Shown here piece by piece: positions 1 to 47,181 of a stretch of DNA of 47,181 nucleotides. This DNA is from Gemmatimonadaceae bacterium. GTDB lineage: Bacteria; Gemmatimonadota; Gemmatimonadetes; Gemmatimonadales; Gemmatimonadaceae. Under the pieces are notes generated by a model. The model was not told where the DNA came from. It ran no database searches and saw nothing but the letters and a program-made list of their open reading frames with translations. The stretch covers positions 1-47,181 of the forward strand of contig JACCWE010000028.1 in the NCBI GenBank assembly GCA_013697785.1, in the 5' to 3' direction. The translations under genes were made by a program, and so were the position numbers. Numbering within the stretch: position 1 is the stretch's first letter; every line of letters begins with the position of its first letter.

Positions 1-247
1 CGGTACGTGCGCGCGTGGGCCCCGTGCGTGCGGGCTCGCGGCGCGCGGGCCGCTGCTGCGAGGTGCCCATCGGCGCAGTCGCCGGCGCGACAACGGGCGC
101 CGGCGTCTCCGTCTTCGAGTGAAAGACCCCGAGCTGGCTGAGCCCCGTGACCGCGGCCGTGATCGATCCCACGAGCGCTGCCGTCGCCGTGAGATATCCG
201 GGCGCCGTATGAAACCACTTCTGCTGGGGCTTTTGCTCGTCTGCCAT
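1..247 (-). CDS. Partial membrane-anchored hypothetical protein (N-terminus only)
   Basis: An open frame begins with ATG at 247 and runs off the left edge of the window, giving 82 codons. It reads MADEQKPQQKWFHTAPGY at the start, followed by one hydrophobic segment around residues 18-41 (LTATAALVGSITAAVTGL) and then a Pro/Ala/Thr/Arg-rich tail. This looks like a single-pass inner membrane anchor with a low-complexity linker leading to a domain outside the window. I do not recognise the family and cannot give a function. It is divergent from the metallopeptidase gene; the 135 nt between them must hold both promoters. Confidence 0.6.
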   Translation of the reverse strand, partial: MADEQKPQQKWFHTAPGYLTATAALVGSITAAVTGLSQLGVFHSKTETPAPVVAPATAPMGTSQQRPARREPARTGPTRART

Positions 248-382
248 GCGCTCGCCTCTGTGCCGGGTTCGAAGATTCCGTCGTGAATTCTATGGTACGC
301 AAAGGGTGACTCGCAACGCGTCGCTTCGATAACCGAGTTCCCCCCTGTTGCGCTGCCGGCGACTGGATCGTTGAATGTGAGG

Positions 383-1135
383 ATGACCCGCCGGCGAACC
401 CAACCTGCCCCATGGTCCCGGTGGAGTGACGAGCGCCTGCTCGCGCTGCGCTTTCGGGAACTGCACCTGTCGCAGCCCAGCGAATGGGTGATGCACTGTC
501 ATCAACAGCTGCTCGCCGAGCTGGCGGATCGTTCCCTCAGGGTGCGCCCGCATGTATGGCTGGGCGAAGACTGGTTCTCGCCGCGCGGCATCCCTGGAAT
601 CGCCATTCCCTTCTACCTCGCCCACCCCCGACTCATGCGACTCGAGCTTGCTCAGATGCGTTCGGTGGAGGGCGGATCGGCCGTGTCGTGCATGGCGATC
701 ATGAGGCACGAGGCAGGCCACGCGATTCAGCACGCCCATCGCCTGCACCGCCGCGCTTCGTGGCGCGCTCTCTTCGGCGCATCGGGCGCGCCATACCCCG
801 ATCGCTACCGTCCTCGCCGGCGCAGCAAGCGATTCGTTCGACACCTTCCAGGCTGGTACGCACAGAGCCACCCAGACGAAGATTTCGCGGAGACCTTCGC
901 CGTCTGGCTGCGCCCCGGATCACGCTGGCGCGCGCGCTACGCCAAGTGGCCGGTCGCGCTCGAAAAGCTCGAATACGTCGACGCCCTGATGCACGATCTC
1001 GCGAACGTGCGGCCGCCCGTCACCTCGCGCGCGCGTCCGCACTCCCTCGCGCAGACTTCGCTCACGCTTGGCGAACACTATCGCGAACGGCAGCGTGCGC
1101 ACCGCGACGCGTCGCCGGGATGGCTCACGTTGTGA
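383..1135 (+). CDS. Putative zinc-binding metallopeptidase (HEXXH)
   Basis: This protein of about 250 residues carries the zincin motif HEAGH near residues 109-113, with the longer context MRHEAGHAIQH. Further on is HPDEDFAETFAVWL near residues 163-176, whose Glu/Asp residues probably complete the metal site. The sequence resembles the family usually named putative zinc-binding metallopeptidase. No signal peptide or membrane segment is visible, so it is probably cytoplasmic. A TTG four codons upstream (371) would extend the frame; ATG at 383 is preferred, although its GAGG lies directly against the start codon. The next gene, a Ddl-like ATP-grasp ligase, starts 16 nt before this one stops, so the two are almost certainly co-translated and may act on the same peptide-like product. 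The substrate is unknown. Confidence 0.75.
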   Translation: MTRRRTQPAPWSRWSDERLLALRFRELHLSQPSEWVMHCHQQLLAELADRSLRVRPHVWLGEDWFSPRGIPGIAIPFYLAHPRLMRLELAQMRSVEGGSAVSCMAIMRHEAGHAIQHAHRLHRRASWRALFGASGAPYPDRYRPRRRSKRFVRHLPGWYAQSHPDEDFAETFAVWLRPGSRWRARYAKWPVALEKLEYVDALMHDLANVRPPVTSRARPHSLAQTSLTLGEHYRERQRAHRDASPGWLTL

Positions 1136-2178
1136 AACGCCCACCTCGCCGTAACAAGCTGCGCGTCATCGCGCTGACGCATCCCGACCACGTTCCGCCC
1201 GACACGCTCGAGGGGACGTCGGATAAGGAAGCGCTCGCGTGGCGCGCCGAATTCGATGTCGTCAACGGCCTTCGCGAGCTCGGCCACGAAGTTCACGCGC
1301 TCGGCGCGCAGGAGGATCTGCAGCCGATCCGCGACGCGGTCACCGAGATGAAGCCGCACGTCGTCTTCAATCTCCTCGAGGAATTTCAGTGGAACGCTAC
1401 CTTCGATCACAACATCGTGGCGTACCTCGAGCTTCTCGGCGTTCCGTACACGGGTTGCAATCCGCGCGGGCTCGTGCTGTCGCGCGGCAAGGCGCTCTCG
1501 AAGAAGCTCCTCGCGTACCATGATGTGCCGGTGCCGTCGTTCGAGGTGTTTCCACTCGGCCGCAAGGTGCAGCGCCCCGCGGGGCTCGAGTTCCCGCTCT
1601 TCGTGAAGAGCCTCACGGAGCACGCGTCGATCGGCATCGCGCGCGCATCGCTCGTAAACGATGACGACGAGCTGCGCGAGCGAGTCGAGTTCATTCACGA
1701 GCACGTCGGCACCGATGCGATCGCCGAGCAGTTCATTCCGGGGCGCGAGCTGTACGTGAGCGTCGTCGGCAACTCGAGGCTCCGCGCATTCCCCGCGTGG
1801 GAGCTCGTGATCGACGATCAGGATGCGAACGAGCCGCTCATCGCGACGGCGAAGGTGAAGCACGACCTCGACTACCAGGCGAAGAAGGGTGTGAAGATTC
1901 GCGCGGCCGAGGGGCTGTCGAAGGCGCTGGCCGCACAGCTGGCATGGATGAGCAAGCGCGTCTATCGCGTGCTCGAGCTCTCGGGGTACGCACGCATCGA
2001 CTACCGGCTCGACGCGAGCGGCGGTCTCTATTTTCTGGACGCGAATCCGAATCCGGACATCTGCGAGAGTGAGGAGTTCGCCTCGGCCGCGCGCTACGAC
2101 GGGGTGGAATACCCGGAGCTGCTGCAGCGAATCGTGCGTCTTGGAATTGGTGCGCGTCCCCTGTCGGCGGCCGGCTAG
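1120..2178 (+). CDS. D-Ala-D-Ala-ligase-like ATP-grasp enzyme
   Basis: This 352-residue protein has an ATP-grasp fold of the D-alanine-D-alanine ligase type. The central part shows the nucleotide-binding Lys in FPLFVKSLTEH (about residue 163) and AEQFIPGRELYVSVVG (about 202-217). The C-terminal metal/substrate region reads YFLDANPNPDI (about 304-314), where true Ddl enzymes have a VNTLPG-type motif. The N-terminus (ALTHPDHVPPDTLEG) also lacks the usual Ddl start. It is therefore better read as an amino-acid or peptide ligase of unknown substrate than as cell-wall Ddl. The open frame extends back to 484, but that part lies inside the metallopeptidase gene in another frame. ATG at 1120, overlapping the upstream stop by 16 nt, is chosen as the start. 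Confidence 0.75.
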   Translation: MAHVVKRPPRRNKLRVIALTHPDHVPPDTLEGTSDKEALAWRAEFDVVNGLRELGHEVHALGAQEDLQPIRDAVTEMKPHVVFNLLEEFQWNATFDHNIVAYLELLGVPYTGCNPRGLVLSRGKALSKKLLAYHDVPVPSFEVFPLGRKVQRPAGLEFPLFVKSLTEHASIGIARASLVNDDDELRERVEFIHEHVGTDAIAEQFIPGRELYVSVVGNSRLRAFPAWELVIDDQDANEPLIATAKVKHDLDYQAKKGVKIRAAEGLSKALAAQLAWMSKRVYRVLELSGYARIDYRLDASGGLYFLDANPNPDICESEEFASAARYDGVEYPELLQRIVRLGIGARPLSAAG

Positions 2179-2199
2179 CTCACGACCGCCGAGGGACGA

Positions 2200-2430
2200 T
2201 CAGGCGGCGCGCTGATAAGCCGCGCGCCACACCTGCGTGCCTTCGTCCAACGAAAACACGTACTGGAATTTCGCCGGCGGAAATCCGCGGACGCCAATCT
2301 CCAACAGATCGCCAGTCTCGGCATCGGCCTGCACCGCGATCGTATCAAGGGCGTCCTTGAACGAGTCGCTTTCGACGGCACCCTTTCGCCGTACGTCGGA
2401 GCTGCCGATGGAAAACTCAAAACGCGGCAT
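2200..2430 (-). CDS. Small hypothetical protein, 76 aa
   Basis: This short protein starts MPRFEFSIGSSDVRRKGAV and ends QVWRAAYQRAA. It looks soluble and mixed alpha/beta, with no signal peptide or membrane segment. The start is well supported: a strong GAGGAGG ribosome-binding site (minus strand, 2437-2443) lies 6 nt before the ATG. It faces the ATP-grasp gene tail to tail and is divergent from the aldo/keto reductase. I do not recognise a family and assign no function. Confidence 0.65.
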   Translation of the reverse strand: MPRFEFSIGSSDVRRKGAVESDSFKDALDTIAVQADAETGDLLEIGVRGFPPAKFQYVFSLDEGTQVWRAAYQRAA

Positions 2431-2584
2431 GCAATCCTCCTCGGTTTGTCTTCATCTCTCTATACACATATGGAGGACGATTGGTTTCGCCTTTCGGTCG
2501 ACCGTCATTTTGGCGGGAACCCGATCGGAGGCAACCGTCTTGCTCTCGTAGAGCATCTGTCGGACTACTTCGGAGACGAGAGCA

Positions 2585-3454
2585 ATGAGCACAACCCGGG
2601 AACCCTTGAGCGCAGCCAACGCCGGCACCGTCACCCTCGGCGACCTGACGGTGAATCGGCTGGGGTTCGGCGCGATGCGCATCACCGGCGACGGGATCTG
2701 GGGCGACCCGAAGGATCCAGCCGAAACGAAGCGAGTGCTTCAGCGACTGCTCGAGCTGGACGTCAACCTGATCGACACGGCGGACTCGTACGGCCCGGAG
2801 GTCTCGGAACGGCAGATCGGGGAAACACTGGCGCCGTACAAGGCGGGGCTCGTCATCGCGACCAAGGGCGGCTACGTCCGGACGGGGCCCAATCAGTGGA
2901 AGCCCAACGGAAAGCCGGAGCATCTCCGCGCGGCGCTCGAGGGGAGCCTCAAACGGCTCAAGCTCGAGCGCATCGACGTCTACCAGCTGCACAACGCGGC
3001 CGATCCGACGACGCCGCTCGCCGCTTCGATCGGTGAGCTCGCAATGATGCAGAGCGAGGGGAAGATCAGGCACATCGGAGTGAGCAACTTCAGCGTCGCG
3101 CAGCTCAAGGAGGCGCTCAAGATGGTGAAGGTCGTCTCCGTGCAGAACCGCTACAATCTCGGCGATCGCGCATCGGAGGCGGTGCTCGAGGAGTGCGAGA
3201 AGCTCGGCATCCCGTTCATCCCATGGGCTCCGCTCGGCAAGTCGAACAGCGATGCGACCACCGCGCTGGAGAACGTCGCGAGGCGGCACGGCGCGACGAC
3301 GGGGCAGATCGCGATCGCGTCGCTGCTGGCGCATTCGCCTGCCATGCTCCCCATTCCGGGAACGTCTAAGGTGAAGCATCTCGAGGAGAACGTAGCGGCG
3401 GCGGGAATCGAGCTTTCGACAGAGGATCGCGGGGATCTCGGCATCACGAACTGA
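2585..3454 (+). CDS. Aldo/keto reductase family oxidoreductase
   Basis: This 289-residue TIM-barrel enzyme would reduce carbonyl substrates with NADPH. The catalytic tetrad is complete: Asp64 and Tyr69 in LIDTADSYGP, Lys94 in IATKGGY, and His136 in DVYQLHN. The cofactor-binding end carries IPGTSKVKHLEEN, typical of AKRs that prefer NADPH. Its length is normal for the short bacterial AKR subgroup. The ATG follows a GGAGA-type ribosome site. It is a single gene, with the small 76-residue gene divergent upstream and an amidase 206 nt downstream. The true substrate cannot be read from the sequence. Confidence 0.9.
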   Translation: MSTTREPLSAANAGTVTLGDLTVNRLGFGAMRITGDGIWGDPKDPAETKRVLQRLLELDVNLIDTADSYGPEVSERQIGETLAPYKAGLVIATKGGYVRTGPNQWKPNGKPEHLRAALEGSLKRLKLERIDVYQLHNAADPTTPLAASIGELAMMQSEGKIRHIGVSNFSVAQLKEALKMVKVVSVQNRYNLGDRASEAVLEECEKLGIPFIPWAPLGKSNSDATTALENVARRHGATTGQIAIASLLAHSPAMLPIPGTSKVKHLEENVAAAGIELSTEDRGDLGITN

Positions 3455-3565
3455 AAGAACGACCGACTGGGGAGAACGGGAGCCGGCGAAGCGCACACAG
3501 ATTTGCGGGGTTGGCTCCGGCGGGTTCAACAGGTAAATGCAATAGTGGCTCCAGCTGGCGGATTG

Positions 3566-3592
3566 ATGAGTCGCTCGGATTTCCGGACTCAT
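3566..3592. repeat. Inverted repeat between aldo/keto reductase and amidase genes
   Basis: ATGAGTC (3566-3572) and GACTCAT (3586-3592) form a perfect 7-bp inverted repeat. A further CGG/CCG pair inside it would give a bulged hairpin. There is no T-tract, so it is a weak terminator candidate; it could also be an operator for the amidase gene 69 nt downstream. Confidence 0.3.
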
Positions 3593-3660
3593 GCCCACAT
3601 GGTCAGCCATTCCGACGCGTTCCGGCATCAAGGCGTGCCCTGTCCCGAACTGAACACTCC

Positions 3661-5307
3661 ATGTCGAACGACGAATCGCAGGGAATGTCCCGACGCGGCT
3701 TTGTGGCCTCGTCGATCGCGACGGCCGCGCTCCTCGGCGGCGGCGCTTCACCGCAGCTGGTGCTCCGCGCGCAAGCGACCGCGCCGCAGCTGCGCGATCG
3801 ACGGAACGACGATGCGGTGGAGGAAAGGAGCATCTCGCAGCTGCAGGCGGAGATGGGTAGCGGCGCTATGTCGTCGCGTGAGATCGTGGAGGCGTATCGG
3901 GCGAGAATCGGCGCGATGGACCACGATCTCGGGGCGGTACTCGAGCTCAACCCGGACGCGCTCGCGATCGCCGATGCTCTCGACGCGGAGCGCAAGAGCG
4001 GCAAGGTCCGCGGCCCGCTGCACGGCATTCCAATCTTGCTGAAGGACAACATCGCGACGGCGGACAAGATGCAGACCGCGGCTGGCTCGCTCGCGCTGGT
4101 CGATGCGCGTCCGCCGCGTGACGCATTCATCGCGGAGCGGTTGCGCGCGGCCGGCGCGGTGATCCTTGGCAAGACGAATCTCAGCGAATGGGCGAACTTC
4201 CGAAGCACGCATGCCGCGAGCGGTTGGAGTGGACGCGGTGGGCAGTGCCGCAATCCATATGCGCTCGACCGGTCGCCCTCCGGCTCGAGCTCCGGCTCGG
4301 CCGCGGCGGCGGCGGCGAGCTTCTGCGCGGCGGCCATCGGCACCGAGACGAACGGATCGATCGTGAGCCCCGCGTCGGCATGCTCGCTGGTGGGGATCAA
4401 GCCGACAGTGGGCCTCGTGAGCCGTAGCGCTATCATCCCGATCTCGCGCAGCCAGGATACGGCCGGTCCGATCGCGCGAAGCGTCACCGACGCCGCAATC
4501 CTGCTCGACGCGATAGCGGGCGCGGATCCGCGCGATGGTGCGACGATGGCGGCTGGTGCGAAGCGAGTGTCGGTCTACGCAGCGCATCTCGATGCCGACG
4601 CGCTGCGCGGGATGCGCATCGGCGTGCCTCGCGAGCAGTACTTCGGCTACAGCCCGGCCGCGGATCGCCTGACGCAGCACGCGATCGATCTGATGCGCGA
4701 GAAGGGGGCGGTGGTCGTCGATCCCGTAGCGATCGAAAAGATGGGAGCCGCCGGCGATGCGGAGTTCGTTGTCCTGCTGTACGAATTCAAGGCAGGCATC
4801 AACGAATATCTCGCGACCCTCGGCGTCGGCGCGAAGGCACGCACGCTCGCGGATCTCATCGCGTTCAACACGGCGCACTCGAGTGAGGAGATGCCGTTCT
4901 TCGGACAGGAGATCTTCGAGCAGGCACAGAGGTGCGGCGCGCTCACGGACCTCAAGTACCTGCGGGCACTCGCGAAGGTGCGGACGAGCACGCGCGCGAA
5001 AGGGATCGACGCGGTGATGGCGGCGCACAGGCTCGACGCGCTCGTTGCGCCGACGAGCGGGCCGCCGGGTCTCATTGACCTCGTGAATGGCGACGCGGAT
5101 GGCGGCGGAAGCTCATCGCCGGCAGCGGAGGCCGGCTATCCGAGCATCACCGTACCTGCAGGCTATGCGTACGGACTGCCCGTCGGGATCTCGTTCTTCG
5201 GACGTGAGTGGAGCGAGGCGAAGCTCATTCGCATTGCGTACGCGTTCGAGCAGGCCGCGAGCGCACGGCGTGCGCCCGGGTACGCGCGCACCGCCGCACT
5301 CTCGTAA
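3661..5307 (+). CDS. Tat-exported amidase (amidase signature family)
   Basis: This 548-residue enzyme hydrolyses amide bonds with a Ser-cisSer-Lys triad. The Lys is K128 in ILLKDNIATADKMQT. The Gly/Ser loop SPSGSSSGSA (205-214) supplies the cis-Ser, and S233 in TETNGSIVSPAS is the nucleophile. Most relatives have TETDGS, so the Asn is a small departure. The N-terminus MSRRGFVASSIATAALLGG is a twin-arginine signal, so the enzyme should be folded before export to the periplasm. ATG at 3661 is chosen because it sits just before this signal; the open frame also extends to a TTG at 3511, which would add 50 residues before the signal. The substrate is unknown; peptide amides and small amides are possible. 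Confidence 0.88.
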   Translation: MSNDESQGMSRRGFVASSIATAALLGGGASPQLVLRAQATAPQLRDRRNDDAVEERSISQLQAEMGSGAMSSREIVEAYRARIGAMDHDLGAVLELNPDALAIADALDAERKSGKVRGPLHGIPILLKDNIATADKMQTAAGSLALVDARPPRDAFIAERLRAAGAVILGKTNLSEWANFRSTHAASGWSGRGGQCRNPYALDRSPSGSSSGSAAAAAASFCAAAIGTETNGSIVSPASACSLVGIKPTVGLVSRSAIIPISRSQDTAGPIARSVTDAAILLDAIAGADPRDGATMAAGAKRVSVYAAHLDADALRGMRIGVPREQYFGYSPAADRLTQHAIDLMREKGAVVVDPVAIEKMGAAGDAEFVVLLYEFKAGINEYLATLGVGAKARTLADLIAFNTAHSSEEMPFFGQEIFEQAQRCGALTDLKYLRALAKVRTSTRAKGIDAVMAAHRLDALVAPTSGPPGLIDLVNGDADGGGSSSPAAEAGYPSITVPAGYAYGLPVGISFFGREWSEAKLIRIAYAFEQAASARRAPGYARTAALS

Positions 5308-5316
5308 TACGACTCC

Positions 5317-5880
5317 TCAGTCCGTCTTCTTCACCGATGGATGCTTACTGGTGTCGGAGTGCTCCGGACCCGGCATCGGGATCGAATTCGGTGACGCGGG
5401 CGGCGCGGCGTTCCCGGCAGGCATCGCGGTGGTGTCGCCGCCCTGCGCGAAGAAGAACTGAGGCTCGGCCTTCGTGCGCAGCGAGTGGATGTACTCGATG
5501 AGCGCGCCGATCTGCCGGTCGTTCAATCGTCCCGCCCACGGCGGCATTCCCATCGGTCGTCCATCGTGAATACTGTGGTAGATGAGTGAGTCGCTGCCTC
5601 CGTACTTCCACGTCGTATCGCGAAGGCTCGGTCCCATCGCACCGCCCGCGAGACCACCGTGGCAGCCGTAGCAGTTGTTCGCGATGAAGAGCTCGCGCCC
5701 CTGCACCGCGAGCTTCGCGTCGCCGCTGAAGGTGTGCTGCCCGACATCCTCGCTGCTTCCAGGCTTCGCACCGGCTTTGTCCTGGTCTTTCGTCTGCGGT
5801 TTGCCGCACGCCGCCAGCGAGAACAGCGAGATGATGGCGCCGCCGAAAACGATCGCCCGGATCCTTGTTCGCATTGTCAT
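5317..5880 (-). CDS. Lipoprotein c-type cytochrome, XoxG-like role
   Basis: This 187-residue protein has a lipoprotein signal ending in SLAAC (Cys25) and a single haem c motif CYGCH (70-74). GRPMGMPPW (108-116) supplies the axial Met and is typical of class I cytochromes c. The last 45 residues are Pro/Ala-rich and look like a disordered tail. It is the third gene of a tight operon: its ATGA start overlaps the stop of the binding-protein gene, which itself overlaps the PQQ dehydrogenase gene. The natural inference is that it accepts electrons from the dehydrogenase, as XoxG or MxaG do, although it is membrane-anchored by lipid rather than soluble. Confidence 0.85.
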   Translation of the reverse strand: MTMRTRIRAIVFGGAIISLFSLAACGKPQTKDQDKAGAKPGSSEDVGQHTFSGDAKLAVQGRELFIANNCYGCHGGLAGGAMGPSLRDTTWKYGGSDSLIYHSIHDGRPMGMPPWAGRLNDRQIGALIEYIHSLRTKAEPQFFFAQGGDTTAMPAGNAAPPASPNSIPMPGPEHSDTSKHPSVKKTD

Positions 5881-6710
5881 TCTCCGTGAATCGCACCACC
5901 CGACACCTGTGCGGTATCGAGTGGAACGCCGTAGTCGGACAGAATTTTGTGAATGGCGGGCCGCTCGCGAACGAGCAGCGAGTCGAGCGTGCGCGCCAGC
6001 GCGGTGTCGGTGCGCCGCAGTCCCATCGCGATGTCGAAGGCGAAGATCTGCCCGGACGGATCCGCGGATGGCGTGACCGGAACGATCGTGAGCTTCACAG
6101 CCGAGCGCTTGGCGAAGTAGCCCGCGAACGGCCCCCAGACGATGGCCACGTCGATCTCCCCCTTTTCGAGCGCTTCGATGATACGCGCCTGCGGATTGGG
6201 CTTTGAGTAGTCCCCGACGATCGGGTAGCCGCGCACGTTGTCGATCATTCCGCGCGAGGCGAGCGCCTGCGCGGGCGGAGTATTCTGATAGTCGTCGCCG
6301 ATCATGTGCACGCCGACCTTGAGCGAGCGCAGAGCGCTGTCGTCGAGCGATCGCACGTGCACCGCACCATTCGAGCGATAAACCATTACGTACGTCGAGC
6401 GATAGTACGGCGCGGTGGTGAGCAATGGGCCGAAGGCGACGGGCACGCCCATGTACACATCGCACGCGCCCGCCTTGAGCCCCTTGCGCACGAAGCCGCG
6501 CATCTGCGGACGCCAGCTGAACTCCACCGTCGTCCCCATGTCGTGGGCGAGCAGGTCGGCGATCCGATTCTCGAAACCCGCACGCTGCTCATTCGAGAAC
6601 GGAAGATTGTTCGGATCGGCGCACACGCGGAGCGGCGGCTTCGGCGATTGGCGCGCGGAGGCGCCAACCGTCGAGAACACGAGCAGAGCGAGCGCCGCGC
6701 GTGCGATCAC
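5877..6710 (-). CDS. xoxJ-like: PQQ-dehydrogenase-associated periplasmic binding protein (MoxJ/XoxJ-like)
   Basis: This 277-residue protein has a signal peptide (MIARAALALLVFSTVGASA) and a type II periplasmic binding fold. It shows RVCADPNNLPFSNEQRAGFENR near residues 28-49 and WGPFAGYFAKRSAV near 192-205. This pattern is characteristic of the solute-binding-like proteins that accompany quinoprotein methanol dehydrogenases. XoxJ is thought to bind or activate the dehydrogenase rather than to feed a transporter, and no ABC permease is nearby, which fits. The start is GTG at 6710; GTGA overlaps the upstream stop by 4 nt, showing translational coupling. Confidence 0.85.
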   Translation of the reverse strand: MIARAALALLVFSTVGASARQSPKPPLRVCADPNNLPFSNEQRAGFENRIADLLAHDMGTTVEFSWRPQMRGFVRKGLKAGACDVYMGVPVAFGPLLTTAPYYRSTYVMVYRSNGAVHVRSLDDSALRSLKVGVHMIGDDYQNTPPAQALASRGMIDNVRGYPIVGDYSKPNPQARIIEALEKGEIDVAIVWGPFAGYFAKRSAVKLTIVPVTPSADPSGQIFAFDIAMGLRRTDTALARTLDSLLVRERPAIHKILSDYGVPLDTAQVSGGAIHGE

Positions 6711-8563
6711 GGCAGCGTGAAGACGTGGAGTGCGCCGCCTGCCTTCGTGTGATCGGGGAGATCCCGCATCGCGTTGACCGCGCCGAGCGCGGCGAAGGGA
6801 TCATCGGGGGAGAGATTGCCGGGAACGATTGCGCCGGCCCATCCGCCCACGCCCTCATAGATCGCGACGTACTGCTTTCCATCCGGACCGATGAACGTCA
6901 TCGGGTTGCCGATGATTCCCGACTTGAAGTGCGTCTTCCAGAGCACTTCCCCGCTCGTGGCATTCACCGCCTTGAAGTCGCCGTCCATCGTCCCGTAGAA
7001 GACGACGTCGCCGGCGGTGACGAGCGCGCCGGACCAGACGGGGAAGTTCTCCTTGATCCCCCAGACCTTCTTCCCGGTGCCGGCATCCCAGGCGAGGAAC
7101 TCGCCGCGATTGCCGCCCGGGCCTCCGTACATCTTCACAGCGGCGCCCACGTACGGCGTCCCCGCGATGTACTTCGCCTCGATGCCGCCGTAGTCCATAC
7201 AGAGATTCGTGGCCGGCGTGTAGAAGAGATGCGTGCGCGGCGAGAACGCGGCGGGCTGCTGGTCGCGCGCGCCGGTGGACGACGGACAGATGTTCGTCGT
7301 CATGCGCCCCTGGTGCGTCTGCTTCGCATCGACGAGGGTCGGTCGTCCCGACGTGAGGTCGACGCCGGTCGCCCAGTTCAAATACTGGAACGGCTGCGCG
7401 ACGAGCACTTCGCCGGTGCTACGATCGATCGTGTACGCGAAGCCGTTGCGATCGAAGTGCACGACCACCTTTCGAGTGGTGCCGTTGAACGGAATGTCGG
7501 CGACGATGTGCTCGTTGACGCCATCGTAGTCCCATGCATCGTGCGGCGTATACTGGTACGCCCACTTGAGCTCACCCGTGTCTGCGTCGCGCGCCATTGC
7601 GGCCGTGGAGTAGAGATTGTCGCCGGGACGCAGGTCGGGGTTCCACGTTCCCGGATTCGCGGTGCCGTAGAACACCGAGTTCGTTTCCGGATCGTAGGTG
7701 ATCCACCCCCACACCGTCGACCCACCGATCTTCCACTGATCGCCGCGCCAGCTCGTGACGCCCATGTTCGCGGGCTTGAGCGATGCATAGAACGGCTTGA
7801 ACGCGGAACCGACCTTCACGTCCTTGTCGGGACCCGTGTTGTACGCCTGCCACGCGATCTTTCCCGTCTTCGCGTCGAGCGCCGTGATCCAGCCGCGCAC
7901 ACCCATCTCGCCGCCGGAATTGCCGACGTAGACTTTCCCCTTCACGACGAGTGGCGCCATCGTCATCGTCGATCCCTGGTTCGGATCGGCGAGCTTGGTG
8001 CGCCAGATCTGCTTGCCGGTGACTGCATCGATCGCGACCGTCGCGTTGTCGAGAACGTTGTAGATGATCTTGCCGTCGTAGTACGAGGCGCCGCGATTGA
8101 CGTCATCACAGCATGCCTTGCCGAACGCGGTCTGATCGATTGGCGGAGCGTACTCCCACAGCTTCGCGGGACCCGGCTTCGAGAGGTCGAACGCAACGAG
8201 CTTGTTGGGGTACGGCGTGACGATATACATTCTGCCACCGACCACCAGGGGCTGTCCCTCGTGCCCGTCCGCGATGCCGGTGGTGTAGGCCCACGATTCC
8301 TTGAGCTGTGCCACGTTGCTCGTCGTGATCTTGTCCAGCTCGCTGTATCGTGTGCTGCCGTAGTCGTGACCGGGAATGGTCCAGTCGCCCTCTTTCGAGC
8401 CTGCGGGCAGCATGTTGTGCTTGCTGGCGGGTGCAGAGGGAGCCGGGCTTTTAGCGAGTGCGGGCGCTGTCTGGGCCTGTGCGAACGCGCCGGCGGGCAG
8501 TAGTGCCGCGACTGCGAGGGAACGGGCGATCGAGCGCCAGGTCGTTCTGCTGGCGTGCATCAT
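6707..8563 (-). CDS. xoxF-like: PQQ-dependent alcohol dehydrogenase, lanthanide (XoxF/ExaF) type
   Basis: This 618-residue periplasmic quinoprotein has a signal peptide ending near AFAQA and an eight-bladed propeller. It would oxidise methanol or other primary alcohols. Key sites are visible: the vicinal disulfide Cys151-Cys152 (FGKACCDD), metal ligand Glu219 in NSGGEMGVRGW, Asn303 in TANPGTWNPD, and the catalytic base Asp345 in HDAWDYDGVNE. Asp347, two residues after the base, is the extra carboxylate that marks lanthanide-dependent enzymes; calcium MxaF has Ala there. The ATG follows a GGAG site by 6 nt. Downstream are XoxJ-like and cytochrome c genes, all overlapping. No PQQ synthesis genes lie in the window. 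The alcohol substrate is not fixed by the sequence. Confidence 0.92.
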   Translation of the reverse strand: MMHASRTTWRSIARSLAVAALLPAGAFAQAQTAPALAKSPAPSAPASKHNMLPAGSKEGDWTIPGHDYGSTRYSELDKITTSNVAQLKESWAYTTGIADGHEGQPLVVGGRMYIVTPYPNKLVAFDLSKPGPAKLWEYAPPIDQTAFGKACCDDVNRGASYYDGKIIYNVLDNATVAIDAVTGKQIWRTKLADPNQGSTMTMAPLVVKGKVYVGNSGGEMGVRGWITALDAKTGKIAWQAYNTGPDKDVKVGSAFKPFYASLKPANMGVTSWRGDQWKIGGSTVWGWITYDPETNSVFYGTANPGTWNPDLRPGDNLYSTAAMARDADTGELKWAYQYTPHDAWDYDGVNEHIVADIPFNGTTRKVVVHFDRNGFAYTIDRSTGEVLVAQPFQYLNWATGVDLTSGRPTLVDAKQTHQGRMTTNICPSSTGARDQQPAAFSPRTHLFYTPATNLCMDYGGIEAKYIAGTPYVGAAVKMYGGPGGNRGEFLAWDAGTGKKVWGIKENFPVWSGALVTAGDVVFYGTMDGDFKAVNATSGEVLWKTHFKSGIIGNPMTFIGPDGKQYVAIYEGVGGWAGAIVPGNLSPDDPFAALGAVNAMRDLPDHTKAGGALHVFTLP

Positions 8564-8652
8564 CTAGCTCTCCGTGACGGACAGGCGTTCGTATTGCAAA
8601 GCGCGCACCGTAGGTGTGCTTCACTTGAATTTCCACATGGACAACGAGTGAG

Positions 8653-9579
8653 ATGATCCTTCCAGCCACACTTCTACTCGCCGAGGCCGCCGACTTCACC
8701 GTCGTCGACGTCATTCACGAGTACGTCTCGTTCATCGCAATCTTCTTCATCGTCGGCGCCGCCGCGTTCTACTTTCTACTGCTGCGCCCGTCGTTCGGCC
8801 ACAACTCCGACGCCATGCGCGTCGCCTCCCGCTCGGCCGCCCGCATCGGTATCGTCGGCGCGCTGCTGCGACTGCTGACGATCGGTATGTCCGTGAGCTC
8901 GACGATGACCGAGAAGCAGATATCGCTTGCCGACGCGCTCACCCGCAGCCCGGGGATGATCGCGGGCGAGATCGTCACGCTTGTCGCACTCATCGCCTTC
9001 GCTGCAGCGGCGAGTGCGTGGCGCGATGCGATCGCAATGTGGGTGCTCGCGGCGGTCGCGACGCTGGTGATCGCATTCCGCGGCGCATTCTCGCGCGGCC
9101 TCGAGCTCGATGCACTCATCAATCCGGTCCACGTCTTCGCGGCGTCGATGTGGATCGGGACGCTCTTCGTGATGGTCGTCGCGGGGATCGCGACCGCGAT
9201 GAGCGGCGTCTTCGCCACATCGGATCGCGGTCCCGCGGTCGCGACGATGGTGAACCGCTTCTCGACGCTCGCGCTGTGGAGCGCGGGAGTGCTCGTGCTC
9301 AGCGGCGTCACAACTGCGTGGAAGCACCTCGGCGCGTTCTCGGCGCTGTGGACGAGCGCGTACGGCGAAACGCTGCTCGTGAAGCTCTGCCTGGTGGCGA
9401 CGGTCTTCTCGCTCGGCGCGTACAACAACAAGCGACTCATGCCCACATTGGGCACGGAGGAAGCGGCGCTCAGGCTGAACCGCTCGGCGAAGTGGGAGAT
9501 AGGAGTCGCGGCGATCGTGCTCGTGGTGACGGCGGTGCTGGTGAACTTGCCGGCGCCCGCTGAGCACATGGCGCATTAG
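8653..9579 (+). CDS. CopD-domain copper-resistance-like membrane protein
   Basis: This 308-residue integral membrane protein has about eight hydrophobic segments. CopD-family features are NPVHVFAASMWIGTLF (about 157-172), AYGETLLVKLCLV (about 236-248) and LGAYNNKRLMP (about 255-265). CopD proteins are linked to copper transport into or across the inner membrane. The first residues may act as an uncleaved signal anchor. The gene is divergent from the PQQ dehydrogenase operon, with 89 nt between the starts, so the two may share control. Its 3' end lies 2 nt from the convergent kinase pseudogene. The transport direction is unknown. Confidence 0.85.
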   Translation: MILPATLLLAEAADFTVVDVIHEYVSFIAIFFIVGAAAFYFLLLRPSFGHNSDAMRVASRSAARIGIVGALLRLLTIGMSVSSTMTEKQISLADALTRSPGMIAGEIVTLVALIAFAAAASAWRDAIAMWVLAAVATLVIAFRGAFSRGLELDALINPVHVFAASMWIGTLFVMVVAGIATAMSGVFATSDRGPAVATMVNRFSTLALWSAGVLVLSGVTTAWKHLGAFSALWTSAYGETLLVKLCLVATVFSLGAYNNKRLMPTLGTEEAALRLNRSAKWEIGVAAIVLVVTAVLVNLPAPAEHMAH

Positions 9580-9581
9580 CA

Positions 9582-11795
9582 CTAATCGTGGGTGACGACC
9601 TTACTCATCCACGCATCGGCGCGGTAGTCGCGCTCGAACGCCGACGCGCGTTTCATGTCGCGCGAAACCGAGAGGTTGCGAAGCGGGCGCGGTGAGACGC
9701 CCAGCGGCCGCATCTGCCCCGGTCCAGACGACTTGAAGAAGCTCAGCGACTCCTGCGACTGCGAGACGACGATGAACACGCTACCGCCCGCGAGCGGGGT
9801 GATGTGGCCGAATTCCGCGGTCAGCGCACCCCATTGGGTGAACGCACCGTTGTCGGGCGAGAGCACGCCGAATGTGAGCGAGTCGCCGCCCGTCGTCGCA
9901 TCCGGTCCAGTATAAAAGAGTCGATTGCCCGCCTGATCCGCTATAACGTCGTAGACGAAAGAAACTCCCGGTGGCTTTGCATACTCGTGAGCCTTCCCGG
10001 CGCGCTTCACGATGATCTTGTCGCCCGTGGCCGGAATCCACGCCCACCCATCGGAGAACGACGTCGCCGACGCTAATACCGAGTCTGGAAGGTCGAGGGC
10101 ATTTCGCTGCGCGTTGGTGCGCACATCCATCTCGGTGAGATGCAGGCCAGCGGGCGTCTGTCGTCCCAGATCAAGGGTGACGGAGTCGGACCAAGCCACG
10201 TAAAAGGGGCGCCCTCCGCTGTTGATCGGATTCTCCATCCCTCCGCCGAAGGGCATCAACCAGTAGCGCACCTCGGCGTGCCCGCCTCCAGTCGGGACAT
10301 CGCGACGAACGGTGAGCCGCGCACCATCGGGTGAGAGGTTCGCCGACACAGGGCTCGACGCGTGCGCGACGCGGCGCTCGTCGGGGTAGCGCCCCTTGAG
10401 CACGTCGGCAGAGTCGAGGTTCCAGACGTTGAAGTCGTACGTGCCTTCGTCCATCACCATCGCCTTGCCGTCGTCGGTGATCGAGAAGCCGGTGAACAAT
10501 CCCGTCACCATCGTGTCCTGCCGCGTCGCGAGGCGACCCGTAGCCGGATCGACCGCGATGCGCGCGATCGACTCGCCGGTACCATCGCCGAGCCGCTGGA
10601 GCCACACCGCATCGAACGTTGCTTTGCCGCCGCACGTGCACGCGTTCACGACGTGATCAGCGACCTTGCCCGCACGATCGATGATCTGCCAGAGCCCGTG
10701 CGGCTGCTGCAGAATCAGCGTCACGATCCAGCTGGTGCCGGGCATCGATGAGATCGCCGCGATTCCCTGTCCCGCGCCCGCACGCGAATGCTGTCGTGCA
10801 CCGAGCCGTCGAGCAATGCGACGCGAATGTAGTAGACGGAGTCGGAGTGAAAGGCACGGCCCGATCAGCAGTGAGTCGCCGCCGGCGAAAAAGGTGGCGA
10901 CTCCCTGCGTGATGAAACGCGGCTCGCCCCCGAGCGCCGAGAGCAGGACATACCGATGCGCCCCGTTCACGGTGCCGTTGAACATCAGGTTGCGCCGATC
11001 AGGACTCCACTCGAGATAGCAGCCGGCGGACGCGCCCTCGAGGATCATACGCGTCGTGGTGCCGCCAACATCCTGCTCCACCACCGTGTACTTGCACACG
11101 CCCGACGCGCACTTCTTCGTGATGTAGGCGAGCTGCTTTCCATCGGGAGAGATCGCAGGGACGATCACCGCGCCCGATGTCGTGAGCTGGGTGCGCTGGC
11201 CGAGGCTCGCGGCGGTGCCTGCAACCGCGCTCGAGCTACCGTGCTTCCCGCGCATCGCGAACGCCCCGGCCGCGACGATCGCCGCGAGCAGCATCACTCC
11301 ACCGACGATCGCAACGCGCTTGCTCTTCGGCCTGGGCTCGCTCGCCGTTCGCGCCGCCGCGAGCGTTCCCGGCTTCACGTCGAGCGCCTTCGAGAAATCG
11401 CCGGCGCTCGCAAATCGATCGGCCGGCGTCTTCGCCAGCGCCTTCGCCACCGCGGCGTCGATCTCCTCCGGCACCGTGTCGCGCAGCACACGCAGATGCG
11501 TCGGCCGCTCCGTCATCAGTATCGCGATCATCGACTGCGCGCTCGCGCCAGTCACCGCCGGCTCGCCCGCCAGCATCTCGTACAGAACGGAAGCCAGCGA
11601 GTACACATCGCTGCGCGCGTCGATGCCGCGATCGCCCGTCGCGCCGACCTCGGGGCGGAGCACCTCGAGCGCCACCTCGTGATCGAGCTTCCTGTCGCGC
11701 GCGAGGTAGACCACGGCCATACCCCCCGCACCGATCTCTCGCTCGATGACGTAGCGGTCATCGAGCGCGGTGGAGATATCTGGGGTGTCGGACGT
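9582..11795 (-). pseudogene. Decayed Ser/Thr kinase with beta-propeller sensor domain
   Basis: The reading frame matches Gemmatimonas-type kinases (kinase, one membrane helix near VAIVGGVMLLAAIVAAGAF, then a periplasmic propeller), but it is broken in several ways. The expected ATG before SDTPDISTAL is ACG (11793-11795), with an in-frame TAA just upstream; the first usable ATG is at 11720, inside the glycine loop GAGGMAVVY. The ATP-binding Lys is Glu (VALEVLRPE). The frame then jumps straight to GIDARSDVYSLASVLYEML, so helix C, the HRD loop, DFG and APE are missing. In the propeller, residues between about 10862 and 10766 make sense only in another frame (SDSVYYIRVALLDGSVHDS), showing a compensated pair of frameshifts. 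The remaining ORF is 712 codons from 11720. It may still yield a membrane propeller protein but cannot be a kinase. Confidence 0.8.
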
Positions 11796-11968
11796 GCGTC
11801 GAAGTTAGGGGTTTCCGCGACGCTCGCCGGAGGGAATTGCCTACGTCGTTCGTATCCCCTCGCTACGTAATCGAGCGTAGTTCCCGCGCGGGCGGCGACG
11901 AGTAGCCTCCTGATCAAGCACCTGCGCGAGCCCCGCGCGGTGCGAGATCCCCAACCATCGGGAGCCCT

Positions 11969-13138
11969 GTGACTCGACACATGCAGATGTTTACGGATCC
12001 GCGTGCGCGCACACACCGGCGGGGGGCACGCGTCGCAGTGTGCCTCGTCGCACTGATGACGACACTGCGCGCGGACGCACAGGGTCGTCCCCGCACCTGT
12101 CCGACGGCGGTCGAGATGCGAGGAGCCCAGGGTACGACGGACATGGGAGCGTCCACCTCCGTGCCCACCGTGAATACCGACTCGCTCGCACCCGCGGCGA
12201 GGATTACCGTGGACTCCGCGCACGACATGATTCGCATCATCGCGGGGCCGTATCGCATCAAGGGCGAGTCAAGCCACCATGCGCACGACGCCTCGATGGG
12301 CGCGACCGTGCTGCGCGCGGAGTGGCCGGTGGAAGGATGGCTGCGCGGCTATCAGATCGTGCTGTGCGATGCCGATGCATCGGGGAACGAGCCGCTTCCT
12401 CGCGCGATGGTCCATCATGCGGGACTCGCCAACTTCAGTCGCCGGCAGCTCGTCTATCCGATGATCGAACGGCTGCTGGCGGTCGGAAGCGAGACCGACA
12501 ACGTGATGCTGCCATCGGGTGTCGGCGTGCCGCTGCACCGCGGCGATTCGCTCGGCGTCTATGCCGGCCTGCACGGCCTCTCCGATACAGTGATCGCGCA
12601 CGCATACGTCATCGTCACGCTGCCGTGGGCGCGGATGCAACGGCATCGGCCCATCGAGGTTCTTCCTTTCTACGCGGACGTCAACAACCAGATCGGCGGT
12701 ACGACCGCGTTCGATGTGCCCCCGGGCACCTCGGTGCGGTCTGCGGAGTTCACGATGCCGATCGGCGGCCGGCTGCTGGGCATCGGTGGACACATGCACG
12801 ATTACGGCGTCGCGCTTCGACTCGAGGATGCCGAGAGCGGGAAGGTGTTCGCGCGGTTGCGCGCGCAGCGCACGGGCGATGGGCACATTCGCGGTGTATC
12901 GCGATTCAACTTCGGATTTCACGAAGATGGCCTGCGCCTCGAGGCGGGACATCGTTATCGCATCGTCGCCGAATACGACAATCCCACCGGCAAGATGCTG
13001 TCGCACGGCGGCATGGGCTCGATCGCCGGCGCGTTCGCACCCGATGACCTGTCGCGTTGGCCTCGGCTGGACCGCGCCGATGCGGACGTGCAGCGTGATG
13101 AGGCGAGTCTCGCCATGGGCGATATGGCGATGCCATGA
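11969..13138 (+). CDS. Secreted PHM/DBM-like putative copper monooxygenase-fold protein
   Basis: This 389-residue protein has a signal-like segment (VAVCLVALMTTLRADAQG). Motif order recalls copper type II ascorbate-dependent monooxygenases such as peptidylglycine hydroxylase. There is a paired histidine in MVHHAGLANF (His149-150), then HMH at 275-277 in GIGGHMHDYGVALRLED, then EYDNPTGKM (335-343) with a Met that could be the third CuM ligand. These similarities are by eye and the family may be a bacterial relative without oxygenase activity. The start is GTG at 11969, with ATG at 11981 as an alternative. The LuxR regulator follows, starting 95 nt downstream. Confidence 0.6.
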   Translation: MTRHMQMFTDPRARTHRRGARVAVCLVALMTTLRADAQGRPRTCPTAVEMRGAQGTTDMGASTSVPTVNTDSLAPAARITVDSAHDMIRIIAGPYRIKGESSHHAHDASMGATVLRAEWPVEGWLRGYQIVLCDADASGNEPLPRAMVHHAGLANFSRRQLVYPMIERLLAVGSETDNVMLPSGVGVPLHRGDSLGVYAGLHGLSDTVIAHAYVIVTLPWARMQRHRPIEVLPFYADVNNQIGGTTAFDVPPGTSVRSAEFTMPIGGRLLGIGGHMHDYGVALRLEDAESGKVFARLRAQRTGDGHIRGVSRFNFGFHEDGLRLEAGHRYRIVAEYDNPTGKMLSHGGMGSIAGAFAPDDLSRWPRLDRADADVQRDEASLAMGDMAMP

Positions 13139-13221
13139 ACAGTCCGCGCGACGAGCGAGGCACGGATGGGAAGATATTGCCAATTCAACCAGCCTCATCC
13201 AGCTTCCGGAGCAGGCTGTTC

Positions 13222-13226
13222 GGAGG
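13222..13226 (+). promoter_or_regulatory. Ribosome-binding site deciding the LuxR start
   Basis: GGAGG, extended to GGAGGAAA, lies 7 nt before ATG 13234. It is one of the strongest Shine-Dalgarno sequences in the window and favours this start over the ATG at 13135 that overlaps the upstream stop. Confidence 0.6.
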
Positions 13227-13233
13227 AAACGCC

Positions 13234-16200
13234 ATGTTCGTTGGTCCGGCGGCGCTTCCCAACCCGTTTCCACTGGTCGGGCGCGCAACTGAAGTCGAAG
13301 CGCTCCGCCTCGCCCTCGATCAGGCCGCGACCGGGCGCAGCTCGATCACGCTGCTCGCGGGGGAGGCGGGTGTCGGGAAGACGAGGCTCGTACAGGCGGT
13401 GCTCGAACAGGCGCGCGCACGAAAGTGGGTGACCGCGGTTGGCGCCGCCTACTCGGCGGAGTCGGGCGTGCCACACGCACTCTTCGCCGATGCGTTCGTA
13501 CCGCTGCTGCGCCAGATGGACGCGCACACCGTCTCGGCTCTGTCCCGAGGAGGGATGGCCGAAATGGCGCAGCTGTTCCCGACGCTCGTCGCGGGGGCCC
13601 ATCCGAGCGCTGCCGACGGCGGCAATGCGCCCGAGTTCAAGGCGCGGATGTTGTGGACGTTCACGGAATTCGTGAGCTGTCTCGCCCGCAAGCGTCCATT
13701 GCTGCTGGTGCTGGAGAATCTGCACTGCGCCGACGCCGCGTCGCTCGAGCTCCTGCACTTCATGGCGCGTCAGGTGTCCGACGTCCCTCTCGCGATCGTC
13801 TGCACCTACATCCCGCTCGATCGGGGAGCAGCTCCAAACTTCCGCACGATCGAGCACTCCCTTCGCACACAGGCGGGCGCAGGATACCACGAGGTACGCC
13901 GCTTCACCGCGGCGGACACGCTCGAGCTGTTGCATCAACTCTTCGGCGGACCGGGCGTCGTGCCGCGGGAGTTCGCCGCTCTGCTGTTCGGCTGGACGCG
14001 CGGCAATCCGTTTTTTCTCGAAGAGGTTCTGAAGTGGCTGATCGCGAGCGGGCGATTGTCGCGCAGCATCGGGATCTGGAGCGGCTGGAATGTCGAGGGG
14101 CTCGATCTCCCTCCCTCGATCCGCGATGCATTGTCTGCACGGCTTGCTGTGCTCTCGCCATCGGCTCGAACCGCGGCGGACCTCGCCGCCGCACTCGGCG
14201 CGCGCGTGTCGCTGGCCGCCCTTCGCGCGATTTCCACGCTTTCGAGAGACGAGCTGCTGGCCGCAGTGCAGGAGCTGCTACAGCGGCGGGAGCTCGACGA
14301 GCGCGCGGAGGACGATCACGTGGTGTTCGACTTCGTTCATCCAATGATCCGCGAGACGCTCTACGCCGAGCTCGGGCTCGCGCGCGCTCAGACGCTGCAC
14401 GCGACGATCGCCGAGGCGCTGGAGACACTCTACGGTGCGCAGGCGACGGAGCACGCCGGTGAGCTCGCGTATCATTTACTGCGCGCGGGAGACGGCGCGA
14501 TGGTTCCCAAAGCCATCACCTATCTAATCAAGGCCGGACGCTCGGCGCTCGCGACGCATGCCGATCAGGAAGCGGCTGCGTACCTGAGCTCTGCATTGTT
14601 GCAGTGCGATCGCATGTCGACCGACGATGGCGCGGATGCCATCGATGCCATGCTGATCGCGGACCTTGCGTCGGCACGCCAGCGACTTGGCGAGCGCGAG
14701 GAGTCCCTCCGGCTGTGGTCGCGCGCGCGCGACGACGCGGCGAGCCGCGGCGACATCGCACGCGTGGCGGAAATGGAGCGTCGCATTGGCCTCGCTTACT
14801 ATTCGCACGGGATGCACGCGACGGCACTCGAGCACTATGGCGCGGGTTTGTCGCTGGCGCTGGACGCCGGACTCGATGGACTTGCGGTGAGTCTGCGTCT
14901 CGCGCACGCCGCAAGTCTCATGGAGATGGGGCAGCAGGCGCGCGCCACCGAGGAGCTCCGGCAGGCGCTCGTGGAGGCGGAGCGTAGCGGCGACGTGGGT
15001 CTCCAGGCACGCACGCACCGGTCGATGCTTCTCGTTGCGACGGTGATGTGCGACGTTCGAGGCGTGCGCGAGCACGCAGCGCGCGCGCTCTCTCTCGGTG
15101 AGCACAGTCGTCAGCCCGCTGTTTCCTGGTCCGCGCACTGGGCCCTCGCGGCTGTGGGCGGCATGACCGGCGATGTGGCGGAGACGGAGCGCCACCTCGT
15201 GGAGGTCGATCGCATCGCGGATGAGCTGCGCTCTCCCATTCTCCGCATTTGGAACTGCGAGATCGCGGTCGAGTTCCACTCCGCCCTCGGTCAATGGGAT
15301 ACGGCCCTTGCGCTTGGGGAGCACAGCATCACGCTCGCCCGCGCGTTCGGTCAGCGCACGCTGCTCCCGCGCCTCCTCGTGTGGACCGCAATCACGTATG
15401 TCGGCCGAGGCAATCTCGAGCGCGCGAAGAACTATCTGGATGAAGCGTGGGAGATCTCCGGAGCGAGTATTCATACCGACGCCCCTCGAGACGTGACGGG
15501 CATGCTGCGCTCGCACATCGGAATGGCGATTTACTACACGGCGATCGGGCGATACGACGAAGCGATACGAATCGGTACCGAGGGTCTCGCGATCGCCGAG
15601 CGCACGGGGCAGACCATCTGGGCGATCTACCGGCTCCTGCCCGCGACCATCGAAGCGTATTTGCGCATGGAGATGCCGGGACCGGTACCCGCCCTCAGTC
15701 GCAGGCTCAGGGAGGAATCCGAGCGCGTCGGCCATCAGCTTGGCATCGCCTGGAGCGAGGCGGCGGATGCGTTGCTGGAGGTGCAGCGCGACCTGACTCT
15801 CGCAGCTGTCGAGCGGGTCGAGGCGGCCGCCGATCAGCTGGAGGCCTTCCCCTGCGTGTTCGATGCCGCGCGGCTCAGGCTCGTCGTGGGCGGCTTGCGC
15901 GTTCGGTGCGGCGACACCGTCGGGGCTACTCGCATGCTGAAGAGTGCCTTTCAAACCTTTTCTGCCCTCGGCGCCGAGCATCCTCTGGCACGCGCGCGCG
16001 AAGCACTCGAGAAGATCGGCGTGCGCCCGCCTCGCGCGCGCTCTCGATCGGGCGGCGGCGGGGCGCTCTCGGCCAGGCAGCACGAGGTTGCGCTGCTGGT
16101 GTCGCAGCGGCTGTCGAACAAGGAAATCGCCGCGCGTCTGCAGCTCAGCACCGCGACCGTGCGCACGCACGTCGAGAACATTTTTCGACTGCTCGGCATC

Positions 16201-16260
16201 CACGATCGCGGAGAGCTGACGGATTTGGTGCGCGGCGGACGACTGCAGCAGCCTCCCTGA
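13234..16260 (+). CDS. Large ATP-dependent LuxR-family transcriptional regulator (LAL type)
   Basis: This 1008-residue regulator has an N-terminal AAA/STAND-type ATPase domain with Walker A GEAGVGKT (43-50) and a Walker B-like LLLVLENLHCAD (156-167), where the usual DD is EN. A long TPR-like helical middle follows. A C-terminal LuxR HTH covers about the last 65 residues (SNKEIAARLQLSTATVRTHV is the recognition part). Such proteins bind ATP and an inducer and switch on nearby genes. The frame also opens at 13135, where ATGA overlaps the upstream stop, but the GGAGG at 13222 supports ATG 13234. Candidate targets are the PHM-like gene upstream and the glycine-zipper gene downstream. Confidence 0.88.
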   Translation: MFVGPAALPNPFPLVGRATEVEALRLALDQAATGRSSITLLAGEAGVGKTRLVQAVLEQARARKWVTAVGAAYSAESGVPHALFADAFVPLLRQMDAHTVSALSRGGMAEMAQLFPTLVAGAHPSAADGGNAPEFKARMLWTFTEFVSCLARKRPLLLVLENLHCADAASLELLHFMARQVSDVPLAIVCTYIPLDRGAAPNFRTIEHSLRTQAGAGYHEVRRFTAADTLELLHQLFGGPGVVPREFAALLFGWTRGNPFFLEEVLKWLIASGRLSRSIGIWSGWNVEGLDLPPSIRDALSARLAVLSPSARTAADLAAALGARVSLAALRAISTLSRDELLAAVQELLQRRELDERAEDDHVVFDFVHPMIRETLYAELGLARAQTLHATIAEALETLYGAQATEHAGELAYHLLRAGDGAMVPKAITYLIKAGRSALATHADQEAAAYLSSALLQCDRMSTDDGADAIDAMLIADLASARQRLGEREESLRLWSRARDDAASRGDIARVAEMERRIGLAYYSHGMHATALEHYGAGLSLALDAGLDGLAVSLRLAHAASLMEMGQQARATEELRQALVEAERSGDVGLQARTHRSMLLVATVMCDVRGVREHAARALSLGEHSRQPAVSWSAHWALAAVGGMTGDVAETERHLVEVDRIADELRSPILRIWNCEIAVEFHSALGQWDTALALGEHSITLARAFGQRTLLPRLLVWTAITYVGRGNLERAKNYLDEAWEISGASIHTDAPRDVTGMLRSHIGMAIYYTAIGRYDEAIRIGTEGLAIAERTGQTIWAIYRLLPATIEAYLRMEMPGPVPALSRRLREESERVGHQLGIAWSEAADALLEVQRDLTLAAVERVEAAADQLEAFPCVFDAARLRLVVGGLRVRCGDTVGATRMLKSAFQTFSALGAEHPLARAREALEKIGVRPPRARSRSGGGGALSARQHEVALLVSQRLSNKEIAARLQLSTATVRTHVENIFRLLGIHDRGELTDLVRGGRLQQPP

Positions 16261-16308
16261 TTCGGCAGCGGCACATACGTCACGCTGCGTATCAATGCGG
16301 GCCGAATC
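16259..16308 (+). repeat. Inverted repeat just after the LuxR gene
   Basis: GATTCGGC begins inside the LuxR stop codon and pairs perfectly with GCCGAATC at 16301-16308. The loop contains a second small repeat, ATACG/CGTAT. There is no T-tract. It could help end transcription or be a site for the adjacent regulator. Confidence 0.3.
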
Positions 16309-16446
16309 CGCACGAATGTGCGACGCGGCGACGGGCATCGTACGGCATGGGTCGTATAGAGAGCGCATGGGCTAACGGCCTAGCATGGGAGCGTAGCTGA
16401 TCCGTGTCGTTTGGATCGCCAATCACCCCTAGCATCGGACGTCCCC

Positions 16447-17055
16447 ATGCACCGCAACCCGCTGTATCTCACAGCGCTGATTGCCACGGTCGCAATCGCG
16501 CAATCCACCCCGTTGGCTGCGCAGCTCTCGCACAGTGCGCTGACACCCGCGCCCGCGGGCGATGTTCGCGTGCGTCTCACCGTACCTAACCGCTTCGTGC
16601 CGTCGAAGCGCATTGGAAGCATTTACGCCGTGCGCAATGACAGCCTCGGGCTGCGCACCGACGGCTCGGGCGACACGGTTATGCTCGCAATGTCGGACAT
16701 CTCGAGGCTCGAGGTAAGCCGCGGCCGTCATGCCTCGTTCAGTCACGGGCTGCTCTACGGCGCACTGGTGGGCGGCGGCATTGGAGTTGTCGGGGGCGCC
16801 GCGATTGGCGCCGGAAGCCACTGCAGTGGTCAGTGCTTTGGTGCGGGCCCCGGTGCCGGTGCGCTCATCCTTGGCGTGACCGGCGTGGTGGTGGGTGGAG
16901 TGCTCGGCGGCGTAATCGGCGCACTGCACAAGAGCGAGCGCTTCAAGCGTGTCTCTCCGATCTCACCCGCTGGGCTCCTGCGCAGCGCGCAGTCGCGTGC
17001 AATCATCGCTCCCATCAAGGGCGGAAAGGCGCTCGCGCTCGGATTGCATTTCTGA
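16447..17055 (+). CDS. Exported glycine-zipper protein, unknown function
   Basis: This protein of 202 residues has a clear signal peptide (LYLTALIATVAIAQSTPLAAQ). A beta-rich part follows, reading VPNRFVPSKRIGSIYAVRND, that resembles small proteins reporting on a local surface or RNA-like fold. Next is a Gly/Ala/Val-rich stretch with repeated GxxxG spacing (about 115-170), interrupted by a CSGQC pair of cysteines, and a basic tail. The glycine zipper suggests insertion into a membrane or oligomer formation. ATG 16447 is chosen because it directly precedes the signal peptide; a TTG at 16411 is possible. A strong hairpin follows the gene. Confidence 0.7.
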   Translation: MHRNPLYLTALIATVAIAQSTPLAAQLSHSALTPAPAGDVRVRLTVPNRFVPSKRIGSIYAVRNDSLGLRTDGSGDTVMLAMSDISRLEVSRGRHASFSHGLLYGALVGGGIGVVGGAAIGAGSHCSGQCFGAGPGAGALILGVTGVVVGGVLGGVIGALHKSERFKRVSPISPAGLLRSAQSRAIIAPIKGGKALALGLHF

Positions 17056-17070
17056 TAAAGCTGTCGCGAG

Positions 17071-17097
17071 GCGGCGGCAGCCGTCGGCTGCCGCCGC
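17071..17097 (+). terminator. GC-rich terminator hairpin
   Basis: A perfect 12-bp stem, GCGGCGGCAGCC / GGCTGCCGCCGC, with a GTC loop lies 15 nt after the glycine-zipper gene. It lacks a clear T-tract, but its strength and position suggest it ends that transcript. It also argues against starting the following OYE gene upstream of it. Confidence 0.6.
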
Positions 17098-17165
17098 AAC
17101 CTCAGATGCGCTCGTCGCGTCGCGCGGCATCGGGAACGCGACGCGTGCGCCCGCCGTTCGTCCCC

Positions 17166-18233
17166 ATGACCGACACGCTCTTCTCACCGCTGACGATTCG
17201 CGGCATCACCCTCAAAAATCGCATCGCCGTCTCGCCCATGTGCGAGTACTCGAGCGTCGATGGATTCGCCAACGACTGGCACCTGGTCCACCTCGGCTCC
17301 CGCGCCGTCGGCGGCGCGGCGCTCATCATCACCGAGGCGACCGCCGTGGTGCCGGAGGGACGCATCTCCCCCGACGACCTGGGCATTTGGAAGGACGAGC
17401 ACATCGAGATGCTCGCGCGTATCAACGCGTTCGTCGTCGAGCACGGCGCGGTGCCCGGAATCCAGCTCGCACACGCGGGGCGGAAGGCGAGCATGGCGTC
17501 ATCGTGGAAGGGCGGCAAGCTGGTACGCCCTGCAGATGGCGGCTGGCCACCGGTCGCGCCGAGCGCGATCCCCTTCGACGACGGCTACGCGACGCCGGTC
17601 GCGCTCGAGATCTCTGGAATTCAAGATATCGTGAAGGGCTTCGCCGCCGCCGCAGTTCGCGCGCTCGCCGCGGGCTTCCAGCTGATCGAGCTTCACGGAG
17701 CGCACGGTTACCTGATCAACGAGTTCCTCGATCCGATCTCCAACACGCGCACCGACGAATACGGCGGCTCCTTCGAGAACCGCACTCGCTTCCTGCGCGA
17801 GATCGTCGATGCCGTGCGCGCAGTGTGGCCCGAGCATCTTCCGCTCTTCGTGCGCATCTCGTCGAGCGACTGGATCGAGGGCGGCTGGACCGTCGAAGAT
17901 TCCGTCGAGCTCGCGCGCATGCTCCACCCACTCGGCGTCGACCTCATCGACTGCTCATCCGGCGGCAACGTAGCGAACGTCCGCATCCCGCTCAGGCCCG
18001 GCTATCAGGTGCCGTTCGCGGAGCGCGTGCGGAAGGACGCCGGAGTTCCGACCGGCGCCGTGGGTCTCATCACCACCGCGAAGCAGGCCGACGACATCAT
18101 CCGCGAAGGGAAGGCGGACTTGGTACTGCTCGCGCGCGAGGAGCTGCGCGATCCGTACTTCCCGCTGCACGCGGCGAAAGAGCTCGGCGTGGATGTGCCG
18201 TGGCCGAAGCAGTACGAGCGGGCAAAGCGATAG
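17166..18233 (+). CDS. NADH:flavin oxidoreductase, class III Old Yellow Enzyme (YqjM-like)
   Basis: This 355-residue FMN enzyme reduces activated C=C bonds using NAD(P)H. Class III features are clear: VSPMCEYSS with the redox-sensing Cys26, the HAGRK motif at 103-107, and the substrate-binding pair His177/His180 with Tyr182 in ELHGAHGYLINEFLDP. These are followed by the SNTRTDEYGGS loop. ATG 17166 aligns with the known N-terminus of the family; the open frame extends far upstream across a strong hairpin and another gene, so that extension is rejected. It is convergent with thrA, 9 nt apart. The physiological substrate is unknown. Confidence 0.93.
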   Translation: MTDTLFSPLTIRGITLKNRIAVSPMCEYSSVDGFANDWHLVHLGSRAVGGAALIITEATAVVPEGRISPDDLGIWKDEHIEMLARINAFVVEHGAVPGIQLAHAGRKASMASSWKGGKLVRPADGGWPPVAPSAIPFDDGYATPVALEISGIQDIVKGFAAAAVRALAAGFQLIELHGAHGYLINEFLDPISNTRTDEYGGSFENRTRFLREIVDAVRAVWPEHLPLFVRISSSDWIEGGWTVEDSVELARMLHPLGVDLIDCSSGGNVANVRIPLRPGYQVPFAERVRKDAGVPTGAVGLITTAKQADDIIREGKADLVLLAREELRDPYFPLHAAKELGVDVPWPKQYERAKR

Positions 18234-18242
18234 TCGCCGGCC

Positions 18243-20762
18243 CTAACGCCCACGGGCCAGCTGCAGGAGATCGTTCAACACCCCGCTCGCCGTCACATCC
18301 GGGCCCGCCCCGGGCCCCGAGATGACCATCGGGTTCGTCCTGTATCGTTCGCTCACGAACACGAACTGATTATCGGTCCCGCGGAGCGATGCCATCGGGC
18401 TCGATGAGTCCGCGACCACGAGCCCGACGCTCACCTTCCGCGCGCTCGACGTCGCCTGGTAGCGCAGCACGCCCCCGCGCGCTGCAGCCTTCGCCACACG
18501 CGCGCTCCACGCCTCGTCGAACTTCTCCAGGCTCTTCAGGAATTTCGCGAGCGGCATCTTCACCGCTTCCGGCGCGACCAGCGACTCCACCTTCACATCG
18601 CTCATCTCGCCGTCGAAGCCGAGCAGCCGCCCCAGGATGAGCGCCTTGCGCGCCACATCCATCCCCGAGAGATCGTCGCGCGGATCAGGCTCCGTGTAGC
18701 CACGAGCCATCGCGTCGCGGAGTGCCGCCGAGAATTTCTTCCCGCGTCCGAGCTCGTCGAAGAGAAAGCCCAGCGTCCCCGATGGACACGCGTCGATGCG
18801 GCGCATCCGATCACCCGACTCGACGAGCTTCGCATACGTATCCAGCACCGGGAGCGCCGCGCCCACCGTCGTCTCGGCGCGCAGCCGCGCGCCATGCTCC
18901 TCCGCGAGCGCGCGCAGGGCGCGCACGCTCGCGCGCGAACCGCTCAGCGGACGCTTGTTCGCCATCACTACGTCCATCCCCGCGCGGATCGCGTCCATCA
19001 ATAGCGGCGTCGTCTCCTCCGCGGTCAGATCGATGCACACGGGACGAGACAACGCATGCCGCCCGATCTGGGCCAGCGATGCCGCAGTCGCCGAGTGGTG
19101 CGCGCCTGGAAGCGTCGCGATACTCCGACCGGCGCGCTTCTCCGCACTCGCCTTCGCCAGGCGCGCCGGCGACAGCCCCGCCGCATCGAACAGGTACCCG
19201 CTCCGATCGATGATCCCCACCACCCTCGGCGCGCCGCTCCTCTTTGCGTTCCGCGCGATGTGCGCCGCCACTCGCTGACCGATCGCGCCGTAGCCGAGGA
19301 GCACCGCGTCGACGTGGGCGCCGCCCGTCGCTCCACCCCCGCCAATGCGATCGAGCTGGAACGCCGAATGAATGCGCCGGAGCGCGGTAACGCCATTCAC
19401 GGCGTCGACGACGACGGAGAGATTGAGCTCCGACGACCCCTGCGCCAGCGCGACGACGTTGATCCCGGCAGTCGACAGCGCCTCGAATGCGCGCGTCGCC
19501 GTCCCCGGCATGTCGCCGACGCCGAGTCCGACTATGGCAATGGTTGCCACATCGTCACGCGAAGTCACGGAGTCGATCTCGCGGTTCGCGATCTCGTGGC
19601 GAAACTCGTTCGACAGCCCCTGTCTCGCGCGCGCGGCTGCCGCGGCCGGCACACTGAAGCAGATCGAATGCTCCGACGAGGCCTGCGAGATCAACGACAC
19701 CGAGATTCCCTCGCGCTGCAGAGTTCCGAAGGTGCGCGCCGCGATGCCCGGCACGCCGAGCATCCCGTTCCCCGCCACGGTGATCATCGCCAGCTCCGCG
19801 GAGATCGAGAGCGCCTTCACCGGAAAGCGCTGCACCATCCGCCGCGACGAGACTTCGGTACCGGTCGAATCCGGATCCGCGAAGGGCCGCACGAAGAGCG
19901 GCATCGCGCGCCGCGTCAGTGGGATGAGCGCGCGCGGATGCAGCACCTTCGCGCCGTAGTACGCGAGCTCCGCCGCCTCGCGCGGATGCAGCTGCGCGAT
20001 CACGCTCGTGTGCGGCACCAGACGCGGATCCGAAGTGAGGAGCCCGGGCACATCCTTCCACAGCGACACCGCGCGCGCATTGAGCGCGCGCGCGAGCAGC
20101 GTCGCGGAGAGATCGGACCCGCCGCGGCCGAGCGTCGTCACCGCGCCGTCGGGCGACACACCCAAGAAACCGGGAACGATCGCGATCTCACCGCGCGCGA
20201 GCAGCGGCATGATCACCGCGCGGGCCGCGCGATCGGTGGCGGCGAGAATCGGCGTCGCAGAACCGAACGCGTCGTCGGTGTGGATGACGCGTGTCGCGTC
20301 GACGTAGCGCCCCTTCACGCGCAGCGCGCGCAGTGCAGCGGCGACGAGCGTCGCGCTCAGCCGCTCCCCGCGCGCCACGATGAGATCGGTGGTGCGCGGC
20401 GTGAGCTCGCGCACCGCGTCGAGTCCGCGCACGAGCGTGTCGAGCTCCTGAAACGACTCGTCGATCCCGCGCACGACCTCCGCGCGCTGCGCCGCGCCGC
20501 GCAGCACCGCGCGGGCGACATCGACGTGGCGCGCCCTGAGCCGCGCCGATTCCCTGAGCGCACCCGCGACATCGCCGACGACCGCGCGCTTCGCGATGCC
20601 GAGCAGCGCGTCGGTGACGCCGGCCATCGCCGAGAGCACCACGACCGTCGGCTCGGCGCGATGGCGCACAATCAACGCGACCGCGTGTCGCACCGCGGTC
20701 GCGTCGGCCAGTGAGGCCCCACCGAACTTGTGGATCTGAGGTCGTCGCGCTCGTTGTGCCAT
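18243..20762 (-). CDS. thrA: Bifunctional aspartokinase/homoserine dehydrogenase
   Basis: This 839-residue fusion catalyses the first and third steps from aspartate to threonine and methionine. The aspartokinase half begins IHKFGGASLAD (Lys12) and contains TLGRGGSDLSATL and VSLWKDVPGLLTSDPR. Two ACT-like regulatory segments follow (around 310-470; KALSISAELAMITVAGNGML and VATIAIVGLGVGDMPG). The homoserine dehydrogenase half starts with a Rossmann motif LLGYGAIGQRV and has VMANKRPLSG and GYTEPDPRDDLSGMD. The length is normal for ThrA. Feedback control by threonine is expected from the ACT domains. The gene lies downstream of the sigma factor gene but a hairpin separates them. Confidence 0.95.
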   Translation of the reverse strand: MAQRARRPQIHKFGGASLADATAVRHAVALIVRHRAEPTVVVLSAMAGVTDALLGIAKRAVVGDVAGALRESARLRARHVDVARAVLRGAAQRAEVVRGIDESFQELDTLVRGLDAVRELTPRTTDLIVARGERLSATLVAAALRALRVKGRYVDATRVIHTDDAFGSATPILAATDRAARAVIMPLLARGEIAIVPGFLGVSPDGAVTTLGRGGSDLSATLLARALNARAVSLWKDVPGLLTSDPRLVPHTSVIAQLHPREAAELAYYGAKVLHPRALIPLTRRAMPLFVRPFADPDSTGTEVSSRRMVQRFPVKALSISAELAMITVAGNGMLGVPGIAARTFGTLQREGISVSLISQASSEHSICFSVPAAAAARARQGLSNEFRHEIANREIDSVTSRDDVATIAIVGLGVGDMPGTATRAFEALSTAGINVVALAQGSSELNLSVVVDAVNGVTALRRIHSAFQLDRIGGGGATGGAHVDAVLLGYGAIGQRVAAHIARNAKRSGAPRVVGIIDRSGYLFDAAGLSPARLAKASAEKRAGRSIATLPGAHHSATAASLAQIGRHALSRPVCIDLTAEETTPLLMDAIRAGMDVVMANKRPLSGSRASVRALRALAEEHGARLRAETTVGAALPVLDTYAKLVESGDRMRRIDACPSGTLGFLFDELGRGKKFSAALRDAMARGYTEPDPRDDLSGMDVARKALILGRLLGFDGEMSDVKVESLVAPEAVKMPLAKFLKSLEKFDEAWSARVAKAAARGGVLRYQATSSARKVSVGLVVADSSSPMASLRGTDNQFVFVSERYRTNPMVISGPGAGPDVTASGVLNDLLQLARGR

Positions 20763-20808
20763 TCGGGAATGTCGCCGTGCCGGGCGCGCGCAGCAAGAAG
20801 ATGCAACA

Positions 20809-20841
20809 CGCCCCCGGCTGCCAGAAAGGCTTCCGGGGGCG
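20809..20841 (-). terminator. Terminator of the sigma factor gene
   Basis: A perfect 9-bp stem, CGCCCCCGG / CCGGGGGCG, with a 15-nt loop lies 34 nt after the sigma gene stop on the minus strand. It is followed by a T-rich stretch (TGTTGCATCTTCTT). It separates sigma factor transcription from thrA, which starts 46 nt further on. Confidence 0.65.
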
Positions 20842-20875
20842 TTTACCGACTCGCTTCGCCGATGGAGCTACGTGC

Positions 20876-21811
20876 TTACGCGGCCCACTCGTCGTGCAGC
20901 GTCGCCGCCGCATCGTGCGCGCGGAGCGACTTGAGCGCACGGTCGCGAAGCTGACGCACACGCTCGCGCGTGACGCCGAAGAGCTTCGAGATCTGGTCCA
21001 GCGTCATCGGCTCATCTTCGAGGCCGTAGTACATGACGAGGATACGACGATCGCGCGGTGGAAGCTGCTCGAGCGCACGGTACAGCGCAGCACGACGAGA
21101 CTCGTCTTCCGCGCTCGAGAGTGCATCGTAGCCCTCTCCCGACGCTTCCGAGGCGACCACGCTCGCGAGCGTCTGACCATCACGTTCGCCACGCGCGCCC
21201 CCGAGCGGCTCATCCAGCGAACGCTCCGGCGTGACGACGCCGAGCAGGCTCTGGACGACATCCGGCGCGAGCTGCGCGACCTTGCCGATTTCATCCGGCG
21301 TCGGCTCGCGACGGAGTGCATCGCGAAGCGCGGCCTGCGCACGCGTCACGCGAGTCAGGTCACCGGTACGATTGAGCGGTAAACGAATCGCACGACCATG
21401 GGTCGCAATCGCTGCGAACACCGCCTGGCGAATCCACCACACCGCGTAGCTGATGAAGTTGACGCCGACGTTCGGATCGTACTTGTCCGCCGCGCGAACG
21501 AGACCGGCGTTTGCTTCGCTGATCAGATCCTCGAGATCGAGCCCACGGTTCTGGTACTTTTTCGCAACCGAGAATGCGAAGCGCAGATTCGCCTCGATGA
21601 GCTTCTCGCGCGCAGCCTCGCGCTCGGCGCGGCTCCGCTTCTCGTCGCGCATGAGGCGCGCGAGCTGCTTCTGGTCCTCAGCGGCGAGTACCGGCATGCG
21701 GCCGGTTTCCGCGATGTAGAGATCAATGAGATCAGCGTCACGAAGCGCCCCGGAGATAGCAGCCGGGGTGGCCGTACGACGACGGGAACGTGTGCGGGGT
21801 GCTGTTGCCAT
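20876..21811 (-). CDS. Sigma-70 family RNA polymerase sigma factor (RpoD/RpoS-like, group 2)
   Basis: This protein of 311 residues directs RNA polymerase to promoters. Region 1.2 is present (DLIDLYIAETGRMPVLAAED). Region 2 contains NLRFAFSVAKKYQNRGLDLE and NFISYAVWWIRQAV. Region 3 follows, and region 4 ends with TLDQISKLFGVTRERVRQLR. The large region 1.1 and the non-conserved insert of a housekeeping sigma are absent, so it is probably a group 2 or alternative sigma. ATG 21811 is preferred; a TTG six bases upstream is closer to the GGGAGAG site and cannot be excluded. A Thr/Arg-rich basic N-terminus precedes region 1.2. Confidence 0.92.
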   Translation of the reverse strand: MATAPRTRSRRRTATPAAISGALRDADLIDLYIAETGRMPVLAAEDQKQLARLMRDEKRSRAEREAAREKLIEANLRFAFSVAKKYQNRGLDLEDLISEANAGLVRAADKYDPNVGVNFISYAVWWIRQAVFAAIATHGRAIRLPLNRTGDLTRVTRAQAALRDALRREPTPDEIGKVAQLAPDVVQSLLGVVTPERSLDEPLGGARGERDGQTLASVVASEASGEGYDALSSAEDESRRAALYRALEQLPPRDRRILVMYYGLEDEPMTLDQISKLFGVTRERVRQLRDRALKSLRAHDAAATLHDEWAA

Positions 21812-22080
21812 GGTCAATGAACTCTCCCTGTCCTGGCGGGCTCATGCGTCGCCACCAGGCGCCAAGTGCTTAAAGAATTAGGAAGGATCGCTGTTATCCT
21901 AACACCGGTTGAAGCCCTAAAGTTTCGTCGATTCCAGCCCAATATACGTTTCCGACCGCAGTTCTGTTCGTCCTTTCTCGTACAACGACTTAGTAGCCTC
22001 CCAAGGGGGGGTAGGTCAAGTCCATTTTGGCCTCTTTTTTTGCCGTTTTTCCGCTATCGCGGCGGTTTCCGCGAGGAGGC
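21812..22080. other. Divergent intergenic region, sigma factor / cupredoxin
   Basis: This 269-nt stretch is clearly richer in A and T than the rest of the window and contains T-tracts and a G7 run near 22005. It must hold promoters for both the sigma factor and the cupredoxin gene. I see no -35/-10 pair good enough to call and no open frame with coding character. Confidence 0.5.
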
Positions 22081-22494
22081 ATGATGCGCCGTACTCTGCT
22101 CGCATTTCTCGCGCTAGTAACTATCGTCGCCGTCGGATGCTTCAATGAATCGACATTAGATCCGTATAACAGCGGCGGAACGCAGATTGGAGGCAACGGT
22201 GGCGGTGGAACGGGCACCCCGGACAGCTCCGGCGCTCTCGACACGGCGTCCGTCATCATTTTCGACAATGGCTACAGCCCCGCGTCCGTCTCCGTCGCCC
22301 CCGGCGGCACCGTGACCTGGGTCTGGACGGGCAATAACGCGCACGGAGTGACTTTCGACGACGCCACGATCACGGCGTCCACGATCCAGTCCACCGGCGC
22401 ATACTCCGTGCGCTTCCCGCGAGCCGGCATCTTCTCGTTCTTCTGCACGGTGCACGGACGAACGGTCGAATCGGGAACGGTCACGGTTCAGTAG
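22081..22494 (+). CDS. Cupredoxin-fold lipoprotein (plastocyanin/azurin-like)
   Basis: This 137-residue protein has a lipobox LVTIVAVGC (Cys20), a Gly-rich linker and a plastocyanin-like domain (about 57-137). Likely copper ligands are His88 (NNAHGVTF), Cys122 and His125 (FFCTVHGRT). The usual fourth ligand, a Met a few residues after the second His, is missing; the positions hold Arg-Thr-Val. The site may therefore be an unusual blue copper centre or one with an altered potential. A GAGGAGG lies directly before the tandem ATG ATG; the second ATG (22084) has better spacing. It is followed by a strong terminator, so it is a single-gene unit. Confidence 0.85.
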   Translation: MMRRTLLAFLALVTIVAVGCFNESTLDPYNSGGTQIGGNGGGGTGTPDSSGALDTASVIIFDNGYSPASVSVAPGGTVTWVWTGNNAHGVTFDDATITASTIQSTGAYSVRFPRAGIFSFFCTVHGRTVESGTVTVQ

Positions 22495-22499
22495 CTCCC

Positions 22500-22529
22500 G
22501 CCCGGCGACGAACGAGTCGCCGGGCTTTT
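22500..22529 (+). terminator. Rho-independent terminator after the cupredoxin gene
   Basis: GCCCGGCGAC (22500-22509), a six-base GAACGA loop and GTCGCCGGGC (22516-22525) form a perfect 10-bp stem followed by TTTT. It lies 5 nt after the stop codon. Confidence 0.85.
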
Positions 22530-22559
22530 CACCGGGCCCGGGCGGCCATAGCATACGGG

Positions 22560-24254
22560 GTGACCGCTATCCCCCTCCAGCCCGACATCGCACCACTCGC
22601 CGCCGCGCTCGCCGGTCAGTACGAGATCGAGCGCGAGCTCGGCCGCGGCGGAATGGGGATCGTCTACCTCGCCCACGATGTGAAGCTCGAGCGCGAGGTC
22701 GCGATCAAGGTCCTCCCGCCCATGCTCGCCGGCAGCGCCGATGTGCGCGAGCGCTTCCTCCGCGAGGCACGCACGTCCGCTCGACTCACGCATCCGAACA
22801 TCGTCGCCATCCACGGCGCCGGCGAGATCGATTCGCGCGTCTACTTCGTGATGGGCTTCGTCGACGGTGAGTCACTCGCCGAACGACTGCGACGAGACGG
22901 CCCGCTCGACCCCGCGATCGTCATCCCGATTCTCCGCGACGTCGCGCTCGCACTCTCGTATGCGCACGAACGCGGCGTCGTCCACCGCGACATCAAACCC
23001 GAAAACATTCTCATCGACGCGCGCACCGGACGCGCGATGGTGACGGACTTCGGGATCGCGCGCGTCGCGGAGGCCGCACCGCTGACGATGACAGGACAGG
23101 TGCTCGGCTCCGTCCACTACATGAGCCCCGAGCAGGTGTCCGGCGACAGGCTCGACGGCCGCAGCGATCTCTACTCGCTGGGCGTCGTGGGTTTTCAGGC
23201 GCTGAGCGGCCGGCTGCCGTTCGATAACGAGAGCGCGTCGGCGGTGATCGTCGCGCACGTCACGAAGCCCGCGCCGGCGCTGCTCTCGGTCGCGCCGAAT
23301 CTGCCGTCGGCGATCGCTGCGGTGATCGATCGCTGCCTCGCGAAGTCTCCGGACGCGCGCTACGCGACCGGTGATGCGCTTGCGAGCGCGCTCGACCACG
23401 CGTGGGACGAAAAGGCATGGGAGCGACAGAAGTCGGTGGCAGCGCAACTGCTCTCGGACACGCAGGCGCAGGCCGTGTGGCAGCGCGCCGCGGATCTGCA
23501 GCAGGCGACCGAGTCACATCCCGCCGCGCCCATCGGCGTTCTACCCGTGCGCGCGGCGCCGAGCGTCACCAGCGGGATCGCGATGGAGCGCGTGCGCGAG
23601 AGCGCCGTCGAAGCGGGGATCGCCGAGGAGCACGTCGCGCGCGCCGCATCGGAGCTCGGCTTGTCGCCGCGGCTCGGCCGCCGGGAGATGCGACCCGAGC
23701 CGCCGTTCACGCCGCCGGCGAATCGGCCGATACTCACGCCGCTGTTCGCTGCGCCCTTTCGTTTGCAGGAAGAAGGCGAGGTCGCGGGCGAGATCCCACC
23801 GGCCGAGTACGAGATGATCGTCGAGCGCATTCGCGAGACTCTGGGCGACGAAGGATCCGTCAGCACGCTCGGCCGCACACTCACGTGGAGCTCGCGCGTG
23901 GTGAGTCGGAAGGGTCGCAACGTCAGCGTGACGATATCTCCGCGCCGCGGCAACACGCGCATCCGCATCGATGAACGAATGGGTCAGCTCGCCGGCGGTC
24001 TGTACGGCGGCATCGTCGGCGGCACATCCAGCCTCGCGGTGCTCGCATTCGTGTCGGTAGGGCAGGCGACGCACTGGTGGCTCCCCGGCTTGGCGGCGGG
24101 ACTGGCAGTGGAGCTGACGACGTTCAGCATCGCGCGCACGATCATCGGCATGATCAAGGGGAAGCGGCGGCGGCAGCTCGAGGGTCTGCGCCAAACGCTC
24201 GAAGCAGACGTCCGGGAATCGATCGCCGCCGGGCCACTGTTGGACAAACGCTGA
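22560..24254 (+). CDS. Serine/threonine protein kinase with C-terminal membrane segment
   Basis: This 564-residue Hanks-type kinase phosphorylates Ser/Thr. All key residues are present: glycine loop ELGRGGMGIVY (26-36), Lys50 in VAIKVL, HRDIKPEN with Asp144 and Asn149, DFG at 163-165, and SVHYMSPEQ. The domain is therefore intact, unlike the decayed kinase at 9.6-11.8 kb. After about residue 280 there is an extended region of unknown fold, then a Gly-rich hydrophobic pair (GGLYGGIVGGTSSLAVLAF and LPGLAAGLAVELTTF) that should form two membrane helices near residues 478-530. The start is GTG 22560, directly before TAIPLQPD, with a weak ribosome site. Confidence 0.92.
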   Translation: MTAIPLQPDIAPLAAALAGQYEIERELGRGGMGIVYLAHDVKLEREVAIKVLPPMLAGSADVRERFLREARTSARLTHPNIVAIHGAGEIDSRVYFVMGFVDGESLAERLRRDGPLDPAIVIPILRDVALALSYAHERGVVHRDIKPENILIDARTGRAMVTDFGIARVAEAAPLTMTGQVLGSVHYMSPEQVSGDRLDGRSDLYSLGVVGFQALSGRLPFDNESASAVIVAHVTKPAPALLSVAPNLPSAIAAVIDRCLAKSPDARYATGDALASALDHAWDEKAWERQKSVAAQLLSDTQAQAVWQRAADLQQATESHPAAPIGVLPVRAAPSVTSGIAMERVRESAVEAGIAEEHVARAASELGLSPRLGRREMRPEPPFTPPANRPILTPLFAAPFRLQEEGEVAGEIPPAEYEMIVERIRETLGDEGSVSTLGRTLTWSSRVVSRKGRNVSVTISPRRGNTRIRIDERMGQLAGGLYGGIVGGTSSLAVLAFVSVGQATHWWLPGLAAGLAVELTTFSIARTIIGMIKGKRRRQLEGLRQTLEADVRESIAAGPLLDKR

Positions 24255-24378
24255 ACGGGCATCGATTGATGCACGTCGATTGCGTCCAGGAGCACTCAGT
24301 AACGGATTTTTACCGTCCTAAGCGTCCCCACGAGGCGGGAAACCGGTTAGATTGCTGGACTGTATACAGGAGACGCGT

Positions 24379-24690
24379 GTGAAGGAGTTCGAGTTCGAAG
24401 ACGCCGGCCGCACTTTCAGCTGTTTTGTTGAAAAGCAGTCCGTTGCGCACCCGACTGATTGGTGGTGGTTCACCGTGTCCAACGACACCCGCAATCGGTA
24501 CGCTCCCTTCCGTGCGGAGCCGACCGACACCAACGCCAACGTGAAGAGCCGCATCCTCGCGTATCACGAGGAATTGCTGGCGGGGCGGGCTCGTCCGCGG
24601 ACCACGTCGTGGCAGCGGCAGCGCCCGGCGGGCGCAGCGGCTCCCGCAGCACCGGCCGCGGAAGCGACCGTCGCCGACGCGGAAGGCTGA
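24379..24690 (+). CDS. Small hypothetical protein, 103 aa, first of a two-gene unit
   Basis: The protein begins VKEFEFEDAGRTFSCFVEKQ and contains a tryptophan cluster (DWWWFTVSND). It ends with a Pro/Ala-rich tail. GTG 24379 is chosen because AGGAGA lies 6 nt upstream; an earlier ATG-type extension to 24352 has no ribosome site. No signal peptide is visible. It is followed after 2 nt by the next small gene, so the two form one transcript. I do not recognise the family. Confidence 0.7.
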   Translation: MKEFEFEDAGRTFSCFVEKQSVAHPTDWWWFTVSNDTRNRYAPFRAEPTDTNANVKSRILAYHEELLAGRARPRTTSWQRQRPAGAAAPAAPAAEATVADAEG

Positions 24691-24692
24691 GC

Positions 24693-25025
24693 ATGAGCGA
24701 GGAGCTACCCCCGGCACTCACCAAGGCTGAATGGGCAGCCCTCGAGCGTGCGGGCCGCAATCATTCGTCGGATGAGATCGAGTCGCTGATCACGCGGCTC
24801 CGGCATCTCAAGCGGTACCGCGCGTTGGCGATCGTGCTTCTGCACGACCACCCGTATGGCTTCACGCGCGACATGTTCGATGCGATCAAGCGGCAGGTCG
24901 CCGCGGCCGACGGCGCAGCCGGCGACCGGGAGCTCGCTGATCAGGCGCTCGAGCGCATGTCCGCCCTGCTTCCACCGGAGCCCGCCCCAGTGGAAGCCGT
25001 CGCCGCGATCTCGATTACGTCGTAA
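24693..25025 (+). CDS. Small hypothetical protein, 110 aa, second of a two-gene unit
   Basis: This mostly helical soluble protein contains TKAEWAALERAGRNHSSDE and RHLKRYRALAIVLLHDHPYG. The ATG follows the previous stop by 2 nt. The first 40 residues look like a short helical bundle. No known domain is evident to me. Its partner gene and the kinase upstream (124 nt away) are the only contextual clues, and they do not define a role. Confidence 0.7.
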   Translation: MSEELPPALTKAEWAALERAGRNHSSDEIESLITRLRHLKRYRALAIVLLHDHPYGFTRDMFDAIKRQVAAADGAAGDRELADQALERMSALLPPEPAPVEAVAAISITS

Positions 25026-25028
25026 CGA

Positions 25029-25922
25029 TTAGTTTCGCGCGCGCTCGCCGGCGCGCGTGGGCATTCCGAAAATTCGCATGCGAAGCGGATCGAGTAGCGC
25101 GTCCGGGAGGATGCGCGGCAGCGTCGCGAGCACGCGCGCTCCCTTCCCCACCAGGTAGCGCCGCCGCGGATTCGCCTCGCGCAGGGCCGAGAGCACGGTT
25201 TCGGCTACGACTTCGGGCGGAGAACCGTCGTGCTCGCGCTTCGCCGCCCGAGTGATGAATCCGCGGAAGAGATCTCCATACAGCCGTTCGGCATCGGGAG
25301 CCATCTTCTTCAGCATCCCGTCGGGATCGCCGAGTGTCTTGTCGACGGCGGGAGTGGTGATGGCGCCGGGGTCGATGATGACGACGTGAATCCCCCACGG
25401 CCGCAACTCCATGCGCAGTGACTCCGACATCATCGCGAACGCGCTCTTGCTCCCGTTGAGCGCGCCGCCGAATGGAATCGCGATGCGGTCGCCGATCGAG
25501 CAGATGTTGACGATGCGTCCGCGCGCCTCGCGCAGCAGCGGAAGGAAGGCCTGCGTCACGGCGATCTGGCCGACGACATTGATCTCGAAGACTCGCTGAA
25601 TGTCCTCGAGCGGCTGGAACTCGAGCGGCCCCGAGACGCCGATCCCCGCGTTGTTGACGAGCGCGTAGAGCACCTCACCGCGCACACGCAGCGCGTCGGT
25701 GGCGGTGTGCGCCGCGGCGCGGACGCTTTCGTGATCGGTGACATCAAGTTGCAGCGGGATGAGGCGATCGCCTGCCTCGTTGCGCAGCGCGTCGGCATCC
25801 GAAATCTTCCGCACCCCTGCGAAGACGGTGTATCCGCTGCGCGCGAGAAGGAGCGCAGAGGCGCGTCCGATCCCGCTCGATGTTCCTGTGACGACGACCG
25901 CGCGAGAGCTGGTATTTGTCAT
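25029..25922 (-). CDS. Short-chain dehydrogenase/reductase family protein lacking the catalytic Tyr
   Basis: This 297-residue Rossmann protein has the cofactor motif VTGTSSGIGR (11-20), LVNNAGIG (88-95) and Ser142 in NICSIGD. The catalytic YxxxK motif is altered: the sequence is GALNGSK, with Leu155 where Tyr is expected and Lys159 kept. A C-terminal extension (RRRYLVGKGARVLATLPRIL) resembles SDRs that act on lipids or retinoid-like substrates. Without the Tyr it may bind NAD(P)H without ordinary oxidoreductase activity, or use another residue. ATG 25922 precedes the nucleotide fold by 10 residues, as usual. Confidence 0.88.
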   Translation of the reverse strand: MTNTSSRAVVVTGTSSGIGRASALLLARSGYTVFAGVRKISDADALRNEAGDRLIPLQLDVTDHESVRAAAHTATDALRVRGEVLYALVNNAGIGVSGPLEFQPLEDIQRVFEINVVGQIAVTQAFLPLLREARGRIVNICSIGDRIAIPFGGALNGSKSAFAMMSESLRMELRPWGIHVVIIDPGAITTPAVDKTLGDPDGMLKKMAPDAERLYGDLFRGFITRAAKREHDGSPPEVVAETVLSALREANPRRRYLVGKGARVLATLPRILPDALLDPLRMRIFGMPTRAGERARN

Positions 25923-26066
25923 GGTCTATCGTAGTGAGCAGTGCAATGAGGTTGGAAGCGGGCTCGCCCATCCACAACCGTCGGACGACGACGATCCCTG
26001 CAGCGTTCGTGCCGCTCACCTTCGCTTTTTTGGCGCGCTTCGACTTCGCGCGATGCTCGTGCGCGC

Positions 26067-26894
26067 TCAGTGCTTGAGCGAGTTGAACACGCTTTCGGCA
26101 AAGCGATCCGGCAGCGCCCCGCCGTGCGCATACGTCGCATCCCACTGCGCAGTCGGCCTCGCCGCGATCACGTCGGTGAGCGACTTGTTCTGCGCGATGA
26201 GCGCGGCGATCGTCGCCCGCACGCTGATCAGCATGTCGCGGTAGGCGCCGACATCCGCCGCCGTCTGTACGGCGCCCCGACCGGGCACGATCTGCACACC
26301 TTCGAAGCTGGCGAACGGAGAGACTTCCTTGATCAGGCTGTCGATCGACGCTCCGCCCTTTACATCGATGCGCGGATAACCCTTGGCGATGAAGGCGTTG
26401 CCGAGGTAGAGCACGTGCTTGCTCTCGAGGTGCACGATGATGTCGGCGCGCGTGTGGCCCGGCGGCTGATGGACTGCGTGGATCGATCCACCATCGAGAT
26501 AGATCTGCAGCACCTCGGAGAACCCAAGCGCCGAGATGAGCTTGGGCGCGGTCATGCGCATCCGCTCGTGCGCGACGACGGTCGCGTGTCTGTCGCTCCA
26601 GCCGGCATCGCCTTCATCGCCCATCGAGTCGCCCGGCGCGAAGAGCACGTATCGGATCGGCACGGCGGAGACGGTGCGGATCGCCGCGACGACGCCCGGC
26701 GTCGACGCCCTCGACTGCGCTCCCGCCACCACGACCCCGCTCGGCGACATCTCCGCCACCATGTTTCCGGAGGGCGCCACGATGAGGTAGACATCGGGAG
26801 CGAGCTTGGTGATCGGCAGCGTACCCTGCGCGGGAGCGCAGACGGCGAGGATCGAAATGAGCGGCAGGGCTGGTAAAATGGAGATTCTCCTCAC
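26067..26894 (-). CDS. Exported MBL-fold protein with a lost HxHxDH motif
   Basis: The 275-residue sequence has a signal peptide (SILPALPLISILAVCAPAQ) and follows the metallo-beta-lactamase fold. The strands around VYLIVAPSGNMVAEMSPSGV, ATVVAHERMR, GSIHAVHQPPGHTRADI and VLYLGNAFIAKGYPRID align with secreted MBL hydrolases. The metal motif HxHxDH is replaced by APGDSMGDEGD (86-96). The later bridging Asp is Asn166, while His147 in PPGHT is kept. A dinuclear zinc site is therefore unlikely. The start is GTG 26894; an ATG two codons upstream is followed at once by a stop. SixA is divergent and starts 21 nt away. Confidence 0.75.
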   Translation of the reverse strand: MRRISILPALPLISILAVCAPAQGTLPITKLAPDVYLIVAPSGNMVAEMSPSGVVVAGAQSRASTPGVVAAIRTVSAVPIRYVLFAPGDSMGDEGDAGWSDRHATVVAHERMRMTAPKLISALGFSEVLQIYLDGGSIHAVHQPPGHTRADIIVHLESKHVLYLGNAFIAKGYPRIDVKGGASIDSLIKEVSPFASFEGVQIVPGRGAVQTAADVGAYRDMLISVRATIAALIAQNKSLTDVIAARPTAQWDATYAHGGALPDRFAESVFNSLKH

Positions 26895-26915
26895 TCACAT
26901 CCCGGATTGGCGACA

Positions 26916-27425
26916 ATGCAGCTGCTCGTGATCAGACACGCGATTGCTGAAGATAAGGAAGCGTTCGCGGAAACGGGGCGACCCGATGACGAACGTCCGC
27001 TCACGAAGCGCGGCCGCAAGACGATGGCGAAGGCGACTCGCGGGCTTCGGCGCGAAGTGAAGTCGCTCGACGTGCTCGCTGCGAGCCCGCTCGTGCGCGC
27101 AAAGCAGACCGCGGCGATCGTCGCCGCGGAGTACGGAGACATCTTCATCGATACGGTTTCAGCGCTCGAGCCGGGCGCGACGATGAGTTCATTCGCGACG
27201 TGGCTCGCAACGCGGCGGCGCGCGAAGGTCGTCGCGATAGTGGGCCACGAGCCGCACCTGGGCGCGCTCGTCACCTGGCTTATCTCGGGAGTGACGACAT
27301 CGCACATCGAGCTCGACAAGGGCGGCGCGTGTCTCATCGAGATTGATGGAAAGCCTCGAGGCGGATGCGCGACGCTGCTCTGGTCGCTGCCGTCTGCGGT
27401 GCTCTCGAAGCTTGGTGCGGGATAG
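26916..27425 (+). CDS. sixA: Phosphohistidine phosphatase
   Basis: This 169-residue histidine phosphatase superfamily enzyme carries the RH motif at Arg7-His8 (LLVIRHAIAEDKE), RxxQTA (VRAKQTAAIV) and the second catalytic His111 in VGHEPHLG. The short length and the DDERPLTKRG motif match SixA, which removes phosphate from His-containing phosphotransfer domains. ATG 26916 gives the canonical N-terminus; a TTG at 26907 would add three residues. It is cytoplasmic and is convergent with the arginase gene. No two-component partner is next to it. Confidence 0.9.
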   Translation: MQLLVIRHAIAEDKEAFAETGRPDDERPLTKRGRKTMAKATRGLRREVKSLDVLAASPLVRAKQTAAIVAAEYGDIFIDTVSALEPGATMSSFATWLATRRRAKVVAIVGHEPHLGALVTWLISGVTTSHIELDKGGACLIEIDGKPRGGCATLLWSLPSAVLSKLGAG

Positions 27426-27542
27426 CAGAACGACAACTGCCCCTCTCGCGGCCCATGCGTTTTTTGTCCGCTCCAGTCCGTTCGATCGTTTTCACAATTC
27501 GTTAACGGCTTGTGTTCCGGCGCGCGCTTTATGTGCTCTCCG

Positions 27543-28361
27543 CTAACCCTCCAGCATTCGACTCGCGAGCTCGCGCACGAGCTTCGCCGCCACAGTCGCC
27601 GATGCGCCGGTCATATCCTGTGTTGGGTTGAGCTCGACGACATCCGCGCCGACGATCGGAGCCGGCAGCGACTGGATCATGGTCACCACCTCGCGCACGG
27701 TGAGCCCGCCCGGCTCGCGGTGCGACACTCCCGGCGCAAACGCCGGATCGATTCCATCCATATCCACGCTCACGTAGAGCGGACCACGCAGCTCGGGGCG
27801 CGCGCCCGCGACCCACGCGCGCATGTCGATCACTCGCACGCCGTACTTCTCCGCCTGTGCTCGCTGTGCCGCGTTCATCGTGCGAATACCCACCTGCACC
27901 AGCTGCGTGGCCAGCTTCTCCTCCATGATCCGCGCGAACGGGCATGCGTGCGAGGAGCGGTCGCCCTCGAAGTCGCTGTACAGATCCGGATGCGCGTCGA
28001 TCTGCAGAATCGTGAGCCCCGGCACGAGCGGGCCGAGCGCGCGAAGCACGGGATACGTGACCGAGTGATCGCCGCCAAGCGACAGCGGTCGAGCGCCGGA
28101 AGCGATCAGCGCGCGGATGCCGCTCTCGATCATCAGGCGCGCATCACCACTCGCGGGGAGATCGAGATCGCCTGCATCGGCCAGCGCATCGGCGGCGAGC
28201 ACGTGCACGCCACTCTCGCTGTGCCCGTTCGACTGCGAAGAGTGCAACTCCTCGCGGATGCGCGCGGGCGCGAGCGCGGGGCCACGAAGAAACGACGAGC
28301 TCGCGTCGTACGGAAGACCGATCAGCGTCGGTTGTGCGGATATGAGTGGTATAGCTGTCAT
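27543..28361 (-). CDS. Arginase/agmatinase-family ureohydrolase
   Basis: This 272-residue enzyme should cleave a guanidino group to urea plus an amine or amino acid. Manganese ligands are complete: His99 in LGGDHSVTYP, Asp122-His124-Asp126 in IDAHPDLY, Asp200 and Asp202 in SVDMDGIDPAFAPG. The segment FAPGVSHREPGGLTVREV and the end VVELNPTQDMTG followed by AKLVRELASRM look very like plant-type arginases, which belong to the agmatinase side of the family. Arginine, agmatine or another guanidino substrate are all possible. ATG 28361 gives the usual N-terminus. The upstream MarR gene is frameshifted and runs into this gene in the same frame. Confidence 0.88.
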   Translation of the reverse strand: MTAIPLISAQPTLIGLPYDASSSFLRGPALAPARIREELHSSQSNGHSESGVHVLAADALADAGDLDLPASGDARLMIESGIRALIASGARPLSLGGDHSVTYPVLRALGPLVPGLTILQIDAHPDLYSDFEGDRSSHACPFARIMEEKLATQLVQVGIRTMNAAQRAQAEKYGVRVIDMRAWVAGARPELRGPLYVSVDMDGIDPAFAPGVSHREPGGLTVREVVTMIQSLPAPIVGADVVELNPTQDMTGASATVAAKLVRELASRMLEG

Positions 28362-28416
28362 GCTGCATGATACGGCGCGGCAACCGTCGGTGCACGCCCT
28401 CCACCTTGTCTCGCGG

Positions 28417-28886
28417 CTAGTCCGCCATCCGGCCGAGTCGCTCGTCGTGCGCGATCCCGAGCATGGTGGACCGCAGCGACGACGCCGCCGTCTTCCCGAA
28501 CACGGCCGCGAAGCGCTCCTGCCCCGCTGCCAGAGCGGCGTCGCAGCTGCGTACTTTGCCCTTCCCTTCGCGCTGAGCACCACGAGCCGACGACGGCGGT
28601 CCGCGTCGCTCGCCTCAAACGCGATCAGCTTGTCGCGCTCGAGCGGACGCAGGTTGTGGCCGAGCGCCGAGCGATCGAGCACGAGCGCCTCGGCGACCTC
28701 GCCCATCGTGGGTGGAGAGCTCCCGCGCACCGCGATCTCGTTGAGAATCGCGAACTGCGTGCTCTTGAGCCCACTCGAATGAAGCGCCTCGTCGTAGAGC
28801 TGCGTCATGCGCCGCGATGCCTGGCGCACGGCAGTCGCGAAGCACAGTGAATCCGATGCGCCGGCGGGGGTCGCCTTCTTCTGCAT
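28417..28886 (-). pseudogene. MarR-family regulator with a frameshift
   Basis: The gene starts at ATG 28886 with a GGAGAC ribosome site. It encodes a winged helix: TQFAILNEIAVRG, TMGEVAEALVLDRSALGHNL, and the wing DRRRRLVVLSAKG. After ATPLWQ, at 28518-28530 (minus strand GCAGCGGGGCAGG), the frame is lost. In the next frame a normal C-terminus continues as QERFAAVFGKTAASSL and ends LGRMAD with a TAG at 28417-28419. A single missing base in the G4 run explains this. In the uncorrected frame the ORF continues through 28361 into the arginase gene. It could be a real mutation or an assembly error. Loss of the last helices would disturb dimerisation. Confidence 0.75.
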
Positions 28887-28963
28887 GCTGGTCTCCAGTG
28901 GCGGCTGTATCGGGCAAATGGGGGCACGTACCCCGATAATTCCAGCCGCCTCGGACAGAAGCC

Positions 28964-29617
28964 CTAGAGTATGTTCACCGCGCGCCCCGCGAGCAGCGCC
29001 ACAGTGGTGAGCGACATGATGGCCTGCACCATCATCATCAGCTTCGCCCATCGCGACAGCACCGGCACATCGGTGGGCGCGAAGGAGGTGGAGGTATAGA
29101 ACGAGATCGCGAGATAGTCGACGAACTGCGGCCGCCACCTCTCCATCTCGGCGATCGACTTGCCATCCGTTCCCGGAGCGATCGTCGCCATCTGCGGAAA
29201 GAGAAATGCTCCGCGCGCATGCGCCGGCCGGCCGTCGCGCGCGTTGGGGCCACCCGCATCCAGGCGCCAGTACCACACCGCGAAGACGATGACGTTCGTC
29301 ACCCACAGCACCGCCGCCGAGCCGAGGAGTCGCGCCGCCACCTCGGCGTGTGCAGGAAGCGCGAGGATCAGCGTGACGAGCGAGTAGATCAGCGCGAGCG
29401 TCAGCAACACGAGCATCGCGTAGCCGAACAGCTGGTTCAGAACGGGCTTGTGCATGTAGTGGGTAGCAACCGCGGCCATGACGAGCAGCGTCACCAGCAG
29501 CGCAACCATCCACTGTGGCAGCACGCTCAGCGATCGGGGGAGCGCGAACGGGAGCGAGGCTGCCGCCAGCGATGCGAGGGCGACGGGCCAGCGCGGCTCA
29601 TATTTGATCTCGTTCAT
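28964..29617 (-). CDS. Membrane protein with a pore-loop-like segment
   Basis: This 217-residue protein has about five to six hydrophobic helices (for example 12-30, 33-52, 65-88, 96-118, 190-212). A cytoplasmic or periplasmic loop (120-165) follows the fourth. Near the end, YLAISFYTSTSFAPTDVP (168-185) followed by LSRWAKLMMMVQAIMSL is arranged like the selectivity-filter loop and inner helix of potassium channels. The filter TVGYG is, however, replaced by TSTSFAPTD. I infer a channel-like membrane protein but cannot name ions. It is on the minus strand upstream of the MarR gene, with 77 nt between. Confidence 0.7.
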   Translation of the reverse strand: MNEIKYEPRWPVALASLAAASLPFALPRSLSVLPQWMVALLVTLLVMAAVATHYMHKPVLNQLFGYAMLVLLTLALIYSLVTLILALPAHAEVAARLLGSAAVLWVTNVIVFAVWYWRLDAGGPNARDGRPAHARGAFLFPQMATIAPGTDGKSIAEMERWRPQFVDYLAISFYTSTSFAPTDVPVLSRWAKLMMMVQAIMSLTTVALLAGRAVNIL

Positions 29618-29678
29618 CCCCTATGATAGCGTAGAGACGCACGTCTGGCGCAACAGAATTTCATCACGGAGAGTGGAA

Positions 29679-30233
29679 GTGGACGCTCGGAAATCGACCC
29701 GAGTCATGCACGTTGCGCTCCTCCGCGGCATCAATGTCGGCAAGGCCAAACGCGTCCCGATGGCCGACCTGCGCGCACTCTGCGAATCGCTCGGCTACCG
29801 TGACGTGAAGACGCTGCTCAACAGCGGCAATGTGGTCTTCGCCGCCGCGCGCGCCGACGCCAGCGCGGCCGCCAAAATCCAGAAGGGGATCGCGGAGCAG
29901 ATCGGCGTTTCCTGCCGCGTAGTCGTGCTCACCCGCGACGAGCTCGACACAGTCATCGCGGAAAATCCATTCAGCGAGAGCGAGACGAATCCCTCGCGAT
30001 TCCTCGTCACCGTGCTCGCGACGGACGCCGACCGCGCGCGCATCGATGCGCTGACGAAGGAGGAGTGGGGCGCCGAGCGGATCGGCGCGGGTACGCACGC
30101 GGCCTATCTCTGGTGCGCGAACGGGATTCTCGAGAGCCGCATCGTCACGGCGATCTCGAAGCAGCTCGGCGACTCCGCCACGAGTCGCAACTGGGCGACG
30201 ATGAAGAAGCTTCAGGCGCTCGCGAGCGCCTGA
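29679..30233 (+). CDS. DUF1697 family protein
   Basis: The 184-residue protein has the family hallmarks HVALLRGINVGKAKRVPMADL and LLNSGNVVF, and ends with TSRNWATMKKLQALA. The family is widespread, small and soluble, and has no established function. GTG 29679 is favoured because GGAGAG lies 5 nt upstream; ATG 29706 directly before HVALLRG is an alternative with no ribosome site. The last 22 nt overlap the convergent M20 hydrolase gene. Confidence 0.85.
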   Translation: MDARKSTRVMHVALLRGINVGKAKRVPMADLRALCESLGYRDVKTLLNSGNVVFAAARADASAAAKIQKGIAEQIGVSCRVVVLTRDELDTVIAENPFSESETNPSRFLVTVLATDADRARIDALTKEEWGAERIGAGTHAAYLWCANGILESRIVTAISKQLGDSATSRNWATMKKLQALASA

Positions 30234-31438
30234 GCCGCGAGAGTTTCCGACGCGACTCGCGCACACTCGGCCAGCACCGCCGCGCCAATGAACAGCGCGC
30301 CCTCGGCGGCGTAGTAGCCGGGCGAATGCGCCGCGATCACGCGCCCCCCCGGCTCGCGCGCGCCGATTCGCATGAAGCATCCGGGGATACTCTCCATGTA
30401 CACGGCGAAATCTTCACCGCCCATGTTCGTCGTTCCGAGCGGCACGAGCGCCGCCTCGCCCAGCACGCTGGCGGCAGCGCGGGATGCGATGGCCGCCATG
30501 CGCTCCGGATTGACGATCGGGGGCGTGCCGCCCGAGAGCGTCGTGGTGGCCGTCACACCGTACGCAGCGGCGACGGCACTCACGAGCACCGCGAGCTCAC
30601 GCGTGAGCAGCGTGCGCGCCGCGACCGTCGTCGCGCGTATCGTCCCCGACATCTTCGCGCGGTCGGGGATGATGTTCGATGCCGTCCCCGCACTGATCGT
30701 GCCGACGGTGACCACGCCGGGCTGCGCGGGATCGAGACGGCGCGACACGAGCGTCTGCAGCGCAGTGACGATCGCCGCAGCAGCGACGATCGGATCCGCT
30801 GACTCGTGCGGGCGAGCGCCGTGCGAGCCGGAGCCGAAGATCTCGATGTCGAAGGTATCCGTGGACGCGGCGAGCTCTCCCGCCTGCGCCACGATCTGCC
30901 CCACCTCGAAGCGCCGGTCGACGTGCCCGCCGAAGATCGCCCTCACGTTCGCGAGCGCACCGCTGGCGACGATCGCGCGCGCACCGTCGCCCACTTCCTC
31001 GGCCGGCTGGAACACGACGAGTACGTCGCCATGCGCCGGTGCGGCCGCGAGGAGCATCGCGGCGCCCACCGCCCACGACGCGTGAATGTCGTGACCGCAC
31101 GCGTGCATGACGCCCGCATTCGTCGATGCGAACGAGAGTCCGGTGCTCTCGGTGATCGGGAGCGCGTCGATGTCACCTCGCAGCGCGACGACCGGCGCCG
31201 AGCGATCTTCGCCCGCAATGCGAGCGATGAGTCCCGTGCCCGCCACGCGAGCGACGTCCGTGATGCCGAACGATGCGAGCGCCGCCACGAGCTTCTCGAC
31301 CGTCGCCTTCTCCTGCCACGACAGCTCGGGGTGCATGTGCAGGTCGCGCCTTAGCTCGACGAGACGCCGCGCCTCGTCGCGCGAGAAGCGGCCGGCGACT
31401 CCTGCCGGAACCGCGACGTCGTCGATCGTGGTCGTCAT
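30212..31438 (-). CDS. M20D family amidohydrolase, probable N-succinyl/N-acyl amino acid hydrolase
   Basis: The 408-residue enzyme has the M20 metal motifs: LRGDIDALPI (86-95), MHACGHDIHAS (111-121) and the catalytic pair Glu147-Glu148 in FQPAEEVGDG, followed by a lid domain and EDFAVYMESIPG near the C-terminus. Close homologues hydrolyse N-acyl amino acids such as hippurate and acetyl or succinyl derivatives. It is the last gene of the dacB-GNAT-racemase-M20 operon and begins 7 nt after the racemase gene. I therefore infer that it removes succinate from N-succinyl-L-amino acids. No signal peptide is visible. The sequence alone would allow other acyl groups. Confidence 0.88.
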   Translation of the reverse strand: MTTTIDDVAVPAGVAGRFSRDEARRLVELRRDLHMHPELSWQEKATVEKLVAALASFGITDVARVAGTGLIARIAGEDRSAPVVALRGDIDALPITESTGLSFASTNAGVMHACGHDIHASWAVGAAMLLAAAPAHGDVLVVFQPAEEVGDGARAIVASGALANVRAIFGGHVDRRFEVGQIVAQAGELAASTDTFDIEIFGSGSHGARPHESADPIVAAAAIVTALQTLVSRRLDPAQPGVVTVGTISAGTASNIIPDRAKMSGTIRATTVAARTLLTRELAVLVSAVAAAYGVTATTTLSGGTPPIVNPERMAAIASRAAASVLGEAALVPLGTTNMGGEDFAVYMESIPGCFMRIGAREPGGRVIAAHSPGYYAAEGALFIGAAVLAECARVASETLAAQALASA

Positions 31439-31445
31439 GCTGCGA

Positions 31446-32570
31446 TCACTTCGCGCCGATCTTTTGCGTGCGCACCGTCAGCGCATCCACACGGTCGAGG
31501 TCGACCGTGATGCCGATTCCCGGCTCATCGCGCGGCACTTTCACGATTCCATCGTCGCTCATGGTCCACTCCGGCGTCACGACATCCTGTTCCCAATAGC
31601 GCGCGCTCGGGCTTAGATCGCCCGCGATGCTGAAGCCGGGAAGCGACGCGAGGGCGACATTGTACGCGCGCCCGACTCCGCTCTCGAGCATCCCGCCGCA
31701 CCAGACGGGGATCTTGTTCTTCACACAGAGATCGTGGATCGCGCGCGATTGCGCAAATCCTCCCACGCGCCCCGGCTTGATGTTGATGATGCGACCGGCG
31801 CCGAGCGAGATCATATCCTCGGCCTTCTCGACATCGGTGATCGATTCATCGAGGCAGATCGGCGTCTTGAGCACGCGCTGCAGCTGCGCGTGGCGAATGA
31901 TGTCGTCGAACGCGAGCGGCTGCTCGATCATGATGAGATCGAGATCGTCGAGCTGCTTCAGGCGATCGGTGTCGGCCAGGGTGTATGCGTTGTTGGCATC
32001 CGCCATGAGCGGCGCCTTGGGATACGCGCTCCGTACCGCGCGCACGAACTCGACATCGGAGCCGGGCTGGATCTTCAGCTTGATCTTGCGATAGTGCTCG
32101 CCGATCGCGCGTCCTGCGCGCTCGACGAGCGCCTCGGGAGTGGCCTGGATGCCGAGCGAGATCCCGGTCTCGATCCCCTCCCGCGTACCGCCGAGCAGCT
32201 TCGAGAGGGAGATCTTTTCGCGCACCGCGGTGAGTCCCCACATCCCCATCTCGATTGCGGCCTTCGCCATGTTGTGGCCGCGAAAGTTCTTCTCGAGTAC
32301 GGGGTCGACCTCGGATGGATGTGCGAAGTCGACGCCGAGCACGCGGGGAGCCACGTACTGGGTGATCGAGAACCAGGCGGTGTCGATCGTCTCCGACGTG
32401 TAGTTCGGCTCCTCGCCGGCCACGCACTCGCTCCACGTCTCGGCGCCATCGGCGTCGCGGAGATGGAGGAGCATGATGCGGCGCTCGACGCAGAGCCCCG
32501 AGGAGATGCGGAATGGCTCCTTGAGCGGAAGGCGGATCTCGCGGAGTTCGATCTGTTCGAGCCGGGTCAT
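31446..32570 (-). CDS. Enolase-superfamily N-succinylamino acid racemase (MenC-type NSAR/OSBS)
   Basis: This 374-residue member of the muconate-lactonizing subgroup interconverts N-succinyl-D- and L-amino acids by proton abstraction. The KxK motif is Lys164-Leu-Lys166, the metal ligands are Asp191 (MADANNAY), Glu216 (MIEQPL) and Asp241 (CLDES), and the second base is Lys265 in NIKPGRVGG. The same family also makes o-succinylbenzoate for menaquinone (MenC), and the two activities cannot be told apart by motif. Here there are no men genes. The gene overlaps a GNAT gene by ATGA and is followed by an M20 hydrolase, which is the arrangement described for the D- to L-amino acid succinylation pathway. 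That context favours racemase. Confidence 0.85.
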   Translation of the reverse strand: MTRLEQIELREIRLPLKEPFRISSGLCVERRIMLLHLRDADGAETWSECVAGEEPNYTSETIDTAWFSITQYVAPRVLGVDFAHPSEVDPVLEKNFRGHNMAKAAIEMGMWGLTAVREKISLSKLLGGTREGIETGISLGIQATPEALVERAGRAIGEHYRKIKLKIQPGSDVEFVRAVRSAYPKAPLMADANNAYTLADTDRLKQLDDLDLIMIEQPLAFDDIIRHAQLQRVLKTPICLDESITDVEKAEDMISLGAGRIINIKPGRVGGFAQSRAIHDLCVKNKIPVWCGGMLESGVGRAYNVALASLPGFSIAGDLSPSARYWEQDVVTPEWTMSDDGIVKVPRDEPGIGITVDLDRVDALTVRTQKIGAK

Positions 32571-33397
32571 CGGGTGCCGTTGCGTGAGAGAATGTAGAAG
32601 TAGCGGTCTTCGGGTACGAGGTGCGAGAAGCCTGTGATGCAATAACCTCGTTCCATGTAATGAGTGAGCACGTGCCGCGTCGATGCTCGCAGGCGAGAGG
32701 CGGCGGACATCCCGCGCGCGATCACCTGCTCGATGTCGGCGGGAACCTCGACGCGAACCATGTCGGCGTCGGGAAGGTCGCCGGATGCATGCGCCGCGTC
32801 GAGATCGTTGACCACGGGGAGATCGCGCCACGCCGGATCTTCCGCGGCCGTGCCGGTGCGGCCGTTCGCGCCGCCCTCGACGGCGAGATCCCACGCGACG
32901 ATGAAGCGATCGGTGCCGATGCCGCCGTGCAGCGCGCTGTGGGTATCGGCGCCGTACATGTCGACGACGTATTCCTTCGGCCGCGCGCCGAGTCGCACGA
33001 TGTTGAGATACGCATTCTTGGCGACGAGTGGATCATACGTCCAGAACATCGTCTCCACGCCGAGGGGAAGAAGAAGCTCGCGTTGATACATCTTGAGCCG
33101 GCGCCCGAGTCCCTTGTTCCGCGCGCTGGAGTGCACGGCCAGGAGATCCGACCAGTGTACGAGCTTTCCGTCGATCACTCCCATCATCCCGAACACGAAG
33201 CCGAGCAGCGCTCCGTCCGCGTCGAAGGCGCCGGCGGTGACACCGCCGATCTTCTGCGTGATGCGAAGCATCGTGGCGGGAACGATCTCGGTGAAGCTCT
33301 CGCCCCAGATCGCGTGCTGCATGCGGACGCATGCGTCGTACTCATCGGTCGTCTCGACCCGGCGAATCGTGATGCCGTCGGCCGACGTGACGCTCAT
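32567..33397 (-). CDS. GNAT-fold acyltransferase, probable D-amino acid N-succinyltransferase
   Basis: The 276-residue protein belongs to the GNAT acyltransferase family usually found beside MenC/NSAR enzymes. The acyl-CoA site is AVHSSARNKGLGRRLKMYQR (about 88-107), with VETMFWTYDPLVAKNAYLN after it. Residues 150-276 form a second domain with DMYGADTHSALHGGIGTDRF. Homologues next to racemase genes were shown to transfer succinyl from succinyl-CoA to D-amino acids. It overlaps dacB upstream and the racemase gene downstream, each by 4 nt, so the three are translated together. The substrate assignment is inferred from this neighbourhood. Confidence 0.8.
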   Translation of the reverse strand: MSVTSADGITIRRVETTDEYDACVRMQHAIWGESFTEIVPATMLRITQKIGGVTAGAFDADGALLGFVFGMMGVIDGKLVHWSDLLAVHSSARNKGLGRRLKMYQRELLLPLGVETMFWTYDPLVAKNAYLNIVRLGARPKEYVVDMYGADTHSALHGGIGTDRFIVAWDLAVEGGANGRTGTAAEDPAWRDLPVVNDLDAAHASGDLPDADMVRVEVPADIEQVIARGMSAASRLRASTRHVLTHYMERGYCITGFSHLVPEDRYFYILSRNGTR

Positions 33398-34986
33398 GGT
33401 CGCGCCTCGTATGCGGCGGCGGCAATCTCGCCGAGCGCCTGGCCGACTACGGCAGTAACCGCGTTGGGCTCGGTGGAGACCGAGACGTTGTTCACGTAGA
33501 TCGCGAAGGCCAAGTGTCGATTGTCCGCCGTCGTGATGTAGCCGGCGAGCCCCTTGCCGGTGATGAGGAGTCGCCGATTGAGCGGATCGTAGACGTCGAA
33601 CGTCCCGGTCTTCGCGAAAACGTGACCGACCGCGGGCGAGTCGGGTTGGATGTTCCAGAGGGTGCCGTCGCGGCCGAGTATCGGGAGCGCGTTGCGAAAG
33701 AGCGCGGAGTCCTTCTGCTGACTCATGTACTTCAGATAGCTCACCATGAATGCGGGGGTGAAGTGCGCGTCGCCGCCGGCTCCGTCGGCCTGCTGGGCGC
33801 CGGTGAGATCGAGGCCGGCCTTGGTGAGAAAGTCGTGCTCGAGATCGAAGCCGGTTTTCGAGCTGTCGTCGGGTGCGAGCACCGCCTTGAGAGCGCGTGG
33901 TGTCATGCTCGCGTGAAGATTCTGACTGACCTTGAGCGTGATCCTCACGTCTTCGCTGAGCGCGTGCGACACGTGCTCTGCAACGACACGATCGGGAGTG
34001 TACGAGGAACGCAGCGCCTTGAAGTCGGGGGCAGGTGAAGCGCGCTGCGGGCGCCCCGCGATCGCGACGCCCCGCTCCTGCAGCGCCTCGGTGAAGGTTA
34101 CCTCGGCGAAGCGCGCCGGATCCGCGACGCGATAGGCGTTGAGGATCGGCGCCGCGCCCGCGGGGGTAGTGCCGACGATGGTGACCGTGCGGAGACCGGT
34201 GGCGTTGGCGGTGTCGATGGCGATGTCGACGCTGGCCTTCGAGCCGGGCGCGCCGGTGGTCACCTTGTTCACGATCCGAAGATACGATGTGACGGGGCTG
34301 GCGACGATCGATGCGGCGCTGCCAACGGCACCGCCCGGACCGATCATGAGGTCGACGAGGTTGTCGTTGACGACGATGGGGGACATGACGACACCAGTGC
34401 CGAGCTCGCGGTCGCCGGACTGGAAGAGCGTCGCGTCGACGAGCACGCGTCCGGTGATGCGCTTGATGCCGTGGGAAGCGACCTGGGTGGCAAGCTTCCG
34501 GATGATGAGAAGTGGATCGCCGGGCACCGCGCGCGTGTGCTCATCGCCGTCGTACGCGTGATCCTCGTTCTCGAAGGCGAGGGTGCCGTCGGGGCGCACG
34601 CGCGCGGAGAGATTGGGGTCGCCGCTCGCGAGGAGAATGAGATCTCCGTTGAGGGTGCCGGCCTTGTCCACAGTGCCGGTGCGATAGACGCGCGTGTGGA
34701 AGCGGTAGTCGGCGCCCATGAGCTCGAGCGCCGTGCCCTCGGTGAGGAGCTTCGTGGTCGAGCCGGGAACGAAGAGCTTCTCGGCGTTGAGCGTGTAGAT
34801 CGCCTTGCCGGAGTCGAGCGAATAGAACTCGATCCCGAAGAGAGCTCGCTTGAACTCGGGGCGATCGACGACGCGCTGGATGCGCTCGGAAAGCGTCCCG
34901 CCGGACTGCGCCTCGACCGGCGTGACGGCGAAGAGCGCGAGCAGCGCCGCGGCAAAGAGTCGTACGAGGAATCGTAGGCAGCTCAT
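33394..34986 (-). CDS. dacB: D-alanyl-D-alanine carboxypeptidase/endopeptidase, PBP4 class
   Basis: This 530-residue exported penicillin-binding protein has a signal peptide (FLVRLFAAALLALFAVTPVEA) and the three active-site motifs S76TTK79 (FVPGSTTKLL), S354QN356 and K459TG461 (FAKTGTFD). The large insertion between the first and second motifs is normal for class C low-mass PBPs such as DacB. It would trim terminal D-Ala or cleave cross-links of peptidoglycan in the periplasm. ATG 34986 directly precedes the signal peptide; the frame extends to 35070, but that part lies over the divergent promoter. It heads the GNAT-racemase-M20 operon, so released D-Ala could feed that pathway. Confidence 0.92.
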   Translation of the reverse strand: MSCLRFLVRLFAAALLALFAVTPVEAQSGGTLSERIQRVVDRPEFKRALFGIEFYSLDSGKAIYTLNAEKLFVPGSTTKLLTEGTALELMGADYRFHTRVYRTGTVDKAGTLNGDLILLASGDPNLSARVRPDGTLAFENEDHAYDGDEHTRAVPGDPLLIIRKLATQVASHGIKRITGRVLVDATLFQSGDRELGTGVVMSPIVVNDNLVDLMIGPGGAVGSAASIVASPVTSYLRIVNKVTTGAPGSKASVDIAIDTANATGLRTVTIVGTTPAGAAPILNAYRVADPARFAEVTFTEALQERGVAIAGRPQRASPAPDFKALRSSYTPDRVVAEHVSHALSEDVRITLKVSQNLHASMTPRALKAVLAPDDSSKTGFDLEHDFLTKAGLDLTGAQQADGAGGDAHFTPAFMVSYLKYMSQQKDSALFRNALPILGRDGTLWNIQPDSPAVGHVFAKTGTFDVYDPLNRRLLITGKGLAGYITTADNRHLAFAIYVNNVSVSTEPNAVTAVVGQALGEIAAAAYEARP

Positions 34987-35035
34987 GCTGATTTTGTCCG
35001 TTGGAAAAGTGTGACGCGCCCGCGCCCGAGGATAC

Positions 35036-35063
35036 TTGCAGCTGTTTGGTATACCGATATAGT
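35036..35063 (+). promoter_or_regulatory. Promoter of the CPBP protease gene, near-leaderless
   Basis: TTGCAG (35036-35041), a 16-nt spacer and TATAGT (35058-35063) form a good sigma-70 promoter. Transcription would start near 35070, leaving only about three bases before ATG 35073. A small palindrome, GGTATACC, lies in the spacer and could be an operator. Confidence 0.45.
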
Positions 35064-35072
35064 ATGCCAATC

Positions 35073-35900
35073 ATGCCGAATGCCACGCCTCGATTGAAAC
35101 AGGAGCTCGCGACGTATCTGCTCCTCACCCTCGGTCTCAGCTCCATCTTCTACGTCGTCATCGGACGCGCGAAGTCGCTCGGCGCCGGCAACGGGCTTTA
35201 CGTCCCGATGCTCATGTGGTGTCCCGGCATCGCCGCGCTCATCACGCGCCTCATTTTCCAGCGCAATGTTCGCGGCGAGGGCTGGGCGCCGGGCCCGATT
35301 CGCTACCTGCTCGCGGGCTACACGCTTCCGCTCGGCTACGCAGCGTGTGCCTACGCCGCAGTCTGGATCTTCGACTTCGGCGGCGTCGACCTCGGCCGCT
35401 TTCATACGAATCCCATCCGCTTCATCACCGCCTTTCTCGCGATTAACGCGGCCTTCGCCCTCGGCGAAGAGCTCGGCTGGCGCGGCTTTCTCGTCCCGAA
35501 GCTCGCGGAGCACTTCACCTTCGCGCGCACCGCGATCATCAGCGGCATTATCTGGGCAACATGGCACATGCCGCTGATAATCTTCGCGGACTACAACGGC
35601 GGCACGCCCACGCTCTACTCGATTGCGTGTTTCGCGCTGATGGTGGTCGGGATCAGCTTCCCGCTCGCGTGGCTCCGCATCAAGTCGGGCAGTGTCTGGC
35701 CCGCCGTGCTTCTGCACGCGAGTCACAATCTGTTCATCCAGGGTTTCTTCGACGCCGTGACCATCGACACTGGCGTAACCAGGTATCTGCTCAGCGAATT
35801 CGGAGCAGTGTTGGCGATTACAGCCGTGATCACCGGCTTTCTGTACTGGCGCTCCAACCGGCTGCATCCCGCGCTCTCGCCCGCCACGCTACGGCTGTAA
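35073..35900 (+). CDS. CPBP family intramembrane metalloprotease
   Basis: The 275-residue membrane protein has about seven hydrophobic helices. The CPBP signature is complete: E132-E133 and R137 in LGEELGWRGFLVP, His165 in TWHMPL, and HASHN (215-219). Members cleave substrates inside the membrane or modify peptides, and some confer bacteriocin immunity. ATG 35073 is preferred to ATG 35064, because a promoter at 35036-35063 would start transcription just before it. It is divergent from dacB with about 86 nt between. The last 12 nt overlap the minus-strand 48-residue ORF. Confidence 0.88.
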   Translation: MPNATPRLKQELATYLLLTLGLSSIFYVVIGRAKSLGAGNGLYVPMLMWCPGIAALITRLIFQRNVRGEGWAPGPIRYLLAGYTLPLGYAACAYAAVWIFDFGGVDLGRFHTNPIRFITAFLAINAAFALGEELGWRGFLVPKLAEHFTFARTAIISGIIWATWHMPLIIFADYNGGTPTLYSIACFALMVVGISFPLAWLRIKSGSVWPAVLLHASHNLFIQGFFDAVTIDTGVTRYLLSEFGAVLAITAVITGFLYWRSNRLHPALSPATLRL

Positions 35901-36035
35901 CCCGGGCTCGTACGACGTCACGAACTCGAGGAAGCGCGATAGCTCCACCATGTCGCGCGCCATGAACCGAACCGAGTGCGAGGATACACGTGCGACGTTC
36001 GGCAGATAGGCGATGATGCGTGAGCGGTTCCGCAT
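35889..36035 (-). CDS. Small 48-residue protein, translationally coupled
   Basis: ATG 36035 overlaps the stop of the serine hydrolase gene as TAATG, and the frame runs to a TAG at 35889-35891. The peptide begins MRNRSRIIAYLPNVARVSS and continues with SVRFMARDMVELSRFLEFV; it looks amphipathic and helical. Third codon positions are strongly G/C, as in real genes here. It could be the end of a longer operon or the remnant of a lost gene. The last 3 nt-scale overlap is with the CPBP gene on the other strand. Family and function are unknown. Confidence 0.5.
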   Translation of the reverse strand: MRNRSRIIAYLPNVARVSSHSVRFMARDMVELSRFLEFVTSYEPGLQP

Positions 36036-37582
36036 TATTTCTCTCCGCTTTCCGATCGTTTGAACGTTTCGCCGAATGCCTGCACTGCTGCCACGTGCCC
36101 CGCGCCATCGGGAACGAACGTCAGCTCGGTGATTCCCTCGAGCTCGTCCTCCTTCACGCTGCTGAAGCTTTCGTACGATCCGTGTTTGAGCTCACCGATG
36201 TCGAAGTTGACGAAGCGTGCGCGAAGGGCGCCCCCGGCGAGCGTCACCTGGATCGGCCCGTAGGTCGAGTCGACGTAGCTCCCGGTGTATCGGTCGAGCG
36301 GCAGCGACTGCTCGGCGCCGCCCGTCTTTGCTTTCGACGCCGCGGCTGCGACGGCCGCGTGGGCCGATGCGTGCAGCGAGTCGAACAGCGACTTCACATC
36401 GGCGCTCCAGTCGCGACGGTGCGCGGATGGTGCGCTTCGATACATGTCGAAGACCTGGTACATCAACGCGTGGCGGAGTTCCGCATGATCGAGATTCGCG
36501 AGGACGTACACGCCGACGTGGCGCTCCGGGAGCAGCCCGATGATTGCGCTCATACCGTCGATGCTCCCCGTGTGCATCCAGACGGTCTCGCCGTGGAAGT
36601 CCGAAACGAACCAGCCGAGGGCGTAGCTAAAGAAGTTCGGCTTCGAGAGGGAGAGCGCCGGATACTGCGACATCGGCGCGCGCATCTGCGGCGCGACGAT
36701 CTCGTTGAACGTCGCAGCCTTGATGAGCCGGCGATCGCCGACGCGGCCGCTGTCGAGCATGAAGCGCATCCACTTCGACATGTCGGCGACGCTCGACCAC
36801 ACCGATCCCGCCGGCGCGATCGCGTCTGTGGTGCGCAACTTGACGAGGCGCACCGTGTCGCGCACGATGTCGTGCGGGCGCGCCACGTTCGGCTTCCCCG
36901 CGATGCCGGAGACGAGCGGTATCGACTCCGTCATCCCAAGAGGCGCGAAGATGCGCGTGCGGACGAACGTCTCCCACGGCATACCCGAACGCTCCGCCAC
37001 GAGCGCACCGGCGATCCCGTACATCACGTTCTGATATTCCCACTGCGAGCGGAACGACGAGATCGGCTTCACGTAACGCAGCCGCCGCATCATCTCGGCC
37101 GGCGAGTACTGATTTTCCGGATATGCCCAGAGCAAATCGGTTCCCGGCAGCCCGGTGCGATGCGTGAGGAGATCGCGGATGGTGAGCTCGCGCGTCGCGT
37201 ACGCGTCGTAGAGCTGCAGGTCGGGGAAGTAGTCGGTGATACGGTCGTCCCACTTGAGCATCCCCTCGTCCACGAGCATCGCGAGCGAAGCAACGGTCAT
37301 TGCCTTCGTCGTCGACCCGATGGCGAAGCGCGTGTGTTCCGTTGCCGGCGCCGTCTTCCCGAGCTCGAGCACACCGTAGCCCTTCGCGAAGACGAGCGAG
37401 TTGTCCTTCACGATGGCGATCGCGAGCCCGGGAACCCGCCAGTCGTGCGCCGCGCGCGCGACGTACTTGTCGAAGGAAGCGAGGTCGGGAGCCTGCGCCG
37501 AGGCACCTCCAGACGCTATGGCCGCCGCGAGCGCCAGGGCGCCAACTCGCAACCCAACCATATTATAGTAGCGGCTGGTCAT
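36035..37582 (-). CDS. Exported serine hydrolase, beta-lactamase fold (class C/PBP-like)
   Basis: This 515-residue protein has a signal peptide (VGALALAAAIASGGASAQA) and a serine beta-lactamase-like domain. Catalytic motifs are S90TTK93 (FAIGSTTKAM), Y183QN185 (WEYQN) and HTG (WMHTGSIDG). Such enzymes include esterases, D-aminopeptidases and DD-peptidases as well as true class C beta-lactamases. A C-terminal domain of about 100 residues (LDRYTGSYVDSTYGPIQVTL and after) is like the DUF3471-type accessory domain of peptide-active members. The start ATG 37582 overlaps the tricorn stop as ATGA. The operon context of peptidases, a D-aminoacylase and SusCD favours a peptidase role. Confidence 0.88.
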   Translation of the reverse strand: MTSRYYNMVGLRVGALALAAAIASGGASAQAPDLASFDKYVARAAHDWRVPGLAIAIVKDNSLVFAKGYGVLELGKTAPATEHTRFAIGSTTKAMTVASLAMLVDEGMLKWDDRITDYFPDLQLYDAYATRELTIRDLLTHRTGLPGTDLLWAYPENQYSPAEMMRRLRYVKPISSFRSQWEYQNVMYGIAGALVAERSGMPWETFVRTRIFAPLGMTESIPLVSGIAGKPNVARPHDIVRDTVRLVKLRTTDAIAPAGSVWSSVADMSKWMRFMLDSGRVGDRRLIKAATFNEIVAPQMRAPMSQYPALSLSKPNFFSYALGWFVSDFHGETVWMHTGSIDGMSAIIGLLPERHVGVYVLANLDHAELRHALMYQVFDMYRSAPSAHRRDWSADVKSLFDSLHASAHAAVAAAASKAKTGGAEQSLPLDRYTGSYVDSTYGPIQVTLAGGALRARFVNFDIGELKHGSYESFSSVKEDELEGITELTFVPDGAGHVAAVQAFGETFKRSESGEK

Positions 37583-40500
37583 TTGTGCTCCGCTGGTGCA
37601 ATCATTACCCGATCGATCGGCACAGGACGCGGCGTGCGCTGCAGCGGATGCTCCTGCAGCATCTTGAGAGCCTCGGTCACTCCGCGCTCGAGCTGCGCGT
37701 CGTGTCCGCGCGCCATGTCGGCGGGCGTATTCTCGACTTCGATGTCCGGCGCCACGCCCTCGTTTTCGACCGACCACTTGCCGTCGTTGCTATAGAATGC
37801 GAGGTCGGGCGCCGTGATCCCACCGGCGTCGATCGGGGCTGGAACGCCGAGTGTGCCCACGAGCCCGCCCCACGTGCGAGTGCCGACCAGCGGGCCGAGC
37901 TTCGCGACGCGAAAGTAATAGGGAAGCGCGTCGCCTCCGGAGCCCGCTGATTCGTTGATGATCATCACCTTCGGCCCAAAGATGCCGGCCATCGGGGCCG
38001 TGATGGTTTTCCCCGCGCGCTCGGCGAAGTAGCCCATGCGTACTCGGCTGAGCTGCTGCACGACGTAGTCTGCCACCGCGCCACCCTGGTTGTATCGCTC
38101 ATCGATGATGACGCCGTCCTTCTCCTGCTGCGCGAAGAAATATCTGTTGAACGCGGTGAAGCCGGCGCCGGCGGTGTTCGGAAGCCAGACGTAGGCGAGC
38201 CGCCCGCCCGACAGCTTGTCGACGAGCCGGCGATTGTCGTCGATCCATGCCTGCGTGCGAAGCGCTTCGTCGTCCGCGATCGGCGTCACGCCGATCACCC
38301 ACGACCCCTGCGTGCTCGGTGTCGAGCTCACGCGCACGCTCGTCGCCTTGCCGGCCGTGCCCTCGAACATGCTGTAGAGATTCGCCGGCGGTGTGACCGC
38401 GCGACCGTTCACCTCGAGAAGATAGTTGCCTTCGGCAACCTGCACCCCCGGCACATTGAGCGGGGCACGCAGCCGCGGGTTCCAGCTCCCGGCACTGTAG
38501 ATGCGCTGGATGCGATAGCGGCCGCTCTCGGCGGAGAAGTCGGCGCCGAGGAGTCCGACCGAGGTGTGCGCAGTGTCGGGGACATCTCCGAGCCCGTCGA
38601 GATAAGAATGACCCACCGTCAGCTCACCGCCGACTGTCGCTATGAGGTAGGCGAGGTCTGCACGATGCTGCACGTACGGCACGAAGGCGCTGTACTTGTC
38701 GTAGATCGCCTGCCAGTCGTTGCCATGCATCTTCGCATCATAGAAAAACTCGCGCTGAGTGCGCCACGTCTCGCGGTAGATCTCGGCCCACTCCGCGATC
38801 GGATCGACGAGCGTCTCCATGTCATCGATCGCGAGCGCGCCCTCACCCGGCTTCGCCGGCTGCTCCGTCGAGACGATGCTCCAGTGTTCGCCGCTGCTGT
38901 ACATCAGTTTCTTTGAATCCGCCGAGATCATGAACGACGTGATGCCCTCGGCAAACGGCTGCGCTTTCGAGCTGCTCAGCGAAAACTCGAGGAGCTGCAG
39001 CGGCTGCTGACCGGCCTCGCCAGTGCCAGGCGCCTTCGTGTAGAAGAAGGTGCCCGCGCCGCCGGCGACGAGATCGCCGTAGTCGCCCGACGGCACTTCG
39101 AGCGGCACTATCCGACGCTCGATTCCGTCGAAGTCGATTCGCGTGAATGCAGCGCTGTCGACGCGTGGTGGGGTGGCGCGCACGCCAACGGACTTCGAAG
39201 CGGGCCGCTTCGGAGCTGGCGGCGCCTCCTGCGCCAAGGCGTGAGCGTCTACCACTCGTGGCGCTTCATTGTTGAGCGTTGGCAGGAGAGGCGATGGCTC
39301 GCTCGCCGAGAGTACGGCGAGATAGATGTTCCGCCTCACCACGTGCTCCATCGAGCTCATGTCGAGCCATCCGGTGCCGAGGCCGTAGTTCGTGCTCGCG
39401 AGGAAGTAGAGATACTTCCCGCTCGCATCGAACGCCGGCGTAATTGCATCGGCCATACCGTCGGTAACCTGATGGCCCTTCGCCGCGGACATCGAAAACA
39501 CGAAGATCGCACGCAGATGGCTGTCGAGCGACTTCGAGTACGTCACCCATCGCGAGTCAGGAGACCACGATGCATCGAAGCCGCGCCCCGGATCGTCGTA
39601 GCTGTCCGTGTCGATCTTCGTGAAGCGTCCGCTCGCCACGTCGACGGTCCAGAGCTGTGCTTCGGTATCGCGAAAGAGCATGTGCTGCGCGTCGGGCGAC
39701 CAGACCGGGCGCGCGAAGTAGGCGTGCGACGGGAGCGCGATCGCGCGGGGCTTCGAATCGCCGCTCTGATCGCCGATCATCAACTGATATTCTCCGCCCG
39801 CATCCGAGAGCCAGGCGATGTGACTCCCGTCGGGCGACCAGGCAGGATCGCGATCGTGCACTCCGGAGCTCTGCGTGAGATTGCGATAGCTGCCGTCCTT
39901 GGCGGCGACGGTGAAGATGTCGCCACGCGCCTCCAACGCCGCGCGCACGCCGGTTGGCGAAAGGGAAGCTCCGGCGATCAACGACGCGACACGCTTCATC
40001 TGCGGCCGCGCCCAGGGGAAATCACCCGTCGCGACGATGTCGAGCTGCCGCGAAGCTCCCGTCTTGGTGTCGAGCAGGTGCACGTAGCCCGCCTGCTCGT
40101 ACGCGATCGCATCCGCGCTGGCCGAGGCGGACATGATGTCGAAGTCGCGATGATGAGTCAGCTGCGTGAGCTGCTTGGTGTCGAGATTCTGCGCGTAGAG
40201 ATTGTTCGTGCCGTCGCGATCGGAGAGGAAGTACAGCGAGTTGCCGATCCACATTGGATCGGTGTCGTTGCTGTCGTTCCAGGGAAGCTTCTCCTCGGCC
40301 AGGCTCGCGAGGTTAATGATGCGAATGGGTTGCACGCGCCCGCCACGGTAGCGACGCCACTGACTGCTTTGGCTCTCTCCCCACATCGATGCGAACAGCG
40401 AAACGGAGAGAGGTTGATAGGCAACGCGCTTGCCGTCGGCGGAAAACGATCCCGTGAATGCGCGAGGTATCGGCAGGAGCTCGGGCATTCCTCCCTCCTG

Positions 40501-40947
40501 CGCAATCGTCCAGAGACGGAAAAACGAATTCGCTCCTGGAGTGGGAAGCGTGCCGCGGCTCGAGCCGAATACCACGCGTCGCCCATCCGGTGTCCAGCCG
40601 CGCACGTAATCGGCGCCCGGATGATAGGTCAGTCGCTTCGCCTCGCCTCCTGCGACCGGCACGATGAAGACGTCGGTGTTTCCGGCAATCGTTGCGGAGT
40701 AGGCGAGATGCGATCCGTCGGGCGAGAAGAACGGATCCGATTCCGCGGAGGGAGTGCTCGTGAGACGGCGGGCGGTTCCGCCGGCGCGCGGCACTATCCA
40801 CAGGTCGCCGCCGTACTCGAAGGCGACCATGTCCTTGCTCACTGCAGGGCGGCGCAGGAACCGCGTTCCCTGCCCCGCCGCGGTTGCGGTCGGGGCGAAG
40901 AGGAGAAGAAGTCCGAGGAGTGATCGTCTCAAGTGCGTGTGTGTCAT
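37579..40947 (-). CDS. Tricorn-like S41 protease with N-terminal beta-propellers
   Basis: This 1122-residue exported protease has a signal peptide (SLLGLLLLFAPTATAAG). Two WD40/TolB-like propellers follow, with repeats such as DPFFSPDGSHLAYS and DPAWSPDGSHIAWLS. Next are a helical domain (WAEIYRETWRTQREFFYD), a PDZ-like domain near NVPGVQVAEGNYLLEVNGR, and an S41 catalytic domain. The nucleophile is about Ser1003 in NESAGSGGDALPYYF, and VIIDERYNQGG supplies the conserved Asp. Tricorn relatives cleave oligopeptides. The ATG follows a GAGGG site. It lies 68 nt after SusD in the same operon, so it probably processes peptides taken up by SusCD. Confidence 0.93.
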   Translation of the reverse strand: MTHTHLRRSLLGLLLLFAPTATAAGQGTRFLRRPAVSKDMVAFEYGGDLWIVPRAGGTARRLTSTPSAESDPFFSPDGSHLAYSATIAGNTDVFIVPVAGGEAKRLTYHPGADYVRGWTPDGRRVVFGSSRGTLPTPGANSFFRLWTIAQEGGMPELLPIPRAFTGSFSADGKRVAYQPLSVSLFASMWGESQSSQWRRYRGGRVQPIRIINLASLAEEKLPWNDSNDTDPMWIGNSLYFLSDRDGTNNLYAQNLDTKQLTQLTHHRDFDIMSASASADAIAYEQAGYVHLLDTKTGASRQLDIVATGDFPWARPQMKRVASLIAGASLSPTGVRAALEARGDIFTVAAKDGSYRNLTQSSGVHDRDPAWSPDGSHIAWLSDAGGEYQLMIGDQSGDSKPRAIALPSHAYFARPVWSPDAQHMLFRDTEAQLWTVDVASGRFTKIDTDSYDDPGRGFDASWSPDSRWVTYSKSLDSHLRAIFVFSMSAAKGHQVTDGMADAITPAFDASGKYLYFLASTNYGLGTGWLDMSSMEHVVRRNIYLAVLSASEPSPLLPTLNNEAPRVVDAHALAQEAPPAPKRPASKSVGVRATPPRVDSAAFTRIDFDGIERRIVPLEVPSGDYGDLVAGGAGTFFYTKAPGTGEAGQQPLQLLEFSLSSSKAQPFAEGITSFMISADSKKLMYSSGEHWSIVSTEQPAKPGEGALAIDDMETLVDPIAEWAEIYRETWRTQREFFYDAKMHGNDWQAIYDKYSAFVPYVQHRADLAYLIATVGGELTVGHSYLDGLGDVPDTAHTSVGLLGADFSAESGRYRIQRIYSAGSWNPRLRAPLNVPGVQVAEGNYLLEVNGRAVTPPANLYSMFEGTAGKATSVRVSSTPSTQGSWVIGVTPIADDEALRTQAWIDDNRRLVDKLSGGRLAYVWLPNTAGAGFTAFNRYFFAQQEKDGVIIDERYNQGGAVADYVVQQLSRVRMGYFAERAGKTITAPMAGIFGPKVMIINESAGSGGDALPYYFRVAKLGPLVGTRTWGGLVGTLGVPAPIDAGGITAPDLAFYSNDGKWSVENEGVAPDIEVENTPADMARGHDAQLERGVTEALKMLQEHPLQRTPRPVPIDRVMIAPAEHK

Positions 40948-41015
40948 GCCAACCACCCTCGGATCTGAAATTGTTTGTTCGATCGATGTTGCAGTAGCGC
41001 TGCGTATCGCGGTGT

Positions 41016-42308
41016 TCAGATGTTCGGATTGTTGATCCGCTCGATATCGGGAAGCGGGAAGCATGTCTGCGTCCCATAGGTGCCACCCGATCCGTACGGC
41101 GAGCCGGCCACCGGTGTGAAGGGGAGGTTGTAGCGGCGAAGATCACCGAGACGATGTCCTTCGAGGAAGAACTCGCGCTTGCGCTCCTCGACGATCTGCG
41201 CGAGCACCGCTGGGGCCGTGGGGCTCGACGGAGCATACACCGAGTTGTAGCCGGCTCGAACGTGAAGATCGTTGATGATGAGAATCGCGCCCGGAAGATT
41301 TCCGGTCGCTACATCGTTCTCGGCGATGATCAGCTGCGCTTCGGACCACTTGGCTATCGTGATGGGCGCGGTCGAGGTCGCAGCCTTGTCGGGATATGCC
41401 ACGACGGTGAAGCCGTCAGTGGCTGTCTGACCGGAGCTCGTATACGCGACACGCGGATCGTGCTGCGTGTCGTAGATGTTCTGGAACGACGTGTCCACCG
41501 ATGAAAAGAACGACGTCGTCGAGCTCCAGAGTGCATTCTGGCGTCGTGTGTTGACGGCATCCGATGATGTCTGCGCGATGAAGCCCACTGGAACGAGTTG
41601 CGCATCCGCCGCGGCGCCAGCGAGATCGCCGGCGTCCAGCTTCGCTCGCGCTCGTCCGAGCAGCGCGAAGCTCAGAGTGTTGGCGTCTTCAGCGCGCGTC
41701 GATGCCTCGACCGCAGTGTCGAAACGCGTGATGGCGAGCGCGAAGAGTTGCGCCGGCGTGAGCTCCGGACCGAGGTTGATCGCCGCGGAGCACATGCTCT
41801 CTCCCAGCAGCACGATGCTGTAGCCACCGTAGATCGAAGCCGTCGCGATCAGCTTCGACCGGTTCGGCACCTGCGCATCCGTCCACCCTTCGAGCGCCGC
41901 GACCGCCGTGTCGGCCGATGCGCGCGCGACCGACAGTGGCGTGTAGATCCCGGGAATCTGCACGAGCACGCAATCGGTTGTTCCGTACACGCCATTGGAG
42001 GGAAGATTTCTCGAGTCGTACTGGAAATCATCCGTTCGCGCGATCGCGTTCGACAGCTCGTCCGTGAACAGGGCGGTTCCAAGCGAATAACGTCCGAAGG
42101 CGCACTCGAAGTCCGCGCCGGCACCGTTGACGATGAGCTGCGCATTCGCCGGCACGAAGACGGTACTTCCGCCCAGCTGACTCGGGTCTTCCTGCTTGAG
42201 GCTCGTGAGATCCTTGCAGCCGGCCGCCGCGAAGGTCAAACACAACGCCGAAATCGCGAGCCGCGCTGCTGTCGCGCCGCGTACGCGCATCAGTATGGAT
42301 TGCTTCAT
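41016..42308 (-). CDS. SusD/RagB-like outer membrane nutrient-binding lipoprotein
   Basis: The protein of 430 residues has a lipoprotein signal ending LTFAAAGC (Cys31) and a mostly helical SusD/RagB fold. The ending is typical: EERKREFFLEGHRLGDLRR, CFPLPDIERINNPNI. SusD forms the lid on the SusC channel and captures ligands; RagB-like members bind peptides. It begins 39 nt after the SusC gene stops, and ATG 42308 is chosen in preference to ATG 42344, because it places the positive n-region directly before the hydrophobic stretch. The neighbouring proteases suggest peptide ligands. Confidence 0.92.
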   Translation of the reverse strand: MKQSILMRVRGATAARLAISALCLTFAAAGCKDLTSLKQEDPSQLGGSTVFVPANAQLIVNGAGADFECAFGRYSLGTALFTDELSNAIARTDDFQYDSRNLPSNGVYGTTDCVLVQIPGIYTPLSVARASADTAVAALEGWTDAQVPNRSKLIATASIYGGYSIVLLGESMCSAAINLGPELTPAQLFALAITRFDTAVEASTRAEDANTLSFALLGRARAKLDAGDLAGAAADAQLVPVGFIAQTSSDAVNTRRQNALWSSTTSFFSSVDTSFQNIYDTQHDPRVAYTSSGQTATDGFTVVAYPDKAATSTAPITIAKWSEAQLIIAENDVATGNLPGAILIINDLHVRAGYNSVYAPSSPTAPAVLAQIVEERKREFFLEGHRLGDLRRYNLPFTPVAGSPYGSGGTYGTQTCFPLPDIERINNPNI

Positions 42309-42347
42309 GATCGACGAATCCCTTCCCCGCGATGAGATTCGCATGGG

Positions 42348-45300
42348 TCAGAAGGTGATGTTGAGACTGGCGGTGATACGGCTGAGCGGGGGCAGAATTC
42401 CCTGGTCGAAGTTGATCCCTGCCACCCCTGCATTGGCGTTGTAGTTGATCTCCGGGTCCGGACCCCTGTAGTGCGTCCAGGTGTGCAGCTCGCGAGCGGC
42501 CAGCGTGAACGATGCCGTTCTCACTCCCGGAATGAAGCGCTCCGGGAGCGCGTACGTCGCCGAGATCTCGCGAAGCTTTGCGAACGAAGCGTCTTCGATG
42601 AACTGGTCGTTCACGCCTGTCGTCGCAAGCCCCGGATCAGTCTCTGCCAGATACAGCGTCGAGTACTTCTCGGGGTGATAGTTGGCGTCGCAGAGCCCGA
42701 TACCGATCTCGCCCGCGCACCGAATCTCTTCGATCGCGTTGTACAGCTTGTTCCCGTGACGGAAGTCCACGAGCGCATACAGCCGGAGACGCTTGCCGAT
42801 GTTGAAGGTGTTCCCGATCGCGCCCGTGACGGTCGGCGTCGGACTGCCGGAGTAGAGGAGAGGTGCGACGTCGCACGTCACCGCTCCGTTCCCCGCTCCA
42901 CCATCGCACATCACGTTCGTTGCGAAGCCGTCCGCACCGCGATCCGCGGATATGACGTGCTTCGCGAAGTAGCTGGCGATCGGGTAGCCGACAATGTTGT
43001 TCTGGCCGATCGCCGCAATGCTGGGCAGGTCGCCCACGCTGATGATCTTGTTCTTCGCCGTCGCGATGTTCCCTGTGATCTCCCACGACCAGTTCTGGCG
43101 GGTGATCGCCGCGAACGTCGCCTGCAGCTCGATGCCGTGATTGTTCACCTGCCCGAGATTCGCGAACTGCGTTCCCGGAAAGCCCGTCGATGGGGCGAGG
43201 GGCTGCTTCACGATCTCGTTCGTCGTGTGCTTGTTGAAATAGGTGAAGTCGAGCTCGAGTCGCTTGAACAGCTGAGCGTCGAAGCCGAGTTCGACCTCCT
43301 TTCCTCGCTCGGGCTGCAGATCCGAGTTACCGAATGCGCCCGCCGTGATCGCGTTCGATCCGAGCGGTCCCTGAATCGGGATGTACGTGCGGAGCGCGGA
43401 GAACACGGCGGGCGCGCGTCCCGATTCCCCGTACGCAGCGCGCACGTGCATCGTGTTGATGAAGCTCGAGCGCCAGAACGGCTCCTCGTTCACCACCCAC
43501 GACGCGCTCACCTTCGGATAAGTGATCCACTTGAAGTTCTCACCGAACGCGCTGTTGTTGTCCACGCGCAGTGCGGCGGTCAGGAAGAGGCGGTCGTTCC
43601 AGGAAAGCTGCTCCTGTCCGTACGCGCCCACCGTTGTGTTGAGAATCCTGTCCTGCTTCGACTGAAATGGCGTCGCGGTCGCGGAGATCGCCTCAACTCC
43701 CGGCGCCGGGAATCCCTGTCCCCCCAGGTAGCTCGTGTCGAGCTGCGTGCGATAGTACTGGCCGCCGAGCGACGTCGCCGAGGAGATCGAGTTGCTCACC
43801 TTGAACGTGGCGGTTCCGGAGTAGTCAGCGGTGATCGTCGTGTTCTGGCGAAGCACCTGTCCGATCTCGCCGGTCGCGGCAATTGGAGAAAGGTAGATCG
43901 CGAGATCCGCCGGTGCGAACCGCTCGAGTGCCTTGCCGTTGTCGCTCGTGTTGTCGATGCCGGCGATGAAGCGCTGGCTGAACCAGGTGGTCGGACGATG
44001 AGCAAAGGTGACGCTCCCCGTGAACCGGTTCGCTTCGTCGGTGTTGTCGTACAGCGAGGTCGCGAGCTCCGGCGGCTCGTTCGGAAAGAAGCCGCGCGCC
44101 GCCGTGAACACGTTGATGTGGCCGATCTCCGCGCCGAGCATCGACGACACACCACCGTCGGTGCCGAGGTGGTTGTTGATCTTCACGTAGTTCAGGCTCG
44201 TTCCGACATCGAGCTTCGGAGTCGCCGCGATGTTGACGTTCGCGTGAGCGCTGTACTGCCGCGCCTTGTTGTTCGACTCCACGCCCTTGTCGTCCTGCAG
44301 CGTCGACGACACGAAATAGTGCACCTGACTCGCGCCTCCCGACAACGAGAGGTTGTACATCTGAGTCGAGCCGGTGGTGAAGAGCGAGCGGCCGCTGTCG
44401 GCTTCCGCTTGTGGGCCGTTCCAGGCGGTGATGTCGCCGTTGCCATTGGGCGCGTAGTTGGTCGGCAGCCGTCCTTCGGGATTCCGAAAGAAGATCGAGC
44501 CGCCACGAACGTTCAGGCCGAACACCGGCTTGTTCGATCCGCCCTTCTTCGTGATGATCTGAATGACACCGTTCGCGGCCTCGGTGCCGTAGATCGTGGC
44601 GGCCGCCGGTCCCTTGATGATCTCGATGCTCTCGATATCCTGCGGATTGATGTCGTTGAGACGGTTGGCAACCTGCGCATTCTGGCTACCGAGTGCGCCC
44701 GTGGTCTGCACCGGTCCCGTCGCCGACGAGTTGTCGACGCGAACTCCATCGACGTACAGGAGCGGCGTGTTGTTCAACCCAATGCTCGAGAGCCCGCGGA
44801 TCTGGATATTCGGACCCGAGCCGAGCCGGCCGGTGTTCTCCGCGATGGTGACGCCCGGGGCGCGCGCTTTGAGCAGATCGCCAAGCTCCGGCGACTGCGA
44901 CTGTTCGAGCACCTCGGGTGCACTGATCTTGGAGACCACGTTTCCGAGCGAGCGGCTTTGCTCACCAGCGACGGTGCCTGTGATGACGATCTCATCGAGC
45001 GACCTCGTGGCCGCGTGGAGTGAGAAGTCGGCGGTGACCTCCTGACCGGCGACGACCGTCACCGACCGCCGGCGCGCGGTGTAGCCGATTCGCCGCGCTA
45101 CTATCGTGTACGTGCCGGCCGGAATCCCTGCGACCCGGTAGTGCCCCACCTGATCGGCGATCGCGCCGATTCCTGTTTGCTCGACCGCGATCGTCGCGCT
45201 CGAGATCCCGGTAGCCGTCGCCGAATCGCTCACGACTCCCACGATCGTTCCGGTCTGCTCGTCCTGCGCGCTCACCGCAGACGCACCGCACACCAGCGCG

Positions 45301-45377
45301 AATGCGGCGATACAGCACGCCGCAATGAACGACCCTCGTGTTCTCCGCGACGCGCGCGGATCTGGCATCTGTGACAT
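42348..45377 (-). CDS. SusC/RagA-like TonB-dependent outer membrane transporter
   Basis: This 1009-residue protein has a signal peptide (FIAACCIAAFALVCGASAVSA) and a carboxypeptidase-regulatory-like domain (about 42-125, GTIVGVVSDSATATGISSAT). A TonB-box-like segment SLDEIVITGT is at 126-135. The plug domain has GPNIQIRGLSSIGLNNTPLL, and a large beta-barrel ends in the usual aromatic strand (ITASLNITF). Together with SusD it imports large nutrients. ATG 45377 is chosen because GGAG lies 7 nt upstream; longer versions add a non-signal leader. The gene begins 32 nt after the D-aminoacylase and precedes SusD, tricorn and hydrolase genes. Confidence 0.93.
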   Translation of the reverse strand: MSQMPDPRASRRTRGSFIAACCIAAFALVCGASAVSAQDEQTGTIVGVVSDSATATGISSATIAVEQTGIGAIADQVGHYRVAGIPAGTYTIVARRIGYTARRRSVTVVAGQEVTADFSLHAATRSLDEIVITGTVAGEQSRSLGNVVSKISAPEVLEQSQSPELGDLLKARAPGVTIAENTGRLGSGPNIQIRGLSSIGLNNTPLLYVDGVRVDNSSATGPVQTTGALGSQNAQVANRLNDINPQDIESIEIIKGPAAATIYGTEAANGVIQIITKKGGSNKPVFGLNVRGGSIFFRNPEGRLPTNYAPNGNGDITAWNGPQAEADSGRSLFTTGSTQMYNLSLSGGASQVHYFVSSTLQDDKGVESNNKARQYSAHANVNIAATPKLDVGTSLNYVKINNHLGTDGGVSSMLGAEIGHINVFTAARGFFPNEPPELATSLYDNTDEANRFTGSVTFAHRPTTWFSQRFIAGIDNTSDNGKALERFAPADLAIYLSPIAATGEIGQVLRQNTTITADYSGTATFKVSNSISSATSLGGQYYRTQLDTSYLGGQGFPAPGVEAISATATPFQSKQDRILNTTVGAYGQEQLSWNDRLFLTAALRVDNNSAFGENFKWITYPKVSASWVVNEEPFWRSSFINTMHVRAAYGESGRAPAVFSALRTYIPIQGPLGSNAITAGAFGNSDLQPERGKEVELGFDAQLFKRLELDFTYFNKHTTNEIVKQPLAPSTGFPGTQFANLGQVNNHGIELQATFAAITRQNWSWEITGNIATAKNKIISVGDLPSIAAIGQNNIVGYPIASYFAKHVISADRGADGFATNVMCDGGAGNGAVTCDVAPLLYSGSPTPTVTGAIGNTFNIGKRLRLYALVDFRHGNKLYNAIEEIRCAGEIGIGLCDANYHPEKYSTLYLAETDPGLATTGVNDQFIEDASFAKLREISATYALPERFIPGVRTASFTLAARELHTWTHYRGPDPEINYNANAGVAGINFDQGILPPLSRITASLNITF

Positions 45378-45409
45378 CACGTGCTCCTGTTGACTAAAGT
45401 ACATGCCGA

Positions 45410-47161
45410 TCACTGCTCCTTTCCCACCGTGGTGTGCCAACCGGGGCCGCGTACGACGCGCCCCGGCTTTGCTCCCGTGTGCCTGCCATCGCGAACCACT
45501 TCGACACCGTTCACAAAGACCTCGCGCACACCAGTCGAACCCTGATTCGGTTTCTCGTACGTCGAGTGCTCCTGGATCGTCGCCGGATCGAACACGATGA
45601 CGTCCGCGTACATCCCTTCGCGCAGCAATCCGCGATCACGAATGAGCAGACGATCCGCGACGGCGCCACTCATCTTCCGGATCGCATCCTCGAGCGGAAG
45701 CACGTGCTCATCGCGTACGTATTTGCCGAGGATGCGCGGATAGGTGCCGTAGGTACGGGGATGAGTGAACGTCGTCATGCTGTCGGGATCCGGACCGTCG
45801 GCGTCCGTGCCGATCTTCATCCACGGCTGCTTGAGCTGCATCGCGACATTCTCGTCGCTCATGAGGAAGAAGATCGTTCCGATGTCCTGATGCTCCGTGA
45901 GCAGCAGATCCATTACGGCGCTCAACCAGTCCGTTCCGTTCCCCTTCATTACCTCGGACAGGCGATGCCCCGCCCACTTCTTGTTCTTCTCGTTGGTGAA
46001 TGCCGTGAGGAGCACTCCCTCAGGCGTCGCGAGCTCGCAGAGGCTCTCCGCATACGATGTCGGATGCGCGATGTCATTTCTGATCTTCGCGCGCTTCGCC
46101 GAGTCGGCGAGATTCTCGAACAGCCTTCCGTCCGCCGATGCCGACGGCGGCAGACACGCCGCGAGGCCAGTACCGCCGGCCGTGTACGGATACATGTTCG
46201 CCTGCACGTCCTGCCCGGCTGCGCGCGCAGAGTCGATCTTCGCGATGGCTTGGCTCGCCTTCCCCCAGTTCCGCTCTCCCGCCGCCTTCAGGTGATAGAT
46301 CTCGACGGGAACGTGCCCCTCCTGCCCGATGCGAATAGCTTCGTCGATGCCCTCGAGATAGCGGTCCGCCTCGGAGCGCATGTGCGTGATGTAGACGCCG
46401 CCGTACGGCGACATCGCCTTCGCGATCTCGATGAGCTCTTCGGTGCTCGCGTAGTTCCCCGGCGGATAGATGAGCGCACTCCCCAGGCCCATCGCGCCGT
46501 CCTCCATCCCGTGTCGCATCGCCGCGCGCATGGAGTCGAGCTGCGCGGCCGGCGCCGCACCCATGTGCAGCCCCATCGCGTACTCCCGAATGGTGCTCGC
46601 GCCGACGAACGAGCCGACGTTCGGCGAGATCCCATGCGCCTGCATCGCTCGCAGCCACCCATCGAAGCCGTGCGCGCCCGGGAATCTGCCCAGCATCTTG
46701 AGCGCGTTGGTATCGGCCGCGTTGTCCGCGAGTGTCAGCGCGCTCACCGGCGCCACCGTGTACGCCTCTCCGAGAATCTCCGTGGTCACGCCCTGTGTCA
46801 CCTTCCCCACATCGCGGCCATCGCCATTCAGGAAGAGATCGCCGGACTGCCCCTGGATGTCGATGAAGCCGGGCGCCACGACCATGCCGGTTGCATCGAT
46901 CGTCTTGAGCGCGTGCGCGGAGCCGAGCTGGCCACGCCGCACGATGCGCACGATCCGGTCGCCGCGAAGCGCCACATCGCCGTAGAACCACGCATTCCCG
47001 CTGCCATCCACCACGCGCCCCTTCACGATGATCACGTCATACGACGCGTCCCCCGCCGCACTCGGCGCTCCGTTCCCAACGCTCGATGCCGCGGTGCCGC
47101 ATGCGATCGTGAGTGTTGTCGCCAGAGCGGCGATCGTCCAGCTGCGAAGTCGCGTGCGCAT
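45410..47161 (-). CDS. N-acyl-D-amino acid deacylase family lipoprotein (amidohydrolase)
   Basis: The 583-residue protein has a lipoprotein signal ending LTIAC (Cys21) and the D-aminoacylase type of amidohydrolase barrel. Recognisable parts are VAPGFIDIQGQSGDLFLNG (95-113), VTTEILGEAYTVAP, VYITHMRSEADRYLEG, VEIYHLKAAGERNWG and the C-terminal REGMYADVIVFDPA. The usual HxH metal pair after GFID is replaced by QGQ, as in a known subset of this family. The gene is at the start of the SusCD-protease operon as far as the window shows, with a GGAG site 8 nt upstream of ATG 47161. Expected activity is removal of acyl groups from N-acyl-D-amino acids or D-containing peptides. Confidence 0.85.
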   Translation of the reverse strand: MRTRLRSWTIAALATTLTIACGTAASSVGNGAPSAAGDASYDVIIVKGRVVDGSGNAWFYGDVALRGDRIVRIVRRGQLGSAHALKTIDATGMVVAPGFIDIQGQSGDLFLNGDGRDVGKVTQGVTTEILGEAYTVAPVSALTLADNAADTNALKMLGRFPGAHGFDGWLRAMQAHGISPNVGSFVGASTIREYAMGLHMGAAPAAQLDSMRAAMRHGMEDGAMGLGSALIYPPGNYASTEELIEIAKAMSPYGGVYITHMRSEADRYLEGIDEAIRIGQEGHVPVEIYHLKAAGERNWGKASQAIAKIDSARAAGQDVQANMYPYTAGGTGLAACLPPSASADGRLFENLADSAKRAKIRNDIAHPTSYAESLCELATPEGVLLTAFTNEKNKKWAGHRLSEVMKGNGTDWLSAVMDLLLTEHQDIGTIFFLMSDENVAMQLKQPWMKIGTDADGPDPDSMTTFTHPRTYGTYPRILGKYVRDEHVLPLEDAIRKMSGAVADRLLIRDRGLLREGMYADVIVFDPATIQEHSTYEKPNQGSTGVREVFVNGVEVVRDGRHTGAKPGRVVRGPGWHTTVGKEQ

Positions 47162-47181
47162 GTCAGAGCTCCGGAGCGATG
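47162..47181 (-). promoter_or_regulatory. Ribosome-binding site of the D-aminoacylase gene
   Basis: On the minus strand CCGGAG lies about 8 nt before ATG 47161. The window ends here, so it is not known whether further operon genes lie upstream. Confidence 0.5.

Follow-up and report, generated by a model that had tools for sequence, protein, structure and literature searches.

A dacB-led cluster of N-succinyl amino acid inversion genes in Gemmatimonadaceae, and its proposed link to salvage of peptidoglycan D-amino acids

The window, a 47,181-nucleotide stretch of DNA from a soil-type bacterium of the family Gemmatimonadaceae, contains a minus-strand cluster of four genes at 30212-34986. The features of this cluster are collected in Table 1. 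The positions of the genes, their strand, the two ATGA overlaps and the 7-nt gap all agree with the first-pass annotation of this DNA. The leading gene, dacB, starts at the ATG at 34986, and its product opens with what reads as a signal peptide. The four genes are tightly packed on one strand and would form one transcript; a search for a sigma-70-like promoter before dacB, however, found none.

Table 1. Features of the dacB cluster and its upstream region (window coordinates)
Feature	Position	Strand	Basis or remark
Palindrome of 23 bp, TGGTATACCGATATAGTATGCCA, predicted GntR/FCD operator	35047-35069		About 60 bp upstream of dacB
dacB-like PBP4 (S13 DD-carboxypeptidase/endopeptidase)	33394-34986	minus	Pfam, TIGR00666, motifs; operon gene 1
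ATGA overlap, dacB stop/GNAT start	33394-33397	minus	
GNAT N-acyltransferase	32567-33397	minus	Sub-threshold Pfam, AlphaFold model, PDB folds, NSAR pairing
ATGA overlap, GNAT stop/NSAR start	32567-32570	minus	
NSAR/OSBS subfamily enzyme, enolase superfamily	31446-32570	minus	TIGR01928, PDB relatives, conserved residues
7-nt gap, NSAR/M20	31439-31445		
M20 amidohydrolase	30212-31438	minus	TIGR01891, Peptidase_M20

Three of the four products are placed in their families by profile matches above the cut-off. DacB matches Pfam Peptidase_S13 at 5e-63 and the PBP4 profile TIGR00666 at 169 bits (cut-off 108), and its catalytic motifs PGSTTK, SQN and KTG are all intact. It therefore combines the S13 domain, the SxxK/SxN/KTG signature and a predicted signal peptide, as a PBP4 does. 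The enolase-superfamily protein scores 346 bits against TIGR01928 (cut-off 201) and contains both the N- and C-terminal MR_MLE domains of Pfam. Its closest relatives in the PDB are the N-acylamino acid racemases 2zc8 and 1r0m, and alignment with these two shows that KLK, DAN, EQP, DES and NIKPGR are kept, so that the lysine pair, the metal ligands and the KPxR arginine after the second lysine are retained. The protein belongs to the NSAR/OSBS subfamily, and racemisation of N-succinyl amino acids is its predicted reaction. The last gene product matches TIGR01891 at 332 bits (cut-off 154) as well as Peptidase_M20, and is a predicted N-succinyl-L-amino acid desuccinylase.

The product of the second gene stays below the curated Pfam cut-offs for Acetyltransf_7 and Acetyltransf_1 (18.1 bits for a cut-off of 27 and 16.5 for one of 20.7, E 0.003-0.01), and searches of Pfam, NCBIfam and PDB sequences returned no match over the cut-off. 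Fold prediction was therefore used. The AlphaFold model has a pLDDT of 91, its N-terminal part matches GNAT structures in the PDB with TM scores by target of up to about 0.8, and the sequence carries RNKGLG, a motif of the R/QxxGxG CoA-binding type. The assignment to the GNAT family thus rests on a modelled fold and a motif rather than on a Pfam profile, and the protein would act as a succinyl-CoA:D-amino acid N-succinyltransferase.

The pairing of GNAT with NSAR goes beyond chance. A survey took in some 120 loci, nearly every one of which has the two genes side by side, often with M20 next. The pairing is almost constant both in the 60 loci read out and in 80 named loci of other genomes, among them Acidobacteriota, KSB1 and Ignavibacteria. 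GNAT itself is present in 143 of 249 Gemmatimonadota genomes. As a set, GNAT-NSAR(-M20) corresponds to an irreversible D-to-L pathway that is already known and is widespread in Gemmatimonadota and in phyla near it, and the earlier assignment of the three genes to it holds. Most of these loci have no dacB alongside. DacB proteins of the window's clade occur in about 20 of the 249 genomes, usually elsewhere in the genome than the trio, and only the window genome and a single genus mate (G251, loci L100 and L123) were seen to have dacB, GNAT, NSAR and M20 in this order on one strand. In four further genomes (G232, G110, G261 and the AG12 genome, locus L143) dacB adjoins GNAT divergently. The first-pass annotation had asked how widely the four-gene order is spread; it proves to be rare, and the genus mate rules out that it is unique to one genome. 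A gene cluster that appeared to recur beside dacB (f33; L100, L054 and L091) turned out to be an open reading frame antisense to a GntR gene.

Upstream of dacB lies a palindrome with the consensus TGGYATAC-N7-GTATRCCA, of the GntR/FCD type. It was first spotted by eye, post hoc, in L100 and the window; the tests that followed covered the complete genome, with the reversed pattern as control, and loci that had played no part in its discovery. The copy before dacB is the sole match without mismatches in the 3.8-Mb genome, and the reversed pattern gives none. The next meaningful match has 2 mismatches and belongs to contig C14, where it occupies the spacer that separates the genes of a GntR/FCD regulator and an S12 hydrolase; a match on contig C114, also with 2 mismatches, is probably due to chance. 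Among the loci, a palindrome scoring at least 12/16 lies upstream of GNAT in 17 of 69, compared with 0.4% of shuffles, and upstream of NSAR in 1 of 60 and of M20 in 0 of 41. Loci new to the analysis repeat the pattern (8/60 before GNAT against 0.7% of shuffles, and 0/50 before NSAR). A scan of 151 genomes yielded 16 sites and none with the control: seven at GNAT, three of them in dacB/GNAT spacers, four at S12 genes and one in a GntR/permease spacer. The divergent dacB/GNAT spacers of L035, L036, L203 and L143 contain the palindrome. The element thus stands before the member genes in a genome that also encodes a GntR/FCD protein, the pattern expected of a regulon. A second GntR/FCD relative in the same genome (G000:C18:13670-14344, L221), 40% identical to the C14 regulator, might also bind the palindrome.

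The second locus, on C14, brings together a fusion of S12 and VanX-type domains, a further S12 hydrolase and the GntR/FCD regulator, together with GNAT2, a paralogue of the GNAT, and an APC amino acid permease. By Pfam, the fusion joins a Beta-lactamase domain to a C-terminal D-Ala-D-Ala dipeptidase of the VanX type; its gene lies at L073 1750-4308 and probably begins with a signal peptide. Of the 249 Gemmatimonadota genomes, some 76 have VanX homologues of this clade, and the long open frames in which many of them sit suggest the same S12 fusion. In 7 genomes VanX is no more than 10 kb away from GNAT, where chance would give 0.36 (about 20 times chance, P about 1e-7). Related genomes are taken as independent in this statistic and in the phyletic counts, so that significance is overstated. 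Genomes with a DacB of the window's clade carry GNAT in 18 of 20 cases and VanX in 17 of 20, in genus g9 a dacB of this clade stands directly beside S12-VanX, and the association of VanX, GNAT and DacB is seen again across several families.

Comparison with the closest relatives shows how dacB may have come to lead the cluster. The genus mate G250 lacks dacB at this place: GNAT adjoins the CPBP gene there, separated from it by the palindrome. In the window dacB is placed between palindrome and GNAT. The simplest reading of these two arrangements is that dacB entered behind a pre-existing GNAT promoter/operator. In G251 it is the interval from dacB to GNAT, and not the region before dacB, that holds the best palindrome, so the arrangement is not fixed even inside the genus. 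On the DacB tree, the window and G251 proteins group together and the divergent group stands together elsewhere, so that the adjacent group needs two changes. The dacB-GNAT association may thus have arisen more than once, and the tree is also compatible with a single origin.

Other genes flank these loci. In the window, the CPBP (Rce1-like) intramembrane protease gene lies at 35001-35900 on the plus strand and starts at the palindrome. Beyond this divergent gene, upstream of dacB, come an S12 beta-lactamase-type hydrolase with a DUF3471 domain (36035-37777, minus) and a large TolB-propeller protein (37579-41064, minus), which shows weak CPAF similarity in its C-terminal part and looks like a tricorn-type protease. 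Amidohydro_3 proteins, which their Pfam family would make D-aminoacylase-like, turn up repeatedly close to the trio and to the GNAT/GntR locus (L103 3899-6058 and 13 other genomes).

These elements are probably parts of a regulated salvage system for peptidoglycan D-amino acids, mainly D-Ala. Exported DD-peptidases, namely DacB from this operon and the S12 hydrolase and S12-VanX fusion from the second locus, would cut D-Ala from stem peptides and D-Ala-D-Ala. The APC permease of the second locus would import the free D-amino acid, GNAT would succinylate it with succinyl-CoA, NSAR would turn the resulting N-succinyl-D form into its N-succinyl-L counterpart, and M20 would free the L-amino acid, a release that would render the route irreversible. 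The inversion chemistry is established for homologues of GNAT, NSAR and M20, and is carried over to these proteins by analogy. The GntR/FCD regulator would bind the palindrome before dacB and so place both loci under common control. A more specific version of this model is put forward tentatively, at close to an even chance: an undescribed Gemmatimonadota regulon in which the GntR/FCD protein responds to a D-amino acid or to D-Ala-D-Ala by inducing both the exported DD-peptidases (PBP4, S12 and S12-VanX) and N-succinyl inversion, making cell-wall D-Ala a dedicated nutrient and the physiological source of substrate for NSAR. Two observations count against so narrow a focus on D-Ala. The NSAR assays consulted (PMC8142540) used N-acyl forms of Phe, Phg and Met, which are bulkier than Ala, and did not include Ala, and the window genome has an alanine racemase with which D-Ala could already be converted.

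The name of TIGR01928, o-succinylbenzoate synthase, raises the question of whether the enolase is instead the MenC of menaquinone synthesis, its place in the cluster being incidental. The NSAR/OSBS subfamily is catalytically promiscuous, which would allow it. This role is nonetheless highly improbable and was rejected, because the genome offers another route: futalosine MqnA/D-type genes are present in 21 of 21 close genomes, the window genome with its two MqnA/D-family genes included, and MenD is above the cut-off in none of the 21. With menaquinone made through futalosine the enolase is not needed as MenC, and it argues in the same direction that GNAT is always its partner and that M20 often comes next. 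The concern that the enzyme might serve only as an OSBS in a genome lacking other menaquinone genes is settled by the same finding. The literature agrees, Gemmatimonadetes having been scored for futalosine genes there too (PMC3914697). A broader challenge concerns dacB itself. The trio could serve general salvage or detoxification of D-amino acids with a broad substrate range, dacB being a passenger behind the GNAT promoter with an ordinary role in the cell wall. That the majority of trios lack dacB fits this account, as do the G250 arrangement, from which dacB looks inserted, and the generic peptidases and transporters among other trio neighbours. Against it, dacB of the same clade stands beside GNAT in the other orientation with the palindrome in the spacer (genus g47, L143) and beside S12-VanX in genus g9; the two changes on the DacB tree, with an association that may have arisen repeatedly, also weigh against it. 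We consider a passenger dacB rather unlikely.

A third alternative changes the source of the D-amino acids and keeps the enzymes. Peptidoglycan scavenged from other bacteria could be that source, in place of the cell's own recycled wall. As this is one version of the salvage model, the two share their probability in part; it is a real possibility, if somewhat below even. The predicted signal peptides of the S12 and S12-VanX enzymes suit it, and so do the TonB/SusD genes, the S9 and S15 peptidases and the permeases that recur near the trio. PBP4, on the other hand, is normally periplasmic and acts on the cell's own wall, and the present data fit own and foreign peptidoglycan alike. Consumption of free D-amino acids has been reported for soil bacteria (PMC3960212), which again favours scavenging.

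Regulated salvage of peptidoglycan D-amino acids thus remains the preferred reading, with a division between its older and newer parts. The trio pathway is the known part; the new part suggested here is dacB as lead gene, together with the palindrome that links it to D-Ala enzymes and a permease. The link from dacB to the pathway, offered as novel in the first-pass annotation, gains from the shared palindrome, the VanX/S12 linkage and the recurrent dacB-GNAT adjacency, and loses as a general four-gene operon, since that order is rare and most trios are without dacB. A search of mainly open-access literature turned up no account of this system. For the NSAR pathway, whose chemistry is known, the proposed regulon would supply a cellular source of D-amino acids (peptidoglycan D-Ala), the enzymes of release, an importer, a regulator and an operator. 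If it is true, PBP4- and VanX-type enzymes take a part in nutrition across a widespread phylum of soil bacteria, with a bearing on D-amino acid recycling in soil and sediment.

A comparison with known systems shows familiar enzymes in a new setting. The closest is the NSAR/OSBS-GNAT-M20 pathway of Geobacillus kaustophilus, reportedly described by Sakai et al. in 2006 as an irreversible D-to-L conversion. There too, genes of these three enzyme families adjoin one another in one operon, and the chemistry expected is the same. In contrast, the window operon is headed by a PBP4 and is connected through its palindrome with S12, S12-VanX and permease genes, and its GNAT is a long form below the Pfam cut-offs. 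The G. kaustophilus NSAR and L-succinylase are also treated in PMC7431475. The DgcN-DgcA pathway for D-Glu, of which dgcN is mentioned in PMC12363236, likewise acylates a D-amino acid and then inverts it with an enolase-superfamily racemase. It differs in using acetyl rather than succinyl groups and in being specific for D-Glu, and the window enolase scores only 104 bits where the DgcA cut-off is 400. On the side of release, E. coli uses DdpX, a VanX-type D-Ala-D-Ala dipeptidase, in starvation. The two systems share a VanX-type M15 peptidase and the treatment of cell-wall D-Ala-D-Ala as a nutrient, but here the peptidase is part of a putatively exported S12-VanX fusion, apparently co-regulated with an inversion pathway and not with D-amino acid oxidation. 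Finally, the window DacB has the domain and the SxxK, SxN and KTG motifs of other PBP4/DacB (S13) proteins, and is set apart from them by forming a clade of its own with a narrow distribution, linked to D-amino acid salvage by regulation and by gene position.
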